From NCBI RefSeq assembly GCF_026340655.1, contig NZ_JAPEOZ010000001.1, forward strand, positions 4,402,001-4,466,000: a DNA stretch of 64,000 bases, in the 5' to 3' direction. The position numbers and the translations under genes were made by a program. The stretch is from Streptomyces sp. NBC_01275 (lineage in GTDB: Bacteria > Actinomycetota > Actinomycetes > Streptomycetales > Streptomycetaceae). This document shows positions 1 through 64,000 of this stretch, in pieces. How positions within the stretch are numbered: position 1 is the first letter of the stretch; each line of letters starts with the position of its first letter. The notes beneath the pieces are model-generated. The model was not told the DNA's origin and did no database searches. It saw only the letters and a list, made by a program, of their open reading frames with translations.

Positions 1-153
1 GCTGTTGGCGCCGCTGTCGCCGTAGTCGGCGGCGACGAGTCTCAGGGTGACGTCTTCGGCGCCTGAGGTGACCCCGCATCCGGCGAGAACCGCGGCGATC
101 CCGAGAAGGGACACCCCCGCGACCATCCCTGACTTCCCTGCCCGCCGCTGCAC
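1..153 (-). CDS. Sugar ABC transporter substrate-binding lipoprotein (N-terminus only, runs off the window)
   Basis: Only the first 51 codons lie in the window. The product starts with a basic stretch (QRRAGK), a hydrophobic core and a lipobox (LAGC), so it is an exported lipoprotein anchored outside the membrane. The following residues (EDVTLRLVAADYGD) resemble the first beta strand of extracellular solute-binding proteins. I chose GTG at 153 because GGGGAGC lies six bases upstream; an in-frame ATG at 276 would add 41 residues containing RPGD repeats, and ATG 126 is also possible. It is divergent from nagK and shares the dre-bearing region, which suggests an amino-sugar or oligosaccharide import role. 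That role is inferred from context only. Confidence 0.55.
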   Translation of the reverse strand, partial: MQRRAGKSGMVAGVSLLGIAAVLAGCGVTSGAEDVTLRLVAADYGDSGANS

Positions 154-194
154 CGAACCGCTCCCCACTGAATCACTGGACTGTTCACCGGACC

Positions 195-242
195 GATCGC
201 CCGGCCGATCGCCCGGCCGATCGCCCGGCCGATCGCCCGGCC
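195..242. repeat. 12-bp tandem repeat, 4 perfect copies of GATCGCCCGGCC
   Basis: Four head-to-tail copies of a GC-rich 12-mer directly upstream of the chosen start of the lipoprotein gene. If translation started at 276 instead, the array would encode repeated Arg-Pro-Gly-Asp units. Confidence 0.9.
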
Positions 243-299
243 GATTGTCCGACTGACTGCACAACTGATTGCTCATACCAATGGATCCGTTATCCGGAG

Positions 300-389
300 T
301 AAGGTCTACACCATGGCTGTGGACTAGACCTCTACAGGCCTCTCGAGGGCGCACGGTACCCCCAAGACGCGTAAGTGGACTAGACCTCT
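300..389. promoter_or_regulatory. Cluster of DasR-type dre operators
   Basis: Two sites share GTGGACTAGACCTCT (319-333 and 375-389, offset 56 bp). A third, weaker match (AAGGTCTACACCAT, 301-314) sits upstream. All resemble the DasR consensus ACTGGTCTAGACCACT. The last site ends 26 bp before the nagK start, so DasR bound there would block its promoter. DasR releases DNA on binding glucosamine-6-phosphate, which fits control of N-acetylglucosamine metabolism. The sites lie between the two divergent genes and may control both. Confidence 0.8.
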
Positions 390-415
390 CGCGGGTCTCG
401 GTCCACACTGTTTCC

Positions 416-1357
416 GTGAGACATGTCATCGCCCTCGACGTGGGCGGCACCGGGATGAAGGCCGCCCTGATCGGGGCGGACGGCGCTCTGCTGCACCAAG
501 CCCGCCGGGCCACCGGCCGTGAGCGCGGCCCCGACGCGGTCGTCGCCGGGATCCTCGGCTTCGCCGCCGAGCTGCGCGCACTCGGCGTGGAGCGGTTCGG
601 CGAGCCCGCGGTCGCGGCCGGCGTGGCCGTTCCCGGCATCGTCGACGAGACCGCCGGCATCGCCGCCTACGCGGCCAACCTCGGCTGGCGGGACGTACCC
701 CTGCGCGGGCTGCTCTCCGCGGAGCTCTGGATTCCGGTCGCGCTCGGCCATGACGTGCGCACCGGCGGGCTCGCGGAGGGCCGGATCGGCGCGGGCCGGG
801 GCGCGGACCGCTTCCTGTTCGTGGCGCTGGGCACCGGCATCGCGGGCGCGATCGGCGTCGACGGCCGGGTGGAGGCGGGCGCGCACGGCTTCGCGGGCGA
901 GATCGGCCACATCGTCGTACGGCCCGGCGGGACCCCGTGTCCGTGCGGGCAGCGCGGCTGTCTGGAGCGGTTCGCGTCGGCGGCGGCGGTGAGCGAGGCG
1001 TGGGCGGCGGCCTGCGGGGACCCGGAGGCGGACGCCGCGGACTGCGCGAAGGCCGTCGCGTCCGGCGACCCGAACGCCGTCCGGGTCTGGCAGCAGGCCG
1101 TGGACGCGCTCGCCGACGGCCTGGTCACCGCCCTCACCCTGCTGGACCCCCGCACCCTCGTCATCGGCGGCGGCCTGGCAGAGGCGGCCGAAACCCTCTT
1201 CACCCCCCTACGGGAAGCGGTCCGCCAACGGGTCACCTTCCAAAAACTCCCGGAGATCGTCCCGGCGGCGCTGGGGGACACCGCCGGCTGCCTGGGCGCA
1301 GGCCTCCTGGCCTGGGATCTCCTCAACACGACCGACGGCATGGAGGTAGCAACCTAA
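416..1357 (+). CDS. nagK: ROK-family N-acetylglucosamine kinase
   Basis: A 313-residue ROK sugar kinase that would phosphorylate cytoplasmic N-acetylglucosamine (or a related sugar) with ATP, feeding the NagA reaction. The N-terminal phosphate loop LDVGGTGMKAALIG is at residues 7-20 and the ROK zinc motif CPCGQRGCLE is at about 172-182. The GTG at 416 begins the canonical start of the fold; the longer open frame upstream would run through the dre operators. No clear ribosome site is present, so the transcript may be leaderless. The stop codon overlaps the nagA start (TAATG), so the two are translationally coupled. The substrate is inferred from the nagA linkage and dre sites. Confidence 0.85.
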   Translation: MRHVIALDVGGTGMKAALIGADGALLHQARRATGRERGPDAVVAGILGFAAELRALGVERFGEPAVAAGVAVPGIVDETAGIAAYAANLGWRDVPLRGLLSAELWIPVALGHDVRTGGLAEGRIGAGRGADRFLFVALGTGIAGAIGVDGRVEAGAHGFAGEIGHIVVRPGGTPCPCGQRGCLERFASAAAVSEAWAAACGDPEADAADCAKAVASGDPNAVRVWQQAVDALADGLVTALTLLDPRTLVIGGGLAEAAETLFTPLREAVRQRVTFQKLPEIVPAALGDTAGCLGAGLLAWDLLNTTDGMEVAT

Positions 1358-2568
1358 TGGCCACCCCCTCAGGGGCGCGGGGCGTCACATCATGCGGCTC
1401 CGCCGCGTGGGCGCGACCAGCCACAACGCACCCGCAGGTACTGACCGGCGCGAGGGTGGTACTACCCACGGGCACGGTGCCCGACGGCCGCGTGACCATC
1501 GACGGCGCCCGAATCACGGCCAACGCCCCGCAGGGACACGCCGAGGTCGTGGACGTACGGGGCCACTGGCTGGTCCCCGGCTTCATCGACCTGCACAACC
1601 ACGGCGGCGGCGGAGCCTCCTTCTCCGGCACGGCGGACGACGTACAGAAAGCCATCCACACGCACCGCCTGCACGGCACCACCACCCTCGTCGCGTCCAC
1701 CGTCACCGACGACATGGACGTCCTGGTCCGCCAGGCCGGCCTGCTGAGCGAGCTGGCCGAGCAGGGCGACCTGGCCGGGATCCACTTCGAGGGCCCCTTC
1801 ATCTCGCCGTGCCGCAAGGGCGCGCACTCCGAGGGGCTGCTGCGCGACCCGGACCCGGCGGAGGTCCGCAAGCTGATCGACGCGGCGCGCGGCCAGGCGA
1901 GGATGGTCACGCTGGCGACGGAACTGCCGGGCGGCCTGGACTCCGTACGACTGCTCGTCGAACACGGGGTGATCGCCGCCGTCGGGCACACGGACGCGAC
2001 GTACGAGCAGACGGTTCAGGCCATCGACGCCGGCGCCACGGTCGCCACCCACCTCTTCAACGCGATGCCGCAGCTGGGTCACCGCTCCCCCGGTCCCATC
2101 GCCGCGCTTCTCGAGGACGAGCGGGTCACGGTCGAGCTCATCAACGACGGCACCCATCTGCACCCGGCCGCGCTGGAGTTGGCGTTCCGTCACGCGGGCG
2201 CGGGGCGCGTGGCGTTCATCACCGACGCGATGGACGCGGCCGGCATCGGCGACGGCCGCTATCTGCTCGGCCCGCTGGAGGTCGAGGTCAGCGAGGGCGT
2301 GGCCCGGCTGGTGGAGGGCGGCACGATCGCGGGCTCCACCCTCACCCTGGACCGGGCCTTCCAGCGGGCGGTGACGATCGACCGCCTCCCGGTCGAGGAC
2401 GTGGTGGCCGCCCTGTCCGCCAACCCGGCCCGCCTGCTGGGCCTGGCCGACCGCGTGGGCTCCCTGGAACCCGGCAAGGACGCCGACCTGGTCCTCCTCG
2501 ACGAGGACTTCGCGCTCAAGGGCGTGATGCGGCAGGGGGTTTGGGTGGTGGATCCCCAACTGGCCTGA
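1357..2568 (+). CDS. nagA: N-acetylglucosamine-6-phosphate deacetylase
   Basis: Amidohydrolase of 403 residues that converts GlcNAc-6-phosphate to glucosamine-6-phosphate and acetate in the cytoplasm. Visible family marks are the metal site GFIDLHNHGG (about residues 73-82), HTDAT (about 209), HLFNAMP and ITDAMDAAG (about 288). The start ATG overlaps the nagK stop. The first 27 residues do not look like NagA: the family start (VLTGARVVLPTG) begins only at residue 28, and the extra segment is encoded by a dispersed repeat at 1363-1438. It ends just before a strong terminator. Its product glucosamine-6-phosphate is the DasR effector, so this operon adjusts its own inducer. Confidence 0.93.
   Translation: MATPSGARGVTSCGSAAWARPATTHPQVLTGARVVLPTGTVPDGRVTIDGARITANAPQGHAEVVDVRGHWLVPGFIDLHNHGGGGASFSGTADDVQKAIHTHRLHGTTTLVASTVTDDMDVLVRQAGLLSELAEQGDLAGIHFEGPFISPCRKGAHSEGLLRDPDPAEVRKLIDAARGQARMVTLATELPGGLDSVRLLVEHGVIAAVGHTDATYEQTVQAIDAGATVATHLFNAMPQLGHRSPGPIAALLEDERVTVELINDGTHLHPAALELAFRHAGAGRVAFITDAMDAAGIGDGRYLLGPLEVEVSEGVARLVEGGTIAGSTLTLDRAFQRAVTIDRLPVEDVVAALSANPARLLGLADRVGSLEPGKDADLVLLDEDFALKGVMRQGVWVVDPQLA
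1363..1438 (+). repeat. Dispersed Streptomyces-type REP-like element inside the nagA reading frame
   Basis: The stretch carries two small hairpins (CCCCT-CA-GGGG and GCGGC-TCC-GCCGC) followed by GCGCGACCAGCCACAACG. From memory, this combination occurs between genes in many Streptomyces genomes as a short repetitive element. Here it sits between the overlapping start codon and the conserved NagA start, and it is translated in frame without a stop. Confidence 0.65.
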
Positions 2569-2597
2569 AATGCGCGCTCGTACAGGCGCGTACAGGA

Positions 2598-2637
2598 ACG
2601 GCGACCGACCCGGGGACTGGGCCGGTCGCCGTCCTTT
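2598..2637 (+). terminator. Rho-independent terminator of nagKA
   Basis: Arms ACGGCGACCG and CGGTCGCCGT form a perfect 10-bp stem, extended by three more GC pairs past one mismatch, and are followed by CCTTTT. Confidence 0.85.
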
Positions 2638-2690
2638 TGGCATGATCGAGCCTCCGCAGACAGGAGTTCGAGAGAGGGAGGTCGGCCCAG

Positions 2691-3620
2691 GTGATCCTCA
2701 CGGTCACGCTGAACACCGCTCTCGACGTCACCTACCGCGTCCCGGCCCTCACCCCGCACGCCTCGCACCGGGTGACCGACGTGCGGGAGCGGCCCGGCGG
2801 CAAGGGGCTGAACGTGGCGCGGGTGCTGGCGGCCCTCGGCCACGAGGTGACGGTGACCGGTTTCGTGGGCGGCGCCACCGGCCGCGTCGTGCAGGAACAA
2901 CTCACCGGAATATCAGGGCTGGTGGACGCCCTGGTACCGGTCGTCGGCGCCACCCGTCGCACGGTGGCCGTCGTCGACGCCCGCACCGGCGACACCACCC
3001 AGCTCAACGAACCCGGCCCGATCATCGCCCCCGCCGAGTGGTCCGCCTTCCAGGAGGCGTACGAGGATCTCCTCGTCGGCGTCGACGCGGTGGCCCTGTG
3101 CGGCAGCCTGCCGCCGGGGGTGCCGGTGGGCGCGTATGCGGGGCTGATCCGCGTCGCGCGGGCCGCGGGGACACCCGTACTGCTGGACACCGGCGGGGAG
3201 CCGCTGCGCCGGGCCGTCGCCGCCCGCCCCGACATCGTCAAGCCGAACGCCGACGAACTGGCCGAACTCACCGGCTCCCACGAGCCGTTGCGCGCCACCC
3301 AGGACGCCCGTAGGCGCGGGGCGCAGTCCGTGGTGGCCTCGCTCGGCGCGCAGGGCCTGGTCGCGGCGACCCCGGAGGGCCGCTGGCGCGCGACCCTGCC
3401 CGCCCGCGTCCACGGCAACCCGACGGGCGCCGGCGACTCGGTCTCCGCCGGCCTCCTCTCGGCCCTGGCCGAACACCTCCCGTGGCCCGCCCGCCTGACC
3501 CGCGCGGCAGCCCTCTCCGCGGCGACGGTCCACTCCCCTGTGGCAGGGGAGTTCGACCGGACGGCCTACGAGGACCTGCTGCCCCGGATCACGGTGACCG
3601 GTGAGGCCACCGCGGCCTGA
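2691..3620 (+). CDS. PfkB-family hexose (1-phosphofructokinase/tagatose-6-phosphate type) kinase
   Basis: A 309-residue ribokinase-fold sugar kinase. It begins with MILTVTLNTALD, typical of the 1-phosphofructokinase branch. The glycine-rich RPGGKGLNVARVL motif is at about residues 35-48 and the catalytic GNPTGAGDS signature at about 241-249. It should transfer phosphate from ATP to a sugar phosphate in the cytoplasm. A good ribosome site (GAGAGGGAGG) precedes the GTG at 2691. It lies just after the nagKA terminator, so it is transcribed separately, possibly within the same catabolic theme (tagatose-6-phosphate or fructose-1-phosphate). The exact substrate cannot be read from the sequence. Confidence 0.85.
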   Translation: MILTVTLNTALDVTYRVPALTPHASHRVTDVRERPGGKGLNVARVLAALGHEVTVTGFVGGATGRVVQEQLTGISGLVDALVPVVGATRRTVAVVDARTGDTTQLNEPGPIIAPAEWSAFQEAYEDLLVGVDAVALCGSLPPGVPVGAYAGLIRVARAAGTPVLLDTGGEPLRRAVAARPDIVKPNADELAELTGSHEPLRATQDARRRGAQSVVASLGAQGLVAATPEGRWRATLPARVHGNPTGAGDSVSAGLLSALAEHLPWPARLTRAAALSAATVHSPVAGEFDRTAYEDLLPRITVTGEATAA

Positions 3621-3629
3621 CGGACACCG

Positions 3630-4592
3630 CTACTCCTTGACCTGGCCCGCCTTCAGCCACAGCTGGTCGAGCAGCACGTTGCACTTGTCGCCGTCCTGGC
3701 AGGAGAGCGAGATCGTGTTGGTGCCCTTGGTCAGCGTGGGCCAGGAGTAGGTCTGGGTCCAGCCCTTGGCGAAGTCGCCGTCCTCGGCATGGGCGAAGTT
3801 GCCCAGGTTGAACTTGCTGCCGAACGTCTTGCCGTTGATGCTGAGCGTCATCGACTGGTCGTCACCGGTCGCGCTGAAGTGCGCGAAGAGGGTGTACGTG
3901 CCTTGCGAGGGGATGCCGTTGACGGTCCAGGTGACCGAGGCGCCCGTCTGGTTCAGGTTGCCGACGTAGATTCCGCCGTCCGCCTGCGCGCCCTCGACGT
4001 CCGAGGCCAGAGCGGCACCGCCGTCCAGACGCAGCGCCTTCGCGTCGATCGTCGGCAGTTCCGCCGCGCTCGCGTCGCTGGTGCTGGACTCGCTGGGCGA
4101 GGGGCTCGTGGAGGCGGAGGGCGAGGTGGAGACCTGGTCGCTGCCCGCGTTGTCGTCGTTGCCGGAGTCGCCGTTGGCCATCGCGACCGCGATGCCGACC
4201 ACGACCGCGGCGACCACCGCGACCGCGCCGATCAGCAGCCCCTTGGTGTTGGGGCCGCGGCCTCGGCCGCCGCCCTGCGCCGACTGCCGGCCGGTGCCGG
4301 GTCCGCCGGGGAAGCTCTCGGGGGCGCCGTAGGGCGCGTTCGGCTGGCCGTACGCCCCCTGCTGCGGAACCGTCGGCTGCTGCGGCTGGCCGTACTGCCC
4401 GTACTGGGCGGTCTGCTGCTGCGGCTGGCCGTACTGGCGCTCGCCGACCGCGCGCACCCGGCTCACCGAGTTCGGGTAGCCGTAGCCGCCGCCGGAGGGC
4501 GGCTGCGCTCCGTTGGCCTGACCGTCGGCGTAGAGGTAACCGAACGGGTCGTCGTCCTCGGGCGGGCTCGCGCCGTTGTTGCCGGGCGTCAT
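3630..4592 (-). CDS. Membrane-anchored carbohydrate-binding module (CBM35/CBM6-like) protein
   Basis: A 320-residue protein with three parts. The first is a cytoplasmic N-terminus of about 110 residues rich in Gln, Gly, Pro and Tyr (YGQPQQ units). The second is one transmembrane helix at about residues 115-140. The third is a Ser/Thr-rich linker leading to a beta-sandwich domain of about 130 residues resembling the CBM35/CBM6 fold (DGGIYVGNLNQTGASVTW, WPTLTKGTNTISLSC). It probably displays a carbohydrate-binding domain on the cell surface. The start ATG at 4592 is preceded by GAGGAG. It ends 9 bases from the end of the convergent PfkB gene. No catalytic domain is visible. Confidence 0.8.
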   Translation of the reverse strand: MTPGNNGASPPEDDDPFGYLYADGQANGAQPPSGGGYGYPNSVSRVRAVGERQYGQPQQQTAQYGQYGQPQQPTVPQQGAYGQPNAPYGAPESFPGGPGTGRQSAQGGGRGRGPNTKGLLIGAVAVVAAVVVGIAVAMANGDSGNDDNAGSDQVSTSPSASTSPSPSESSTSDASAAELPTIDAKALRLDGGAALASDVEGAQADGGIYVGNLNQTGASVTWTVNGIPSQGTYTLFAHFSATGDDQSMTLSINGKTFGSKFNLGNFAHAEDGDFAKGWTQTYSWPTLTKGTNTISLSCQDGDKCNVLLDQLWLKAGQVKE

Positions 4593-4739
4593 CCCTTCGT
4601 ACTCCTCAACAGGTGCGGGGCGGATGCAATACAGCGGATGCAATACAAGGGTTCAGAGTGGCGAGCCTACCCGCTCCCAGTGCCCCAAACGGGTGACTCG
4701 GATCGCATCAGGTCGGCGACGGGTCCGCTGAACTGCGGC

Positions 4740-6446
4740 TCATCCCGCACGTCTGTGCTGTTTGGGACGAGATCGTTTCTCGACGTACATCCGCTCGTCG
4801 GCGGACTTCAGCACTTCGTCCGCGGTCATCCCGCAGTGCGCCCAGCCGATGCCGAAGCTGGCGCCCACCCGGACGGCCCGGCCCTCGGCGCGGATCGGCT
4901 GGATGATCTCGTTGCGCAGGCGTACGGCGAGGTCGGCGGCGTCGGCGCGACCGAGTCCGTCGGCGAGGATCACGAACTCGTCGCCGCCGAGCCGGGCCAC
5001 CGTGTCGCCGTCGCGGACGGCCCGCGACAGCCGCCGGGCGACCTCGATGAGGACCGCGTCGCCCGCGTTGTGCCCGAACCGGTCGTTGATCGACTTGAAG
5101 CCGTCGAGGTCGCAGAAGAGGACCGCGAGTCCCTTGGCGCCGTCGTCGGGCGCGCCGTCCTCGGGGGCGACGGTGTGCACATGGTGGTCGTAGGCGTCGT
5201 ACGCCTCGGTGCCGGGGGGCCGGTAGTCGAAGCCGTGGCCGTTGGCGTCGAAGGCGGGGTGACCGTAGGCCGTGTCCACGGCCTCCATCGCGTCCATGGC
5301 GTTGGTGGCGTGCATGGAGTCGAGGGCGGCGGGGTGGGCGGACTGCGGGCGCCGACAGAGCCGGGCGGACAGGCGCGAGCGCAGTTCGGCGGAGTTCGGC
5401 AGTCCGGTGAGGGAGTCGTGCGAGGCGCGGTGGGCGAGCTGGAGCTCGCGGCGCTTGCGTTCCTCGATGTCCTCGACGTGGGTGAGGAGGAAGCGGGGTC
5501 CGTCGGCGGCGTCGGCGACGACGGAGTTGCGCAGCGAGACCCAGACGTAGCTGCCGTCCCGCCGGCCGAGCCGGAGTTCGGCCCGTCCGCCTTCGGCGGA
5601 GGTGCGGAGCAGGGTGCCTATGTCCTCGGGGTGGACGAGGTCGGAGAAGGAGTAGCGGCGCATCGCGGAGGCGGGGCGGCCCAGGAGGCGGCACAGCGCG
5701 TCGTTGGTCCTGAGTATCCGCCCGTGCTGGTCGCCGCCCATCTCGGCTATCGCCATGCCGGAGGGGGCGTACTCGAAGGCCTGCCGGAAGCTTTCCTCGC
5801 TCGCCCGCAGGGCCTGCTGCTCGCGTTCGAGCCGGACCAGCGCGCGCTGCATGTTGGCACGTAGACGCGCGTTGCTGATCGCGATCGCGGCCTGGAAGGC
5901 GTACATCTGGAGGGCTTCACGGCCCCAGGCGCCGGGCCGCCGGCCGTTGCGCGGCCGGTCCACGGACAGGACGCCTATCAGCTCGCCGGGCGAGCCGCCG
6001 CCGCCCGGCGCGGCCGGGGTGAGCATGGGCGCGAAGAGCCGGTCCGAGGGGTGCCACTCGTCCTCGAAGCGCGGCGCGGGCCCGTCGGTGTACCACTGCG
6101 GGACGTCGTCGTCGTCGAGGACCCAGCCCTCGGTGTGGGGTATGAAGATCAGGTCGCCCCAGGTCTCGCCCATGCCCAGCCGCCGCTCCCAGGACTCCCG
6201 CGAGCCGACCCGGCCGGTGATGAGGGCCTCGGCGGCGGGATTGCCGGAGAAGGCCGCGACCACGAGATCGCCGTCGCTGCGTACGAGGTTCACGCACGCC
6301 AGCTCGTACCCGAGTGCCGTGACCACGCCGTCGGCGACGGTCTGCAGTGTGTCGGCCAGGCTGCGGGCCGTGTTCATGTCGGCCATGACCTGGTGCAGCT
6401 GTCGCAGGGACGCAAGACGGACGTACGGCTCCGACTCGGTCTCCAT
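4740..6446 (-). CDS. cdgB: GAF-PAS-GGDEF diguanylate cyclase
   Basis: A 568-residue cytoplasmic protein with a GAF-like N-terminal half (about 1-190), a PAS domain (about 205-325, followed by HVEDIEERK) and a C-terminal GGDEF domain. The active-site motif RLGGDEF is intact at about 484-490, and an RDGD inhibitory I-site sits exactly five residues before GGDEF, so the enzyme should make c-di-GMP and be feedback-inhibited. The start METESEPYVRLASLRQ follows a strong ribosome site (GGGGGGAGGG). Architecture and context match CdgB of S. coelicolor, a developmental regulator under BldD. A BldD-like box lies 126 bp upstream. Confidence 0.9.
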   Translation of the reverse strand: METESEPYVRLASLRQLHQVMADMNTARSLADTLQTVADGVVTALGYELACVNLVRSDGDLVVAAFSGNPAAEALITGRVGSRESWERRLGMGETWGDLIFIPHTEGWVLDDDDVPQWYTDGPAPRFEDEWHPSDRLFAPMLTPAAPGGGGSPGELIGVLSVDRPRNGRRPGAWGREALQMYAFQAAIAISNARLRANMQRALVRLEREQQALRASEESFRQAFEYAPSGMAIAEMGGDQHGRILRTNDALCRLLGRPASAMRRYSFSDLVHPEDIGTLLRTSAEGGRAELRLGRRDGSYVWVSLRNSVVADAADGPRFLLTHVEDIEERKRRELQLAHRASHDSLTGLPNSAELRSRLSARLCRRPQSAHPAALDSMHATNAMDAMEAVDTAYGHPAFDANGHGFDYRPPGTEAYDAYDHHVHTVAPEDGAPDDGAKGLAVLFCDLDGFKSINDRFGHNAGDAVLIEVARRLSRAVRDGDTVARLGGDEFVILADGLGRADAADLAVRLRNEIIQPIRAEGRAVRVGASFGIGWAHCGMTADEVLKSADERMYVEKRSRPKQHRRAG

Positions 6447-6571
6447 GCTTCGCCCTCCCCCCGAGACTTCGCAGCGAATCAAGGGTTGTCTTCGGCGTTA
6501 CGTTCCTAGCCAGTTCCTTGCTGATCCTTGTCGGCTTCCCCGCCACTGAATCACAGCGCGCTGCCCACTCG

Positions 6572-6584
6572 GTACACAGGGTCA
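6572..6584. promoter_or_regulatory. BldD box upstream of cdgB
   Basis: GTACACAGGGTCA matches 8 of the 9 defined positions of the BldD consensus TNACNC(A/T)GNGTNA. BldD is a c-di-GMP-responsive repressor of developmental genes, and cdgB is a known member of its regulon. Confidence 0.7.
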
Positions 6585-6600
6585 ACAATTAATACCCCTT

Positions 6601-6760
6601 GTGACTCAAGTCACAGATGAACATGAACAATTGCGTGGGGTTTCTGCGTTTTCTCTGTGTGTTTACTGAGCGTATAGGGCTCGATACACGCCCTATAGGC
6701 ATCGGTCTCCATCAGTCTCCATCGGTCTCCATCGGCTTTCATCCGCCTTCATCGGTCTTG
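6601..6760. other. Structured cdgB-flavin reductase intergenic region: two inverted repeats and a 10-bp tandem repeat
   Basis: The 382 bp between the two starts carry, besides the BldD box, a perfect palindrome GTGACT-CA-AGTCAC (6601-6614). A second inverted repeat is TATAGGGC (6673-6680) / GCCCTATA (6690-6697). Six degenerate copies of a 10-mer near CATCGGTCTC follow (6700-6759). No gene is seen; an open frame over this part has poor codon bias. Confidence 0.7.
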
Positions 6761-6828
6761 GGTCCTACGACCGCTCTCGGGCGGAGGTCCGATGCGGCGC
6801 GCCCGGGACGGACACTAGCGTTCCGGAC

Positions 6829-7452
6829 GTGCCTCCAGACGTGCTCCACACCGCCCCCGCCCCCGGCGCTTCCCCCGGCCCTGTCCACACCCCTGTTCCC
6901 GTCCCCTCCCCCGCCTCCGGGCATGCTGAGGGGGTGAGCAACGACGAGTTCCGCGCCGTGATGTCCCGGCTGGCCGGCGGCGTGGTCCTGGTGACCGCGC
7001 AGGAGCCGTCGCTGGACCCGGACGACCCGCGGGCGCCCGCCGGCGAGTACGCCGGCATGACGGCCACCGCCTTCCTGTCGGTCTCCCTGGACCCGCCTCT
7101 GGTGCTGGTCAGCCTGCGCACGGGCTCCCGGATGGACGACGTGATCGACGAGCAGCCGCTGTGGGCGGTGTCGGTGCTCGCCGAGAGCCAGCGGCACCTC
7201 GCGGGCCGCTTCTCGATGAAGGGCCGCCTCAGCGACCGCCTCCTCTTCGAGGACATCCCGTACGTCCGCGGCGAGGCGACCGGCGCGCCCCTGGTGGGCG
7301 GCGCGCTGGGCGCCGTGGAGTGCCGTACCGAACAGCGGGTGGCGGCGGGCGACCACACGCTGGTGATCGGGCGCGTGCTGAGCGCGCGGGTGCCGAGCGC
7401 CGAGGGCGGCCCACTGCTGTATTTCCGGGGCGGATACCGGCAGTTGGGATGA
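6829..7452 (+). CDS. Flavin reductase-domain (FMN-binding split-barrel) protein
   Basis: A protein of up to 207 residues. After a Pro/Ala-rich N-terminal stretch it shows the flavin reductase-like fold: FRAVMSRLAGGVVLVTAQ, GMTATAFLSVSLDPPLVLVSL, then RHLAGRFSMKGRLSDRLLF and DHTLVIGRVL. It likely binds FMN and reduces flavin with NAD(P)H for a partner oxygenase, or acts alone. The first GTG at 6829 follows a TAGCGT -10 box by seven bases, consistent with a leaderless message. An internal GTG at 6934 would remove 35 low-complexity residues and is the main alternative. Confidence 0.8.
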   Translation: MPPDVLHTAPAPGASPGPVHTPVPVPSPASGHAEGVSNDEFRAVMSRLAGGVVLVTAQEPSLDPDDPRAPAGEYAGMTATAFLSVSLDPPLVLVSLRTGSRMDDVIDEQPLWAVSVLAESQRHLAGRFSMKGRLSDRLLFEDIPYVRGEATGAPLVGGALGAVECRTEQRVAAGDHTLVIGRVLSARVPSAEGGPLLYFRGGYRQLG

Positions 7453-7514
7453 CCGGTCGGGGTGACGCGGAAATAGCGTGGCCGGTCTGGGATTCGGGTG
7501 TCTAGGGTGCGCAC

Positions 7515-8030
7515 ATGACGACCCCCACGACGAGGCCGGGACTCCGCCTCGAGGAAATGACCCCGCGGAATTTCGAGGCCGCGACCGCCATTCGCGTACG
7601 CCCCGACCAGGAGTTCGCGGTCTCCCCCGTGATGCAGTCCCTCGCGGAGGCGTACGTCCATCCCGACGGCGTCGCCTGGCCCCGACTGATCGTCGATGAA
7701 AACCGTCCCGTCGGTTTTCTTATGGCCTTTCTCGACATCGACTGGCGCGCCGACGGCGGCAGCGTCCTGCGCTCCGGGCTGTGGCGGCTCAACATCTCGG
7801 CCGAGGAACAGGGCCGCGGCTACGGCCGCTTCGCCGTCGAGTCCGTCGCCGCGGAACTGCGCCGCCGGGGCGCCAAGGAGATGTACGTCACCTGGCACGA
7901 GGGCGAGAACGGCCCGGAGGCCTTCTACCTGAACCTCGGCTTCCGCAAGACCGCGGAGCGGAGCGAAGGGGAGGCGGTGGGCGTTCTGACGCTGGAGGAG
8001 CCGGAGGGACCCGTCGAGGAGGGGCCCTGA
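7515..8030 (+). CDS. GNAT-family N-acetyltransferase
   Basis: A 171-residue protein with the GNAT fold. LWRLNISAEEQGRGYGRFAVESV gives strand 4 and the acetyl-CoA pyrophosphate loop (Q-x-x-G-x-G/A type), and AFYLNLGFRKTAE is the C-terminal strand. It should transfer an acetyl group from acetyl-CoA to an unknown amine. The ATG is seven bases after a TAGGGT -10 box, so the transcript is probably leaderless. It lies 62 bp after the flavin reductase gene and may have its own promoter. Confidence 0.85.
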   Translation: MTTPTTRPGLRLEEMTPRNFEAATAIRVRPDQEFAVSPVMQSLAEAYVHPDGVAWPRLIVDENRPVGFLMAFLDIDWRADGGSVLRSGLWRLNISAEEQGRGYGRFAVESVAAELRRRGAKEMYVTWHEGENGPEAFYLNLGFRKTAERSEGEAVGVLTLEEPEGPVEEGP

Positions 8031-8084
8031 GGAGCTCCAGGGCTGGTTGCTCACGCCGGCTGACTGTTCACGCCAGCTGACTGT

Positions 8085-8522
8085 TCACGACCAGTCGCGG
8101 CCGTTTCTTCCTCGCTTGGTGTCGGAGCGCTGCTTCTTCTCCCGCAGCCGGCGCTCGTTGATCCCGCGGGGTATCCGGGTGGGCCGACGGGGCTTGGGCG
8201 GCGGGGCGCTGGCCTCGGCGAGCAGCGCGGCGAGCCGTACGGCGGCGGTCTCGCGGTTGCGCCACTGGGAACGGTGCTCGGAGGCGCGTACGGCGATGAC
8301 GCCGTCGATCAGCTTCCCGGCCAGCCGCTCCAGCGCCCGCGCCTTCCACACCTCGGGCAGGGCCTCGGTGCGGGCGAGGTCGAAGCGCAGCTCCACCTGG
8401 GAGTCGCTGGTGTTGACGTGCTGCCCGCCCGGCCCCGAAGACCGCGAGAAACGCCAGACGAGCTCGGCCTCGGGGAGGGAGACGGAGCCGCGGATGAGAT
8501 AGGGACCGGACATGCCGACCAT
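8085..8522 (-). CDS. arfB: Alternative ribosome-rescue / peptidyl-tRNA hydrolase factor
   Basis: A 145-residue class I release-factor-like protein. The catalytic GGQ motif is in SSGPGGQHVN (residues about 27-36), and the C-terminal tail is strongly basic (PRRPTRIPRG, RLREKKQRSDTKRGRNGR), the part that enters the mRNA channel of a stalled ribosome. It should hydrolyse peptidyl-tRNA on non-stop complexes. Two starts three codons apart (8522 and 8513, MSGPY) are equally likely. It is a single gene, divergent from terD. Confidence 0.88.
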   Translation of the reverse strand: MVGMSGPYLIRGSVSLPEAELVWRFSRSSGPGGQHVNTSDSQVELRFDLARTEALPEVWKARALERLAGKLIDGVIAVRASEHRSQWRNRETAAVRLAALLAEASAPPPKPRRPTRIPRGINERRLREKKQRSDTKRGRNGRDWS

Positions 8523-8739
8523 GTTCCCGCCCCCGCCGTCCCCCAGTCACCCGAATATCCCGCGCGGGTCCCCCCGAGCACCGACCGCTTGGTAAAGAAA
8601 GTAAAGAAACCGGGAGTCGCGGGGAACCTTGACCACCCTTCGCTGCGTTCATAGGGATAGCTGTAGCTTCGTGCCGTACGAAGCCCGTTACGACGCCGAC
8701 GCCGACGCCGTAAGCAACGAGGGAAGGGACTCCCGAACC

Positions 8740-9315
8740 ATGGCTGTAAGCCTGTCCAAGGGTGGCAACGTCTCGCTCACCAAGGAGGCTCCGGGCCTGA
8801 CCGCCGTCACCGTGGGCCTCGGCTGGGACGTCCGCACCACCACCGGCACGGACTTCGACCTCGACGCCTCCGCGATCGCGGTCAACCCCCAGGGCAAGGT
8901 CTACTCGGACGCCCACTTCGTCTTCTTCAACAACAAGCAGACGCCGGACCAGACCATCGTCCACACCGGTGACAACCGCACCGGCGAGGGCGCGGGCGAC
9001 GACGAGGCGATCAACGTCAACCTGGCGGGCCTCCCCGCCGACGTCGAGAAGATCGTCTTCCCGGTCTCGATCTACGACGCGGAGAACCGCTCGCAGAACT
9101 TCGGCCAGGTCCGCAACGCCTACATCCGCATCGTCAACCAGGCCGGCGGCGCCGAGATCGCCCGCTACGACCTCTCCGAGGACGCGGCGACCGAGACGGC
9201 CATGGTCTTCGGCGAGCTCTACCGCAACGGCGCGGAGTGGAAGTTCCGCGCGGTCGGCCAGGGCTACGCGTCGGGCCTGGTCGGCATCGCCCAGGACTTC
9301 GGCGTGAGCGTCTGA
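8740..9315 (+). CDS. terD: TerD-family calcium-binding stress protein
   Basis: A 191-residue TerD/CABP protein. The start [20 protein letters not shown], the acidic calcium loops ([25 protein letters not shown]) and the region [22 protein letters not shown] are characteristic. Family members bind calcium and are linked to tellurite resistance and, in Streptomyces, to calcium-dependent differentiation. The ribosome site GAGGGAAGGGAC lies just upstream of ATG 8740. It is monocistronic and ends in a hairpin terminator. Streptomyces usually carry many paralogs, so the symbol marks the family only. Confidence 0.9.
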
Positions 9316-9359
9316 CGGACGGTCCGTTCTCGTCCTGACGGTTCGTTCTCGTCCTGTCG

Positions 9360-9396
9360 AAGCCCCCGGCCACCGGTTCCCACCGGCCGGGGGCTT
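9360..9396 (+). terminator. Terminator of terD
   Basis: AAGCCCCCGGCC and GGCCGGGGGCTT form a perfect 12-bp stem 44 bp after the terD stop. It lies between terD and the convergent XRE gene and could serve both. Confidence 0.85.
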
Positions 9397-9416
9397 CGCC
9401 GTGCCCTCCCCTCACG

Positions 9417-10337
9417 TCACGTCAGACCGCTCCCCTTCACGATGAAGGCGGCGATGTCGTGGTCGGGGCAGCACCCCGGGAGGACCGGCCCGTGATCGGG
9501 CGGCGGACTCCAGGAGACGTCCGCCGCCACCCCGGGTTCAGGTCCGGAGACATCCGGCTCGATGGCGTAGACGATCAGCATCTGGTCCGGGTCCTCGGGA
9601 AGGAGCAGCGTGCGGAAGGTGGAGGTGAGGGCACCGAGCAGCGGGTGCTGGAGCCTGTAGGAGCCGTGCATGGGGTCGACGACGTTCTGCTCGTTCCACA
9701 GCCGCCGGAAGTCGGGGTCCGCCGCGGCCAGTTCCGCGATGAACGCGTTCGTCTCCTCGCCCTCGGGATGGCGGCCCACCTCCAGCCGCAGCCAGGCGAC
9801 GACGTGCCGTGCCATGACCGGCCAGTCGAGCACCAGTTGCCGGATGGCGGGCTGCCGGTACACCAGGAGCGCCAGGTTGCGCTCCGGGACGGGCCCGAAA
9901 TCGAGGAAGATCTTCGCGGCGGGCCGGTTCCACGCCAGTACCTGGGTCCGACGCCCCAGGACGAACGCCGCGGTGTCCGGCATGTTGTCCAGCAGCCACT
10001 GCGACCCCTCCGAGACCCGGTCCGCGACGGGTTGCCGGGGCTGTCTCCGGTCGGGACGGTCGGGACGGGCGAGGTTGTGCAGATGGACCCGCTCCAACTC
10101 GTCCAGCCGCAGCGCACGGGCGACCGCGTCGAGTACGGCTGCGGAGACCTTGTGATTCCGTCCCTGCTCCAGCCGGACGTAGTAGTCGACCCCGACCCCG
10201 GCCAGCTGCGCCAGCTCCTCCCGCCGTAACCCGGGCACCCGCCGCACCCCTCCGAACGACGGCAGCCCCACCTCGGCCGGGCTCAAGCGGGCACGTCTGG
10301 ACCGGAGAAAGGCACGGAGTTCGGTACGTCTGTTCAT
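9417..10337 (-). CDS. XRE-family regulator with MmyB-like ligand-binding domain
   Basis: A 306-residue regulator. The N-terminal helix-turn-helix spans about residues 30-85 (RRVPGLRREELAQLAGVGVDYYVRLEQGRN), followed by the MmyB-like PAS-type domain (VLAWNRPAAKIF, WNEQNVVDPMHGSYRLQHPLLGALTSTFRTLLLPEDPDQMLIVYAIEP). This family represses a neighbouring, usually divergent, oxidoreductase gene. Here the upstream 800 bp hold only a degraded reading frame, so the usual target may be lost. The start ATG 10337 has AGGGGGAGC upstream. Confidence 0.88.
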   Translation of the reverse strand: MNRRTELRAFLRSRRARLSPAEVGLPSFGGVRRVPGLRREELAQLAGVGVDYYVRLEQGRNHKVSAAVLDAVARALRLDELERVHLHNLARPDRPDRRQPRQPVADRVSEGSQWLLDNMPDTAAFVLGRRTQVLAWNRPAAKIFLDFGPVPERNLALLVYRQPAIRQLVLDWPVMARHVVAWLRLEVGRHPEGEETNAFIAELAAADPDFRRLWNEQNVVDPMHGSYRLQHPLLGALTSTFRTLLLPEDPDQMLIVYAIEPDVSGPEPGVAADVSWSPPPDHGPVLPGCCPDHDIAAFIVKGSGLT

Positions 10338-11145
10338 GGCTCCCCCTGGCCGGAATCGGCTCCACCGGAATCGTAAACAGGCCACCTGTGCGGCACGGGT
10401 CGCGGCCCGATCGGAGGCGGCCGGACACGCTCGGCCGCGACCGGCCGCGATAAGAACGGATGCACGGCGGTTCGACGCGAGCCAGGGGCCCGCTGGACCC
10501 CTCCCGCCGAACCGGCCAACTCGAAAGGCTGGAGCCACGCGCCGCCCGGCCCGTCCGAGGGATACGGGCCGGCGGCGCGCTGACCGAGGCCCACGCCCGA
10601 CACAGCCGCCTCCCTCCAACGGGCAAGCCGAGTTGGTCGAGGTCGAGACCTACGCCGGAACAATCGGCGGTTTGCGGCCAGGAAGCGCGAGACTGATCGA
10701 GGCCGAATTGCGCGCCCTTACCTGAGGATTTGGGCCTACGACGGGGACTCCTGCCCACCTCGAAAGCCGCCGAGCGCAGCCGTGCCGGGCCCGAATCCAC
10801 CAAACGTTCTCCATGACCGGTTCGGAGACGATCCGCGCCCCGCGACGGGGGCAGAACGCCACGTCGAGGTACGCGCGGGCCGCGAGCGCGAGCCCCGGGT
10901 CGGTCGCCTCGCGCAGACAGGCGGCGAAGTCGGCCCGGGTGCGCGGAGTCAGGCCGTAGCGCTCACGGCCGGCCTCGGAATGGGCGGACCTGACAAGCGC
11001 GTGGCCACCCGTGCTCTCCGGCATGGCGGGCCGGTGGCGGGGCGAGCGCCCACCACGCTCCGCCCGTGCCCGGTGCGCCCCCGCCCGCCCGGCACGGGCA
11101 CCGCCGTCATGCCCGCCGTCACGCCCGCACCACTACCCTGCGCCC
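10338..11145. other. Gap of about 800 bp between the XRE and GNAT-Nudix genes
   Basis: Apart from the Fic-like remnant at 10650-11024 I see no gene here. Open frames at 10336-10725 and 10460-10696 lack family motifs and normal composition. The part next to the XRE start should hold its promoter. Confidence 0.5.
10650..11024 (-). pseudogene. Degraded Fic/DOC-type protein fragment
   Basis: Residues 15-55 read GRERYGLTPRTRADFAACL, then EATDPGLALAARAYLDVAF, which resembles the helix before the active site of Fic AMP-transferases. The expected HPFxDGNxR signature is damaged, reading CPRRGAR in the same place, and the rest loses family character. I see no complete N-terminus upstream. I call it a remnant, with low certainty. 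Confidence 0.35.
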
Positions 11146-12138
11146 ATGCTGCTCGAGCCTCTCCCCCTCACCCCCGACCACGACATCCCCGCCCCCCTCC
11201 TCACCGAACTCACCGCCCTGTACGCGGCGAACCACGAGTTCCACGCCCTCAGCGGCGACTTCCCCGACCCGGACGACATCCGCCCGGAGCAGGTGGCGGC
11301 GGCGCTCGCCGACGAGTTGGCGAACCCGGACGTGGAAGTGCTGCTCGCCCGGAGCGCTGGGCGGCTGGTCGGAGTCGCGGTCACCCTGGGACGGCACCCC
11401 GACCCGGCCGACCCGGACCCGTGGATCGGACTGCTGCTGGTGGACAGGGGCGTGCACCGGCAGGGGTACGGGCGGCGGATCGCGGAGCGGGTCGAGGAAC
11501 GGTTCCAGGCGGCGGGCCACACCGCCGTACGTCTCGCCGTCCTCGACGCCAACCCCAAGGGCCTCGCCTTCTGGACCGCCCTCGGGTACGTGGTCATCGG
11601 CCACCGGCCCGACCTCCAACTCGGCCGCCCCTGCGCCGTGCTGCGCAAGCCGCTCCACCCGTCCCACACGCCCGTCACACCCCGCACACCCCGCCGCGCC
11701 GCCCGCGTCGCCGTCGTTGACCCGGCGGGGTCGGTCCTTCTCTTCCGGTACGACAACGTCGAGGTCGGCGTCCACTGGGCGCTGCCCGGGGGCGGGCTGG
11801 AGGGGGACGAGGCTCCGCGCGAGGGGGCGTTGCGCGAGTTGCGCGAGGAGACCGGGTGGGAGGACCTCGAGCCCGGGCCTCTGCTGTGCACCTGGGAGCA
11901 CGACTTCACCCACTCCGACGTCCCCGTCCGCCAGCACGAACATGTGTACGTCACCCGGGGTCCGCGTCGGGAGCCCGGCGGCGCGCACCTCGCGGCGGCC
12001 CACGCGGCGGACGGCATCCTCACCTGGCGCTGGTGGACGCGGGCGGAGCTCGCCGAGGAGGCGGAGCCGGTGTGGCCGACAGGGCTCGCCCGGCTGCTGG
12101 AGGAGTGGGAAGCGGGACACGGGGGACACGGGGACTGA
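11146..12138 (+). CDS. GNAT acetyltransferase-Nudix hydrolase fusion protein
   Basis: A 330-residue two-domain protein. Residues 1-165 form a GNAT domain (WIGLLLVDRGVHRQGYGRRIAERV with the acetyl-CoA loop, LDANPKGLAFWTALGYV). After a Thr/Pro/Arg linker, residues about 183-320 form a Nudix domain whose box GGGLEGDEAPREGALRELRE continues as ETGW at about 214-237 with all catalytic acids present. It could acetylate an amine and hydrolyse a nucleoside-diphosphate-linked compound. Neither substrate is known. Leaderless start: a TACCCT -10 box lies seven bases before ATG 11146. Confidence 0.88.
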   Translation: MLLEPLPLTPDHDIPAPLLTELTALYAANHEFHALSGDFPDPDDIRPEQVAAALADELANPDVEVLLARSAGRLVGVAVTLGRHPDPADPDPWIGLLLVDRGVHRQGYGRRIAERVEERFQAAGHTAVRLAVLDANPKGLAFWTALGYVVIGHRPDLQLGRPCAVLRKPLHPSHTPVTPRTPRRAARVAVVDPAGSVLLFRYDNVEVGVHWALPGGGLEGDEAPREGALRELREETGWEDLEPGPLLCTWEHDFTHSDVPVRQHEHVYVTRGPRREPGGAHLAAAHAADGILTWRWWTRAELAEEAEPVWPTGLARLLEEWEAGHGGHGD

Positions 12139-12214
12139 GATCAGCCGGTGCCGTAGGGGTCACTCCGTTACTCCGATGCTCCCTTGCTCCACGCGGATTG
12201 GTTCGCCTAGCGCA

Positions 12215-13678
12215 TCACGCAGGCGGGAGGTCCGGCTTTCCGGCTCCGTACAGCCAGTCCCGCCAGACGGCCGTGAAGTCCTCGTCCGGGGCCTGCTGCT
12301 CGACGTACGCCGTGAAGTCGTCGGTGTCCGCGGTGCCGTGGCGGTGGGCGGCCGCCCAGCCCTGGACGATGTCGTAGAAGGCGTCGTCGCCGACGATCTG
12401 GCGGATGCGGTGGACGACCATCGCGCCGCGCTGGTAGACGGGGGCGTCGGAGATGTGGGCCGCGCTCGTCGGCTTGGCGGGCGGGAAGGCCCACAGGTCC
12501 TCGTAGCCGCCCTCGCCGTCCTCGCCTTCCTCGCCGTGGTCGTACAACTCGGTGAAGGTCTCCTCCGCCGTGTCGCCGCCCTGGTCCTCCGTCCACAGCC
12601 ACTCCGCGTACGTGGCGAAGCCCTCGTTGAGCCACATGTCCTGCCAGGTCTTCGGGGTGACGGAGTCGCCGAACCACTGGTGGGCGAGTTCGTGGACGAA
12701 GGTCTCGGTGTCGGGGGCGCCGGGGTAGACGGGGCGGTTCTGGGTCTCCAGGGCGTACTCGGCGTCCTCGGGGCGGTCGACGATCGCGCCGGTGGAGGAG
12801 AAGGGGTACGGGCCGAAGTTGTCCTCCGCCCAGTCCAGGGCCTCGGGCAGCTTCGCGAGCACCTTGCGGCTGGCGGCCGTCTGCCGCGGGTCCACGGCCA
12901 CGTACACCGGCAGGCCGTCGTCGGTGGTGGTGCGGGTGACGTCGTAGCGGCCGATCGCGAGGGTGGCGAGGTAGCTCGCCATCGGTTCGGCGGTGCGCCA
13001 GGCGAAGGTCGTGCGGTCGCCGGTCGTGCGTTCGCTCCTCAACTCGCCGTTGGAGACGGCCGTCAGGCCCTTCGGCACGGTCACGGCGATGTCGTACGAC
13101 GCCTTGTCGGACGGGTGGTGGTTGCCGGGGAACCAGGCCATGGAGCCGGTCGGCTCGCCGAGCGCCAGCGCTCCGTCGGCGGTCGGCAGCCAGCCCTCCT
13201 CGGAGCCGTCGGGGTCGGTGATCGTCTGCGGGCGGCCGGCGTAGCGCACGGTCACCTCGAAGGTCCGCCCCTTGGTCAGGCCCTCGCGCGGGCGGACGGT
13301 GAGCTCCTGACCGTCCCGCTCGAAGGAGGCCGCGCTGCCGTCGACGGTGACCTTCGTGACGTCCATGCCCTTCAGGTCCAGGTCGAAGGAGGACAGCGCC
13401 TGGGTGGCCCGGGCGGTGAGGACGGCGGTACCGGTGAGACGGCCGCCGTCGGAGGTGTCATCGGGGTCGTCGGCAGGCTCGTAGGCGAGGGTCAGGCCGT
13501 AGTGGGTCACGTCGTACCCGCCGTTGCCCGCCTTCGGGAAGTACGGGTCGCCCAGGCCCGAAGCGCCCGAAGCGCCCGAGGCCCCGGACTCGTCGTGGCC
13601 GCCGCTGTCGCACGCGGTCAGTCCGAGGGCGAGCAGTGAGGCGGCGACGGCCGGGACAAGGCGCACGGATCGGGACAT
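12215..13678 (-). CDS. M1-family zinc aminopeptidase lipoprotein
   Basis: A 487-residue exported peptidase. The signal peptide ends in a lipobox (LGLTAC, about residues 18-23) followed by a short Gly/Ser/Ala linker. The M1 fold follows, with the zinc site HELAHQWFGD at about 327-336 and its third ligand in LNEGFATYAEW, then YQRGAMVVHRIRQ. It should remove N-terminal residues from peptides at the outer membrane face. At 487 residues it has the N-terminal and catalytic domains but not the long C-terminal domain of PepN. ATG 13678 gives the complete signal peptide. Confidence 0.9.
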   Translation of the reverse strand: MSRSVRLVPAVAASLLALGLTACDSGGHDESGASGASGASGLGDPYFPKAGNGGYDVTHYGLTLAYEPADDPDDTSDGGRLTGTAVLTARATQALSSFDLDLKGMDVTKVTVDGSAASFERDGQELTVRPREGLTKGRTFEVTVRYAGRPQTITDPDGSEEGWLPTADGALALGEPTGSMAWFPGNHHPSDKASYDIAVTVPKGLTAVSNGELRSERTTGDRTTFAWRTAEPMASYLATLAIGRYDVTRTTTDDGLPVYVAVDPRQTAASRKVLAKLPEALDWAEDNFGPYPFSSTGAIVDRPEDAEYALETQNRPVYPGAPDTETFVHELAHQWFGDSVTPKTWQDMWLNEGFATYAEWLWTEDQGGDTAEETFTELYDHGEEGEDGEGGYEDLWAFPPAKPTSAAHISDAPVYQRGAMVVHRIRQIVGDDAFYDIVQGWAAAHRHGTADTDDFTAYVEQQAPDEDFTAVWRDWLYGAGKPDLPPA

Positions 13679-13736
13679 GTCAGTGATCCTATGGTCGGAG
13701 GCCTGGGTTCCACGGGGGCGTGACACCATCGCCTAC

Positions 13737-14237
13737 GTGCTCGACATCGGCTACGCCCTCTCCAACCGGTTCCCGGACCCGCCGCACGCGGACTACCGTC
13801 GCGTGGACATCCACGCCCTGCGCCACGACCTCTTCTGCGGCGACGTCTACCTCGCCGACACCAAGGCGGACCGGGAGCTGTCCACAGCCTGGGGATGGGT
13901 GCCGGTGCTCGACTTCGCGTGGGCGCTGTGCGACATCGTGGAGCGGATCGACCAGGACCCGGCGGGCTCCCGCGCCTCCCGCCCCCAGTACGCGGAACTG
14001 GACTTCACCGAGTCCACCGACCGCATGCTGTTCGAGCGCCGCTTCGGCTGGGTGGACATCGAGGCCGACTGGATGCCGGCCGAGGAGCCGCCGCTGACCT
14101 TCTCCCACGCCGACCTGCGCCGCGAGTCCCGCGACTTCCTCCACGACCTCCTCGCCGACCTCATCGACCTCCACGAGGACCTGGGCGAGAACCCGGCGAT
14201 CTGGACCCTCCAGGCCCGGTTCCCCCGGGTCGGGTAA
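13737..14237 (+). CDS. Conserved hypothetical protein, acidic, Streptomyces type
   Basis: A 166-residue soluble protein rich in Asp and Glu without recognisable catalytic motifs. It begins VLDIGYALSNRFPDPPH, has a central WGWVPVLDFAWALCDIVERID stretch and ends in a helical segment (FLHDLLADLIDLHEDLGENP). I believe similar proteins are common in actinomycetes, but I cannot name a function. Coding composition is normal. GTG 13737 is chosen because the divergent peptidase start is only 58 bp away; upstream frame extensions would overlap its promoter. Confidence 0.65.
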   Translation: MLDIGYALSNRFPDPPHADYRRVDIHALRHDLFCGDVYLADTKADRELSTAWGWVPVLDFAWALCDIVERIDQDPAGSRASRPQYAELDFTESTDRMLFERRFGWVDIEADWMPAEEPPLTFSHADLRRESRDFLHDLLADLIDLHEDLGENPAIWTLQARFPRVG

Positions 14238-14268
14238 CGGAGTCCCTCGCTTGCCACGACTCCCTCCC

Positions 14269-14988
14269 TCACCCCTCCACCCTGATCCCCAACTCCCCCG
14301 CCAACACCGGTGCCAGATCGAGTAGTTGGGCCGTGCTGATCACCGCGCCCGACAGGCGGTCCAGGCCGGAGGCGATGCCCAGTTCCGTCGCGCCGCGCAG
14401 GTCCACGTCCGTGAGGGTCGACGCGGTGAAGTCGGCGGCTTTCAGGGCGCAGTCGACGAACTCGACGCGTTCCAGACGGGCGCCCGCGAAGTCCGGTTCG
14501 ACCAGGACGCAGCTCTCGAAGACGACGTCCCGCAGCCGTGCCTGGCGCAGGTTGAGGTAGTCGATCTTGCCGCCGCGGATCACCACCCGCTCCAGTACGG
14601 AGCCGTGCATCTGGGTGCCGCCCAAGCGCGCGTCGATCAGCTCGACGTCGCGCAGGGTCGACTCGGCGAGGTCGGTGCCGACGCCTCGGACGCCGGTGAG
14701 GAGCGAGTCGAGCAGGCGGGCGTGGTGCAGTCGCGTCCCGTCCAGCGCGCAGCCCGTCAGCGCGCAGTCCATGAAGCGGGCGCCCCCGCCGTCCTGCCCG
14801 GCGAGGTCGGTCTCGCGGAACTCCACCCCGTCGTAGTCCCCGTCGGGCTCCAGCTGCCCGCCCTCGTACGGCTCCAGGGCGGGCAGCCGCACCTCGGGCC
14901 GCCGAGCCCCCTTGACCGCTCCGCGCGCCCCGCCGGCCCCGCTGGTCCTGCCCGTCGCACCCGTCCCGCCAACCCGTGTCCTCGCCAT
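14269..14988 (-). CDS. Pentapeptide-repeat protein
   Basis: A 239-residue protein. After a basic N-terminus of about 45 residues, residues 50-205 consist of pentapeptide repeats of the A(D/N)LxX type: FRETDLAGQ, FMDCALTGCALDGTRLHHARLLDS, DLAESTLRDVELIDARLGG, NLRQARLRDVVF, DFAGARLERVEF, DFTASTLTDVDLRGA. Such repeats form a square beta-helix; some members mimic DNA and protect gyrase. No substrate or partner is evident. It is convergent with the preceding gene. Confidence 0.85.
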   Translation of the reverse strand: MARTRVGGTGATGRTSGAGGARGAVKGARRPEVRLPALEPYEGGQLEPDGDYDGVEFRETDLAGQDGGGARFMDCALTGCALDGTRLHHARLLDSLLTGVRGVGTDLAESTLRDVELIDARLGGTQMHGSVLERVVIRGGKIDYLNLRQARLRDVVFESCVLVEPDFAGARLERVEFVDCALKAADFTASTLTDVDLRGATELGIASGLDRLSGAVISTAQLLDLAPVLAGELGIRVEG

Positions 14989-15103
14989 GCCCCCATCCTG
15001 CCCCCCGCCACTGACAATCCCCCGAGCCGCCCACGAACCGCCTTCGATCCGCTCTCGAACCGCCCCCGGGCCATCCCCCGGGCCACCCTCGAATCACCCT
15101 TGA

Positions 15104-15121
15104 CCTCAACAATGCTTGAGG
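15104..15121. promoter_or_regulatory. SoxR box in the quinone oxidoreductase promoter
   Basis: CCTCAACAATGCTTGAGG is an 18-bp inverted repeat with the arms (CCTCAA/TTGAGG) of the SoxR operator. It sits between a TTGACC -35 (15100-15105) and a weak -10 near 15124-15130 with a long spacer, the arrangement MerR-family activators use. I recall the S. coelicolor ortholog (SCO4266) as a SoxR target. Confidence 0.85.
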
Positions 15122-15137
15122 TTGAAGAGTGGACCCC

Positions 15138-16109
15138 ATGCACGCCATACGTCTCCACGCCTACGGCCCCGCCGAGAACCTCCTCCACGAGGAGGTCGAG
15201 GACCCCGTCCCCGGCCCCGGCCAGGTCCGCGTCGCCGTAGCGGCCGCCGGTGTCCATCTCCTCGACACCGCCCTGCGCGAGGGCCTGCGGGGCCCCGCGC
15301 CCGCACCCACGCCCCTGCCCACCGTCCCCGGCCGCGAGGTCGCCGGGGTCGTGGAGTCCCTCGGCGAGGGAACCCCCGCCTCCTGGCTCGGCAAGCGCGT
15401 CGTCGCCCACCTCGGCTTCGCCCCCGGCGGCTACGCGGAGCTCGCCGTCACCGACGCCGACCGGCTGCACGAGATCCCGGCGAACCTGGACCCCGCAAGG
15501 GCCGTCGCGATGATCGGCACGGGCCGTACGGCGCTGGGAATCGCGCAGTTCACCGACCTCGGGCCGGACTCCGTCGTCGTGATCCCGGCGGCCGCCGGAG
15601 GCATCGGCACCCTCCTCGTGCAGTACGCCAGGAACGCGGGCGCCACCGTCGTCGGTCTCGCCGGCGGCCCGCACAAGACAGCGCGGGTACGGGCGAACGG
15701 CGCGGACCTCGCTGTGGACTACCGGAACCCCTCCTGGCCGCAGCAGGTCCGCACGGGGCTGGGCGGCCGGACCGCGACCGTCGTCCTCGACGGCGTCGGC
15801 GGGGACGTGGCCCGCGAGGCCGTCGCCCTTCTCGGCCCCGGCGGCCGGCACCTCGTCTTCGGCTGGTCCGCGGAAGGCGTCCGCGACGGCAAGGGCCACT
15901 TCGTCGAGGGCGTCTCGCAGTCGGTCCTCGGGCCCCCGATGATCGAGAAGGCCGGCGGCCTGCGCGCCCTCGAACTGCGCGCCCTCGCCGAGGCCGCCGC
16001 CGGCCGGCTCAGCCCCGCCGTACAGCGCTTCCCGCTCGCCGAGGCGGCCGCCGCGCACCGCGCACTGCAGACGCGCGAAACCGCCGGAAAGGTGGTATTG
16101 GAGCCTTGA
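15138..16109 (+). CDS. Zinc-type alcohol dehydrogenase / NADPH:quinone oxidoreductase, SoxR regulon
   Basis: A 323-residue medium-chain dehydrogenase. The N-terminal GroES-like domain includes EDPVPGPGQVRVAVAAAGV and PGREVAGVVESLG. The nucleotide-binding domain shows IPAAAGGIGTLLVQYARNAG at about 148-167. It lacks the catalytic zinc ligands, as in the quinone oxidoreductase branch, and would reduce quinones or enals with NADPH. A SoxR box in its promoter indicates induction by redox-active compounds. The -10 position predicts transcription starting at or next to ATG 15138 (leaderless). The exporter 56 bp downstream may be co-transcribed. Confidence 0.88.
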   Translation: MHAIRLHAYGPAENLLHEEVEDPVPGPGQVRVAVAAAGVHLLDTALREGLRGPAPAPTPLPTVPGREVAGVVESLGEGTPASWLGKRVVAHLGFAPGGYAELAVTDADRLHEIPANLDPARAVAMIGTGRTALGIAQFTDLGPDSVVVIPAAAGGIGTLLVQYARNAGATVVGLAGGPHKTARVRANGADLAVDYRNPSWPQQVRTGLGGRTATVVLDGVGGDVAREAVALLGPGGRHLVFGWSAEGVRDGKGHFVEGVSQSVLGPPMIEKAGGLRALELRALAEAAAGRLSPAVQRFPLAEAAAAHRALQTRETAGKVVLEP

Positions 16110-16165
16110 CCAGCAATAAGCCGCCTGAAGGTGCGATTCAGCACGATTCATGGTCTTCTGGCTGA

Positions 16166-17719
16166 ATGAGCGTCACCCGGACAGGTGAACCCTCCCCGGA
16201 CCCCTCGGAACCGTCGGCCGCCTCGAACTCATCGAACCCGCCGGACGCCGAACCCGACCCCCGCCGCTGGTGGGGCCTGGTGGTCATCGCTCTCGCCCAG
16301 CTCATGGTCGTCCTGGACGCGACGATCGTGAACATCGCACTGCCCTCCGCGCAGCAGGACCTGGGCATGTCCGACGCCAACCGCCAGTGGGTCATCACCG
16401 CCTACAGCCTCGCCTTCGGCGGACTGCTCCTGCTGGGCGGCCGGATCGCCGACCTGATGGGCCGTAAACGCACCTTCGTCTTCGGGCTGATCGGCTTCGC
16501 CGCCGCCTCCGCGCTGGGCGGCGCGGCCGTCAACTCGGGGATGCTCTTCGGCGCCCGCGCCCTCCAGGGCGTGTTCGCCGCCGTGCTCGCGCCCTCCGCG
16601 CTCTCCCTGCTGACGACGACCTTCACCGACCCCAAGGAACGCGGCAAGGCCTTCGGCATCTACGGCGCCCTGGCCGGCAGCGGCGCCGCGATCGGCTTCA
16701 TCGTCGGCGGTCTGCTCACCGAGTACCTGAACTGGCGCTGGTGCCTGTACGTCAACGTGCCCATCGCCGTCGTCGCCGTCTTCGGCGCCTTCGCCCTGCT
16801 GCACGACCGCCCCGGCCACACCGACGTCCGCCTCGACGTGCCCGGCGCGGTGCTGGGCTGCAGCGGGCTGGTCGCGATCGTCTACGGCTTCAGCGAGGCC
16901 CAGCCGCGCGGCTGGACCGACCCGCTGGTGCTGGGCCTGCTCGCGACCGGAGTCGTCCTGCTCACGATCTTCGTGTGGTGGCAGACGAAGGCGCGGGTCC
17001 CGCTCCTGCCGCTGCACATCGTCAAGGACCGCAACCGCGCGGGCTGCTTCCTGACCATGGGCCTGGCCGTCATCGGCATGTTCGGCCTGTTCCTGTTCAT
17101 GACCTACTACCTGCAGGTCGTCCTCGGCTACTCCCCCATGAAGACGGGCCTCGCCTTCCTGCCGCTCACCGTCGCGATCATCACCGGCTCCACGCAGATC
17201 TCCGCCCGGCTGATGAACCGCGTCGCCCCGCGCATGCTGATGGTCCCCGGCATGGTCCTGGCCTCGACCGGCATGGTGATCCTGACCCAGATGACGGTGG
17301 ACTCGTCGTACGCCACCGAGATCCTGCCCGCGCTGCTCCTCATGGGCCTCGGCATGGGCCTGACCTTCATGCCGGTGTTCGCCACGGCGACCGCCGGGGT
17401 CGCCCCGCAGGACTCCGGCGTCACCTCGGCCACCGTCAACACCTCGCAGCAGGTGGGCGGTTCCATCGGCACGGCGCTGCTCAACACGATCGCCACCACC
17501 AGCAGCACCGCCTACATCGCCGCCCACCTCGCGCACGCGAACCCGTCCCAGAAGGAACTGATCACCCGCGAGGGCATCGTGCACGGCTACACGGTCGCCA
17601 TCTGGTGGGCCGCGGGCATCATGCTGCTGGCCGGCCTGGTCGCGGGCCTGATGGTGACCGCGAAGCCCCCGCGCCGCGAAGCCCCGGCCCGAACCACCGC
17701 ACCGGAGCCGGTCGCCTAG
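16166..17719 (+). CDS. MFS drug efflux transporter, DHA2 (14-helix) family
   Basis: A 517-residue inner-membrane protein with the DHA2 pattern. Motif C-like LAQLMVVLDATIVNIALPSAQ is in helix 1, motif A GRIADLMGRKRTF follows helix 2, and about 14 hydrophobic segments are present. It should expel amphipathic drugs or metabolites using the proton gradient. It follows the SoxR-controlled oxidoreductase by 56 bp, so it may export redox-active compounds under the same control. The cytosolic N-terminus is Ser/Pro/Asp rich. Confidence 0.88.
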   Translation: MSVTRTGEPSPDPSEPSAASNSSNPPDAEPDPRRWWGLVVIALAQLMVVLDATIVNIALPSAQQDLGMSDANRQWVITAYSLAFGGLLLLGGRIADLMGRKRTFVFGLIGFAAASALGGAAVNSGMLFGARALQGVFAAVLAPSALSLLTTTFTDPKERGKAFGIYGALAGSGAAIGFIVGGLLTEYLNWRWCLYVNVPIAVVAVFGAFALLHDRPGHTDVRLDVPGAVLGCSGLVAIVYGFSEAQPRGWTDPLVLGLLATGVVLLTIFVWWQTKARVPLLPLHIVKDRNRAGCFLTMGLAVIGMFGLFLFMTYYLQVVLGYSPMKTGLAFLPLTVAIITGSTQISARLMNRVAPRMLMVPGMVLASTGMVILTQMTVDSSYATEILPALLLMGLGMGLTFMPVFATATAGVAPQDSGVTSATVNTSQQVGGSIGTALLNTIATTSSTAYIAAHLAHANPSQKELITREGIVHGYTVAIWWAAGIMLLAGLVAGLMVTAKPPRREAPARTTAPEPVA

Positions 17720-17752
17720 GACCAGTCCCCGACACCCCCAGGACTACGTCCT

Positions 17753-19144
17753 TCACCTCCCCGCCACCCGATCCGCGATCCGCGCCAGCCGCGAGGACCC
17801 GGCGCTGTGCGAGCCGGTCTCCCGCCGGTCGGCGGCACGGTAGGTGGCGTACATCCCCTGCACGCCCAGCCAGCGCAGCGGCTCCGGCTCCCATCTGCGC
17901 ACCTTGTGCCCGACCCACGGCAGTTCGGTGAGTCCGGTCGACCCGCTCTCCCCGGAGTCGAGCAGGACGAGATCCCGCAGCGTCCGGCCGGCGAGATTCG
18001 CGGTGGCGACGCCCGAGCCGACGTAGCCGCCCGCCCAGCCGAGGCCGGCGGCCCGGTCCAGGGTCACCGTCGCGCACCAGTCGCGCGGCACGCCCAGCAC
18101 CCCGGACCAGGCGTGCTCGATCCGCACCCCGGCCAGCGCCGGGAAGAACCCGACCAGGATCTCGCGCAGCGCCCGGACCGTCTCGGGCTGCGTCCGCCCG
18201 TCGTTGTCCGTCCGCGACCCGAAGCGGTACGGCACTCCGCGCCCGCCGAGCGCGATCCGCCCGTCGGCGGTGCGCTGGGCGTACATGTAGGCGTGCGCCA
18301 TGTCGCCGAGCGCCTCCCGCCCCGCCCAGCCGACCGCCGCCCACTGCTCCTCGGTGAGCGGCTCGGTGGCGATCATCGAGGAGTTCATGGGCAGCCAGGT
18401 CCGCCTCTCGCCCTTCAAGGCCGCGGTGAAGCCCTCGGTGCAGCGCAGCACGTACGGCGCGCGCACGATCCCGTACGGCGTCACCGCGCGCCCCGCCCCG
18501 ATCTCGGTCACCGGAGTCGACTCGTGGACCGTCACGCCCAGCGCCTCGACGGCCGCCGCCAGCCCCTTCACCAGCTTCACCGGATGCACGCGCGCCCCGT
18601 GCGGGGTCCAGCTCGACCCCACGGCCCCGGCCACCCGCACCCGCTCGGCGGTCTCCCGGGCGCCGTACAGCTCGCGGTCGTCCTCCCCGTACGCCAGCTC
18701 GTGCGCGTGGAAGTCCTTCAGCCTGGCCAGCTGGGCGGGCGTGCGGGCGACTTCGAGGACCCCGCCGACCTGGACGTCGGCGTCGAAGCCCTCCTCCGCG
18801 GCCACGCGCACGACCTCGCCGACCGTGTCGTTCATCGCCCGCTGGAGCCGTACGGCGGCCTCGTGGCCGTGGAGTCTCGCGTACCGGTCGCGGCCCGCGA
18901 TGCCGTTGTACAGCCAGCCGCCGTTGCGCCCGGACGCGCCGTAGCCGCAGAACCGCTGCTCCAGGACGGTGATCCGCAGCGCGGGCGACGCCCGCTTCAG
19001 GTAGTACGCCGTCCACAGCCCGGTGTACCCGCCCCCGACGATCACCACGTCGGCGGACGCGTCCCCGGCGAGCGGCTCCCGTACGGCGGGCAGCCCGTCG
19101 TCCGCGTACCAGAAGGAGACCCCGCCGTTGACGAAACCGTTCAT
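17753..19144 (-). CDS. FAD-dependent oxidoreductase (DAO family, PuuB-like)
   Basis: A 463-residue D-amino-acid-oxidase-fold flavoprotein. The FAD dinucleotide site ADVVIVGGGYTGLWTAYYL is at about residues 31-49, then GYGASGRNGGWLYNG, and a C-terminal GGYVGSGVATANLAGRTLRDL. The pattern fits gamma-glutamylputrescine oxidase and related amine oxidases, which oxidise a C-N bond and pass electrons to oxygen. The real substrate is unknown. It is convergent with the MFS gene (33 bp apart) and lies 9 bp from the end of the rhomboid-like gene. Confidence 0.85.
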   Translation of the reverse strand: MNGFVNGGVSFWYADDGLPAVREPLAGDASADVVIVGGGYTGLWTAYYLKRASPALRITVLEQRFCGYGASGRNGGWLYNGIAGRDRYARLHGHEAAVRLQRAMNDTVGEVVRVAAEEGFDADVQVGGVLEVARTPAQLARLKDFHAHELAYGEDDRELYGARETAERVRVAGAVGSSWTPHGARVHPVKLVKGLAAAVEALGVTVHESTPVTEIGAGRAVTPYGIVRAPYVLRCTEGFTAALKGERRTWLPMNSSMIATEPLTEEQWAAVGWAGREALGDMAHAYMYAQRTADGRIALGGRGVPYRFGSRTDNDGRTQPETVRALREILVGFFPALAGVRIEHAWSGVLGVPRDWCATVTLDRAAGLGWAGGYVGSGVATANLAGRTLRDLVLLDSGESGSTGLTELPWVGHKVRRWEPEPLRWLGVQGMYATYRAADRRETGSHSAGSSRLARIADRVAGR

Positions 19145-19153
19145 GGACGGACG

Positions 19154-19831
19154 TTAACCCGGCGGGGCGGCCGCCGTCTCCTTCGGATTCCGTCGTTCCG
19201 CACGGCCTCCCGTACGCCCTCTGACCAGCGGATAGCACGCCAGCCCGATGAGCACGGAGACGAAGTGACCGAAGTCGGTGAAGGTCGCCCCGGAGGTCAG
19301 CGGGACGACGTACACGACGAGGACGGCCGCGAGACACGCGTACCGCCAGGGCGAGGGGATCCGGTAGACCAGCACCGCGACGACCCCCGCCAGCGCGTAA
19401 CTCACCCCCACGTCCAGGGTGTTGACCGCCGACCCCGGCGCGATGCCGTCCCGGATCGCCTTCAGCAGCGCGCCCTCGCTGATCAGCGTCGCCAGCACAT
19501 GCGCGGCCACGCACACCGCCAGCCACCGCACGGTCCCCAGCCACCGCTCGGCCTGCGCGTGGAACACGGAGTACAGCACCGCGTACGGCAGCCAGTGGCC
19601 GCCGTCGATCCACATCGCGCTCGACACCAGGACCCGCACCGGATGCCGGGACAGCTCATGGAGGTTGGTGGACCGCTGGCGCAGGAACTCCTGTTCGAAC
19701 TCCGGGGACATGTGATGCAGGGCGACCGTGGTGACGAACAGGATCGCCAGCCACACGTACGTGCCGGGGGCGCTGCGGATGTACGCCCACACCGCGCGCG
19801 GGGCCCCGGAAAGACGCATGAGCCGATTCAC
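19154..19831 (-). CDS. Rhomboid-like intramembrane protein
   Basis: A 225-residue multi-pass membrane protein of the actinobacterial rhomboid-like type. Five or six hydrophobic segments are visible. A GxSx motif (GVSY, Ser about 144) lies in one helix and GHFVSVLIG (His about 189) in a later one, the two residues that form the catalytic dyad of rhomboid proteases. It may cleave membrane proteins within the bilayer, though many family members are inactive. GTG 19831 is chosen because a GATACT -10 box ends eight bases upstream. Confidence 0.75.
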   Translation of the reverse strand: MNRLMRLSGAPRAVWAYIRSAPGTYVWLAILFVTTVALHHMSPEFEQEFLRQRSTNLHELSRHPVRVLVSSAMWIDGGHWLPYAVLYSVFHAQAERWLGTVRWLAVCVAAHVLATLISEGALLKAIRDGIAPGSAVNTLDVGVSYALAGVVAVLVYRIPSPWRYACLAAVLVVYVVPLTSGATFTDFGHFVSVLIGLACYPLVRGRTGGRAERRNPKETAAAPPG

Positions 19832-19853
19832 GCACGCCAGTATCGTCCCGGAA

Positions 19854-20033
19854 GTGATCGACATTCCGGCCGAGCTGGTGACAGAACAGGTAAAGATCGA
19901 CGGCACGACGGGACGGACCTTCGTCGCCGGGCCGCCGCACACGAGGCGACGGCCTCGCCGATGCGGGACTGCCGTCAAGGACTGCCGTCAACGCCCTCAC
20001 GGTCCAAGATCGCGGGGGCGTTTCGGCTGGTAG
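19854..20033 (+). pseudogene. 5' remnant of a streptomycin-6-kinase-like (APH family) phosphotransferase gene
   Basis: The first 28 residues (VIDIPAELVTEQVKIDG...GRTFVAG) match the family start I recall for actinobacterial aminoglycoside/hydroxyurea phosphotransferases, complete with a TATCGT -10 box seven bases before the GTG. After that, reading-frame character is lost and the next 130 bp lead straight into the tRNA gene; no kinase domain (HGD...DxD) is present. I interpret this as the front end of a gene whose body was deleted. Confidence 0.5.
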
Positions 20034-20040
20034 ATCGCGG

Positions 20041-20113
20041 AGCCCCCTGTCGGATTCGAACCGACGACCTTCGCTTTACAAGAGCGGTGCTCTACCAGCT
20101 GAGCTAAGGAGGC
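20041..20113 (-). tRNA. tRNA-Thr (anticodon UGU)
   Basis: The reverse strand folds as a standard cloverleaf: acceptor GCCTCCT/AGGGGGC, D arm GCTC...GAGC, anticodon loop CTTGTAA with anticodon TGT, T arm GTCGG-TTCGAAT-CCGAC. CCA is not encoded. The top anticodon pair is a C-A mismatch. Confidence 0.95.
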
Positions 20114-20280
20114 GTGCACGTGTGCTTCTTGCCTGCTGCTCGCTTGCCGCTCGCGCACGTGCCCGTGCAGTGTACCCAGGTCGCCCGGGGTCCCTGTCGA
20201 AAATTTCCTCGAAGTTCACATGCCTCCGGGTACTGACAGATCGGATGGACGCGAGGTAGCGTCCTGAGCCAGTTCACCTG

Positions 20281-20294
20281 TGTGGACTACACCA
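20281..20294. promoter_or_regulatory. dre-like DasR site upstream of msiK
   Basis: TGTGGACTACACCA shares GTGGACTANACC with the two nagK dre sites (11 of 12 bases identical over that core). It lies 85 bp upstream of the msiK start. Control of the shared sugar-ABC ATPase by DasR would link it to chitin-derived sugar import. Confidence 0.6.
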
Positions 20295-20378
20295 TCCCGG
20301 GGCGACCCGGGACGGCTCACCACCTTCCTACAACGGATCGTCCGGCACGTTCCTGCCGGTAGAAGGGGGCCCTTCATC

Positions 20379-21464
20379 ATGGCCACTGTCACGTTCGACA
20401 AGGCGACCCGGATCTACCCGGGTTCCACCAAGCCCGCCGTCGACGCACTCGAGATCGACATCGCGGACGGCGAGTTCCTCGTCCTCGTCGGCCCGTCCGG
20501 CTGCGGCAAGTCCACCTCGCTCCGCATGCTCGCGGGGCTCGAGGACGTCAACGGCGGTGCGATCCGCATCGGCGACCGCGACGTCACCCACCTGCCGCCC
20601 AAGGACCGGGACATCGCCATGGTGTTCCAGAACTACGCGCTCTACCCGCACATGTCGGTCGCCGACAACATGGGCTTCGCGCTCAAGATCGCCGGCGTCA
20701 ACAAGGCGGAGATCCGGCAGAAGGTCGAGGAGGCCGCGAAGATCCTCGACCTCACCGAGTACCTGGACCGCAAGCCGAAGGCCCTCTCCGGCGGTCAGCG
20801 CCAGCGTGTCGCGATGGGCCGCGCCATCGTCCGCGAGCCGCAGGTCTTCCTCATGGACGAGCCGCTGTCCAACCTGGACGCCAAGCTCCGCGTCTCGACG
20901 CGTACGCAGATCGCCTCGCTCCAGCGCCGCCTCGGCATCACCACCGTGTACGTCACCCACGACCAGGTCGAGGCCCTGACCATGGGCGACCGCGTCGCGG
21001 TCCTCAAGGACGGTCTGCTCCAGCAGGTCGACACCCCGCGCAACATGTACGACCGCCCCGCCAACCTCTTCGTGGCCGGCTTCATCGGCTCCCCGGCGAT
21101 GAACCTCGTCGAGGTGCCGATCGCCGACGGCGGCGTGAAGTTCGGCAACTCGGTGGTGCCGGTGCAGCGCGACGCGCTCTCCGCCGCCACCGACAAGACG
21201 GTCACGGTCGGCGTCCGCCCCGAGCACTTCGACGTGGCCACCGACTCCGACCAGGGCGTCGCGGTCGTCGTGAACGTGGTCGAGGAGCTCGGCTCCGACG
21301 CCTTCGTCTACGGCACCGCCCAGGTCGGCGGCGAGACCAAGGACCTCGTGGTCCGCGTCGGCGGCCGTGACGTCCCGGAGAAGGGCAGCACGCTGAACGT
21401 CGTCCCGCGCGCGGGCGAGACCCACGTGTTCTCGACGTCGACGGGCGAGCGCCTCTCCGACTGA
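20379..21464 (+). CDS. msiK: Multiple-sugar ABC importer ATPase MsiK
   Basis: A 361-residue ATPase of the MalK/UgpC type that powers several sugar importers lacking their own ATPase (cellobiose, chitobiose, maltose). Walker A GPSGCGKST is at about residues 38-46, the Q-loop VFQNYALYPHMSV follows, the signature LSGGQRQRV is at about 135-143, and Walker B VFLMDEPLSNLDAKLR comes next. A C-terminal regulatory beta-domain (GVRPEHFD) follows. It is an orphan ATPase gene without permeases nearby, the hallmark of msiK. The ribosome site AGAAGGGGGC precedes ATG 20379. Confidence 0.95.
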   Translation: MATVTFDKATRIYPGSTKPAVDALEIDIADGEFLVLVGPSGCGKSTSLRMLAGLEDVNGGAIRIGDRDVTHLPPKDRDIAMVFQNYALYPHMSVADNMGFALKIAGVNKAEIRQKVEEAAKILDLTEYLDRKPKALSGGQRQRVAMGRAIVREPQVFLMDEPLSNLDAKLRVSTRTQIASLQRRLGITTVYVTHDQVEALTMGDRVAVLKDGLLQQVDTPRNMYDRPANLFVAGFIGSPAMNLVEVPIADGGVKFGNSVVPVQRDALSAATDKTVTVGVRPEHFDVATDSDQGVAVVVNVVEELGSDAFVYGTAQVGGETKDLVVRVGGRDVPEKGSTLNVVPRAGETHVFSTSTGERLSD

Positions 21465-21480
21465 CGATTCACCCAGATTG

Positions 21481-21520
21481 ACGAGAAGGGCCCCGCAGCT
21501 CGCTGCGGGGCCCTTCTCGT
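21481..21520 (+). terminator. msiK terminator
   Basis: A perfect 18-bp stem with a CTCG tetraloop, starting 16 bp after the msiK stop. Confidence 0.95.
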
Positions 21521-21569
21521 TGCCTTCAAACACCCAGACGCATCAGGCATTTCGCTCCGGCCGAATCGA

Positions 21570-21610
21570 CATCCGTTCGACGTCCGTTCGGCGTCCGTTC
21601 GGCGTCCGTC
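21570..21610. repeat. 11-bp tandem repeat (CGTCCGTTCGG)
   Basis: Nearly four consecutive copies between the msiK terminator and the next gene, with one or two changes per copy. Confidence 0.8.
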
Positions 21611-21699
21611 AACGCCCTACCCAAAAAACGGCACCTCTTCATCCCCCGTCCGGGTGACTAAATGTCGCCAATTCATTACCGCGCGCTACCCTCTCACGC

Positions 21700-22170
21700 G
21701 TGAAGCACTCCGCGAACCACTCCACCACCCAGCGCACGCGCCGCGGCCAGGGCGGCCCAGCCCGCCGGATCGGCCGCTCGCTCGCCCTCGTCCTGCCCGT
21801 CGTCATGGTGCTCTCCGGGACCCTCGCGGTCACCCGGGTCAACTGGTCGGGGAACCCCTCGGATTCGGTGCTCACCGCCTCCGACGTCTCCGCCGCGCAC
21901 CAGTCCTCGCACACCGCCGCCAAGGCCCCGCAGGACGTCCTGCGCGACCAGCTGCTCACCGAGCTCCAGGAGAAGGATCCGGGCATCGCCCTGACCCACC
22001 TCCAGGCCGCGGTGAACGGCAAGCCGTCGCTGGCGAAGCACTGCGCCTCCATCGCCCGCGCCCTGGGCCGCGCCGCGGTCCGCGCGTACGGCCCCTCGCG
22101 CGCCCAGTCCTACGCCCGCCCGGTCTGCGACACCGCCTTCGCCTCGGGCGTCCTGGCGGCGCACAGCTAG
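21700..22170 (+). CDS. Hypothetical secreted or membrane-anchored protein
   Basis: A 156-residue protein with a basic N-terminus (RTRRGQGGPARRIGRS), one hydrophobic segment (about residues 29-44) and a soluble outside domain of about 100 residues. Two cysteines in that domain (KHCAS and RPVCDT) could form a disulfide. No family motif is recognised. The GTG start lies seven bases after a TACCCT -10 box. Confidence 0.65.
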   Translation: MKHSANHSTTQRTRRGQGGPARRIGRSLALVLPVVMVLSGTLAVTRVNWSGNPSDSVLTASDVSAAHQSSHTAAKAPQDVLRDQLLTELQEKDPGIALTHLQAAVNGKPSLAKHCASIARALGRAAVRAYGPSRAQSYARPVCDTAFASGVLAAHS

Positions 22171-22301
22171 GACTCCGTGCGGCTCCTCCGTCTCCTTCGC
22201 CTCCGTCCCCTTCGCCTCCGTCTTCACCGGGGACGTTCCATCGAAGACGCTCCACCGGGGAGCCGCACCGTGGCGAAACACCGGCCGCGTACAGTGCGGG
22301 C

Positions 22302-23033
22302 ATGACCGATCCGCACGCCGCGACCCGCCCCACGCAAGCCGTCGTCCTGGCCGGTGGCCAGGGGTCCCGGCTGCGCCCGTACACCGACGACCGGCCCAAG
22401 CCGATGGTCGAGATCCCCGGGACGGGGACGCCGATCATCGGCCACCAGCTCGGCTGGCTCGCCGAGGAGGGCGTGACGGACGTCGTGATCTCCTGCGGCC
22501 ATCTCGCCGAGGTCCTCCAGGACTGGCTGGCCTCCGCCGACCTGCCCCTGAAGGTCACCACCGTCGTCGAGACGGAGCCCCTGGGCCGCGGCGGCGGCCT
22601 GAAGTACGCCGCCGCCCGCCTCCCCCACCCCGACCGGCCCTGGTACGCCACCAACGGCGACATCTGGACCCGCTTCTCGCTGCGCGAGATGGCCGACTTC
22701 CACGCCGAGCGCGACGCCATAGCCACCCTCGCGCTGGCACGTCCGCGCATTCCGTGGGGGGCGGTGAAGACGGACGGTTTCGGCCACATCACGGACTTCA
22801 TCGAGGCCCCGCCCACGACGTACGAGATCAACGCGGGCGTGTACGTCTTCTCCCCGGCGTTCGCCGGACTGCTCCCCGCGCGCGGCGACCACGAGCGGAC
22901 GACGTTCCCGCACCTCGCCCGCGAGCGCCGCCTGGCCGGCTTCCCGATCCCGCAGGGCGCGTACTGGCGGGCCATCGACACGGCGAAGGACCTCACGGAG
23001 GCGGCGAAGGAACTGGCGGCGCTGGGGCGCTGA
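22302..23033 (+). CDS. Sugar-phosphate nucleotidyltransferase
   Basis: A 243-residue nucleotidyltransferase with the signature VVLAGGQGSRLRPYT (residues about 14-28) and RPKPMVEI, plus a metal-site aspartate in YATNGDIW and YEINAGVYVF. It resembles glucose-1-phosphate thymidylyl/cytidylyl or mannose-1-phosphate guanylyltransferases and would activate a sugar for glycan or glycolipid synthesis. The acceptor sugar and nucleotide are not evident. A TACAGT -10 box seven bases before ATG 22302 indicates a leaderless message. It ends in a perfect-stem terminator. Confidence 0.85.
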   Translation: MTDPHAATRPTQAVVLAGGQGSRLRPYTDDRPKPMVEIPGTGTPIIGHQLGWLAEEGVTDVVISCGHLAEVLQDWLASADLPLKVTTVVETEPLGRGGGLKYAAARLPHPDRPWYATNGDIWTRFSLREMADFHAERDAIATLALARPRIPWGAVKTDGFGHITDFIEAPPTTYEINAGVYVFSPAFAGLLPARGDHERTTFPHLARERRLAGFPIPQGAYWRAIDTAKDLTEAAKELAALGR

Positions 23034-23076
23034 GAGCCGCTGAGAGCTGCTGACAGCCGCTGAGAACCACTGACGG
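23029..23076. repeat. 10-bp tandem repeat (GCTGAGAGCC) across the stop codon
   Basis: Four to five degenerate copies begin at the last codons of the nucleotidyltransferase gene and run to the terminator. Confidence 0.75.
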
Positions 23077-23083
23077 CAAAGGC

Positions 23084-23137
23084 CTACGGCGATGGGGTCC
23101 CGCTCGCTCTCAAGCGAGCGGGACCCCATCGCCGTAG
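23084..23137. terminator. Bidirectional terminator between convergent genes
   Basis: A perfect 25-bp inverted repeat with a four-base loop (CTCA). It serves the nucleotidyltransferase gene on one strand and the DoxX-like gene on the other. Confidence 0.95.
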
Positions 23138-23157
23138 AAGCAGGCAGCCGCAGGGCG

Positions 23158-24834
23158 TTACCCCAGCAGCCCGCCCACCAGCCCCGGCTCGCCCGTGGAG
23201 GACGTGCCGCCGTCCGAGCCGCCCGTGCCGCCGCCGGAGCTGGTCGAACCACCGGACGTGGGCCCCGCGGTGCTGCTGGGCGCCTGCTCCACCGGGGTGG
23301 ACTGCTGGGGCGGGGCCTGGCCCCCGGTGCCCTGGGTCTGGCTGGGCGCGCCCGTGGTCGCGGTGCCGGAGTCCCGGGCCTCGGACGGCGCGCTGTCCGT
23401 GCCGGCCGTCGGCGCCGCCGAGGTGGCGTCCTGGGTCGGCGAGGTCGACGCGGCGGGCTTGCGGCTGGCCTTGTGCTTGCCGGACGCCTGCGGAAGCGGC
23501 GAGCCGGGCAGCTCGTTGCGCGGGGCCTCGCCGGGACCGGGGACGACCACGCGGTCGGAGTCGCGGACGGCCCCGCCGAGCAGCGAGCCGACCAGCAGGG
23601 TGAGCCCGACGACGATCGCGGTGACCAGGGCGCCGCGGCGCAGGACGTAGCTGCGCAGCTCCCAGAGGTCCGAGCGCGGGCCGAGCCGGCGCCAGGCGCC
23701 CGCGGCGAGCCGGCCGTCGACGGAGTAGACGGGGGCGCCGGCGATGATCAGCGGCGACCAGGCGGCGAGGTAGATGATGTCGGGGGTTTCGTAGACCGGG
23801 ACGGTCTTCCAGCTGACGGTGACGATGAGCGCGGCGGACAGCAGCGCGCCGACGACGGCCGCGACCCGCTGCCAGCAGCCCAGGACCGTGAGGACGCCCA
23901 CGACGACCTGGAGGAAGGCGATGACGAGCCCGGAGCCGACGGGGTGGTGCAGGGCCAGCTGACGCAGCGGCTCGGCGACTTCCCAGGGGTGCAGGGTGTT
24001 GAGCCACTTCACCATCGAGCCGCGCTTGCCGCCGTCGAAGTAGACGGGGTCGCACAGCTTGCCCATGCCGGCGTAGATGGAGATGAAGCCGAGGAAGACG
24101 CGCAGCGGGAGCAGGACGACGCCGAGGTTCATCCGGCGGCCGGGGAAGTAGGCGTGCCGGGCGGGGTCTTCGGCGTGCCGCCTGGCGCGCGGGCCGGCGC
24201 CGTCCGTCGGCCGGGTCTCCTCGAAGTCCTCGAACTCGGCGTCGTCGTAACCCGGTTCGTCGTAGGCGCTGCCGACGGTGCGCATGTGCGGCAGGAGGCG
24301 GTTCTCGCCGGCGGCGGGTGCGCGCTGGGCGCCGACGACGGGGGTCTCGAGGGTCTGCGCGGCGAGGTCCCCGTCGTAGCCGCCGTCGTAGCCGCTGCCG
24401 TACCCGCCGTTGCTGCCGCCGCCGTCGCCCACGCGGGGGATGACCTGGGTGGCTCCGGCGTCGGCCGTGGGCGGTTCGCCATGGCCGACGCTGCCTGCCC
24501 GCACGGCCTGCAGCAGGCGGTGTGCGCCGGTGTCGTCGGGGTCGGACTTGCCGCTCCAGACGACGGGCCGACGGCGGGCGCCGGCGCCCGCTCTGCCCGG
24601 CGCCCCGACGACGGGCATGCGCGCGGTGTCATCGATGGCGCTCACATGCCGGGCGATCCGCAGGGATTGGTTACGCCGCGCCGATGCGCCCAGCTGCACG
24701 CGGAAACTCGCGTGAGTGACGATGATCTGCGCCGGATCGCTCGGCACCTTCACCATGCTCAGCGCGGGAGCGTCGTCGAATCCCGACGAGCGGTCCCCCG
24801 TGGGTGTGCGGGGTGTTCTGGTGTCCACACTCAT
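23158..24834 (-). CDS. DoxX-family membrane protein with long disordered tails
   Basis: A 558-residue protein. Residues 1-230 are a low-complexity cytoplasmic region (GYGSGYDGGYDGD; AEFEDFEETRP). A DoxX-type four-helix membrane domain follows at about 235-380 (LGVVLLPLRVFLGFISIYAGMGK, WLNTLHPW, GVLTVLGCWQRVAAVVGALLS). After it come one more helix and a Ser/Thr/Gly/Pro-rich exterior tail. DoxX proteins in actinomycetes associate with oxidative-stress complexes, but the role here is unknown. A single gene with its own strong terminator. Confidence 0.85.
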   Translation of the reverse strand: MSVDTRTPRTPTGDRSSGFDDAPALSMVKVPSDPAQIIVTHASFRVQLGASARRNQSLRIARHVSAIDDTARMPVVGAPGRAGAGARRRPVVWSGKSDPDDTGAHRLLQAVRAGSVGHGEPPTADAGATQVIPRVGDGGGSNGGYGSGYDGGYDGDLAAQTLETPVVGAQRAPAAGENRLLPHMRTVGSAYDEPGYDDAEFEDFEETRPTDGAGPRARRHAEDPARHAYFPGRRMNLGVVLLPLRVFLGFISIYAGMGKLCDPVYFDGGKRGSMVKWLNTLHPWEVAEPLRQLALHHPVGSGLVIAFLQVVVGVLTVLGCWQRVAAVVGALLSAALIVTVSWKTVPVYETPDIIYLAAWSPLIIAGAPVYSVDGRLAAGAWRRLGPRSDLWELRSYVLRRGALVTAIVVGLTLLVGSLLGGAVRDSDRVVVPGPGEAPRNELPGSPLPQASGKHKASRKPAASTSPTQDATSAAPTAGTDSAPSEARDSGTATTGAPSQTQGTGGQAPPQQSTPVEQAPSSTAGPTSGGSTSSGGGTGGSDGGTSSTGEPGLVGGLLG

Positions 24835-24984
24835 CTAACCGAGTGACGTGTGTTTAGGACACTGCTTTGACCCGCCGGGATCTGTCCGGACTCCGTCAAG
24901 GTTGCACTACCCGCCGGGATTAACCCGTTCGAGTGAACTTACGGACGCCCGTCCAACCCCCGGGCGCCCGTCCGAGGCACCCGC

Positions 24985-25926
24985 TCAGGCCCGCCGCCGC
25001 GCCGCCTCGTACAGCACGATCCCCGCCGCCACACCGGCGTTGAGAGATTCCGCGCCGCCGGGCATCGGGATGCGGACCAGGTGGTCGCAGGTCTCGCCGA
25101 CGAGGCGGGACAGGCCCTTGCCCTCGCTGCCGACGACGATGACGACCGGGCCGTCCAGCGCCGCCAGCGTGCCGACCTCGGCCTCGCCGTCGGCGGCCAG
25201 GCCGACGATCGCGATGCCGGCCTTCTTGTAGGCCTCCAGAGCGCGGGTGAGGTTGGTGGCGCGGGCCACCGGGGTGCGGGCGGCCGTGCCGGCGGAGGTC
25301 TTCCAGGCTCCGGCGGTCATGCCGGCCGCGCGGCGCTCGGGGACGACGACGCCGTGGCCGCCGAAGGCGGAGACGGAGCGGACGACGGCGCCCAGGTTGC
25401 GCGGGTCGGTCACGCCGTCGAGGGCGACGATCAGCGGGTCCTGGCCCTCGTCGTAGGCGGCCGCCGCGAGGTCCTCGGGGTGCGCGTACTCGTACGGCGG
25501 GACCTGGAGGACCAGGCCCTGGTGGTTGAGGCCGTTGGTCATGCGGTCCAGCTCGGGGCGGGGGGCCTCCATGAGGTGGATCCCGCCGCGCTCGGCCACC
25601 AGCTGGAGCGCCTCGCGCACCCGCTCGTCGTTGTCGATGAACTGCTGGACGTAGAGCGTCGTCGCGGGCACGCCCTCGCGCAGCGCCTCGACGACGGGGT
25701 TGCGGCCGACGACCATCTCGGACGTGCCCTTGCCGCCCCGGCCGCGCGGTGCGGGCCGGCGCACGGCCTGCTTCGCCTTGGCGCCCGCGATGCGGTTCTT
25801 CTTGTGCCCCTTGCGCATCTCGGCGGGCGGGGTCGGACCCTTGCCCTCCAGGCCTCGGCGCCGCTGGCCGCCACTGCCGACCTGCGCGCCCTTCTTGCCG
25901 GACATGCGGCGGTTGTTGGCTGCCAT
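24985..25926 (-). CDS. rlmB: 23S rRNA (guanosine-2'-O-)-methyltransferase, TrmH/SpoU family
   Basis: A 313-residue SPOUT methyltransferase. It has a basic low-complexity N-terminus (1-68), a substrate-binding domain starting [14 protein letters not shown] and a knotted SAM domain with the three motifs [27 protein letters not shown] and [18 protein letters not shown]. It should methylate the 2'-OH of G2251 (E. coli numbering) in 23S rRNA. It is on the same strand as cysS upstream, but a hairpin terminator and an A-rich repeat lie between them. Confidence 0.9.
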
Positions 25927-25938
25927 GACCTACCCGTC

Positions 25939-25974
25939 TTCGTGAGCTTTTTCGTGAGCTTCTTCGTGAGCTGT
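25939..25974. repeat. 12-bp tandem repeat (TTCGTGAGCTTY), 3 copies, in the rlmB leader
   Basis: Three nearly identical 12-mers end 12 bp upstream of the rlmB start. On the gene strand they read as A-rich direct repeats and would lie in the 5' untranslated region. Confidence 0.85.
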
Positions 25975-25993
25975 GGAACGTACGTATATGCAG

Positions 25994-26021
25994 TGTGCCG
26001 CCCGGAGAGCCGGGCGGCACA
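25994..26021 (-). terminator. cysS terminator
   Basis: TGTGCCGCCCGG and CCGGGCGGCACA form a perfect 12-bp stem with a four-base loop, 28 bp past the cysS stop. Confidence 0.9.
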
Positions 26022-26049
26022 ATCGATCAAGGGATCGACCAGGAGCCGA

Positions 26050-27450
26050 TCAGCGCGGACCGAGGCTCCAGCGCGGTCCCTGCGGGCCGTCCTCGATGGC
26101 GAGACCGGACTGGTTGAGCTGGTCGCGGATGGCGTCCGCGGTGGCCCAGTCCTTGCGGCCGCGCGCCGCCTCACGCTGGTCGAGGACGAGGCGTACGAGA
26201 CTGTCGACGACCCCGTGCAGATCCTCGCCGCGGTCGCTCTCCCCGGCCCAGTGCGGGTCGAGGGGGTCCAGGCCCAGGACGCCGAGCATGGCGCGGACCT
26301 CGGCGAGGCGGGCCACCGCGGCTTCCTTGTCGTCGGCGGCGAGGGCCGAGTTCCCCTGGCGTACCGTCGTGTGCACGATGGCCAGCGCCTGCGGGACGCC
26401 CAGGTCGTCGTCCATCGCCTCGGCGAAGGCGGGCGGCACCTCGGCGGCCGGTTCGACGACTCCCCCGGCCTTCTCCACCACGCGCTGCACGAAGCCCTCG
26501 ATCCGCGCGAACGCCGACTCGGCCTCGCGCAGCGACTCCTCGCTGTACTCGATCATCGAGCGGTAGTGCGGGGTGCCGAGGTAGTAGCGCAGCACGATGG
26601 GGCGCCACTGCTTGACCATCTCGGAGACGAGGACGCTGTTGCCGAGCGACTTGGACATCTTCTCGCCGCTCATGGTGACCCAGGCGTTGTGCACCCAGTA
26701 CCGCGCGAACTCGTCGCCGTAGGCCTTGGCCTGGGCGATCTCGTTCTCATGGTGCGGGAAGATCAGGTCGAGGCCGCCGCCGTGGATGTCGAAGGCGGGG
26801 CCGAGGTACTTGTGCGCCATGGCCGAGCACTCCAGGTGCCAGCCGGGACGCCCGCGTCCCCACGGCGTCTCCCAGCTCGGCTCGCCCGGCTTGACGGACT
26901 TCCACAAGGCGAAGTCGCGCTGGTCGCGCTTGCCGGTCTCGCCGTCGCCCGAGGGCTGGAGCAGGTTGTCCAGCTCCTGGTTGGACAGCTGGAGGTACTC
27001 CGGGAAGGAGCGCACGTCGAAGTAGACGTTGCCGTCGGCCTCGTAGGCGTGACCGCGCTCGATGAGCCCGCGCATCATCTCGATCATCTCGGGCACATGC
27101 CCGGTGGCCCGCGGCTCGTACGTCGGCGGCAGGCAACCGAGCGCCTGGTAGCCGTCGTTGAACGCGCGCTCGTTCTCGTACCCGATGGACCACCAGGGGC
27201 GGCCCTGGTCGTGGGACTTGGCGATGATCTTGTCGTCGATGTCGGTGACGTTGCGGATGAACGTGACGTCGTAGCCGCGGTGGTCGAACCAGCGGCGCAT
27301 GATGTCGAAGTTCAGGCCCGAGCGGATGTGCCCGATGTGCGGGGCCGCCTGCACGGTGGCACCACAGAGGTAGATCGAGACACAACCCGGCTGGAGCGGG
27401 GCGAAGTCACGGATCTGCCGGGCGTTGGTGTCGTACAGGCGAATGGTCAC
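26050..27450 (-). CDS. cysS: Cysteinyl-tRNA synthetase
   Basis: A 466-residue class I synthetase charging tRNA-Cys. The zinc-ligand motif YLCGATVQ leads into the HIGH motif (PHIGHIRSG, about residues 38-46). Further motifs are WHLECSAM, the HHENEIAQ zinc ligands and KMSKS (GEKMSKSLG, about 264-272). The CGATVQ form, not the MshC-type CGITPYD, identifies CysS over the mycothiol ligase. Two adjacent GTG codons (27453, 27450) are possible starts, closely preceded by a TACCCT -10 box. Confidence 0.95.
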   Translation of the reverse strand: MTIRLYDTNARQIRDFAPLQPGCVSIYLCGATVQAAPHIGHIRSGLNFDIMRRWFDHRGYDVTFIRNVTDIDDKIIAKSHDQGRPWWSIGYENERAFNDGYQALGCLPPTYEPRATGHVPEMIEMMRGLIERGHAYEADGNVYFDVRSFPEYLQLSNQELDNLLQPSGDGETGKRDQRDFALWKSVKPGEPSWETPWGRGRPGWHLECSAMAHKYLGPAFDIHGGGLDLIFPHHENEIAQAKAYGDEFARYWVHNAWVTMSGEKMSKSLGNSVLVSEMVKQWRPIVLRYYLGTPHYRSMIEYSEESLREAESAFARIEGFVQRVVEKAGGVVEPAAEVPPAFAEAMDDDLGVPQALAIVHTTVRQGNSALAADDKEAAVARLAEVRAMLGVLGLDPLDPHWAGESDRGEDLHGVVDSLVRLVLDQREAARGRKDWATADAIRDQLNQSGLAIEDGPQGPRWSLGPR

Positions 27451-27584
27451 CACTCCAGGGTAGTGGGCGTGGGGTAGTGCCCCGCGACCCTTCCAACTCA
27501 AGGGGCGCTTATTCGTGACATTCGCACTCGGCGGGGTGAGGGCGATGGTGAGGGCGGTGAAGGGAAGGGCTGGGCCCCGCGGCC

Positions 27585-28088
27585 TCAGCCGGTCCGTACG
27601 ACCAACGCCGTCGCCACCGCCATCAGGCCCTCGTCGCGTCCCGGGAAGCCGAGTCCGTCCGTCGTCGCGCCCGACACCGAGACGGGGGCTCCGCACGCCT
27701 CCGAGAGAAGCTTCTGCGCCTCGTCCCGGCGCTTGCCGATCTTCGGACGGGGTCCTACGACCTGTACGGCGACGTTGCCGATGACGAACCCGGCCTCGCG
27801 CACGATCCGCGCCGCCTCGGTCAGCAGCGTGACGCCGGACGCGCCCGACCACTCGGGGCGGCCCGTGCCGAAGTGCTGACCGAGGTCGCCGAGGCCGGCC
27901 GCCGAGAACAGCGCGTTGCAGGCGGCGTGGGCGACGACGTCCGCGTCGGAGTGACCGGCCAGACCCGGGCCCTCGCCCTCCCACTTCAGGCCCGCGCACC
28001 ACAGCTCACGGCCCTCCTCGAAGGCGTGGACGTCGGTGCCGATGCCGACCTGGGGCAGGAGCGCCCCCGGGGAACTCTCAGAAGCCAT
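27585..28088 (-). CDS. ispF: 2-C-methyl-D-erythritol 2,4-cyclodiphosphate synthase
   Basis: A 167-residue enzyme of the non-mevalonate isoprenoid pathway. The metal site GIGTDVHAF (about residues 16-24) and [10 protein letters not shown] are intact, as is [12 protein letters not shown] near the C-terminus. It cyclises CDP-methylerythritol phosphate with loss of CMP. It overlaps the end of ispD by 11 bp, so the two successive-stage enzymes are co-translated. Confidence 0.95.
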
Positions 28089-28842
28089 CGTTGAGCCTCC
28101 TGCGGGCCAGGACCGCCTCCGCGAGGACCAGGTCGAGCGGGCGGGTGACCTTGAAGGCCTCCTCGTGGCCGGGGACCACCACGACCGTCAGGCCGAGCTG
28201 CTCGACCATGCTCGCGTCGTCGGTGACGTTCTCCGTGACCGTCTCGTGGGCGCGGAGCAGGGTCGCCCGGTCGAAGCCCTGCGGGGTCTGCACGGCACGC
28301 AGGCGAGCGCGCTCGGGCGTGGCGACGACCGGCTCCGGCTCCCCGGGCACGGCCGCGGGCTCGACCTCCTTGACGGTGTCGGCGAGCGGCAGGGCAGGGA
28401 CGACGGCGGGGGCGCCGTCGCGTACGGCCTCGATCACCGCGTCCACCGTGTCCACGGGGACCAGCGGGCGGGCCGCGTCGTGCACCAGCACGATGTCGTA
28501 GTCCGGCGGCAGCGCGTCCAGGCCCAGCTTCACGGACTCCTGGCGGGAGTCGCCGCCGGGGACGACCAGGAAGTCGGTGCGGTCGGGCAGCGCGTGCGCG
28601 TCGAGCAGCGACTTCACCTCGGCGGCGCCGTCCGGCGGGGCCACGACGACCACGAGGGAGACGGCACGGGAGGCGGCGAGGGCGCGCACCGCGTGGATGA
28701 GCATGGGCGTGCCGCTCAGCGCGCGTAGCGCCTTGGGGGCGCCCGGACCGAGGCGTACGCCCCGGCCGGCGGCCGGGATCACCGCGGCCGTGCGGGCCGG
28801 CGCGGGCGAGGGAGCGGGCGCGGGAAGCGAATCGTCAGACAT
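28078..28842 (-). CDS. ispD: 2-C-methyl-D-erythritol 4-phosphate cytidylyltransferase
   Basis: A 254-residue enzyme that attaches CMP from CTP to methylerythritol 4-phosphate. The nucleotide loop [14 protein letters not shown] is at about residues 18-31, followed by VHDAARPLV and the C-terminal [13 protein letters not shown] typical of the family. The N-terminal 17 residues are Pro/Ala rich. It is the first gene of an ispDF operon. Confidence 0.95.
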
Positions 28843-29153
28843 CGGTTCCTGTCAGGTTTGTGTGCTCGGCCTACGTGGGTACGGAGACAGCGTGCCGGGC
28901 GCGACGCCTAGGACCGGACCCTTCCGTGACACCGGTCGAGGCAGCAGCCCGGGCCCGGCACGTCAAGTATCGGGGCACGCCAGGTACCGGGCGGGCCTTC
29001 GGCGGTGGAGCAGGCCTTCGGCGGCAGATGTGTCCGGCGGCAGATGTGACGGCACAGGTGTCCGGGCGCGAACATGCCGCAGCGCCCGGCGACGGGAAAT
29101 ACGTCATCGGGCACCGCGGCATTTCAATGTGCTGAGGCTGGCTTTCGCCGGCG
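28843..29153. other. carD-ispD intergenic region
   Basis: 311 bp with no gene. It should hold the ispDF promoter. The middle has imperfect duplications (AGGCCTTCGGCGG twice, CGGCGGCAGATGTG twice). Short open frames on both strands have no family resemblance. Confidence 0.6.
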
Positions 29154-29636
29154 TCAGGACGCGAGAACCTCGTCGAGCAGAGCCTCGGCCTTGTCCTCGT
29201 TCGTGTTCTCCGCGAGCGCGAGCTCGCTCACCAGAATCTGGCGGGCCTTGGCGAGCATGCGCTTCTCACCGGCGGAGAGTCCGCGCTCGCGCTCACGACG
29301 CCACAGGTCACGCACGACTTCCGCGACCTTGATGACATCGCCGGAGGCGAGCTTCTCCAGATTTGCCTTGTAACGACGCGACCAGTTCGTGGGCTCCTCG
29401 GCGTACGGCGCGCGCAGCACCTCGAAGACCCGGTCCAGCCCGTCCTGACCGACCACATCACGTACGCCGACGAACTCCGCATTGTCCGCTGGCACACGTA
29501 CCGTCAGGTCACCCTGGGCGACCTTCAGCACCAAGTAGGTCTTGTCCACGCCTTTGATCTGGCGAGTTTCGATGGCCTCGATCAGCGCGGCCCCGTGATG
29601 GGGATAGACCACGGTGTCGCCAACCTTGAACGTCAT
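29154..29636 (-). CDS. carD: CarD/CdnL-family RNA polymerase-binding regulator
   Basis: A 160-residue protein. The Tudor-like RNA-polymerase-interaction domain is at 1-65 ([20 protein letters not shown]), followed by a helical DNA-binding domain ([53 protein letters not shown]). It stabilises open promoter complexes, notably at rRNA promoters, and is usually essential in actinobacteria. It is a single gene with a 640-bp upstream region. Confidence 0.95.
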
Positions 29637-30324
29637 GTGACAGGTACCCCTTCCGTGGCTATCCAGGGTAACACGGAAACTGCGGGTTCTGAATGGCGTT
29701 TTCGCAGGTCAGGGCATATCTCGGGGCTTGACAACAGCGACAGGAACGTGCTTCGAGCGGCCCGCGGAGGCGGGTATTCGCAGGTCGGAGCGGCTGTCCA
29801 AGGGGAGTGAAACGCGTACGTTACACACATCCGAAGCCTCGCCCGAGTGGCCGAACGTCCCCATATGTCCGCTTCCAAGCGTGCGACTTCCGCTACTCCG
29901 TTCGGTGCCGGCGGCCGGATACGAGCGGTTTCCGGAATTGATCACGGGCTGTTCGGTCGGGGCGTGATCAATTTCCGGGACGGCCGCGCATTCCTTCACG
30001 GAAAATCCGCGGACCGGCGTCACCAGCACTTACGTCACCGACGCTTAAGAGAATGAAGTTAATGTGACTCGCGGGTCGCTCGCAGCCGTCGTGACGGGTG
30101 TGCCGAGGCCGCGCGTCCGGCGCCTCGACGAAGAGGTCGCCGAAGGTCCGCCGAGGGCTCGGAGAAGGCTCGACGAAGGCCCGGCGAAGGCCCGGAACTC
30201 GCTAGAGGCGGGTCGGGTGCGGTGGCGCGGGAACGGCTCGGTAACCTAAGGCCGCTGACAGACCCTTAGGGCGGCTTTGCGACAAGGAAAGCTGTCCGTG
30301 TGCGTTCAAGGAGTAGCCGCCGCC
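29637..30324. other. Long carD-lipoprotein intergenic region with a large inverted repeat
   Basis: The region holds both divergent promoters. Near carD the arms TTCCGTG and CACGGAA flank a TACCCT -10-like sequence. At 29932-29978, CCGGAATTGATCACG and CGTGATCAATTTCCGG form an inverted repeat (one bulged base, 16-base loop). At about 30130-30195 a GAAGG/CGAAGGCCCG motif is repeated imperfectly. I see no convincing gene; short open frames here have poor composition. Confidence 0.6.
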
Positions 30325-31005
30325 GTGAGCAGCAGCCTTCGACGCGGCGCCCTCGCCGCCTCCGCCATCGCGATCTCGGTCGCCTCGCTCGCCGCATGCG
30401 GCGCCGGCAACGACTCCCAGACCCTGGAGATCAAGCCGGACAACGCCGCCACCAGCGTCGGCGACATCAAGCTGCAGAACGTCGTGGTCATCACCCAGCC
30501 CGACCTGGAGTCGACCGGGCCCGCCGCGATCTCGGCGACCGTCTTCAACAGCGGGACCACCGACCAGACGCTGGACTCCATCACCGTCGACGGCACCGGC
30601 AAGTCCGCCGAGCTCAAGCCCGCCAAGGGCAAGGGCAAGCTGACCATCCCGGCCGGCGGCTCGGTCGTCATCGGCGGCGCGGACAACGCCGCCGCCATGC
30701 TGCCCAGCAGCCGTGAGGCGGTCCAGGACGGCAACGCCCAGAAGATCACCTTCACCTTCAGCGACACAGGCGCGGTGAGCCTGCGCGCCTTCGTCGTCCC
30801 CGCCGAGAGCTACTTCTCCAAGTGGGGCCCGAGCGACGTCCCGACCGCCTCGGAGTCCGCCTCGGAGTCCGCCTCGGGAGCCTCCTCCGAGTCGCCGTCC
30901 GCGGGCACGTCGGAGTCCCCGGCGGCGGGCGGCGAGGGCGAATCGGCCTCCCCGTCCGACTCGGCCTCCGCGAGCGCGTCGGAGTCGGCGACCGCCGGGC
31001 AGTGA
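30325..31005 (+). CDS. Secreted lipoprotein (DUF461-like)
   Basis: A 226-residue lipoprotein. The signal peptide SLRRGALAASAIAISVASLA ends at a lipobox (LAAC). A beta-rich domain follows (IKLQNVVVITQPDLESTGPA, TVFNSGTTDQTLDSITVDG, PAGGSVVIGG), like the DUF461/PCuAC fold often used in copper delivery, though the copper Met/His residues are not evident. The last 60 residues are a Ser/Ala/Glu-rich tail. GTG 30325 is preferred over an upstream TTG because AAGGAG lies 11 bases before it and it starts a standard signal peptide. Confidence 0.8.
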   Translation: MSSSLRRGALAASAIAISVASLAACGAGNDSQTLEIKPDNAATSVGDIKLQNVVVITQPDLESTGPAAISATVFNSGTTDQTLDSITVDGTGKSAELKPAKGKGKLTIPAGGSVVIGGADNAAAMLPSSREAVQDGNAQKITFTFSDTGAVSLRAFVVPAESYFSKWGPSDVPTASESASESASGASSESPSAGTSESPAAGGEGESASPSDSASASASESATAGQ

Positions 31006-31016
31006 GGCACTCGTCC

Positions 31017-31080
31017 GCCGGACGTATGCCGAAGGGCGGCACCCCCACGTGGGGGTGCCGCCCTTCGGCATACGTCCGGC
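31017..31080. terminator. 64-bp perfect palindrome, bidirectional terminator
   Basis: Two 32-bp arms abut without any spacer and are perfectly complementary. The element lies between the convergent lipoprotein gene and phoP (stops at 31005 and 31166). Confidence 0.9.
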
Positions 31081-31165
31081 TTCTCGACGCACCCCTCGCA
31101 CCGCTGCGCGGGCTTCGGAGCGCTGCGCCGGACTCCGTCCGACGACCTGCCACCAGGCCCGCTTT

Positions 31166-31846
31166 CTACGGCTCGAACTTGTACCCCAGGCCACGCACCG
31201 TGACCAGGTACCGCGGCGCCCCCGGGTCCGGCTCGATCTTGGCGCGGAGGCGCTTGACGTGGACGTCGAGGGTCTTGGTGTCGCCGACGTAGTCGGCGCC
31301 CCAGACCCGGTCGATGAGCTGCATGCGGGTCAGGACGCGGCCCGCGTTGCGCAGGAGCATCTCCAGGAGGTCGAACTCCTTGAGGGGGAGGTCGACCTTG
31401 GAGCCCGAGACCGTCACGACGTGGCGGTCCACGTCCATGCGGACCGGGCCGGCCTCCAGGGCCGCCGGGGTCACCTCCTCCGGCTCCCCGCGGCGGCGCA
31501 GGACGGCCCGGATGCGGGCCACCAGCTCCCGCGAGGAGAACGGCTTGGTCACGTAGTCGTCGGCTCCTATCTCCAGGCCGACGACCTTGTCGATCTCGCT
31601 GTCCTTCGCGGTCACCATGATCACGGGAACGTTGGAGCGGCCGCGCAGCTGGCGGCACACCTCCGTGCCGGGCAGGCCCGGCAGCATCAGGTCGAGGAGG
31701 ACGAGGTCGGCGCCGTTGCGCTCGAACTCGTCCAGCCCGTCGGGCCCTGTGGTCGCCACGGCGACCTCGAAGCCCTCCTTGCGGAGCATGTACGACAGGG
31801 CGTCGGAGAAGGACTCCTCGTCCTCGACGACGAGCACTCGGGTCAC
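31166..31846 (-). CDS. phoP: Phosphate response regulator PhoP
   Basis: A 226-residue OmpR-type regulator. The receiver domain begins TRVLVVEDEESFSD, the phosphoacceptor Asp is in LVLLDLMLPG (about residue 51), and the conserved Lys is in YVTKPFSS. The winged-helix DNA-binding domain includes LPLKEFDLLEMLLRNAGRVL and TLDVHVKRLRAKIEPD. It controls phosphate scavenging and represses antibiotic production. The GTG start overlaps the phoR stop by four bases (GTGA) and has GGAGG upstream. Confidence 0.97.
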   Translation of the reverse strand: MTRVLVVEDEESFSDALSYMLRKEGFEVAVATTGPDGLDEFERNGADLVLLDLMLPGLPGTEVCRQLRGRSNVPVIMVTAKDSEIDKVVGLEIGADDYVTKPFSSRELVARIRAVLRRRGEPEEVTPAALEAGPVRMDVDRHVVTVSGSKVDLPLKEFDLLEMLLRNAGRVLTRMQLIDRVWGADYVGDTKTLDVHVKRLRAKIEPDPGAPRYLVTVRGLGYKFEP

Positions 31847-33210
31847 GGAAGGACCTCCGGGGCGGAAAGCGTCTGGTACGCGGTCGGGTCGGGGGATGAG
31901 GCGTGCGGTGCCGCATGGTGTGCGGCACGGTTCGCGGCGTGGGTGGCGCCGCCGGCCCCGACGGCCTCTTCGTCGAGGCCGTCGGGGTCGTCGTAACCGT
32001 CGGGATCGTCGTCGTAACCGTCGAGATCGGGGTGCTGGTACGCCCGGTCGCGGTCGCGGGCCGCGCCCGCCTCCGGCAGCCGCAGCGTGAACGTGGAGCC
32101 CTGCCCCTCGGCGCTCCACACCGTGACCTCCCCGCCGTGCGAGGCGGCCACGTGCTTGACGATCGCCAGCCCGAGGCCCGTGCCGCCGGTGGCACGGGAG
32201 CGGGCCGGGTCGACGCGGTAGAAGCGCTCGAAGATGCGCTCCTTGTCCTTGTCCGAGATGCCGATGCCCTGGTCGGTCACGGCGATCTCGATCAGATCCC
32301 CGCCCGGCGCGTTCACCCGGTGGACGGCGATGCCGACGCGGGTACGGGCAGGCGAGTAGTTGACCGCGTTCTCGACCAGGTTGCCCAGGGCCGCGGCCAG
32401 CTGGCCGCGGTTGCCCCAGACGCGCAGGTCGGCGGTGCCGCCGGCGGCCATGGTGATCTGCTTGGCGCCGGCCTGGTGCCGACAGCGGTCGACGGCCTCG
32501 GCGACGAGCTCGTCCACGCCGACCGGTTCGGCGTCCTCCAGCGGGTCGTCGTTCTGGACCCGTGACAGGTCGATGAGCTCCTGTACGAGATTGGTCAGCC
32601 GGGTGGCCTCTATCTGCATCCGGCCGGCGAAGCGTTCCACCGCCTCCGGGTCGTCGGACGCGCCCATGACCGCCTCGGAGAGGAGGGAGAGCGCGCCGGT
32701 CGGAGTCTTCAGCTCATGGCTGACGTTCGCCACGAAGTCCCGCCGTACCGCCTCGATACGGCGGGCCTCGGTGAGGTCCTCCACGAGCAGGAGCACCAGC
32801 CGGGAGCCCAGCGGGGCCACTCTGGCGGAGACGGCGAGCGCCTCGCCGCGGCCGGTGCCGCGCCGGGGCAGGTCGAGCTCGACCTGGCGTATCTCCCCGT
32901 CACGGCGGGTGTCCCGCGCCATCTGGAGCATCGGCTCGACGGCGAGCTTGCCGCCGCGCACCAGCCCGAGGGCGTACGCGGCGGAGCTGGCCTTGACCAC
33001 GGCGTCCGCTTCGTCGAGGACGACGGCCGAGGAACGGAGGACGGAAAGTACGGTGTCCACGCCGGGCGGGAGCACGGGATCGGTGTGCAAGGAGGTCCTG
33101 GTGGGTCGGTTCTGGTCGCGTTCGCTCCAGCGGAACGCCAGCATGGCGATGACGCCGGTGAGCACACCGGCGATCGCTGCCGCTGCGGCGACCGCCGCGT
33201 TCACGTCCAT
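31843..33210 (-). CDS. phoR: Phosphate sensor histidine kinase PhoR
   Basis: A 455-residue membrane kinase with one N-terminal transmembrane helix (about 5-26), a PAS-like segment, the phosphoacceptor box NVSHELKTPTGAL (His about 168) and the ATPase domain motifs NLVENAVNYSP, DQGIGISDKDKERIFERFYR and GTGLGLAIVKHV. The C-terminal 70 residues are an acidic/His/Ala-rich disordered tail. It phosphorylates PhoP under phosphate limitation. It faces phoU across the PHO boxes, allowing self-amplification of the system. Confidence 0.96.
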   Translation of the reverse strand: MDVNAAVAAAAAIAGVLTGVIAMLAFRWSERDQNRPTRTSLHTDPVLPPGVDTVLSVLRSSAVVLDEADAVVKASSAAYALGLVRGGKLAVEPMLQMARDTRRDGEIRQVELDLPRRGTGRGEALAVSARVAPLGSRLVLLLVEDLTEARRIEAVRRDFVANVSHELKTPTGALSLLSEAVMGASDDPEAVERFAGRMQIEATRLTNLVQELIDLSRVQNDDPLEDAEPVGVDELVAEAVDRCRHQAGAKQITMAAGGTADLRVWGNRGQLAAALGNLVENAVNYSPARTRVGIAVHRVNAPGGDLIEIAVTDQGIGISDKDKERIFERFYRVDPARSRATGGTGLGLAIVKHVAASHGGEVTVWSAEGQGSTFTLRLPEAGAARDRDRAYQHPDLDGYDDDPDGYDDPDGLDEEAVGAGGATHAANRAAHHAAPHASSPDPTAYQTLSAPEVLP

Positions 33211-33283
33211 GCGTCCAGGTTAGGCACGAGATCCGGCCTGGCTACAGCCATCGAGGTGCGACCTCGAACACTCGTCGCCCAGA

Positions 33284-33316
33284 GTTCACCTTGGAGCCAG
33301 TGGTGGTTCATTTGGG
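33284..33316. promoter_or_regulatory. PHO box: three contiguous 11-bp direct-repeat units between phoRP and phoU
   Basis: Units GTTCACCTTGG, AGCCAGTGGTG and GTTCATTTGGG are exactly in 11-bp phase. The first and third match the PhoP repeat consensus (GTTCAYYYGG) well and the middle one is degenerate, the usual core arrangement. The flanking 312-bp gap (33211-33522) also holds the phoU leader with CACGACG-type repeats. Confidence 0.88.
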
Positions 33317-33522
33317 GTGACGGAAATCGACGCGTACGGGGCGGACCGTGGGACCGTGGGGTTCGCAGCGCCGGTTCACGGCCGGTTCTGACCCGTTCCG
33401 CGGCCGGTTCCCGACCCTCGGAACAGGCGAAGAGCGACAGCACGACACACGACGTATAACGCACGACGCACGACGAATGCGTACGCCGAACGAGACGTAC
33501 GACGTTACGAGAGGGAATCCTG

Positions 33523-34230
33523 ATGCGGGACGCGTACCACGAGGAACTGGACTCGATCGGCGACAGCCTGGTGGAGATGGCCCGGCTGGTCGGGTCGGCG
33601 ATCGGACGCGCCACGACCGCCATGCTCGACTCCGACCTGAAGCTGGCCGAGAGCGTCATCGAGGCCGACCAGCGGGTCGACGAGCTGCAGCACGACCTCG
33701 AGGCCAGGGCGATAGCGCTGCTGGCGCGCCAGCAGCCGGTGGCGACGGACCTGCGGATCGTCGTCACGTCGCTGCGCATGTCGGCCGACCTGGAGCGCTC
33801 CGGCGACCTCGCCCAGCACGTGGCGAAGCTGGCCCGACTGCGGTTCCCCGGTCGCGCGGTGCCGCACGACCTGCACGCCACGATCCTGGAGATGGGCCAG
33901 CTCGCGCAGCGCCTGATGGCGAAGGCGGCGGAGTGCATCATCACCAAGGACGTCGACATGGCGCTCCAGCTGGAGCAGGACGACGACGAGATGGACCTCC
34001 TGCACCGCACGCTCTTCCAGCACCTGATCGACGACCGCTGGAAGCACGGCATCGAGACGGCCGTCGACGTCACCCTCCTCGGCCGCTACTACGAGCGGTT
34101 CGCCGACCACGCGGTGGCGGTCGCCAAGCGCGTGGTGTTCCTGGTGACGGGCGAGCACGCGGACGAGCTGCAGCCGGACATCCAGCCCGACATCCAGCCC
34201 TCGCCGGCGAACGGGGCCGAAGGGGCCTGA
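33523..34230 (+). CDS. phoU: Phosphate uptake regulator PhoU
   Basis: A 235-residue all-helical protein made of two three-helix PhoU repeats, each with a metal-binding signature (DLRIVVTSLRMSADLERSGD and GRYYERFADHAVAVAKRV). It links the phosphate transporter and PhoR and restrains kinase signalling. It has a short acidic C-terminal tail with a QPDI duplication. It is divergent from phoRP; GAGAGGGA precedes the ATG. Confidence 0.96.
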   Translation: MRDAYHEELDSIGDSLVEMARLVGSAIGRATTAMLDSDLKLAESVIEADQRVDELQHDLEARAIALLARQQPVATDLRIVVTSLRMSADLERSGDLAQHVAKLARLRFPGRAVPHDLHATILEMGQLAQRLMAKAAECIITKDVDMALQLEQDDDEMDLLHRTLFQHLIDDRWKHGIETAVDVTLLGRYYERFADHAVAVAKRVVFLVTGEHADELQPDIQPDIQPSPANGAEGA

Positions 34231-34280
34231 CCGGGCGAAGGGGCCTGCCCGGGCCGAGAGGGCCTGCCCGGGCCGGGGGG
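34226..34280. repeat. Degenerate 17-18-bp tandem repeat after phoU
   Basis: About three copies of a GGGGCCTGCCCGGGCCGA-like unit starting at the phoU stop codon. Individual copies contain GGCC palindromes and could act in termination. Confidence 0.65.
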
Positions 34281-34395
34281 CCTCGACCGCGCGCGGGCTC
34301 CCGTCCGGGGCGCGTGCAAGCCACTGTGCGCCGTTGATGCGCCCAGCGGCGCGGGCATGCAATGGGCACAGGTCCTACGCCTCCGGGAGGAACCC

Positions 34396-34554
34396 ATGGC
34401 CGAGTCCCCCAGCGTCCCCACCTCCGACCCGACCCAGGAACACCCGACCGAGCAGCCCGCCGAGATCAGGAACCTGATGCTGATCGGCGCGTGCGGCTGC
34501 GGCTCGGGCTGCGGCTGCGGCTGTCAGTCGGGCGCGCCCTGCCAGTGCGGCTGA
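34396..34554 (+). CDS. Cysteine/glycine-rich metallothionein-like micropeptide
   Basis: A 52-residue peptide with a good ribosome site (GGGAGGAA) five bases before ATG. The first 30 residues are a Pro/Thr/Glu-rich region and the last 21 (ACGCGSGCGCGCQSGAPCQC region) contain seven cysteines spaced C-x-C or C-x3-C. This density fits a metal-chelating peptide, but the arrangement is not one I recognise from MymT or SmtA. A modified-peptide precursor is an alternative; no modifying enzymes are nearby. It lies between phoU and a DUF4242 gene whose relative SCO4226 binds nickel. Confidence 0.7.
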   Translation: MAESPSVPTSDPTQEHPTEQPAEIRNLMLIGACGCGSGCGCGCQSGAPCQCG

Positions 34555-34740
34555 CGAACGCCGAAGAGTCACGAAGCGTTACGAAGAGTTACGACGGGGT
34601 GGGCCCCGGTGTCGTACGGCAGCGGGGCCCTCTTGTGATCGTCGGGCGACCGGTAGCGGCGGGAGCCGTGCGGGCTGAGCATGGAAGAGGAACGACCCCA
34701 CACCGGCACGAATGACGAGCAGGGAAGGGGGTGGGCTGCC

Positions 34741-34989
34741 GTGGCCAGGTTCATGGACGTCCACCACGACATGCAGGGCATCACCGCCGAACAACTCCAC
34801 CAGGCCCATCAGGCCGACCTCGCGGTCGAGGGCGAGGAGGGCGTGCACTTCGAGAGCGCCTGGGCGGACCCGGAGTCCGGCACCGTCTACTGCCTCTCCG
34901 AGGGCCCCTCGGCCGAGGCGGTCCAACGCGTCCACGAACGCACCGGCCACAAGGCGGCCGAGATCCACCCGGTGCCGTTGTCGGTGTGA
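34741..34989 (+). CDS. DUF4242 ferredoxin-like nickel-binding protein (SCO4226 type)
   Basis: An 82-residue ferredoxin-like-fold protein (FMDVHHDMQGITAEQLHQAH). Length and sequence agree with what I recall of SCO4226 of S. coelicolor, a structurally characterised nickel-binding dimer encoded near phoU. Two His in the first strand and one in the first helix are candidate ligands. GTG 34741 follows an AGGGAAGGGGG ribosome site and gives exactly the SCO4226 length. It lies 186 bp after the Cys-rich peptide gene. Confidence 0.85.
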   Translation: MARFMDVHHDMQGITAEQLHQAHQADLAVEGEEGVHFESAWADPESGTVYCLSEGPSAEAVQRVHERTGHKAAEIHPVPLSV

Positions 34990-34995
34990 GGAGCG

Positions 34996-35100
34996 GTTTC
35001 GGTGCCGGTGTGAGGCGCTGGTGGGAGACGCCGGTGCCGGTGCCGGTGTGAGACGCCGGTGTGAGACGGCGGTGTCGGCGCCGGTGTCGGATCGGCATGG
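34996..35100. repeat. Degenerate GCCGGTGTGAGAC tandem repeat
   Basis: Six to eight imperfect copies of a 12-18-bp unit (GCCGGTGTGAGACG) fill the space between the DUF4242 stop and the end of the convergent lipoprotein gene. Confidence 0.8.
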
Positions 35101-35108
35101 GCAGCCGG

Positions 35109-35690
35109 TCAGACCGGCTTGACCGCCGACACCGCCGTGACGGTCACCTTGTTGTCGCACTCGGCGAACACTCCGTCGTCCAGGGCGACTTGATGCTTTC
35201 CGGACCCCGGCAGGCCTACGACCATCGTGGGGTACACCGCCGGATCCGCCCCGGATTCGCAGTACCCGTCGGCCTCGCCCTGCACCTGGACGAACGTCAG
35301 CTTCACCCATGCCTTGCCGCCCGGGGCCACCTTCACCGGCGACGCCGTCCCGGTGGGCGTCACGACCAGCGGCGAGTTGTGATCGGGGGAACCGTTGCCG
35401 GCCCCGGCGACCGACGGGTGGCCCTTGAGGACGCACGCCGTGCCGGAGACGTTGGTGAACTCGACGACGGCCGCGCCGGTTCCGGTACCGGGGGGCCGCT
35501 TGGCGGCCTGCCGGGCGGAGACGTCCAGACTGGCGGCCGGGCAGGTCGCCGTACTGCTGCCGGACGCCCCGCCGGGGCCCGTCCCCGTGTCGCCGCTCGC
35601 GCCGGGCGGCTGGCAGCCGGTCATCGCCAGTGCGGCGGAAGCCGCGGCGATCGCCATCACGGAACCACGGATCCCGATGTCGTACTTCAT
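35109..35690 (-). CDS. DUF4232-type secreted lipoprotein
   Basis: A 193-residue lipoprotein: signal peptide with lipobox (LAMTGC), a Gly/Ser/Thr linker, then a beta-sandwich with the DUF4232 pattern (AAVVEFTNVSGTACVLKGHP, SPLVVTPTGTASPVKVAPGG, KAWVKLTFVQ) and four cysteines likely paired (ATCPAA, TACVLKG, GYCESG, AECDNK). Function unknown; family members are abundant in Streptomyces cell envelopes. ATG 35690 has AGGGGGAC upstream. Confidence 0.85.
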   Translation of the reverse strand: MKYDIGIRGSVMAIAAASAALAMTGCQPPGASGDTGTGPGGASGSSTATCPAASLDVSARQAAKRPPGTGTGAAVVEFTNVSGTACVLKGHPSVAGAGNGSPDHNSPLVVTPTGTASPVKVAPGGKAWVKLTFVQVQGEADGYCESGADPAVYPTMVVGLPGSGKHQVALDDGVFAECDNKVTVTAVSAVKPV

Positions 35691-35708
35691 GCTGCCGTCC
35701 CCCTGGAT

Positions 35709-35752
35709 GTCGCTCTCAAGTCGCTCCGAAGTCGCCCTGAAGGTCGCTTCGA
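35709..35752. repeat. 11-bp tandem repeat (GTCGCTCYGAA) in the lipoprotein promoter
   Basis: Four successive 11-mers with few changes, 19 bp upstream of the DUF4232 start codon, followed by a duplicated AGACAGAGC. Phased 11-bp copies could also be an operator. Confidence 0.8.
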
Positions 35753-35822
35753 TACTCGGCGAAACAGACAGAGCAGACAGAGCAGGAGGTTCCCTCCCAC
35801 AAGCACTGTGACCGATCAGTGA

Positions 35823-36026
35823 CAATGCGGTACGCCCATCGACCGCCCCCAGGTCGGCCCCCTCACCCTCGACTGCGACGTCCTCAGCGTCGCGGGCAGC
35901 GACCTGCGCATCATGATCTACACCGCAGAACCGGGCGGCCAGGCCGCCGAACGCCTCGACCTGCTGTCGATGCCGGGGCCTCAGGGCTGGGCGGTACCAG
36001 GACGCCGGGACCGGCAGCATGGATGA
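35823..36026 (+). pseudogene. C-terminal remnant of an MmyB-type XRE regulator
   Basis: An open stretch with no start reads DRPQVGPLTLDCDVL...LRIMIYTAEPGG...LDLLS, which is the last segment of the MmyB-like domain (compare the intact regulator at 9417-10337, which has HPLLGALTS...IVYAIEP). The helix-turn-helix and the rest of the domain are absent upstream. It is therefore a gene fragment. Confidence 0.6.
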
Positions 36027-36075
36027 GAGCATCGTCGTGGAGTCGGAAATCACTTGGGAAGGGTGAGCCTCGTTG

Positions 36076-36414
36076 ATGACGTCACAGCCGGACGCCCTCG
36101 TCGCAGATCAGCTGATCGCCATCCTGAACGACCCCGACGCTCCGGAAGCGGACCAGTTCGACGCCGCCATGGATCTGGAGTTCCACTCGGGCGCCAGGGT
36201 CGAACAGGAAATCTTCAAGGTCCTTCGGCGAGAACGGTTCGAAACCGTTCTCGCCCAGCTCTGCGCGGAGTCGCTCGCCGGGATCTGGGCCCGGCAGGGT
36301 CGGATCGACGAGGCCTTCTTCCAAGAGCTCCACGGTCCGGCGTCGAGGGAGGTCCTCGGCATTCTCGGAGCCCGCGCCCCGCATCTGATCCCATCGGACA
36401 GAGAGCGAACCTGA
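36076..36414 (+). CDS. Hypothetical acidic helical protein
   Basis: A 112-residue predominantly helical protein (LVADQLIAILNDPDAPEADQ, VEQEIFKVLRRERFETVLAQ, LAGIWARQGRIDEAFFQEL). The helical pairs resemble HEAT-type units and the size fits immunity-like or adaptor proteins, but no family can be named. GGGAAGGGTGAG is the ribosome site and ATG 36076 follows a weaker in-frame TTG. Codon bias is a little weaker than in neighbouring core genes, consistent with a recent arrival. Confidence 0.6.
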   Translation: MTSQPDALVADQLIAILNDPDAPEADQFDAAMDLEFHSGARVEQEIFKVLRRERFETVLAQLCAESLAGIWARQGRIDEAFFQELHGPASREVLGILGARAPHLIPSDRERT

Positions 36415-36591
36415 GCAGTTCGCCCTGACCCTGCGGCGGATACAGCCGCGGAGCCGGGCGAACGGCTACTGGTCTCGTCCGAACGACCGTGAACCACGCA
36501 GGGGCTCGCGGCTGGGATCGACACCTGGGACAAGGTAACGAGCGGGGTCGGTCACCACTACGGGTCCACCTTGTCATCGGGGAGAGAATCC

Positions 36592-37086
36592 ATGGACTCG
36601 ACGGACGACGTCATCGACTTGATCCACCTGGCCGACCGGCCGGGCACCAGCGGGCACAGCGTCTCCGTGCGCGTTCTGGGGCGCTCACAGCCCGGCAACC
36701 TGTTCGGCCACGACTTCCTCGAATGCGAGATCGTCATCGTGGCGGAGTCCCTCAGCGCCGCCTTTTCGGTGACCCTCCTCCCCGAAGATCTGGAGGACTG
36801 GGAGGACACCTTGGCGACCCTGGAAACCCGGCGATTCGCCATGTGGCTCACCTCGGGGCGGACACCGTCGTTGAAATTCAAGCCCGACGGCCACGACCGG
36901 ATGTCGGTGTCGGCCCACGACGGACCCGCCTCAGAAGTCACTGTCACCGTCCCGCTGTTCGCACTTCCGACGGACTGGGTCGGCAAGCAGCGCGACCTGC
37001 TCGCCCGGGTGCACGAGGTCTACCCCCGCGAAGTCGTAGAGACGTCACCCGGCGCCTACGAGTGGCGCCGGGATAGCGACGCCTGA
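36592..37086 (+). CDS. DUF5959-like hypothetical protein
   Basis: A 164-residue soluble protein beginning DDVIDLIHLADRPGTSGHSV with a central LLPEDLEDWEDTLATLET. I associate this pattern with the Streptomyces DUF5959 family, usually found beside variable regulatory genes. Function unknown. GGGGAGAGAATCC precedes ATG 36592. Together with the previous gene and the regulator fragment it forms a small variable patch between the DUF4232 gene and gpmA. Confidence 0.65.
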   Translation: MDSTDDVIDLIHLADRPGTSGHSVSVRVLGRSQPGNLFGHDFLECEIVIVAESLSAAFSVTLLPEDLEDWEDTLATLETRRFAMWLTSGRTPSLKFKPDGHDRMSVSAHDGPASEVTVTVPLFALPTDWVGKQRDLLARVHEVYPREVVETSPGAYEWRRDSDA

Positions 37087-37124
37087 CGGCCCGGCCAAGC
37101 ACCTGGCGGCCCAGCCGCACCAAA

Positions 37125-37163
37125 AAGCCCCCGCCCCGTCAAGAAACGGCAGGTCGGGGGCTT
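37125..37163 (-). terminator. gpmA terminator
   Basis: AAGCCCCCG/CGGGGGCTT outer stem with an inner CCGT/ACGG stem, 12 bp past the gpmA stop; the run of A on the plus strand gives a U tract in the gpmA transcript. Confidence 0.85.
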
Positions 37164-37175
37164 GCTGGCGTCGCG

Positions 37176-37937
37176 TTACTTCTTCTTGCCCTGGTTCTTG
37201 ACCGCCTCGATGGCGGCCGCGGCCGCGTCCGGGTCGAGGTAGGTGCCGCCCGGGTTCAGCGGCTTGAAGTCGGCGTCGAGTTCGTAGGCGAGGGGGATGC
37301 CCGTCGGGATGTTCAGGCCGGAGATCGCCTCGTCGGAGATGCCGTCCAGGTGCTTGACCAGGCCGCGGAGGCTGTTGCCGTGGGCGGCGACCAGGACCGT
37401 GCGGCCGGACAGGAGGTCCGGGACGATGCCGTCGTACCAGTACGGGAGCATGCGGACGACGACGTCCTTCAGGCACTCCGTACGGGGGCGCAGCTCCGGG
37501 GGGATGGAGGCGTAGCGCGGGTCGTCCGACTGGGAGAACTCCGTGCCGTCCTCGAGGGCCGGCGGGGGCGTGTCGTAGGAGCGGCGCCAGAGCATGAACT
37601 GCTCCTCGCCGAACTCCGCGAGGGTCTGCGCCTTGTCCTTGCCCTGGAGGGCGCCGTAGTGGCGCTCGTTGAGGCGCCAGGAGCGGTGGACCGGAATCCA
37701 GTGGCGGTCGGCGGATTCGAGGGCCAGTTGGGCCGTGCGGATCGCGCGCTTCTGGAGGGACGTGTGGACCACGTCGGGGAGGAGGTCGGCGTCCTTCAGG
37801 AGTTCGCCACCGCGGACTGCCTCCTTCTCGCCCTTCTCGTTCAGGTTGACGTCCACCCAGCCGGTGAACAGGTTCTTCGCGTTCCACTCGCTCTCGCCGT
37901 GGCGGAGGAGGATCAGCTTGTACGGTGCGTCGGCCAT
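37176..37937 (-). CDS. gpmA: 2,3-bisphosphoglycerate-dependent phosphoglycerate mutase
   Basis: A 253-residue glycolytic enzyme interconverting 3- and 2-phosphoglycerate. The phosphohistidine motif [12 protein letters not shown] (His about 13), [11 protein letters not shown] and the second catalytic His in [12 protein letters not shown] are intact. Length and motifs are standard for the cofactor-dependent class. It is a single gene with its own terminator. Confidence 0.97.
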
Positions 37938-38111
37938 GCGGATGAGCGTAATCCACCGCTCCGGTCCGTTGTGCGCCCGCTCGCTCCGCGGACTGTCGAG
38001 CGGACGGTTGACGGGATCTGTTAATTGAGTGGCCTCCGAGGCGACCTCCCTCGTAACTTCCTATCACCGTCTGCGCCACTTACCTGCGCCGCTCAACCCG
38101 GGGGATCCGTC

Positions 38112-39383
38112 ATGTCGTCCGTCGCCGTCCTGAGACGTGCCGCCCGTGAGACCCTCTCCGGGCTGCCCCGCGAGTTCTGGTGGCTGTGGACCAGCACACT
38201 CGTCAACCGGCTCGGGGCCTTCGTCGCCACCTTCATGGCCCTCTACCTCACCCTGGACCGCGGCTACTCCGCCTCCTACGCCGGTCTCGTCGCCTCTCTC
38301 CACGGGCTCGGCGGGGTGGTCTCCTCCCTCGGCGGGGGCGTCATGGCGGACCGGCTCGGGCGGCGGCCCACGCTGCTGATCGCGCAGACCTCCACCGCTC
38401 TGTCCGTCGCGCTGCTGGGGTTCACGACCGACCCCGTCGCCATCGCCGGCGTCGCCTTCCTCGTCGGCATGGCCTCCAACGCCTCACGGCCCGCCGTGCA
38501 GGCGATGATGGCGGACATCGTGCGGCCCGAGGACCGGGTCCGCGCCTTCTCGCTCAACTACTGGGCCATCAACCTCGGCTTCGCCGTCTCCTCCATGGGC
38601 GCCGGCTTCATCGCCGAGGTCAGCTACCGCGCCGGGTTCCTGATCGAGGCGGGCATGACCCTCGTCTGCGCGGTCGTGGTCTTCCTCAAGCTGCCCGAGT
38701 CCCGGCCGGTCCCTGGGGAGAAGAACGCCGAGGGCGGCGACGCCGTCGGGCTGGGGACCGTACTGCGCGACGGGCGGTTCATGGGCGTCGTAGGACTGTC
38801 GTTCCTCGTCGCGCTCATCTTCCAGCAGGGGTCCGTGGCGCTGCCGGTGGCGATGGGCGCGGCCGGGTTCACCCCGGCCGACTACGGCATGGCGATCGCC
38901 GTCAACGGCGTGCTGATCGTCGCGCTGCAGATCCCGGTCACGCGGTTCATCGAACACCGGGATCCGCGGCGGCTGCTCGTCGTGTCGTCCGTGCTCGCCG
39001 GGTACGGCTTCGGCCTCACCGCCTTCGCCGGGTCGGTCGGCGTCTTCGCGCTCACCGTCTGCGTGTGGACGCTCGCCGAGATCGTCAACGCGCCGACCCA
39101 GACCGGGCTCGTCGTACGCCTCTCCCCCGCCCAGGGGCGCGGCCGCTACCAGGGCATGTACACGCTGTCGTGGGCCGTCGCCTCCCTCGTCGCCCCGCTG
39201 ATGTCCGGCTTCGTCATCGACCGGTTCGGCGCGGAGTGGCTGTGGGGCATGTGCGCGGTCGTGGGGACGGCGGCGGGCGTCGGGTACGGGGTGCTGATGC
39301 GGCGCATCCCGCCGGAGGAGCCCACGCCCGCCGACCGAACGGCCGACGCCACCGCCGCGAAGTCCGAGGTCAGCGCCGCCTGA
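38112..39383 (+). CDS. MFS transporter (12-helix)
   Basis: A 423-residue membrane protein with two six-helix halves. The MFS motif A is VMADRLGRRPTLL after helix 2, and a FIEHRDPRRLLV loop repeats it in the second half. It resembles the MdtH/YfcJ-like efflux branch. Substrate unknown. ATG 38112 starts a normal cytosolic N-terminus; the message probably begins in the AT-richer stretch around 38020-38070. Confidence 0.85.
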   Translation: MSSVAVLRRAARETLSGLPREFWWLWTSTLVNRLGAFVATFMALYLTLDRGYSASYAGLVASLHGLGGVVSSLGGGVMADRLGRRPTLLIAQTSTALSVALLGFTTDPVAIAGVAFLVGMASNASRPAVQAMMADIVRPEDRVRAFSLNYWAINLGFAVSSMGAGFIAEVSYRAGFLIEAGMTLVCAVVVFLKLPESRPVPGEKNAEGGDAVGLGTVLRDGRFMGVVGLSFLVALIFQQGSVALPVAMGAAGFTPADYGMAIAVNGVLIVALQIPVTRFIEHRDPRRLLVVSSVLAGYGFGLTAFAGSVGVFALTVCVWTLAEIVNAPTQTGLVVRLSPAQGRGRYQGMYTLSWAVASLVAPLMSGFVIDRFGAEWLWGMCAVVGTAAGVGYGVLMRRIPPEEPTPADRTADATAAKSEVSAA

Positions 39384-39401
39384 CACCGGCCGCGGTGGTG
39401 G

Positions 39402-39848
39402 CTACGGGTGCATCCGCGCCCCCTTCAGCACCTTGTCGACCGCGTTGCGCGGGCCGTGCACCGCCAGCCCCACCAGGTCCAGCTCCGCGGTCGGCACGGC
39501 GCGGACCGCCGCGCGGTTGTCGCGGTCGTTGCCGGTGGCGAAGAGGTCGCCGGTGAACACCGCGCGCGGGAGGCCGCGGGACAGCACGCGCGCGTGGGCG
39601 GCGATCAGCGTCTCCTTCGTGCCCTCGAAGACCAGCACCGGCTGGCGGAACATGGGCAGGTAGGGGACGCCGTCCGCGTCCTCGTACGGCTCCCCGACCA
39701 CCTCGGGGACCACCGTGCCGAGGCCGCTGACCAGGAACGCGGTGACGTTCAGGCGCTGCCAGGTCTCCAGGTCCTCGCGCAGCAGGACGGCGATCTTCGT
39801 GTCGAAACGGAGGGGCTGTTCGTCGTTCGCTTCGTCGTTCGCGTTCAT
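39402..39848 (-). CDS. DUF2000-family protein
   Basis: A 148-residue protein with the DUF2000 pattern (TKIAVLLREDLETWQRLNV, FLVSGLG, MFRQPVLVFEG, FTGDLFATGNDRDNRAAV), a peptidyl-tRNA-hydrolase-like fold of unknown activity. It is divergent from an AraC gene with only 49 bp between starts, so the regulator very probably controls it. ATG 39848 begins MNANDEAND. Confidence 0.8.
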   Translation of the reverse strand: MNANDEANDEQPLRFDTKIAVLLREDLETWQRLNVTAFLVSGLGTVVPEVVGEPYEDADGVPYLPMFRQPVLVFEGTKETLIAAHARVLSRGLPRAVFTGDLFATGNDRDNRAAVRAVPTAELDLVGLAVHGPRNAVDKVLKGARMHP

Positions 39849-39897
39849 ACGACGAGACTGCCGACCGTCGTACGACACCGTCTTGTACGTTCTTTGC

Positions 39898-40731
39898 ATG
39901 GCCGCCGAGCAGGAAGTCACCGCCTGGCGCCCGCAGGTCCCGGGCGTGGTCGAGGTGTTCCACGCCCATTTCACCGAGTACGCCTATCCGATGCACGTGC
40001 ACGAGGCGTGGACGCTGCTCATCGTGGACGCCGGGGCCGTACGGTACGACCTCGACCGGCATGAGCACGGCACCCCGCACGACACGGTCTCCCTGCTGCC
40101 GCCGCACGTCCCGCACAACGGCTCCCCCGCCACCCCGGACGGCTTCCGCAAGCGGGTCCTGTATCTGGACGGCACGCATCTGCCCCACGACCTCATCGGC
40201 CCCGCCGTCGACGGCCCCGACCTGCGCGACCCGCTGCTGCGCCACCGTGTCGGCCGGCTGCACACCGCGCTCACGCGGGCCGGGGACGAGCTGGAGGCGG
40301 AGAGCAGGCTGACGTTCATCGGCGAGCGGCTGCGCACCCATCTCCGGCGCACCGCACCCGTACCCGTCCCGCGCCCCGACCCCGTCCTCGCGCGCCGGCT
40401 GCGTGAACTCCTCGACGCGCACGTCGTCGAGGGCCTCACCCTCGCCGAGGCCGCCACGCGCGTGCAGGCCCATCCGGCGCATCTCGTACGGGCGTTCAGC
40501 GGCGCGTACGGCATCGCACCGCACCAGTACCTGATGTCCCGCCGGGTCGACCGGGCGCGACGGCTGCTGCTCGACGGGGTGCCGCCCGGCGAGGTGGCCG
40601 CGGTGACCGGCTTCTACGACCAGTCCCATCTCACGCGCCATTTCAGGAAGTTGGTGGGGGTCACGCCGGGGCGGTACGGAGGGAGAGGAAGATCGGCGGA
40701 AGGTTTTCGTCCGGTGATCGGCGGCGGCTAG
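39898..40731 (+). CDS. AraC-family transcriptional regulator
   Basis: A 277-residue regulator with a cupin-like sensor domain (EYAYPMHVHEAWTLLIVDAGAVRYDLD, LLPPHVPHNG) and a C-terminal double helix-turn-helix (TLAEAATRVQAHPAHLVRAFSGAYG, LLLDGVPPGEVAAVTGFYDQ, SHLTRHFRKLVGVTPGRYG). Its sensor domain probably binds a small molecule. The divergent DUF2000 gene is the likely target; a small palindrome (CGTCGTACGACA) lies in the 49-bp gap. Confidence 0.9.
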   Translation: MAAEQEVTAWRPQVPGVVEVFHAHFTEYAYPMHVHEAWTLLIVDAGAVRYDLDRHEHGTPHDTVSLLPPHVPHNGSPATPDGFRKRVLYLDGTHLPHDLIGPAVDGPDLRDPLLRHRVGRLHTALTRAGDELEAESRLTFIGERLRTHLRRTAPVPVPRPDPVLARRLRELLDAHVVEGLTLAEAATRVQAHPAHLVRAFSGAYGIAPHQYLMSRRVDRARRLLLDGVPPGEVAAVTGFYDQSHLTRHFRKLVGVTPGRYGGRGRSAEGFRPVIGGG

Positions 40732-40741
40732 CGTCCCCTCC

Positions 40742-41245
40742 ATGGAGGAAAAAGAGGAAACACACAGATCACACGGCGTCGGGCGGGTCCGTCGGCTCTC
40801 GGTTGCCGTCGCGGGGGCGGCAACCCTGGTGGCCCTGAGCGTGGGCGCCGCCCTCGCGGCCGGTTCGGACGAGGATCGCTCGCTGCCGATCGCGGCCACC
40901 ACCGACCAGTCGGACCCGCCGGTGCCGGCCGACAGCGGCGGCGTCGCCGGAGGCGACAGCGGGAGCAGCACCGGGGGTGACGGCGGGAGCGTCGACGGCG
41001 GGAGCAGTGGCGGTCTCATCGTGGGCAGCACCGTCGACGGCGGCACCACCGGCGGCGAGGACCCGGACCCGACCCAGACGCCCACCGCCACGCCCACCGC
41101 ACAGCCCGACCTGGCCGAGCTCGGCCGACGTATCGACGAGCTCGACGCGAAGGTGGACAAGCTGCCCACGAAGGAGGAACTGGCCGACGCCCTGCGGGCC
41201 TTCGCCGATCAGCTCGACCCGGCGCCCGCCCCTACTCCTTCCTGA
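40742..41245 (+). CDS. Secreted or membrane-anchored Gly/Ser-rich protein
   Basis: A 167-residue protein with a basic N-terminus, a hydrophobic segment (residues about 19-40), a long Gly/Ser/Asp/Thr linker and a short C-terminal coiled-coil-like helix (LAELGRRIDELDAKVDKLPT). The layout suggests a surface spacer protein. No family is recognised. It ends inside the convergent YbjN gene (14-bp overlap). Confidence 0.6.
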   Translation: MEEKEETHRSHGVGRVRRLSVAVAGAATLVALSVGAALAAGSDEDRSLPIAATTDQSDPPVPADSGGVAGGDSGSSTGGDGGSVDGGSSGGLIVGSTVDGGTTGGEDPDPTQTPTATPTAQPDLAELGRRIDELDAKVDKLPTKEELADALRAFADQLDPAPAPTPS

Positions 41246-41738
41246 GGGTCAGGTGGGCGAACGCGTCCAGGTTGCGCGTCGACTCACCGCGCGAGACGCG
41301 CCACGCGTACTCCTTGCGGATCGCGGAGGCGAAGCCCAGTTCCAGAAGGGTGTTGAAAGCGCCGTCGGCCGCCTCCAGGACCTGGCCCAGGAGGCGGTCG
41401 ATCTCGTCCGGGGTGACGGATGCCAGCGGGAGGCGGGCGGTGACGTAGACGTCGCCGAGCGGGTCCACGGCGTAACTCACGCCGTACAGCTTGAGGTTGC
41501 GCTCCAGGAGCCAGCGGTGGACGCCGGGTTCGTTCTCGTCGGGGTGGCGGATGACGAAGGCGTTCAGGGAGAGGGAGTGGCGGCCCACGAGGAGGGAGAC
41601 CGTCGTCCTGAGCTTGCGGGTGCCGGGGAGCTGGACGACGTAGGAGCCGGGCCTGGGGCTCTCCCACTCCGGCTGCGCGTCGTTCAGAAAGCCTTCGATG
41701 ACCTGCATGACCTGCGTGGTCCGCTCGATCTCACCCAT
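41232..41738 (-). CDS. YbjN-domain protein
   Basis: A 168-residue protein with the YbjN fold related to type III secretion chaperones ([58 protein letters not shown]). It is coupled to mshA by an 8-bp overlap of its start with the mshA stop, an arrangement I recall from other actinobacteria. This suggests a role around mycothiol synthesis, but no enzymatic residues are evident. Confidence 0.8.
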
Positions 41739-43068
41739 GCTGCGAGCGTACGTGACGGCGGTGGGACTGGGCCGCGGCCGTGTAGACGTCGGCGGTGGCG
41801 GCGGCCGCGGTGTCCCAGCCGAAGGACTGGGCGTGCGCGGCGGCGGCCGCGCCCATGCGGGCGGGGAGTTCGGGGCGGTCGGCGAAGTCCGCGAGCACGC
41901 GCGCGTAGCCGGCCGGGTCGTGGCCCTGCACCAGGAAGCCCGTCTCGCCGTCCCGTACGGCCACCGGGAGGCCGCCGACCGCGGCCGCGAGCACCGGGGT
42001 GCCCGCCGCCTGCGCCTCTATGGCGACCAGGCCGAAGGACTCGCTGTAGGAGGGCACGACCAGGACGGACGCGGCGCGGAACCAGTCCGCGAGCTGGTCC
42101 TGGCCGACCGGCGGGCGGAACCGTACGACGTCGGCGATGCCGAGCCGCGCGGCCAGCTTCTGCAGGCCCTCCGGCTTGGCGAGGCCGCTGCCGCTGGGGC
42201 CGCCGACGACCGGGACCACCATGCGGGAGCGCAGCTCGGGGCGTTCGTCGAGCAGTACGGCCACGGCGCGCAGGAGGACGTCCGGCGCCTTCAGGGGCTG
42301 GATGCGGCCGGCGAAGAGGGGGACCAGTGCGTCCTGCGGGAGGTCGAGGCGGGCGCGGGCTGCGGCGCGGCCGTCCGCCGGGCTGAAGCGGTCGAGGTTG
42401 ACGCCGGGGTGGACGACGGCGACCTTGCCGGGGTCGGCCTGATAGTGCCGTACGAGTTCCTCGGCCTCCTCGGCCGTGTTGGCGATGAGGCGGTCCGCGG
42501 CGACGACGATCTGGGTCTCGCCGATGACCCGGGCGGGGGGTTCGGGGGTGTCTCCGTCGGCCAGGTTGGCGTTCTTGACCTTGGCCATGGTGTGCATGGC
42601 GTGGACGAGGGGCGCGCCCCAGCGCTGGGCGGCGAGCCAGCCGACGTGGCCGGAGAGCCAGTAGTGCGAGTGCACGAGGTCGTAGTAGCCGGGGCGGTGG
42701 CCGGCCCAGGCCTGCATCACGCCGTGCGTGAAGGCGCACAGCTGCGCCGGGAGCTCCTCCTTGGCGAGGCCCTCGTAGGGGCCGGCGTCGACATGGCGGA
42801 CCAGGACGCCGGGCGCGAGCTCGACGGTCGGGGGGAGGGCGGCCGTGGTCGCGCGCGTGAAGATCTCGACCTCGATGTTGATCGCGGCGAGGCGCTGCGC
42901 GAGCTCCACGATGTAGACGTTCATGCCGCCGGCGTCTCCGGTGCCGGGCTGGTGGAGCGGTGAGGTGTGCACGGAGAGCATCGCGACGCGGCGGGGGCGA
43001 CGGTGGAGCCTGAGTCGCGGAGACGCCGCCGAAGAGCGACGTCCGAGCCTGCTGACGTACTGGCTCAC
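41731..43068 (-). CDS. mshA: D-inositol-3-phosphate glycosyltransferase (mycothiol biosynthesis)
   Basis: A 445-residue GT4 glycosyltransferase catalysing the first step of mycothiol synthesis (UDP-GlcNAc plus inositol-3-phosphate). MshA-type marks are [30 protein letters not shown] N-terminal donor/acceptor loops, [43 protein letters not shown] and the nucleotide-sugar ExxxxxxE motif [22 protein letters not shown] 43068 follows a strong AAGGAGGAAGG. A stable hairpin lies 30 bp upstream in the probable leader. Confidence 0.95.
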
Positions 43069-43098
43069 GTGGCCTTCCTCCTTGCCTGCGGGCATGCC

Positions 43099-43127
43099 GG
43101 ACGGAGGGTGTGGGGCGCCCTCCGTCC
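43099..43127 (-). promoter_or_regulatory. Hairpin in the mshA leader
   Basis: GGACGGAGGG and CCCTCCGTCC form a perfect 10-bp stem with a nine-base loop, 30 bp upstream of the mshA start. It is not followed by a U tract on the mshA strand, so a leader regulatory structure is as likely as a terminator. Confidence 0.6.
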
Positions 43128-43359
43128 CGGTGCAACGCCGGACGGCGGCATTCCCATTCCGGGCGGGTTTCGGCGGGGAGTGGTTTTTGCCTAGGCGTTA
43201 CCGGGGGTCGCTCAACCGTTCGAGGCCGGGATGCGTTGTTCAGGGGCTCGATGGGCCCGACAGACGTCCCGTCGGCGGGAAATGCGCGGCCACCGGAGGT
43301 TCGGCGGCGTCGGCGCCTCGCGCCGTAGGACATGCGCGGCACCGCCTACCCTCGTAGGC

Positions 43360-44172
43360 ATGACCTCCCGTGCCCCGAACCGCCCCGTGGGCACGGTCAC
43401 GCGCGGGACGACCAACCCCAACCGGCTGCGCCGCATGGACCGCTGGATCGCCGCGGTGCACGGCGGCGAGCTGCGCCGCGCCGTCGATCCCGTGGCCGTC
43501 GACCTCGGGTACGGGGCCGCGCCCTGGACGGCCGTCGAGCTGTTGCAGCGGCTGCGCCGCGTCGCGCCACGCGCGCGGGTCGTGGGCGTCGAGATCGAAC
43601 CGGCCCGGGTCGCCGCCGCGAAGCCGTACGAACGCGACGGTCTCGTCTTCCGGCACGGCGGCTTCGAGATCCCGCTCCCCCAGCGGCCGTACCTCATCCG
43701 CGCCGCCAACGTGCTGCGGCAGTACGACGAGGGCGAGGTCGCCGCGGTCTGGGAGCGGCTGTGCGCGCGGCTCGCGCCGGCGACCGGGGCCTCCCGGGGC
43801 GGACTGCTCGTCGAGGGGACCTGCGACGAGATCGGGCGACGGCACGTGTGGGTCGCGCTCGGCCCGGAGGGGCCGCGCACGGTCACCTTCGCAACCCGGC
43901 TGGGATCCCTGGAACGGCCGTCCGACCTGGCGGAACGGCTGCCCAAGGCGCTCATCCACCGCAACGTCCCGGGCGAACCCGTGCACGCCTTCCTGCGCGA
44001 CTTCGACCGCGCGTGGGCGGCCGCCGCACCCTACGCGTCGTACGGCGCGCGGCAGCGGTGGATCCGGTCGGTACGGGATCTCACGGCCGACTGGCCGGTG
44101 ACGGACGGGCCGGTGCGGTGGCGGCAGGGGGAAGTGACGGTGCGGTGGGGGGCGTTGGCGCCCGGCGGCTGA
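43360..44172 (+). CDS. SAM-dependent methyltransferase-like protein
   Basis: A 270-residue Rossmann-like protein. DPVAVDLGYGAAPWTAVELLQ (about residues 43-63) is SAM motif I, RARVVGVEIEPARVAAA is motif II and YLIRAANVLRQYDEGEVAAVWERL resembles motif post-I/III. Acceptor unknown. ATG 43360 is immediately preceded by a TACCCT -10 box (leaderless). Divergent from mshA, with 290 bp between starts. Confidence 0.75.
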   Translation: MTSRAPNRPVGTVTRGTTNPNRLRRMDRWIAAVHGGELRRAVDPVAVDLGYGAAPWTAVELLQRLRRVAPRARVVGVEIEPARVAAAKPYERDGLVFRHGGFEIPLPQRPYLIRAANVLRQYDEGEVAAVWERLCARLAPATGASRGGLLVEGTCDEIGRRHVWVALGPEGPRTVTFATRLGSLERPSDLAERLPKALIHRNVPGEPVHAFLRDFDRAWAAAAPYASYGARQRWIRSVRDLTADWPVTDGPVRWRQGEVTVRWGALAPGG

Positions 44173-44210
44173 ACGCCGGTCGAGCGCTGGTCCACTCCCG
44201 GTGGGCGGGA

Positions 44211-44252
44211 ACGATCTCTGTGAGTCGTTCGTCACACAGGCGGGGAGATCGT
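44211..44252. other. Imperfect hairpin between the methyltransferase and NlpC/P60 genes
   Basis: ACGATCTC/GAGATCGT outer arms with an inner TGTGA/TCACA pair. It could end the methyltransferase transcript. I looked for a ydaO (c-di-AMP) riboswitch here because such switches precede cell-wall hydrolase genes, and did not find its conserved core. Confidence 0.5.
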
Positions 44253-44388
44253 CATGCCGGGGCGGGGCGGGGGGCAGGGCTGCCTGTGTCAGTGCTTCTG
44301 TCATGACCTCTGTCGTTTTCGGCCGTGACGTGGCACGATCCCCCGGGCACCGTAAGTTACTGACGGGAAATCAGTTGGGGGGCGGGTT

Positions 44389-45501
44389 ATGGGTTCGGGC
44401 AAGCGCAGCCTGATCGCGGCGGCGGTGACCGTCGTCTGCGCGGTCACCGTGTTGGGAGCGCCCGGCACGGCGTTCGCGAGCCCCGGCCCCACACCGAACT
44501 CGTCGTCCTCACCCTCCTCGAGCTCCTCGTCGGCCACGACCAGTCCCGATCTGACCCCCGCGCCCAGCACCGACCTCGAAGCCGTCCGCGAGAAGCTCGA
44601 CGCGCTCTATCACGACGCCGCGGTCGCCACCGACGCCTACAACGCGGCCGAGGAGGCGTCGAAGAAGCAGTCCGCTGAGCTCGTCGAACTGGCGAAGAAG
44701 ATCGTCGAGGGCCAGCAGAAGCTGGACGAGCTGAAGGACCGCGCCGGCGCCGCGGCCCGCTCCCAGTACCGCACGGGCGGCCTGCCGGACGAGGCGCAGC
44801 TGATGCTGAGCGACGACCCCTCGGAGTTCCTCGACGGCGCGGGCCGGGTGCTCCAGGGCCACCGCGCGACCAAGGGCCTGATCGGCGAGCTGACCCGCAC
44901 CCAGGAGGACTTGGAGCAGTACTCCCAGGACGCCTCGGCCCAGTGGCAGAAGCTGGAGACCAACCGCAAGGCGAAGGCGACGGCGCAGAAGAAGATCGAG
45001 AAGCAGATCGCGGCGGCCGAGAAGCTCGAGTCCCAGCTGGCGGAGAAGGAGAAGGAGCGCCTCGCCCAGCTCCAGGAGCAGGCCGCGCAGAAGGCGCAGA
45101 CCGCCTGGCTGGACACCGGCATCCTCGACGAGATCAAGGGCAAGGCGTCCGTACAGGGCAAGCAGGCCATCGAGTACGCCACCGCGCAGATCGGCAAGCC
45201 GTACGAGTGGGGCGCCGAGGGCCCGGGGTCGTTCGACTGCTCCGGTCTGACCTCCGAGGCCTGGAAGAGCGCCGGCCAGGCGATGCCGCGCACCTCCCAG
45301 GAGCAGTGGAAGCAGCTCCCGCACGTCGCCGTGGCGGACATGCGCCCCGGCGACCTGATCATCTACTTCGACGACGCGAGCCACGTCGCGCTGTACGTGG
45401 GCGACGGCTCGATCATCCACGCCCCGCGCCCCGGCCGGACGGTCACGCTGGCGGGGGCGGGCACGATGCCGATACTCGGGGTGGTGCGGCCGGACGCGTG
45501 A
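44389..45501 (+). CDS. Secreted NlpC/P60 peptidoglycan endopeptidase (RipA-like)
   Basis: A 370-residue exported hydrolase: signal peptide (1-31, ending GTAFA), Ser/Thr/Pro linker, long coiled coil (about 65-240, Lys/Glu/Gln rich) and a C-terminal NlpC/P60 domain. The catalytic Cys is in FDCSGLTSEAW (about residue 284), the His in DASHVALYVG (about 328) and a third residue in SIIHAPRP. It should cut the D-Glu-DAP bond of wall peptides; the coiled coil is the usual autoinhibitory or partner-binding part. Confidence 0.93.
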   Translation: MGSGKRSLIAAAVTVVCAVTVLGAPGTAFASPGPTPNSSSSPSSSSSSATTSPDLTPAPSTDLEAVREKLDALYHDAAVATDAYNAAEEASKKQSAELVELAKKIVEGQQKLDELKDRAGAAARSQYRTGGLPDEAQLMLSDDPSEFLDGAGRVLQGHRATKGLIGELTRTQEDLEQYSQDASAQWQKLETNRKAKATAQKKIEKQIAAAEKLESQLAEKEKERLAQLQEQAAQKAQTAWLDTGILDEIKGKASVQGKQAIEYATAQIGKPYEWGAEGPGSFDCSGLTSEAWKSAGQAMPRTSQEQWKQLPHVAVADMRPGDLIIYFDDASHVALYVGDGSIIHAPRPGRTVTLAGAGTMPILGVVRPDA

Positions 45502-45611
45502 GGGGCCGTACGGCCCGCTGGAGTTGGTGCGGGCGACCCCCGCCATGTGACCCAGAGCACCTCCCCCCGCCGCCAAACCCCGTGCGGACGTGACGTTCGT
45601 CATCCCCGCAC

Positions 45612-45640
45612 CCGTACCGCACTGCCCAACTGCGGTACGG
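45612..45640. promoter_or_regulatory. Perfect 10-bp inverted repeat upstream of the response-regulator phosphatase gene
   Basis: CCGTACCGCA (45612-45621) and TGCGGTACGG (45631-45640) are separated by nine bases. It may be an operator or a terminator stem for the NlpC/P60 gene; no U run follows. Confidence 0.55.
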
Positions 45641-45785
45641 ATCGCGGCATATGACGCTGGCCAGAGATCAAGCGGCGTGCCGCACACCATTCCGTTGCGG
45701 GACCTTCTGCCGCTATGGTCCCGGTCGGTGGGTCGAGGTCCCTCGCCCCACCGTGCCCTCGGGGGGAGGGAAGGAACCCAAGACG

Positions 45786-47255
45786 ATGCCCGTACCCATA
45801 CCGCGGCAGAGACCGGTCCCGGCCGCGGAAAGTGGTCAGGCGCAGGCCGCGCCCGCAGTCGGCGGCCCCTCAAGGGAAGAAGCCCCGCGCACGCAGGACG
45901 AGCGCCTGAGGGAAGAGACCGCTCGCGACGAGGCGACGGTCGAGCCGGCCGCCCAGGTGCCCCCGGCCGCCCCGACGCCCCCGGCCGTCCAGACCGCCCC
46001 GAGCAACGCCACGCCCGCCGACGGCGTCCACACCGGCGTGAGCACCGCCCACACCACCCCCGCCCCTCATACGACCCACACCACCCACACCACCCTCACC
46101 CTGCTGCTGATCGAGGACGACCCCACGGCCGCGCCGATCGTCCCCGACCTGCTGGACTCGGACGGCAAGCCGATCCGGGTGCGCACCGCCCGCAACCTCA
46201 CCGAGGCCGAGCGGCTGCTCACCGACGACGTCCACTGCATCCTGCTGGACCTCGCGCTGCCCGCGCCCGGCCGCGCCGGCGACGACGAGCTGGCCGTACT
46301 GCGCCATGTGCTCCAGCTCGCCCCCCGGCACGCCGTCCTCGCGCTCACCGCGTCCGGCGACGCCGAACGCGGGGCGGAGGCGGTGCGGGTGGGCGCCCAG
46401 GACTACCTCCTCCGGGACGAGCTGGACGGACGGCTGCTGAGCCGGGCGATCCGCTACGCGGTGGAGAGGAAACGTTCCGACACGGCCGAGCGGCGGCTCG
46501 CCGAGGGCAAGCTGCGCGTGCAGGAGAACGCCCGTCTGGAGCGCGGGCTGCTGCCCACGCCCCTCCTGGAGGGCTCCCCGCTGCGCTTCGCCGCCCGCTA
46601 CCGCCCCGGCCGCTCGCGCGCGCTGCTCGGCGGCGACTTCTACGACACCGTCCGCACGCCCGACGGCACCGTGCACGCCATGATCGGCGACGTCTGCGGA
46701 CACGGCCCGGACGAGGCGGCGCTCGGCGTGGAGCTGCGCATCGCCTGGCGGGCGCTGACGCTGGCCGGGCTGTGCGGGGATGAGCTGCTCAACACGCTCC
46801 AACAGGTGCTGGAGCACGAGCGGGACGACGACGAGATCTTCGCGACGGTGTGCACGGTGGACATCGCGCCCGACGGCCGCCGCGCGGGCCTGTGCCTGGC
46901 CGGCCACCCGGCGCCGCTGATCGCCCGCCCCAACCGGCCCGCGCGACTGCTGCCGTACGACAACAACGGCCCCGCCCTCGGCCTGCTGCCGGGCGCCCGC
47001 TGGCCGCGGATGCAGGTCGAGCTGGGCGCGGAGTGGAGCCTGATGCTGTACACCGACGGGCTCATCGAGGGCCGGATCGGCAAGGGCCGGGAACGGCTGG
47101 GCCAGGACGGCATGGTGGAGATGATCCGCCGCCAGCTCTCCGAGGGGCTGAGCGGGGAGGAGTTGCTGCGGGCCGCCGTGAACGAGGTGCGCGCACTCAA
47201 CGGGGGCGAGCTGGCGGACGACGTGGCGCTGGTCCTGCTGGACCGGATCCCGTAG
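45786..47255 (+). CDS. Response regulator receiver-PP2C (SpoIIE-type) phosphatase
   Basis: A 489-residue protein. Residues 1-100 are a disordered Pro/Thr/His region ending in a (T)HTTHTTHTT run. A CheY-like receiver follows at about 103-225 (LTLLLIEDDPTAAPI, phospho-Asp in CILLDLALP), then a short helical linker and a PP2C/SpoIIE phosphatase at about 260-489 (ALLGGDFYDTVRTPDGTVHAMIGDVCGHG, LYTDGLIEGR, LADDVALVLLDRIP) with the metal-binding aspartates intact. This is an RsbU-like regulator activating a partner-switching anti-anti-sigma factor. Ribosome site GGAAGGAA before ATG 45786. Confidence 0.9.
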   Translation: MPVPIPRQRPVPAAESGQAQAAPAVGGPSREEAPRTQDERLREETARDEATVEPAAQVPPAAPTPPAVQTAPSNATPADGVHTGVSTAHTTPAPHTTHTTHTTLTLLLIEDDPTAAPIVPDLLDSDGKPIRVRTARNLTEAERLLTDDVHCILLDLALPAPGRAGDDELAVLRHVLQLAPRHAVLALTASGDAERGAEAVRVGAQDYLLRDELDGRLLSRAIRYAVERKRSDTAERRLAEGKLRVQENARLERGLLPTPLLEGSPLRFAARYRPGRSRALLGGDFYDTVRTPDGTVHAMIGDVCGHGPDEAALGVELRIAWRALTLAGLCGDELLNTLQQVLEHERDDDEIFATVCTVDIAPDGRRAGLCLAGHPAPLIARPNRPARLLPYDNNGPALGLLPGARWPRMQVELGAEWSLMLYTDGLIEGRIGKGRERLGQDGMVEMIRRQLSEGLSGEELLRAAVNEVRALNGGELADDVALVLLDRIP

Positions 47256-47369
47256 ATCCCGCAGATCCCGCAGATCCCGCAGATCCCGCAGATCCCGCAG
47301 ATCCCGCAGATCTCACGGATCCCGCAGATCCCGCAGATCTCACGGATCCCGTAGATCCACAGATCCCGT
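47246..47369. repeat. 9-bp tandem repeat (GATCCCGCA), about 13-14 copies
   Basis: A minisatellite of mostly perfect GATCCCGCA units with a few GATCTCACG and GATCCCGTA variants. It begins inside the last codons and stop codon of the phosphatase gene and fills the space up to the DUF2516 gene. Confidence 0.95.
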
Positions 47370-47385
47370 AACGGTCGTACGGGGC

Positions 47386-47742
47386 TTACCGGCCGCCGTT
47401 GTACGGGCCGTAAGGGCCGTCGCTGCTGGAGCCGCCGCCTCGGCGGCTGCGGCCGCCGCCCGGCAGGGAGCGCAGGGCCGGTCGGACGTCGACCATGTAC
47501 ACGATGGTCGCGACCAGGCCGATGATCGGCAGGAACGACAGGATCGGGAAGATCAGGTTCACCACGAAGGCGATCCCGAGGACGATCATCCAGAACGGCT
47601 TGGTCTGCTTGTCGGCCGCCCGATAGCCGTCCTCGCGGCGCACGGCGGCGTCGAGCAGCGCGAAGCCGCTGAAAACGATCAGGGCCAGGCTCAGCAAAGC
47701 CATGAAACCCGAGAACCCCTGCATCAGCACTACGTCCACCAC
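47386..47742 (-). CDS. DUF2516-family membrane protein
   Basis: A 118-residue protein with three hydrophobic segments (ALLSLALIVFSGFALLDAAV, MIVLGIAFVVNLIFPILSFLPI, IIGLVATIVYMVDV) and a Gly/Ser/Arg/Tyr-rich cytoplasmic tail. Widespread in actinomycetes, function unknown. GTG 47742 is taken as start; ATG 47724 is an alternative. The 9-bp array lies just past its stop codon. Confidence 0.8.
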   Translation of the reverse strand: MVDVVLMQGFSGFMALLSLALIVFSGFALLDAAVRREDGYRAADKQTKPFWMIVLGIAFVVNLIFPILSFLPIIGLVATIVYMVDVRPALRSLPGGGRSRRGGGSSSDGPYGPYNGGR

Positions 47743-47836
47743 CCGACTCGACGCGACTCGGCGCGACCGGCTCGTCCTTACGCGGTCACTCCTACGCGGT
47801 CACCGTACCCGCAACCGCGCTTCCGCTACCCGTACA

Positions 47837-47869
47837 ACGGGCCGGGCACCGCCTGAGTGCCCGGCCCGT
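47837..47869 (-). terminator. Terminator of the HbhA-like gene
   Basis: ACGGGCCGGGCAC and GTGCCCGGCCCGT form a perfect 13-bp stem with a seven-base loop, just beyond the HbhA-like stop. Confidence 0.9.
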
Positions 47870-47892
47870 GACCGTATGTATATCTCTGTCTG

Positions 47893-48573
47893 TCACTTGG
47901 CCGGGGGCGTCGTCTTCTTCGCGGCGGCCTTGCGGACCGGAGGCTTCTTGGCCGCGGTCTTCTTGGCCGGAGCGGGCTCGGCCGAGGCGTCGGTCGTGGT
48001 CGCGGCGGGCGCCGGCTCGTCCTTGACCTCGACCGGCTCGGCCGCGGGCTCGGCCTTCGTCTCGGTCTTGGGCTCGACCGCGATGGCCAGCTCCTCGATC
48101 TCCTCGGCCGCCTCGCCGCGCCAGGTCTTCACGGCCTGCTCGCCGTGCTCGGCGACCTTCTCGTAGGTCTCGCGGGCCTTCACGGCGTACTCGGCGGCGA
48201 CGCCGACGCTGCGCAGCGCCAGGTCCTGGGCGGACTCGCCGAGCTTCTTCAGGTCGGCGTCGAGGGTGCTGCCGAGCTTCTTGATGTCCCCGTCGAGGGT
48301 GCCGATGAACTCGCTGACCTTGGTCTGGAGGGTCTCCTGAGCCTCCTTGGCCTTGGCGCTCGCCTCCTTGGCACGGGCGGCGGCCTTCTCCTGCACGGCC
48401 TTGGGGTCGGTGCTGCGGACGGCCTCGAAACGGGCCGGGGCCTCGGTGCGCAGCTGCTCCACCAGACCCGGGACCTTCTTCGCCTGCTGGAGGGCCAGGT
48501 CGGCGGTGCCTGCGGCGAAGTAGAACGGGGTCGGGTCGCTGAAGGTCTTGCGCAGGTCGTCGGTGATGGCCAT
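47893..48573 (-). CDS. Heparin-binding hemagglutinin (HbhA)-like coiled-coil protein
   Basis: A 226-residue protein beginning MAITDDLRKTFSDPTPFYFAAGTADLALQQ, like mycobacterial HbhA. A long Ala/Lys/Glu coiled coil covers about residues 40-150, followed by an acidic Ala/Glu/Pro stretch and a histone-H1-like Lys/Ala/Pro tail (PAKKTAAKKPPVRKAAAKK). The tail suggests binding to polyanions such as nucleic acid or wall polymers. ATG 48573 follows GGGAGGA. Confidence 0.82.
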   Translation of the reverse strand: MAITDDLRKTFSDPTPFYFAAGTADLALQQAKKVPGLVEQLRTEAPARFEAVRSTDPKAVQEKAAARAKEASAKAKEAQETLQTKVSEFIGTLDGDIKKLGSTLDADLKKLGESAQDLALRSVGVAAEYAVKARETYEKVAEHGEQAVKTWRGEAAEEIEELAIAVEPKTETKAEPAAEPVEVKDEPAPAATTTDASAEPAPAKKTAAKKPPVRKAAAKKTTPPAK

Positions 48574-48719
48574 GGTGTAGGTCCTCCCGGATTCACGTAC
48601 GTGGTGTACGTCGTCGTGTTGTACGTCTCGGTGCATGTCTTGGTGCATGTCGTGAGGTACGTCGTCTTCGGCTGAGGGTCGTGCGGGTCCGCAGCGGAGC
48701 GGCCGGTCCCCTGGTCCGG

Positions 48720-49136
48720 TCAACTGGCCGTCTGCTGCGGATCGGCGCCGCTCACCTGGGCGTCCGCCGCTTGGGCGTCCGCTCCGTCGAATCCGTTCTC
48801 CTTGCGGAAGGACTCGTAGATCTGGAGCAGCGCCTGCTTCTGCTGCTCGGTCAGCGTGGGATCGGCGAGGATGACGGCGCGCGTCTCGACCTCGTCCCGG
48901 TCCCGCTCGGCGTCGAGGATGCCGGCCCGCACGTACAGCGTCTCGGCGGAGATCCGCAGGGCCTTGGCGACCTGCTGCAACACCTCCGCGCTCGGCTTGC
49001 GCAGCCCGCGCTCGATCTGACTCAGATACGGATTGGACACCCCGGCGGCATCGGCGAGCTGCCGCAACGAGAGCTGGGCGTTGCGCCGCTGCTCGCGCAG
49101 ATAGTCACCGAGATTGCCGACGTTGAGCGATGCCAT
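48720..49136 (-). CDS. Small XRE-family transcriptional regulator
   Basis: A 138-residue regulator. The helix-turn-helix occupies about residues 8-65 (LGDYLREQRRNAQLSLRQLA, GVSNPYLSQIERGLRKPSAE), followed by a helical part (AVILADPTLTEQQKQALLQIYESF) and an acidic/Ala tail. It lies upstream of the HbhA-like gene on the same strand, the order I recall in S. coelicolor. GGTGGAGG precedes ATG 49136. A TTGCAAGC palindrome upstream is its probable own operator. Confidence 0.88.
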   Translation of the reverse strand: MASLNVGNLGDYLREQRRNAQLSLRQLADAAGVSNPYLSQIERGLRKPSAEVLQQVAKALRISAETLYVRAGILDAERDRDEVETRAVILADPTLTEQQKQALLQIYESFRKENGFDGADAQAADAQVSGADPQQTAS

Positions 49137-49166
49137 GCCTCCACCTTGCACCACCCTTGCTAACTA

Positions 49167-49186
49167 TTGCAAGCACCCGCTTGCAA
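49167..49186. promoter_or_regulatory. TTGCAAGC-N4-GCTTGCAA operator upstream of the small XRE gene
   Basis: A perfect palindrome 31-50 bp before the regulator start, with further CTTGC half sites at 49144 and 49156. The position fits autoregulation. Confidence 0.65.
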
Positions 49187-49306
49187 AAGTGTGTCGCGCC
49201 ACTTTCCGCCCGCGAAACCCCGGCCGCACCGGATCACGGTCCTCTGCCGTACCGGATTCCCGCTGTGCCCGCCCCCGGGGCCCGCACGGCGCTAGCGTCA
49301 GGTGCC

Positions 49307-51317
<2,011 letters not shown>

Positions 51318-51477
51318 TCAACGAGAATCGAGATTGGATTCCGGCCAGTCGCTCCGCGCATTTCCGACGGCCCGCGCCGCACCCGCAATACGTCGACACC
51401 GACAACGCCACGCGTATTTCGCGAACCTTCCATTCCCGCAGGTTCTGGCCTCGACCGACGATTCTGCGCCCCCACCC

Positions 51478-51496
51478 GGGCCTTGCCGCAAGCCCC
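51478..51496 (-). promoter_or_regulatory. Rifamycin-associated element (RAE)
   Basis: On the rox strand the sequence is GGGGCTTGCGGCAAGGCCC, which as I remember it is the complete 19-bp RAE found upstream of rifamycin-inducible resistance genes (rph, rgt, rox, helR). A TATAGC -10-like hexamer (51504-51509) lies just upstream, so transcription would start at the edge of the element. Confidence 0.88.
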
Positions 51497-51692
51497 CCTG
51501 TGCGCTATACGTTGGGAGTGGAAAGGAGTGAGCAACCTCCTTTCCCCGTCGCGGGAGGCATTCGCCGCGGGAGGCATTCGCCACCGAGATTCGGAATCTC
51601 CACGCGAGGCGAGCGACCGTGACCGCCGACCTTCGGATCACCCGGACGCTGCCCGGATGTACCGCTCGATGGGCGCGAATTTGAAGGTCGCG

Positions 51693-51764
51693 CATCTGTT
51701 GAGGGTCGTGGATCTGTTGAGGGTCGTGGATCTGTTGAGGGTCGTGGATCTGTTGAGGGTCGTG
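51693..51764. repeat. 18-bp tandem repeat, 4 copies of GATCTGTTGAGGGTCGTG
   Basis: Four copies differing only at the first base, ending three bases from the stop codon of the HAD gene. The array would lie in the 3' untranslated region of that gene. Confidence 0.95.
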
Positions 51765-51767
51765 GAT

Positions 51768-52229
51768 CTACGGCTGTCCGTCCCCGATCCACTCCGCCAC
51801 CGCCGCCAGATCCGCGTCCGTGAGGCCCCGACGCGGGTCGACGTGGTGGAGGAGCGCCGGGGCGGGGTGGTGGGCGGCGACCCAGGCGTGGTCGGTCGGG
51901 GTGATCTCGTCGTCGAGCCAGATGAAGGGGCGGGCGGCGGCCCAGGTGACGAGGGGGCGGGTTTTCCAGTGCAGGCCCCTGGTCTCCGGTTCGTCCGGCC
52001 AGTGCACCACCGGCAGCGGGGGCAGGCCGAGCCATGGCGCGAGGAGGGCGTTCGCGTCGTCCAGCCAGGTCGTGGCCCACACCAGCTCGCAGCCCAGGGC
52101 GAGCAGGCGGGGGCCGAGGGCCGGGTCGAGGCGGGGCAGCAGGGGGTGGGGCGACGTTCCGTGCAGCGGATAGGGCTCCGTGCCTCCGAACGGGATCAGC
52201 GTGCCGTCGATGTCGAGGAAGAGCAGCAT
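51768..52229 (-). CDS. HAD-superfamily protein (Swiss-army-knife RNA repair type)
   Basis: A 153-residue protein starting MLLFLDIDGTLIPFGG (HAD motif I DxDGT) with WATTWLDDANALL (motif II) and FIWLDDEITPTDHAW (motif IV). This short form resembles the HAD domain of Swiss Army Knife RNA repair proteins and should remove phosphate, perhaps from RNA ends. It starts 32 bp after the HelD-like gene on the same strand, so the two may be one operon. Confidence 0.8.
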   Translation of the reverse strand: MLLFLDIDGTLIPFGGTEPYPLHGTSPHPLLPRLDPALGPRLLALGCELVWATTWLDDANALLAPWLGLPPLPVVHWPDEPETRGLHWKTRPLVTWAAARPFIWLDDEITPTDHAWVAAHHPAPALLHHVDPRRGLTDADLAAVAEWIGDGQP

Positions 52230-52261
52230 CGCCGTACAGGATCTCTCAGGTCGGGCGGCGG

Positions 52262-54382
52262 TCACCAGGGCAACTCCCGGTCGTGCACCACCTCCAGTCG
52301 GGAGACCGCGCGGGTCAGGGTGACGTAGAGGCGGTTCAGGCCTCGTGGGTCGGATTCGGCGATGGCCGTCGGTTCTACGGCGACCACGTGGTCGTATTCC
52401 AGGCCCTTGGCCAGGGTCGCGGGGACGACGGTGACCCGGGGGGACGGGGTGAGGCCGGAGTCGGTGAGGGTCCGGTGGAGGCGGGGGGTGTCGGCGTCGG
52501 CCGCGACGACGCCGATCGAGCCCTCGTGGACGAGTGCGTCGCGTACGGCGGAGACGACCGCGGCCGGCAGGTCGCCGTCGGCTCGGCGGATCCGGAGGGA
52601 GCCGTCCCGGCGTAGGGAACGGGGGCGGGGCACGTCGGCGTCCAGGCGGTCGAGGACGCGGGCCGCGAGGGCGAGGATCTCGGTCGGGACGCGGAAGCCC
52701 GTGGTCAGGGAGACGATCGTCGCGTCCGGCTTGCCCAGGTGGGTCATCAGCGTCGGCCAGGAGCTCGCCGCCCAAGGAGTGGTCCCCTGGGCCAGGTCGC
52801 CGAGGACCGTGAGCGAGCCGAAGGGGACCCGGCGGGCGATGGCCCGGCACTCCATCGGGGAGAGGTCCTGCGCCTCGTCGACGACGACATGGCCGTACCC
52901 CTGGGGGTGGTCCAGGAGGCCGGCGATCTCGTCGAGGAGGACCAGGTCGGCGGCCGACCAGCGGGCGGACTTCGGCGAGCGGGGCGGGCGCGGCCAGTGC
53001 AGAGCCTGTTGTTCGTCCGCGCTCAACAGGCCTTCCGCCGCGTGCGTCAGCGACTTCGCGTCGGTGAGGAGTTCGGCCAGCACCTCCTCCGGGGTCGTTC
53101 TCGGCCACATCGCCTCCACGCACGCGCTCACCGCCCGCGCCCGTTCGATCCTGCGCAGCCAGGAACCGGGGCGCGGTCCGCTGCGCCGTTCGGCCTGGTG
53201 CTGGATCCGGCGGACGATCCGGCTGCGCACCCGCTCCCGCCCGATCTCGTACGGCGGCTCCTCGGCGAGCACTCCGCGCACCAGCTCGGTCAGCGCATCG
53301 CCCGCGATCCGCCAGCGGTACGAACCGTCCGGGAGGCAGAGGTCCTCGGCCCGGTCGGGCGTCACCCGCACCCGTCCGTACAGCGCCCTGCGCAGCACCT
53401 CCGCCATCCGGGCGTCGTGCTTGACGGCGGCCGTCCGGTCGGGGTCCGCTCCGGTCACCGGGTGGCGGGCGATCTCGTCGTGCAGCGTCGCCTGCCGTAC
53501 GCCCGTCTCGCCCAGGGCGGGCAGGACCTCCGCGATGTAGGAGAGGAACGTGCGGTTGGGGCCGAGGATCAGCAGGCCGGCGCGTTGGATGCGGCGGGGG
53601 TGGGTGTAGAGGAGGTAGGCGGCCCGGTGCAGGCCCACGGCGGTCTTGCCGGTGCCGGGCGCGCCCTGCACGCACACCGACTCGGCGAGTTCGCCCCGGA
53701 CCAGGTCGTCCTGCTCGGGCTGGATCGTCGCCGCGATGTCCCGCATCGGGCCCACTCTGGGGCGTTCGATCTCTCGCGTCACGATGGCACTGGCGCCGAC
53801 ACCGGGAGGAACAGTCACCGCAGACGCCGGAGCGGAAGTCTCACCCCCGTCCAGTCCGTCCAGTCCGTCCAGTCCGTCCAGTCCGTCCAGTCCGTCCAGG
53901 TGCTCGTCCTCCAAGCCCGTGAGGTCGGCGGAGTCCCCTCGGCTGCCCTGTGCCCAGCCGAAGCGGCGGCGGACGGCGACGCCCTGGGGGTCGCGGGCGC
54001 TCGCCTGGTAGAAGGCGCGGGAGACGGGGGCGCGCCAGTCGACGACAAGGGGCGGCGCGGCGGGGTGCTCGCTGATGCGGAGCCGGCCGACGTGGTAGCC
54101 GAGTCCGTCGTGTGCGCCGCCCGTTCCCCGGACGAAGTCCAGCCGGCCGAAGAACAAGGGGCCCTCGGGCAGTTCGTGCAGAGCCTTGGCCTGGCTGCGC
54201 AGCCGGTACCCGAGGACTTCGGCGCCGGCGCCGGAGGCGGAGACGTCCACGCCGGTGACCACCTGGAGGTCGGCGCCCTCGACCATGGCGGCGAGGGCGG
54301 CACGGCAGGTGTCGTGGTGGGCGCGTTCGTGGCGGAGGACGGTGTGGAGGTCGTCCTCGGGGGTGAGGTCGGGTGCCGTCAT
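52262..54382 (-). CDS. helD: HelD/HelR-family RNA polymerase-binding superfamily 1 ATPase
   Basis: A 706-residue protein. The N-terminal part has HelD hallmarks (PLFFGRLDF, YHVGRLRIS, PLVVDWRAPVSRAFYQASARDP). A split SF1 ATPase follows: Walker A VQGAPGTGKTAVGLHR (about 234-249), Walker B YGHVVVDEAQDLSPMECRA (about 497-515), VVSLTTGFRVPTEI and LEYDHVVAVEP near the end. HelD proteins remove nucleic acid from stalled RNA polymerase, and the HelR branch protects polymerase from rifamycins. I cannot decide between HelD and HelR by sequence; no RAE precedes this gene. A Gly-Leu-Asp repeat lies at about 161-178. Confidence 0.85.
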   Translation of the reverse strand: MTAPDLTPEDDLHTVLRHERAHHDTCRAALAAMVEGADLQVVTGVDVSASGAGAEVLGYRLRSQAKALHELPEGPLFFGRLDFVRGTGGAHDGLGYHVGRLRISEHPAAPPLVVDWRAPVSRAFYQASARDPQGVAVRRRFGWAQGSRGDSADLTGLEDEHLDGLDGLDGLDGLDGLDGGETSAPASAVTVPPGVGASAIVTREIERPRVGPMRDIAATIQPEQDDLVRGELAESVCVQGAPGTGKTAVGLHRAAYLLYTHPRRIQRAGLLILGPNRTFLSYIAEVLPALGETGVRQATLHDEIARHPVTGADPDRTAAVKHDARMAEVLRRALYGRVRVTPDRAEDLCLPDGSYRWRIAGDALTELVRGVLAEEPPYEIGRERVRSRIVRRIQHQAERRSGPRPGSWLRRIERARAVSACVEAMWPRTTPEEVLAELLTDAKSLTHAAEGLLSADEQQALHWPRPPRSPKSARWSAADLVLLDEIAGLLDHPQGYGHVVVDEAQDLSPMECRAIARRVPFGSLTVLGDLAQGTTPWAASSWPTLMTHLGKPDATIVSLTTGFRVPTEILALAARVLDRLDADVPRPRSLRRDGSLRIRRADGDLPAAVVSAVRDALVHEGSIGVVAADADTPRLHRTLTDSGLTPSPRVTVVPATLAKGLEYDHVVAVEPTAIAESDPRGLNRLYVTLTRAVSRLEVVHDRELPW
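53847..53900. repeat. 9-bp in-frame tandem repeat in helD, encoding six Leu-Asp-Gly units
   Basis: Six head-to-tail CCGTCCAGT units (the last with one change). Copy-number change would keep the frame and vary a flexible acidic linker just before the ATPase core. Confidence 0.95.
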
Positions 54383-54485
54383 ATGACAAGGGTACCGAAT
54401 AATGTAACCGAGTCACATCTTTAACCAAGTAACACCATCGACGGCGTCAACCGCGCGGTCACCCGGACAACACCCCGCTCCCGAC

Positions 54486-55115
54486 CTAGGCCAGCTCCGG
54501 AAGCCCCGCCCCCAGCGCCGCGAACGCCCGCTCCGCCGCCGCCACCGCCTCCTCCCGTACATCGTCCAGCCGCTCCCCCTCCGCGATCCGCCGCCAGTTC
54601 TCCTCGGCGAGGATCCGCCGGACGGCGATGATCTGGCCTGCGGCCAGCCTGGCCTCCAGGGCGTTCGGCAGGCTGTCGAGGAGGGCGTCCGCCAGCGCCG
54701 CCTCCGAGCGTTCCAGGTAGGCGAAGAGACGGGCGACCAGCGAGGGCGTGCTGTAGACGAGGGTGTGGAAGGCGCGGACAGCCGGGTGGTCGTTGACGCC
54801 GGTGACGGGGTCGGAGGCGGCCAGGCCGTCGAGGAAGTTCCGGCGCAGGGCGGCGAGCGGCGCGACTCCCTCGGCCCGCGCCGCGGCGACCGCCTCCGCC
54901 GCCTCCCGCTCATGGTCGGCGAGCCGGTGCAGGACGAGGTCCTCCTTGGCCGGGAAGTACCGGAACAGGGTCGGCTTGGAGATCTCCGCCGCGGCGGCCA
55001 CCTCGGCGACGGACACCGCGTCGAAGCCCCGCTCGATGAAGAGCCGTACGGCGATGTCCGACACGTCCTGGTACATCCGCCGCCTCTTGCGCTCACGCAA
55101 CCCCGTCTCGCTCAT
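54486..55115 (-). CDS. TetR-family transcriptional regulator
   Basis: A 209-residue regulator with N-terminal helix-turn-helix (RMYQDVSDIAVRLFIERGFD, SVAEVAAAAEISKPTLFRYF) and a C-terminal ligand domain. It lies 103 bp upstream of the HelD-like gene on the same strand. Between them, TAACCGAGT and TAACCAAGT (54405-54438 region) form a direct repeat that may be a binding site. Target and ligand are unknown. Confidence 0.9.
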   Translation of the reverse strand: MSETGLRERKRRRMYQDVSDIAVRLFIERGFDAVSVAEVAAAAEISKPTLFRYFPAKEDLVLHRLADHEREAAEAVAAARAEGVAPLAALRRNFLDGLAASDPVTGVNDHPAVRAFHTLVYSTPSLVARLFAYLERSEAALADALLDSLPNALEARLAAGQIIAVRRILAEENWRRIAEGERLDDVREEAVAAAERAFAALGAGLPELA

Positions 55116-55246
55116 GCCGTGAGCCTACGCAGCCCGGGCCGCCCCCGACCTCCCGAAGGAGGCGAGCGCTCCCCCGAGGTGAGAACCACCCGACCTCAGG
55201 ACCCCCCGGACCCCAGGACTCCCCTGACGTCAGAGCTACCCGGACC

Positions 55247-57478
55247 TCAGGGCTTCTCCCGGGCCAGGGCCCGGGGCAGGTAGGGGTTCGCCGTGCGCGG
55301 GGCGGGCAGGCCGAGTGCGGCCAGGGCCGCCGACAGGGTGCTGCCGTAGGAGTCCACGGCCCGGCGGACGTTGGGGGCGTCGAGGCTCGCCCGGGTCACC
55401 AGGCGGTCGAGGTCGACGTAGGCGGAGCGGACGATCTCCAGGCGCCGGTAGACGTGCCAGTCCAGGAACCAGTTGCTGGTGTACGCCGGCGCCAGCCTGC
55501 GCTCCCAGCGGCGGAACATGCGCTCCCTGATCTCCGGCCGGGTCGGGGTCAGATGCATGTGCCGGACCAGGTCGTAGAGGGGATCGCCGACCTGGGCCAT
55601 CTCCCAGTCGATGATGGTCAGCGCCAGCTCGTCGTCGCGTCGCACCAGGTTCCACGGGTTGAGGTCGCCGTGCAGCAGCGCGGGGGTACGACGGGTCACC
55701 TTGCGCTCCGAAAAGATCTCCCGCAGCCGCTGCGAGTCGGGCAGCCCGAGTGTGCGGGCCAGTTGCATCGGCTCCTTGGGCAGATTCTGCACCAGCCCGA
55801 CGAGCTGCTCCTTCATCCACTCGTGGAAGTCGACGGCGCCGGCGTTCGGGTCGACCAGGGTGTGGTCCACCTTCGTCAGCTCGCACAGCTGGTCGACGAG
55901 TGCGTCCGCCTCGTGCGGGCGCAGCCCGTCGACCGGGTGCCGGGGCGGCTCGTCGACACGCGGCCCGACGTATGTGTGAATGGCGAAGGGGTCGTCCGGA
56001 TAGCTGCGGCCCAGCGCGAGGACCCGCGGGGCCGCCACGTTCGCCCCCGACTCCTGGATCGCGCGCAGCACGGCGTGCTCGCTGAGGTAACTGGGCTCCC
56101 TGCGGCACACGTTGGGCAGCATGCGCCGTACGACCACGGGCATGAGGTCGCCCGGCACCCACACCACCGTATTGAGGTGCGCGGTCCCCTTGAACACCCG
56201 GTCCGCCGGCGCGCCTCCCTCCGCCAGCAGGGCGTCCCGGACGGAGGACGCCGGGAAGCCGGGCTGTTCGAGAACCCGCAGGTCCGGCTCCCAGTCGCAG
56301 GCCTTCGCGATCCAGTCCTGGCCTTTGATGTCGCCGCGCGACATCAACCAGCGGAAGAGGGCCCGCCCGATCTCCTTCTCCGCCGGAACGTTCCTGAGCC
56401 GCAGGGGCTCCTCCGCCGCGAGCAGCGCCCTGCGCACCTCCGCCGTCGCCTCGTCCAGGCGCTTCTGGGTGAACGACTCCCCGAGCGAGCGAGCGGCCCG
56501 TATGACGTCCGGGTACACGGACTGCGCGCGCTCGAAGTCGACGTAGTGGCGCAGGTCCTTGCCGTAGCCCGTGACCGCGGCGGGGCGCACCTCCCGCATC
56601 GCCGCCACCCAGGCGTCGACCACCTCGGGAACCTGGTGGGACGGGTACCGCATGCGCACCAGATGGATCGCCAGGTCGTGCAGGGGATCCCCGTAGGTGG
56701 CCAGCTCCCAGTCGACGCAGACCAGCGGCGGCTCTCCGCCGAACGTCATGATCACGTTCTCCCGGTGCAGGTCCCCGTGGAGCAGGCTGTACGGCCGCCG
56801 GGTCATCGCGGGGACCCGCCCGGCCAGCGCGAGCAGGGCGTCCTCGGGGATCCCCAGCGCCTTGAACAGGCCGCCGAACTCCGTCCAGTTGCGCTCTCGG
56901 ATCTGTTCGTCGGCGAGCCGGGCCAGGTTCCGGAGGAAGGCCTGGCTGTCGGTGCGGTGGGCGGGCCAGCCGGCCGGCAGCGGGGGCAGCGCGCTCAGGC
57001 GCACCTGAGTCATCCGGGCCAGCAGTCCGACCAGCGCCTCCACCAGCAGGGGGTCGACAGGTTTACCGTTTCCGCAGACGCTGGCGAGCGTGACGCCCTC
57101 CACGAAGCTGAGGACGCTGAATTCGGGCCGCCGGGCCAGACACACGGGTACGTCGGGCAGAACGCCTCCGACGGCCTTGAGGATCGCCGCCTCGTCCCTC
57201 CAGGTCCTGATCACCACGGACAGGACGTCGTCGCGCCGGACGCGTACGGTCACCGGCGTGCCGACCTCCAGGGATACGGCCCCCGCCGGGCCGGCCTCGC
57301 GCTTCACCACGGCCGCGACGTCCTCCGTCAGGGGGACCACATAGTTCCGGTTGTGGTGTCCGCTGGACGGCTGCGCCGATTCCGCCTCTTTGACGAACGC
57401 CCGCAACGCGGCGGTCTGCTGATCGCCGGCGGTCGGCTCCCCACCAGGGCAGTGACGGGGAACAAAGGGTTCGACCAC
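55247..57478 (-). CDS. Double-domain aminoglycoside-phosphotransferase-type kinase
   Basis: A 743-residue protein with two APH/choline-kinase domains in tandem. Domain 1 has HGDLHRENVIM (about 231-241) and VDWELATYGDPLHDLA. Domain 2 has HGDLNPWNLV (about 600-609) and IDWEMAQVGDPLYDLV. Both therefore keep the catalytic Asp, Asn and metal-binding Asp. A helical spacer (about 330-410) joins them. The substrate is unknown; single-domain relatives phosphorylate aminoglycosides, homoserine, choline or methylthioribose. GTG 57478 with GGAG upstream is preferred over a 47-residue-longer Ser/His/Arg-rich start at 57619. It lies downstream of a DevA-like regulator gene. Confidence 0.82.
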   Translation of the reverse strand: MVEPFVPRHCPGGEPTAGDQQTAALRAFVKEAESAQPSSGHHNRNYVVPLTEDVAAVVKREAGPAGAVSLEVGTPVTVRVRRDDVLSVVIRTWRDEAAILKAVGGVLPDVPVCLARRPEFSVLSFVEGVTLASVCGNGKPVDPLLVEALVGLLARMTQVRLSALPPLPAGWPAHRTDSQAFLRNLARLADEQIRERNWTEFGGLFKALGIPEDALLALAGRVPAMTRRPYSLLHGDLHRENVIMTFGGEPPLVCVDWELATYGDPLHDLAIHLVRMRYPSHQVPEVVDAWVAAMREVRPAAVTGYGKDLRHYVDFERAQSVYPDVIRAARSLGESFTQKRLDEATAEVRRALLAAEEPLRLRNVPAEKEIGRALFRWLMSRGDIKGQDWIAKACDWEPDLRVLEQPGFPASSVRDALLAEGGAPADRVFKGTAHLNTVVWVPGDLMPVVVRRMLPNVCRREPSYLSEHAVLRAIQESGANVAAPRVLALGRSYPDDPFAIHTYVGPRVDEPPRHPVDGLRPHEADALVDQLCELTKVDHTLVDPNAGAVDFHEWMKEQLVGLVQNLPKEPMQLARTLGLPDSQRLREIFSERKVTRRTPALLHGDLNPWNLVRRDDELALTIIDWEMAQVGDPLYDLVRHMHLTPTRPEIRERMFRRWERRLAPAYTSNWFLDWHVYRRLEIVRSAYVDLDRLVTRASLDAPNVRRAVDSYGSTLSAALAALGLPAPRTANPYLPRALAREKP

Positions 57479-57523
57479 TTGCCGCTCCGAAGAACTCACA
57501 TGGCTGGACGAGATGGCAGGCAG

Positions 57524-57566
57524 GCTAGACGCCTGATGAGTGGCAGACACGCTAGACGCCTGATGA
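57524..57566. promoter_or_regulatory. 16-bp direct repeat GCTAGACGCCTGATGA upstream of the double kinase gene
   Basis: Two perfect copies (57524-57539 and 57551-57566), 27 bp apart, 46-88 bp before the chosen start in the 244-bp gap after the regulator gene. Spacing near 2.5 helical turns and position suggest an operator. Confidence 0.6.
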
Positions 57567-57722
57567 TGCGACGCACGGCCGGCGGGGCGTCCGAGTGGCC
57601 GCAACGGGTGGCTCGCCACTGTTCAGCGTCTGGCCGTTCGATGGTGGCTTGTTCGCCATCCCATACGTGTGGACGGGAGCGGTTGCTCGCGTGGTTGGGG
57701 ATGCTAGCGCACGCCTCTCGCC

Positions 57723-58655
57723 TTATCGGGCGAGACGATTCCAGACCGAGTCGAACCACGCCTGCCAGCTGTCGACGAACACGGTGCCGACCGAGTTCGG
57801 GTCGGCGTCCCTGACGTGATGCGTGAGGGTCGCGCCGAGACCCATCACGTCGAGGGCGGCGATCGTCTCCCCGGACTCCAGCTCGATGTCCCGCTCGACC
57901 ACCTCGTAGGGGCCCAGCAGGGACTCGGCGCCGTTCAGGAGGTAGAGCTTGAAGGCCGGGACCAGCGGCGCGTGCCGGATCTGGAGGTCGGCGGACGGGA
58001 CGAGCCCCTCGGTCCGCAGGTCCCTGAACAGCGCTTGCAACGACGCCGTGTGCCGGCGCGTGATGACGTGCAGGCGGTCTCCCAGCCGGTTTCCCGGACG
58101 CGGATTGGACTGGTCGTCCCTGTCCCGTGGATAGGGCATGGGCAGGTCCTCGAGGGGCAGCAGCAGCCGCAGGGCGATGCGCTGGGGCGCGACGACGCCG
58201 GCGTGGATGCGCTCGGCCTGGAGCCGCATGTGCGCGTCCAGGGACTCGGACGTCAGCGTGTAGACGTCCAGGGTGACCTCGGGCCGTTCGAAGGCCTCGC
58301 CGATCAGCGGTCCGAGGGTCACCGAGCGGCGCGGGCGGCCGGTCCCGGCCGTCGGGGTCGGGATCCGCGGCGTCCTGACCACGCGGGATCCGCTGCCCTG
58401 ACGGGACTCGATCCACCCCTCGTTGGCGAGTTCGCGCAGCACCCGCTGGACGGTGTCCCGGGAGACGCCGAGCTCCTCGGCGAGGTCGCGCTGGGACGGG
58501 AGGAACGAGCGCAGGGGATAGTCCCCTTCGGCCATCCGGGCGCGCAGTTCGTCGGCGACTCGCTGGAATTCCCTGCCGCCGCCGTCGCCGCTCTGCCGTT
58601 CGCCCACACGCCGACCGTACCGCTCCGCTGTCGCGGGCAAACCACTTTCAGTCAA
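57723..58655 (-). CDS. DevA-like GntR-family regulator (third paralog)
   Basis: A 310-residue regulator with a GntR winged helix at about residues 28-95 (FQRVADELRARMAEGDYPLR, LAEELGVSRDTVQRVLRELANEGWIE) and a C-terminal domain homologous to DevA/DevE rather than the usual UTRA or FCD sensor. Shared marks are IALRLLLPLEDLPMPYP, then FKLYLLNGAESLLGPYEVV and the final SWQAWFDSVWNRL. It lies upstream of the double kinase and is divergent from a two-helix microprotein gene, so both are candidate targets. Confidence 0.85.
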   Translation of the reverse strand: MTESGLPATAERYGRRVGERQSGDGGGREFQRVADELRARMAEGDYPLRSFLPSQRDLAEELGVSRDTVQRVLRELANEGWIESRQGSGSRVVRTPRIPTPTAGTGRPRRSVTLGPLIGEAFERPEVTLDVYTLTSESLDAHMRLQAERIHAGVVAPQRIALRLLLPLEDLPMPYPRDRDDQSNPRPGNRLGDRLHVITRRHTASLQALFRDLRTEGLVPSADLQIRHAPLVPAFKLYLLNGAESLLGPYEVVERDIELESGETIAALDVMGLGATLTHHVRDADPNSVGTVFVDSWQAWFDSVWNRLAR

Positions 58656-58724
58656 GTAGCAGGCCGCAATGCCCGGTTGGTTAAGGGATCAAACAGACAG
58701 GGCACACCAGCTTCAAGGCAACCA

Positions 58725-58736
58725 GTCCAATTGGAC
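58725..58736. promoter_or_regulatory. Palindrome GTCCAATTGGAC between the regulator and microprotein 1
   Basis: A perfect 12-bp palindrome in the 126-bp divergent promoter region. A half site GTTGGTTA like the devA operator lies at 58676-58683, close to the regulator start. Confidence 0.55.
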
Positions 58737-58781
58737 CGGGATTTGCAAGCTTCACTGATATCTGTAGGGAGGTGGAAGGTC

Positions 58782-58964
58782 ATGCTCCTGTTATCGACGC
58801 TCTGGGAGTTCCTCGGGCTCTTCGCGGGGATGGCGGCGCAGACCAGGCTCGGGGCGGTGGGTCTGATGCTGCTGTTCACGCTGGGGGTGGGCGTACGAGC
58901 CCGGCACAACGGCCTGGCCGTCGGCGCCGCCGTCGCGCTGGTGGTCCTCATGACACAGGCCTGA
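58782..58964 (+). CDS. Two-helix membrane microprotein 1
   Basis: A 60-residue peptide with a strong ribosome site (GTAGGGAGGTGGAAGG) before ATG 58782. It has a hydrophobic N-terminal half, a central LGAVGLMLLFTLGVGVRARH, and a final hydrophobic helix (GLAVGAAVALVVLMTQA); the two helices are joined by an Arg/His turn. It is clearly related to the 64-residue peptide at 60837. It is divergent from the third GntR paralog and ends seven bases before the end of the convergent devB gene. Confidence 0.75.
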   Translation: MLLLSTLWEFLGLFAGMAAQTRLGAVGLMLLFTLGVGVRARHNGLAVGAAVALVVLMTQA

Positions 58965-58971
58965 GGGCAGC

Positions 58972-59706
58972 TCAGACCTGGAGTCTGACCGCCCGCAGCA
59001 CCGGCTCCAGCGAGTTCACCACCATCGTGGCGCCCGCCCCCCTCAGCAGCTTCTCCTTGTGCTCGTTACGCGCGTAGCCCAGGAACGGCACGCCGGCGGT
59101 GCGGGCGGCCAGGAAGTCGGAGGGGGTGTCGCCGATCATCAGGGCGGTGGCGGGGGCCGAGCCCATGGCGCGCAGGGCCCGGTTGAGGCAGTGCGGGTCG
59201 GGCTTGAGGAGATGGAGGTCCTGGGTGCGGCCGTAGAAGTGGGGCGTGAAGCAGGAGGTGAGACCTCGGCTCGCCAGATACTGGGTCACCACCCGGGGGG
59301 AGTTGTTCGTGGTGATCGCAAGGCGCAGGCCCACCGCAGTCAGGGTGCGGATCAGGGGATCGGCGTAGGCCGTGGGCATCGCCGAGGACGTGGCCTTGAG
59401 CTCTTCCTGGGTGAGACGTTCCTCCAGCTCCGCGACCAGGTCGCTGCCGGGGTGCCGACGGTCCACCGCGCGCAGCACGACGTGCGGGTCGAGGGACTCG
59501 CGCTCGGACTCCGTCAACAGGCCGTGCAGGCCTCGCCCCTGGAGCCACTCCACCAGGCCGTCGGCCACGCTCTCCGCCGAGTGCCCGGCGAACAGCCGAC
59601 AGATCGGCCCGTCGAAGTCCCAGAGGACGACCCGCGCACGTGTGATCAGCTCCTGTAGATCCGGTAGGTCCGTCTGCTGTTCGGTCTGCGTCGTATCAGA
59701 GGTCAC
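58972..59706 (-). CDS. devB: HAD-family phosphatase DevB
   Basis: A 244-residue haloacid-dehalogenase hydrolase: motif I VVLWDFDGPICRLFAG, motif II AITTNNSPRVV, Lys in LLKPDPHCLNRAL and motif IV MIGDTPSDFLAARTAGV. A cap domain lies between motifs I and II. GTG 59706 overlaps the devA stop (TAGTG), so it is translated with devA. In S. coelicolor the devA-devB pair is needed for normal aerial development; the substrate is not known to me. A longer open frame (from 59757) is less likely. Confidence 0.88.
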   Translation of the reverse strand: MTSDTTQTEQQTDLPDLQELITRARVVLWDFDGPICRLFAGHSAESVADGLVEWLQGRGLHGLLTESERESLDPHVVLRAVDRRHPGSDLVAELEERLTQEELKATSSAMPTAYADPLIRTLTAVGLRLAITTNNSPRVVTQYLASRGLTSCFTPHFYGRTQDLHLLKPDPHCLNRALRAMGSAPATALMIGDTPSDFLAARTAGVPFLGYARNEHKEKLLRGAGATMVVNSLEPVLRAVRLQV

Positions 59707-60581
59707 TAGGAGAGTGTCAGGTCCGTCGTGATGGTTTCCCAGAGGGCGTCGAACCACTTCTGGGATTCCTCCACGAACGCGGCGTCGCGCTGGCCGGTGG
59801 CTTTCTCGAAGGAGAAGAGGAGCGACTCGGTGCCCATCACGTCGTACATGTCGAGCGTCCCCGCGTCGGTCGCCTCCTCCCGGCGCGTGACCATGTAGTA
59901 CGCCATCAGGGCCTCCGTGCCGTTGAGGAGGTACAGCTTCACCGGCGGGGTGAACGGCAGGGCGCGGAAGGTGATGTCGACGTCGATGCCGTGGGAGCGC
60001 AGGGTCTGGAGGTTGTGGCGCAGGACGTGGCCCTGGGCGTTGCGCATGGCCAGCCAGCGCTGGTGGACCGGGTCGTCGTCGCCGCGGCCGTCGACCGGGA
60101 CCGGGAAGGCGAGGTCGATGTCGCGGGACGGCAGCAGGATGCGGACGTCGATCTTCTGGGGGCGGATGCTGCCCCCGTGGATGAGGCGGAGGGGCTCGCC
60201 CAGGGCCGGGATCAGGCTCTCGGCGGTGAGACAGGCCGCGTCGATGCGGACGTGGGGGGTGGCGGAGAAGGCCGCGGTCAGACGGGGGGACAGGCTCACC
60301 ATGGTGGGCTGGGGCTCGCCGTGACCCGGCGCGGGCGGTTCCGCGATCCTCGGCGGGCTGCCCTTGGACACGTTGGTGAGCAGTCCGTCGTCCTGCAGCG
60401 CCCTCAGGGCCTGGCGTACGGCACCGCGCTCCACCCCGAACTCGTCGGCGAGCTCGGCCTGTGTGGGCAGCCGGTCGCCCGCCTTCAGATCGCCCACGCG
60501 GATGCGTTCGCGCAGGACATCGGCGATCTGCCGGGCCGAGAGCCTTCTGCTGCCGTTCACTGCCACGTTCTCCTGAGTCAC
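59706..60581 (-). CDS. devA: GntR-family developmental regulator DevA
   Basis: A 291-residue regulator. The GntR winged helix is at about residues 12-80 (ARQIADVLRERIRVGDLKAG, LADEFGVERGAVRQALRALQDDGLL). The C-terminal domain (IDVRILLPSRDIDLAFPVPV, FTPPVKLYLLNGTEALMAYY, FVEESQKWFDALWETI) is not a standard GntR sensor. Gene order (devE, small gene, devA, devB) matches DevA of S. coelicolor, required for aerial hyphae and autoregulated. A GTTGGTTACCAAC palindrome lies 89 bp upstream. Confidence 0.92.
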   Translation of the reverse strand: MTQENVAVNGSRRLSARQIADVLRERIRVGDLKAGDRLPTQAELADEFGVERGAVRQALRALQDDGLLTNVSKGSPPRIAEPPAPGHGEPQPTMVSLSPRLTAAFSATPHVRIDAACLTAESLIPALGEPLRLIHGGSIRPQKIDVRILLPSRDIDLAFPVPVDGRGDDDPVHQRWLAMRNAQGHVLRHNLQTLRSHGIDVDITFRALPFTPPVKLYLLNGTEALMAYYMVTRREEATDAGTLDMYDVMGTESLLFSFEKATGQRDAAFVEESQKWFDALWETITTDLTLS

Positions 60582-60669
60582 GACCAGACGCTACAACTTC
60601 GATCCATCTAACGGGAGTTGTTTGAAAGTTGTTTAGCGGTTGTCACCAAGTGGGGACAACATAGACATG

Positions 60670-60682
60670 GTTGGTTACCAAC
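60670..60682. promoter_or_regulatory. DevA-type operator GTTGGTTACCAAC
   Basis: A perfect GTTGG-N3-CCAAC palindrome in the devA/microprotein-2 divergent region, followed by further GTTGG half sites at 60691 and 60702 and preceded by AGTTGT half sites near the devA start. The same core occurs upstream of devE. Confidence 0.7.
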
Positions 60683-60714
60683 TTATCCGAGTTGGTAGAA
60701 AGTTGGCCAATCGT

Positions 60715-60789
60715 CCGCCTCCCAGTACGTCGCCCGAGTCCGCCTCCCAGTACGTCGCCCGAGTCCGCCTCCCAGTACGTCGCCCAAGT
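60715..60789. repeat. 25-bp tandem repeat, 3.3 copies, in the microprotein-2 leader
   Basis: Three near-perfect 25-mers (core CTCCCAGTACGTCGCCC) lie between the operator and the ribosome site of the 60837 gene. Confidence 0.95.
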
Positions 60790-60836
60790 CCGCCTCCGAA
60801 GTGCATCTCTGAAGTTCGTCTCCGAAGGGGGGAAAC

Positions 60837-61031
60837 ATGCCCGTCCTCGCTCTCCTCTCCGCCGTCATCGTCGTCGGCGTCGAGCAGACCATCCAGTGGA
60901 AGTACGGCGCCGCCGGAGCCGTCGGCCTGCTCCTGCTCAGCGTCGGCATCAAAGCCAGAAACCCGGCCATCAGCTCGCTCGGTGCCGTGATCCTCGCCCT
61001 CCTGGTCAGCGGGCCCGCCGTCAGCTCGTGA
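60837..61031 (+). CDS. Two-helix membrane microprotein 2
   Basis: A 64-residue peptide with ribosome site GAAGGGGGGAAA before ATG 60837. It has a short hydrophobic N-terminus, EQTIQWKYG, then GAAGAVGLLLLSVGIKAR and a last hydrophobic helix (SLGAVILALLVSGPAVSS). It shares the helix-(K/R)AR-turn-helix pattern with microprotein 1. It is divergent from devA and overlaps the end of convergent devE by 11 bp. By position it is probably the small gene between devA and devE in S. coelicolor (SCO4189). Confidence 0.78.
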   Translation: MPVLALLSAVIVVGVEQTIQWKYGAAGAVGLLLLSVGIKARNPAISSLGAVILALLVSGPAVSS

Positions 61032-61932
61032 GCAGCAGCTCCGAACTGATCGTCTCCCAGAGCGCGTTGAACCACACGCAGGACTGTTCCACGAACGTCG
61101 TGTCACGCGGCCCGGCGCCCTGTTCGAAGGCGAACAGCACCGACCGCGTGCCCTCGGCGTCGTACATCTCCAGATGCTCCTGGTCGATCGTCTGCTCGCT
61201 GCGCAACACGGTGTAGTAGGCGAACAGCGCCTCCGTCCCGTTGAGCAGATACAGCTTGACGGGCGGAGTGAAGGGCAGCGCGCGGAAGGTGACGTTCACG
61301 TCGATGCCGTGCGTGGAGCGCAGCGTGAGCAGGTTGTGCCGCAGCACCTGGCCCTGGGCGTTGCGATGGGCCAGCCAGTGGCGTTGCAGCCGCCCGGTGG
61401 CCGCCGAGTCGTCCACCGGCGTCGGGAAGGCCAGGTCGATGTTCCGGGACGGCAGCAGCACCCGCACATCGATCTTGGCCGGTTTCAGCTGTCCCGCGTG
61501 GATCTGGCGCAGTGGCTCGCCGATCGCCGCCGTCAGCGAGACCGCGGTCAGGCACAGGGCGTCGACCTCGACATGCTCCGCCGCGAAGGCCTCGGTCATG
61601 CGCAGCGGGAGCCCCACCATCGAGGGCTGGGGCGTGGCCGCGGGTCCCATCAGGGGTCCGGCCGGGCCCGGGTGCGCGGCGACCGTCGCGGGGCTTCCCT
61701 TGGAGACGTTGGTGAGCAGGTGCTCCGACTGCAGGATCCGCAGGGCCTGGCGTACGGCGCCGCGCTCGACGCCGAACTCGTCCGCCAGCTTGGCCTGGGT
61801 GGGCATGCGCTGGCCGGGCCGCAGCACTCCGGTCCTGATCCGGGTGCGCAGCTCGTCGGCCACCTCGCGATGCGACCGCTGCGGCCGCTCCGCCCTCCTC
61901 CGCCCATTGACGGAGGCATGTTCCGGCTCCAC
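61021..61932 (-). CDS. devE: GntR-family regulator DevE (DevA paralog)
   Basis: A 303-residue regulator: GntR winged helix at about 20-92 (HREVADELRTRIRTGVLRPG, LADEFGVERGAVRQALRILQ) and the DevA-type C-terminal domain (IDVRVLLPSRNIDLAFPTPV, FTPPVKLYLLNGTEALFAYY, WFNALWETIS), highly similar to devA. In S. coelicolor devE is the paralog beside devA and affects development. A 19-bp palindrome containing the shared operator core is 86 bp upstream. Confidence 0.9.
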   Translation of the reverse strand: MEPEHASVNGRRRAERPQRSHREVADELRTRIRTGVLRPGQRMPTQAKLADEFGVERGAVRQALRILQSEHLLTNVSKGSPATVAAHPGPAGPLMGPAATPQPSMVGLPLRMTEAFAAEHVEVDALCLTAVSLTAAIGEPLRQIHAGQLKPAKIDVRVLLPSRNIDLAFPTPVDDSAATGRLQRHWLAHRNAQGQVLRHNLLTLRSTHGIDVNVTFRALPFTPPVKLYLLNGTEALFAYYTVLRSEQTIDQEHLEMYDAEGTRSVLFAFEQGAGPRDTTFVEQSCVWFNALWETISSELLLTS

Positions 61933-62017
61933 GACCGAACACTACAACTTCCCGCCATCTTTGGGCAGTTCAAAGAGAGATGGTTATAGGACGCTTCCAA
62001 GCGGACATAAGTACAGT

Positions 62018-62036
62018 GAAGTTGGCTGCCAACTTC
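62018..62036. promoter_or_regulatory. DevE/DevA-type operator, perfect 19-bp palindrome
   Basis: GAAGTTGGC-T-GCCAACTTC contains GTTGG-N3-CCAAC, the same core as the devA operator. It lies 86 bp before the devE start, in a 343-bp gap that otherwise holds a 21-bp direct repeat and no convincing gene. Confidence 0.75.
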
Positions 62037-62121
62037 AACAACATGGTCAAACTTTCAGACGGTTGGCCGGTCGGGTTCCCATCCGGAGGGGAGCCGGGAG
62101 CCCGAGCAGTCGGCGCCGAGG

Positions 62122-62167
62122 CACAGTCACAACTTCACACCGCCCGCACAGCCACAACTTCACACCG
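62122..62167. repeat. 21-bp direct repeat (GCCACAACTTCACACCG core), 25-bp period
   Basis: Two copies differing at one base lie between the devE operator and the end of the Eis-like gene. The ACAACTTC part resembles operator half sites. Confidence 0.85.
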
Positions 62168-62275
62168 ACAACTGAATAGCACCACCGAAAAGCACCACTG
62201 AACAGCTACGGATGAACGAAGGCACTCTCGTCGTCGACAGCGGCAGCAGGAAGGAGACCTCGGGGCTTCAGGGCC

Positions 62276-63520
62276 TCAGAACAAGTCCGGGCACCAAGGC
62301 CGCCCGGACGTACGCAGCAGGGCGTCGGCCCCCCGGGCGGCGCCCGCTCGTTCTTCCCGGACCCGGCCCAGCGCCGCCAACCGCGCCACTGACTCGTCGC
62401 CCAGCCACAGCGCCGCCAGATCTGCCACGTCCAGCGTGAGGTCGGCGTCGCGGGTCGTCGGCGTGCAGGAGGCGCCGTCGGGCGCCGCGTCCAGCAGGAA
62501 GCGGCCCCCGGCCAGGCCGGCCCGGTCGACGATCTCCAGGACCACGGCGCCCGTCGCGTCGTACGTGCGCGCCTCCAGGGCCGCCACGACGTCCAGGACG
62601 CGCAGCCACAGCCAGTCCGCCTGGGTGGTGACGCTCGCCGCCCGCGGGTCCGGCAGAAGCAGCGGGAGCAGGTCGTCGGGGGCCCGGTAGCCGGTCTTCA
62701 CGCGTGCGATCCAGTCGATGGAGCACAGGAAGCGCCACAGGGCGCGCTCCGCGGCCGGGGTCGTGGAGATCAGCCAGTTCACCGACGCGGTGTTCAGCGG
62801 CTGCTTGCCGTCGGTCCAGTTGTCGTTCGTCTCGTACGAGACCAGCCCCTCGACCTCGCCGTCCGCCGACCGGTGCACCGCGTAGAACGGCTCGGTCCAG
62901 GAGTCGCCGTACGGGCGCAGGTCGCCGGTGTTCACCTCCCACCAGCGGTCCGTACGGCTGACCGCGCCGGGTTGCGCAAGGCGCAGCCGTTCGTGCAGGT
63001 CGGGGCCGAGCTTGCGGACCTCCTCGGCGTCCACGAGGTCGATGCGGCCGCCGTCCTCGGGGCCGGACCAGCGGGGGTCCAGGCCCGCGCGCGTGACGTC
63101 GATCGTCCACTCGGTGGTCCAGGTGGCGGGGCCGAAGCCGTAGCGGCCGTAGATCCGGTACTCGGCGGCGACGAGGGTGGCGACGACGTCCCCGCGGTCC
63201 TTCGCTGCGGCCAGATCCTCGGTCATCAGACGGGTGAGGAGGCCTCGGCGGCGGTGGGTGGGGGCCACGGCCACGCTCGAGACCGCGTCGGCGGGGACGG
63301 TCGCGCCGCCGACCGCGGTGAGCTGCTGGGGGAAGGAACGGAAGGTGGCCACGCACTTTCCGGCTTCGAAGGCGCCGGAGACGCGGGCGCCTTCCAGGAG
63401 GGCACGGCGGGCGGCGAGCGTGTCCTCCGTGAGGGGGGTGGCGCGGAGGAACCCGGTGTCGAGGGTGCGGATCCAGGCGGGGGTCTCGGTGTCGGTGATC
63501 CGGCGGACGTCTATGGACAT
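62276..63520 (-). CDS. Eis-type GNAT N-acetyltransferase
   Basis: A 414-residue protein with the Eis architecture. The first GNAT domain has [20 protein letters not shown] (V-x-x-x-x-R-x-R/G-x-G/L acetyl-CoA loop, about 85-104) and [14 protein letters not shown] second GNAT-like domain follows, then a C-terminal SCP2-like domain ([18 protein letters not shown]), ending in a free carboxyl PDLF as Eis uses for catalysis. Relatives acetylate aminoglycosides at several positions or protein lysines. ATG 63520 is chosen; longer starts have no family sequence. Confidence 0.9.
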
Positions 63521-63618
63521 AGAGGTCACGGTAGGCGGGGCGAGGGCGGGTGTCTCGGGGGTTTTCCCGTCCCCGCCGCCCCTTCCCTCCCCCACGGGCC
63601 GAATTGCGCCGCCCGGAG

Positions 63619-64000
63619 CTACACGAGCAGGTCCTCCACCTGTGCCTCCCCCTCCCGGTACCTCCGGGTGATCTCCGCTCCGCAGTCGTCGGCGGTGCGC
63701 TGGAGGCCTTGGCGGCGGCGGGAGACCTGCTGTTCGTAGCGGATCAGGCGGGCCATCGCCTCATGGAGTTCGGGGTCGGTGCGGGCGCCGAGGTCGGAGA
63801 GTTCGACCTCGGCGAGCATCTCGGCGGCCAGTCGGCGGTACTCCTCACTGTGCGGGGTGCCCAGCGTGACGTGGCGGGCGGAGGAGCGGTGCCGGGCCGG
63901 GGCGTCGGTGAGGATCTCGGAGAGCCGGGCCACGACCGACGCTCCGGCCGTCACGCCCCGCCGAGCGAGCTCCGCGCGCAGGATGTCGATCCGGCCCTGG
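63619..64000 (-). CDS. rsiG: Anti-sigma-WhiG factor RsiG, c-di-GMP binding (5' end outside the window)
   Basis: The visible 126 codons encode two long helices separated by a disordered loop. The second helix carries [16 protein letters not shown], an exact E(X)3S(X)2R(X)3Q(X)3D c-di-GMP motif, followed by [15 protein letters not shown] at the C-terminus. At the window edge [11 protein letters not shown] gives the last part (Q(X)3D) of the first copy of the motif. RsiG holds the sporulation sigma factor WhiG inactive only when loaded with c-di-GMP. The frame is open through position 64000, so the start lies beyond the window; an internal GTG at 63954 is not the start. Confidence 0.88.

Follow-up and report, generated by a model that had tools for sequence, protein, structure and literature searches.

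The window, a stretch of 64,000 nucleotides of DNA from the soil bacterium Streptomyces sp. NBC_01275, carries a rifampin monooxygenase gene (rox) on its minus strand. The gene is preceded by a 19-bp near-palindrome of the pattern GGGNCTTGCNGCAAGNCCC, which we take to be the rifamycin-associated element (RAE). The gene, its leader and the palindrome are placed as follows.

49821 to 51305, minus strand: rox, rifampin monooxygenase (NF033145, 848.1 bits against a cut-off of 800; RIFMO structures 5vqb and 5kow)
51371 to 51427, minus strand: leader stretch resembling the start of rgt, a probable remnant (local alignment with the genome's own rgt start)
51478 to 51496, minus strand: RAE GGGGCTTGCGGCAAGGCCC, near-perfect palindrome with 8 of 9 arm pairs (exact 19-mer match)

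The rox product covers positions 1-472 of the 472 of the NF033145 profile and exceeds the family cut-off (848 vs 800 bits), and its best solved matches are 5vqb and 5kow, aligned at full length with 735-751 bits. The earlier note had read the gene as encoding a Rox/RIFMO flavoprotein and had proposed a comparison with RIFMO structures; the family profile and the structures bear it out as a Rox/RIFMO-family monooxygenase. The alignment with RIFMO favours ATG 51305 as the likely start, ATG 51317 being a longer option.

A gene for a HelD-like motor ATPase adjoins rox (52262-54382, minus strand). It falls under all four HelR/HelD cut-offs that it matched and is not assignable to HelR (293.7 vs 1100 and 252.5 vs 750 bits), and no RAE precedes it within the window. 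As a functional partner of rox it was set aside, being below the cut-offs and having a relative close to rox in no more than 2 of the 80 loci (E up to 1e-10). The HelR_2 model matches seven places in the genome, this gene among them. No regulator was recognised beside rox among the 14 largest clusters of neighbouring frames of ≥110 residues in the 80 rox loci; 13 of these clusters overlap rox by position, and the remaining one is present in 47 loci. An 18-bp tandem repeat, TTGAGGGTCGTGGATCTG, is present in almost five copies at 51681-51769, just upstream of the extended element described below, and separates that element from a small gene, judged HAD-like by eye, to which no NCBIfam family matches.

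The exact 19-mer reported previously on the rox strand was confirmed at its place on the minus strand. It is the one site in the 64-kb window with ≤3 mismatches, against 0.10 expected from shuffles (one in 100 of these gave 2 matches), and is reported on both strands, with 0 and 3 mismatches, because it is nearly palindromic. In the whole genome (10.4 Mb) the strict GGGNCTTGCNGCAAGNCCC pattern occurs at two places and the reversed control pattern at none. When 3 mismatches are allowed there is no enrichment over the control (42/52 vs 149/137), and hence only the two genomic sites with ≤1 mismatch are counted. The search for further copies, which had been suggested as a check, thus yields one other, before rgt-helR. 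The rgt gene behind it matches NF000354 with 535 bits, under the cut-off of 800, and its 3' end overlaps the start of the next gene by a few bases. That gene is HelR (NF041254, 1278 bits vs a cut-off of 750) and, like the rox-adjoining HelD-like gene, is among the HelR_2 matches. No arr was found in the genome at E up to 0.001.

The position of the RAE upstream of a rifamycin-resistance gene, here rox, agrees with the known element, a 19-bp palindrome found before rox, rgt, helR, rph and arr. The available portions of two papers describe it as a "19 bp palindrome" of unknown mechanism, with the letters not given (PMC12802891, PMC10719064), and according to the portion available of the former, which dates from 2026, its precise regulatory mechanism is still to be elucidated. 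Excerpts of the literature report that the Rox of S. venezuelae was found through its RAE (PMC7283461), and the pairing of RAE with rox is already known from that species (PMC7283461, PMC10719064). They also report that of its five helD genes only the RAE-bearing one is induced by rifampicin (PMC10719064, PMC8655204), and that removal of half the RAE in M. abscessus led to loss of induction (PMC10719064). Rifamycin-inducible expression of rox in the present strain is a reasonable prediction from this published work.

The surroundings of the RAE were compared in 80 named rox loci obtained by a Rox protein search. In 77 of them the 1000 bases upstream of rox contain an RAE with ≤1 mismatch, none being found by this criterion in L056, L081 and L112. 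These 77 elements, 30 genus copies and the 2 own copies (109 elements) were aligned without gaps on the RAE. Conservation extends from ~60 bases upstream to ~45 bases downstream of the palindrome and is weak at most further out. The upstream part consists, in order, of an A-rich tract, a hairpin GGCAAGGAG-N-CTCCTTGCC with a loop of mostly 4-9, and CACTCTCAAC-N-TATAGCGCAC before the RAE; the downstream part consists of GGTCGTGCCGCAGAATC and a weaker stretch. The information profile shows conservation to stop just past the stretch that is U-rich on the antisense strand. As judged from these alignments, the RAE lies at the middle of a conserved element some 110-130 bp long. In the excerpts cited above the RAE is described as the palindrome alone, whereas here it stands within a longer element with an antisense hairpin unit. 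The parts of this element in the window are given below.

51430 to 51562, minus strand: extended conserved element, approximate extent (match of model R1 at G000:C1:4453430-4453562, and information profile)
51486 to 51491, minus strand: TTGCGG inside the RAE, proposed -35 of a rox promoter with a 19-bp spacer (position and base conservation)
51461 to 51466, minus strand: CAGAAT, proposed -10 of the rox promoter (A2 and T6 in 163/164 elements, fixed spacing)
51452 to 51456, minus strand: predicted start of the rox transcript, about 51454 (7 nt counted from the -10)
51483 to 51488, plus strand: TTGCCG inside the RAE, proposed antisense -35 with a 19-bp spacer (position)
51508 to 51513, plus strand: TACGTT, proposed antisense -10, overlapping TATAGC at 51504-51509 (TANNNT in 162/164 elements)
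51520 to 51545, plus strand: antisense 5' hairpin GGAAAGGAG-N8-CTCCTTTCC, counted from the predicted antisense start (covariation in relatives; folding)

The two hexamers outside the palindrome are arranged symmetrically. The starts of CANAAT (rox strand) and TANNNT (opposite strand) are each 21 nt from the RAE centre, and each hexamer lies 19 bp from a TTGCNG within the RAE. CANAAT follows the RAE at a distance of 11 nt, and the RAE would then serve as the -35 region of a rox promoter; A2 and T6 of this hexamer are fixed in 163 of 164 distinct elements. These comprise 116 of the Streptomyces-plus-rox set and 48 others from the phylum and a Mycobacterium-like genus, three duplicates and one cut-off element having been excluded. 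The base counts of the 48 others are not independent, since they were found with a model containing those bases and their RAE sites were chosen by a score favouring the hexamers. The 77 rox loci were picked by the RAE alone, and the antisense TA...T triple is present in 77/77 and the sense A2/T6 pair in 76/77 of them, against 0.6% and 3%, respectively, expected per site. Both are also present in 30/30 genus copies, which TATA had helped to orient and of which none was dropped. The A2/T6 criterion alone is also satisfied at other conserved places, among which only the antisense hexamer has a T at position 1 as well. The -35 matches are weak (TTGCGG 3/6, TTGCCG 4/6) and a 19-bp spacer is long. 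A consensus scan of 51200-51800 recorded neither a promoter of sigma-70 type nor an intrinsic terminator, and is blind to the features proposed here because it accepts 16-18-bp spacers only and demands 5 T in 8.

The earlier note had assigned the promoter differently, with TATAGC as the -10 of rox and the RAE at the very start of the transcript. On such a model the RAE would act at the RNA 5' end. TATAGC does occur 7 nt ahead of the RAE, at 51504-51509, and is strongly conserved. Its sixth base is C in 116/116 Streptomyces-plus-rox elements and 46/48 others, and T in none, which speaks against its use as a -10 by rox; the place of the expected -35 is occupied by a hairpin arm on inspection of the profile, and RAE bases 4 and 16 are often non-complementary (G and G in the window), which lends no weight to an RNA hairpin. 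The hexamer counts, together with the C at position 6 (162/164), led us to take the RAE as a shared -35 and to refuse TATAGC as the rox -10. With the start predicted downstream of the RAE, the proposed leader of ~170 bases keeps its length only as the distance between RAE and rox (172 nt). The earlier reading is right on what is present and probably wrong on the assignment of the promoter.

Published mapping in M. smegmatis bears on both assignments. The available part of PMC10719064 gives two mapped promoters for helD; promoter 2 shares part of its -35 region with the RAE, and the promoter 1 start lies about 20 bp upstream of the RAE. Promoter 2 agrees with the reading of the RAE as a -35, which leaves promoter 1 unexplained. 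The RAE ~20 bp into the promoter 1 transcript means that some transcripts may contain it, in keeping with the TATAGC model, which on all the evidence we consider decidedly unlikely. The parts available of PMC11077062, PMC11464796 and PMC6448022 give no start site for an RAE gene.

The hairpin upstream of the RAE (hairpin 1) appears to be maintained by compensatory changes. There are 33 compensatory double-change cells against 13.1 ± 2.7 in shuffles (0/500 as high), and at most 17 when the partner arm is slid by 1-3 columns. Two other covariation measures do not exceed shuffles (pairs with double changes, 92/500; pair types, 158/500), and all of these counts, like those of strand bias, are of sequences and not of independent events. 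Among the non-standard pairs of 96 of 108 stems, 12 poorly formed ones having been dropped, 23 are A-C and 8 G-T in sense letters. As A-C pairs become G-U on the opposite strand, the hairpin leans to the antisense strand. The 10 nt upstream of the 96 stems contain 58.6% A as compared to 19.6% further upstream, which on average places a U-rich stretch after the antisense hairpin. The varying loop lengths are like those of RNA hairpins and unlike most protein-binding palindromes. Folding from the predicted antisense start gave z below -2 in 99/116 elements of the Streptomyces and rox set, against 4/116 for a control stretch in the sense leader; for the set from the phylum and the Mycobacterium-like genus the values are 21/48 and 7/48.

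The hairpin of the window shows double changes relative to the consensus and is followed by CCGTCGCGGG in place of a U-tract. For the predicted antisense RNA, relatives offer a hairpin and, on average, a U-rich stretch; in the window this RNA would have the hairpin and lack the U-tract, and the scan, with its limits given above, records no terminator. Directly behind the antisense hairpin a 16-bp tandem repeat is present in two copies at 51550-51582, where many relatives carry the U-rich stretch. The hairpin of the rgt copy is weak (z -0.39, no better than shuffles). In L172, L174 and L166, which are Mycobacterium-like, its sequence is wholly different and looks like a textbook terminator, whereas visual inspection of the Mycobacterium-like examples L183-L185 shows no evident hairpin of this kind. 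Pairing between hairpin 1 and the RAE as an alternative was rejected, as the hairpin arm is changed in the window (CTTTCC) and the RAE is not.

A covarying hairpin could also belong to an RNA switch, in which a longer transcript from upstream would contain hairpin 1, an RAE hairpin and a third hairpin, rearranged by the drug. The RAE and the downstream stretch could pair on paper, and the pairs of the RAE palindrome never vary, which is neutral on RNA pairing. Against such a switch, the non-standard pairs of hairpin 1 lean antisense, the third helix shows no covariation (2 double-change cells vs 1.9 shuffled), and the inner helix is not above shuffles (5 vs 3.0; 74/500). Further, an Rfam search gave no family at E up to 1, and no conservation is seen upstream of the A-rich tract. 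The riboswitch or attenuator reading was set aside on the covariation counts of the other helices and the lack of an Rfam match, and we regard it as very improbable.

The distribution of the element was followed at three levels. In the own genus the strict RAE pattern was found in 316/392 genomes and the reversed control in four table rows. One copy per genome was read in 30 of these, the gene being the first frame that matched with more than 100 bits; all 30 have a rifamycin-resistance gene behind the RAE (rox 11, helR 11, rgt 6, rph 2). A covariance model of the extended element was built from 58 elements, including both own copies. In the own genome it returns the same two places (E 3.8e-29 and 2.3e-27; next match E 7.3), scores which are high partly by construction since both copies are among the 58 sequences. 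Beyond the sequences used to build it, the model matches in 46/396 genomes of the phylum, including families outside the class, ten of the 46 rows being of the window's own genus with the own genome included, and in the Mycobacterium-like genus it matches in 113/148 genomes. The first gene is rox in 16, rph in 8, helR in 3, rgt in 1 and arr in 1 of 29 phylum loci, one of which (L135) repeats a genus copy, and rox in 20, rgt in 7 and helR in 1 of 28 Mycobacterium-like loci. In all 57 loci from both searches a rifamycin-protection gene is therefore the first named gene behind the element. The Streptomyces-like L133 and L134 may be contaminants, as some phylum genomes are fragmented, with contamination of up to 6%.

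Several copies deserve separate mention. A 5.0-Mb genome (G773) has three elements, L200, L201 and L152, before a helR-like gene, arr and rgt, respectively. Outside the class, L161 lies before arr (NF033144, 211 bits vs 130), with a differing upstream sequence and antisense TACAAT. A 3.27-Mb Mycobacterium-like genome retains a degenerate element (L199:2194-2212; RAE with 3 mismatches, altered hexamers), behind which none of the five protection genes was found. helR stands behind the element in L046, L039, L025, L036 and L044, and in the last three a short rgt-like stretch (23-37 bits) lies between them. Element copies with CATAAT and altered hairpins resemble each other. Related DNA is present on 36 of 72,556 plasmid records, 29 of these from Streptomyces.

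The leader of rox retains a trace of another gene. The stretch 51371..51427 aligns locally with the own rgt start with a score of 45, reached by 1/1000 shuffles, and rgt-start-like sequence lies between element and rox in the window and in 8/77 other rox leaders (E up to 0.01). This indicates that the control region apparently moved between genes, and for at least some rox genes an rgt locus seems to be its source. Conservation of the element could then reflect shared ancestry only, the promoter region having been copied along with rgt, helR and rox and its antisense features being functionless. Such an explanation, which the rgt-like leaders support, has to reckon with flanks that are weakly conserved at most, with hairpin pairing kept by compensatory changes and -10-like sites that are fixed, and with the same layout in families outside the class, where other hairpin sequences stand at the same place. 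We therefore consider it unlikely.

Taken together, the comparison suggests a promoter element that works in two directions and is longer than the known motif, which would be just its core. We propose, at about even chances, that the RAE is the centre of a composite element with a shared -35, divergent promoters and a putative RAE-binding factor deciding the expression of rox. The rox-ward promoter would be TTGCGG-N19-CAGAAT and the outward one TTGCCG-N19-TACGTT, the latter yielding a very short non-coding RNA. This RNA would open with the hairpin, directly followed in many relatives by the U-rich tract, so that on the antisense side a promoter would run at once into a terminator, in the average of the relatives if not in the window with its missing U-tract. 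Only one promoter could be occupied at a time, since both polymerases would need the same -35 DNA. A putative factor, responsive to rifamycin or to blocked RNA polymerase, would bind the RAE and set the outcome; the drug would raise rox and, from the second copy, rgt-helR. A dedicated binding factor is suggested by the base profile, in which GGG...CCC is near-invariant beyond any -35 hexamer. The element, its spacings, the hairpin, its strand and the genes behind it are supported by comparison, while promoter activity, start points, the factor and induction are what we infer from them. The extended anatomy, with its divergent promoters and antisense hairpin, was not found in the literature searched, which comprised papers other than the primary RAE reports.

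RNA polymerase alone could conceivably act as the sensor, as in helD/pps of B. subtilis, where, according to the part of PMC12802891 available, rifampicin is sensed by two convergent promoters. A stronger antisense promoter would hold the sense promoter down without drug, and drug-arrested antisense polymerase would relieve it. There are two likenesses: the antisense promoter of B. subtilis, upstream of a rifampicin-protection gene, has a 19-bp spacer and gives a short terminated RNA (PMC12802891), and on the antisense strand of the RAE element a promoter-like site with a spacer of that length and an early hairpin are predicted. The geometry differs. The B. subtilis promoters are convergent with 39 bp between their starts, and inducibility is lost there when the spacing is shortened to a polymerase clash (same excerpt); the predicted RAE promoters are divergent, share the RAE with overlapping -35 regions and do not form a convergent, non-overlapping pair, and the regulated gene is on the other side. 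The hairpin, moreover, would halt antisense polymerase before any upstream sense promoter.

Occupancy of a shared site was also modelled with 20,000 random parameter sets per condition and 1 to 80% drug-bound polymerase. The best induction ratios run from 0.99 down to 0.2, or from 1.0 to 0.96 (rounded) when arrested complexes are cleared fast, in a formula that cannot exceed 1 and assumes a fixed polymerase pool without supercoiling or pausing. As no induction is obtained at any drug-bound fraction tested, competition between polymerases alone is insufficient under these assumptions, and the steric polymerase-only switch was set aside on this ground. On this calculation the convergent-promoter model of B. 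subtilis does not transfer to the RAE element. We hold polymerase-only sensing to be improbable, and the putative RAE-binding factor is the likelier sensor.

The extended divergent element, which comparison supports, is a more interesting result than the pairing of RAE and rox. The model built on it may outdo the 19-mer as a search tool for rifamycin-protection genes, and the element, with its two predicted promoters, antisense start and hairpin, provides concrete objects on which the mechanism of the RAE can be tested. The short backward transcript may itself be part of rifamycin sensing. More tentatively, and with the odds somewhat against it, the RAE may be no free-standing operator, and the divergent pair around it may operate across the phylum, its backward promoter firing straight into a hairpin terminator and the resulting RNA of ~25-45 nt being integral to sensing. 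If true, this would be a second, independently evolved rifamycin alarm with two promoters, arranged in the reverse geometry to the Bacillus one.
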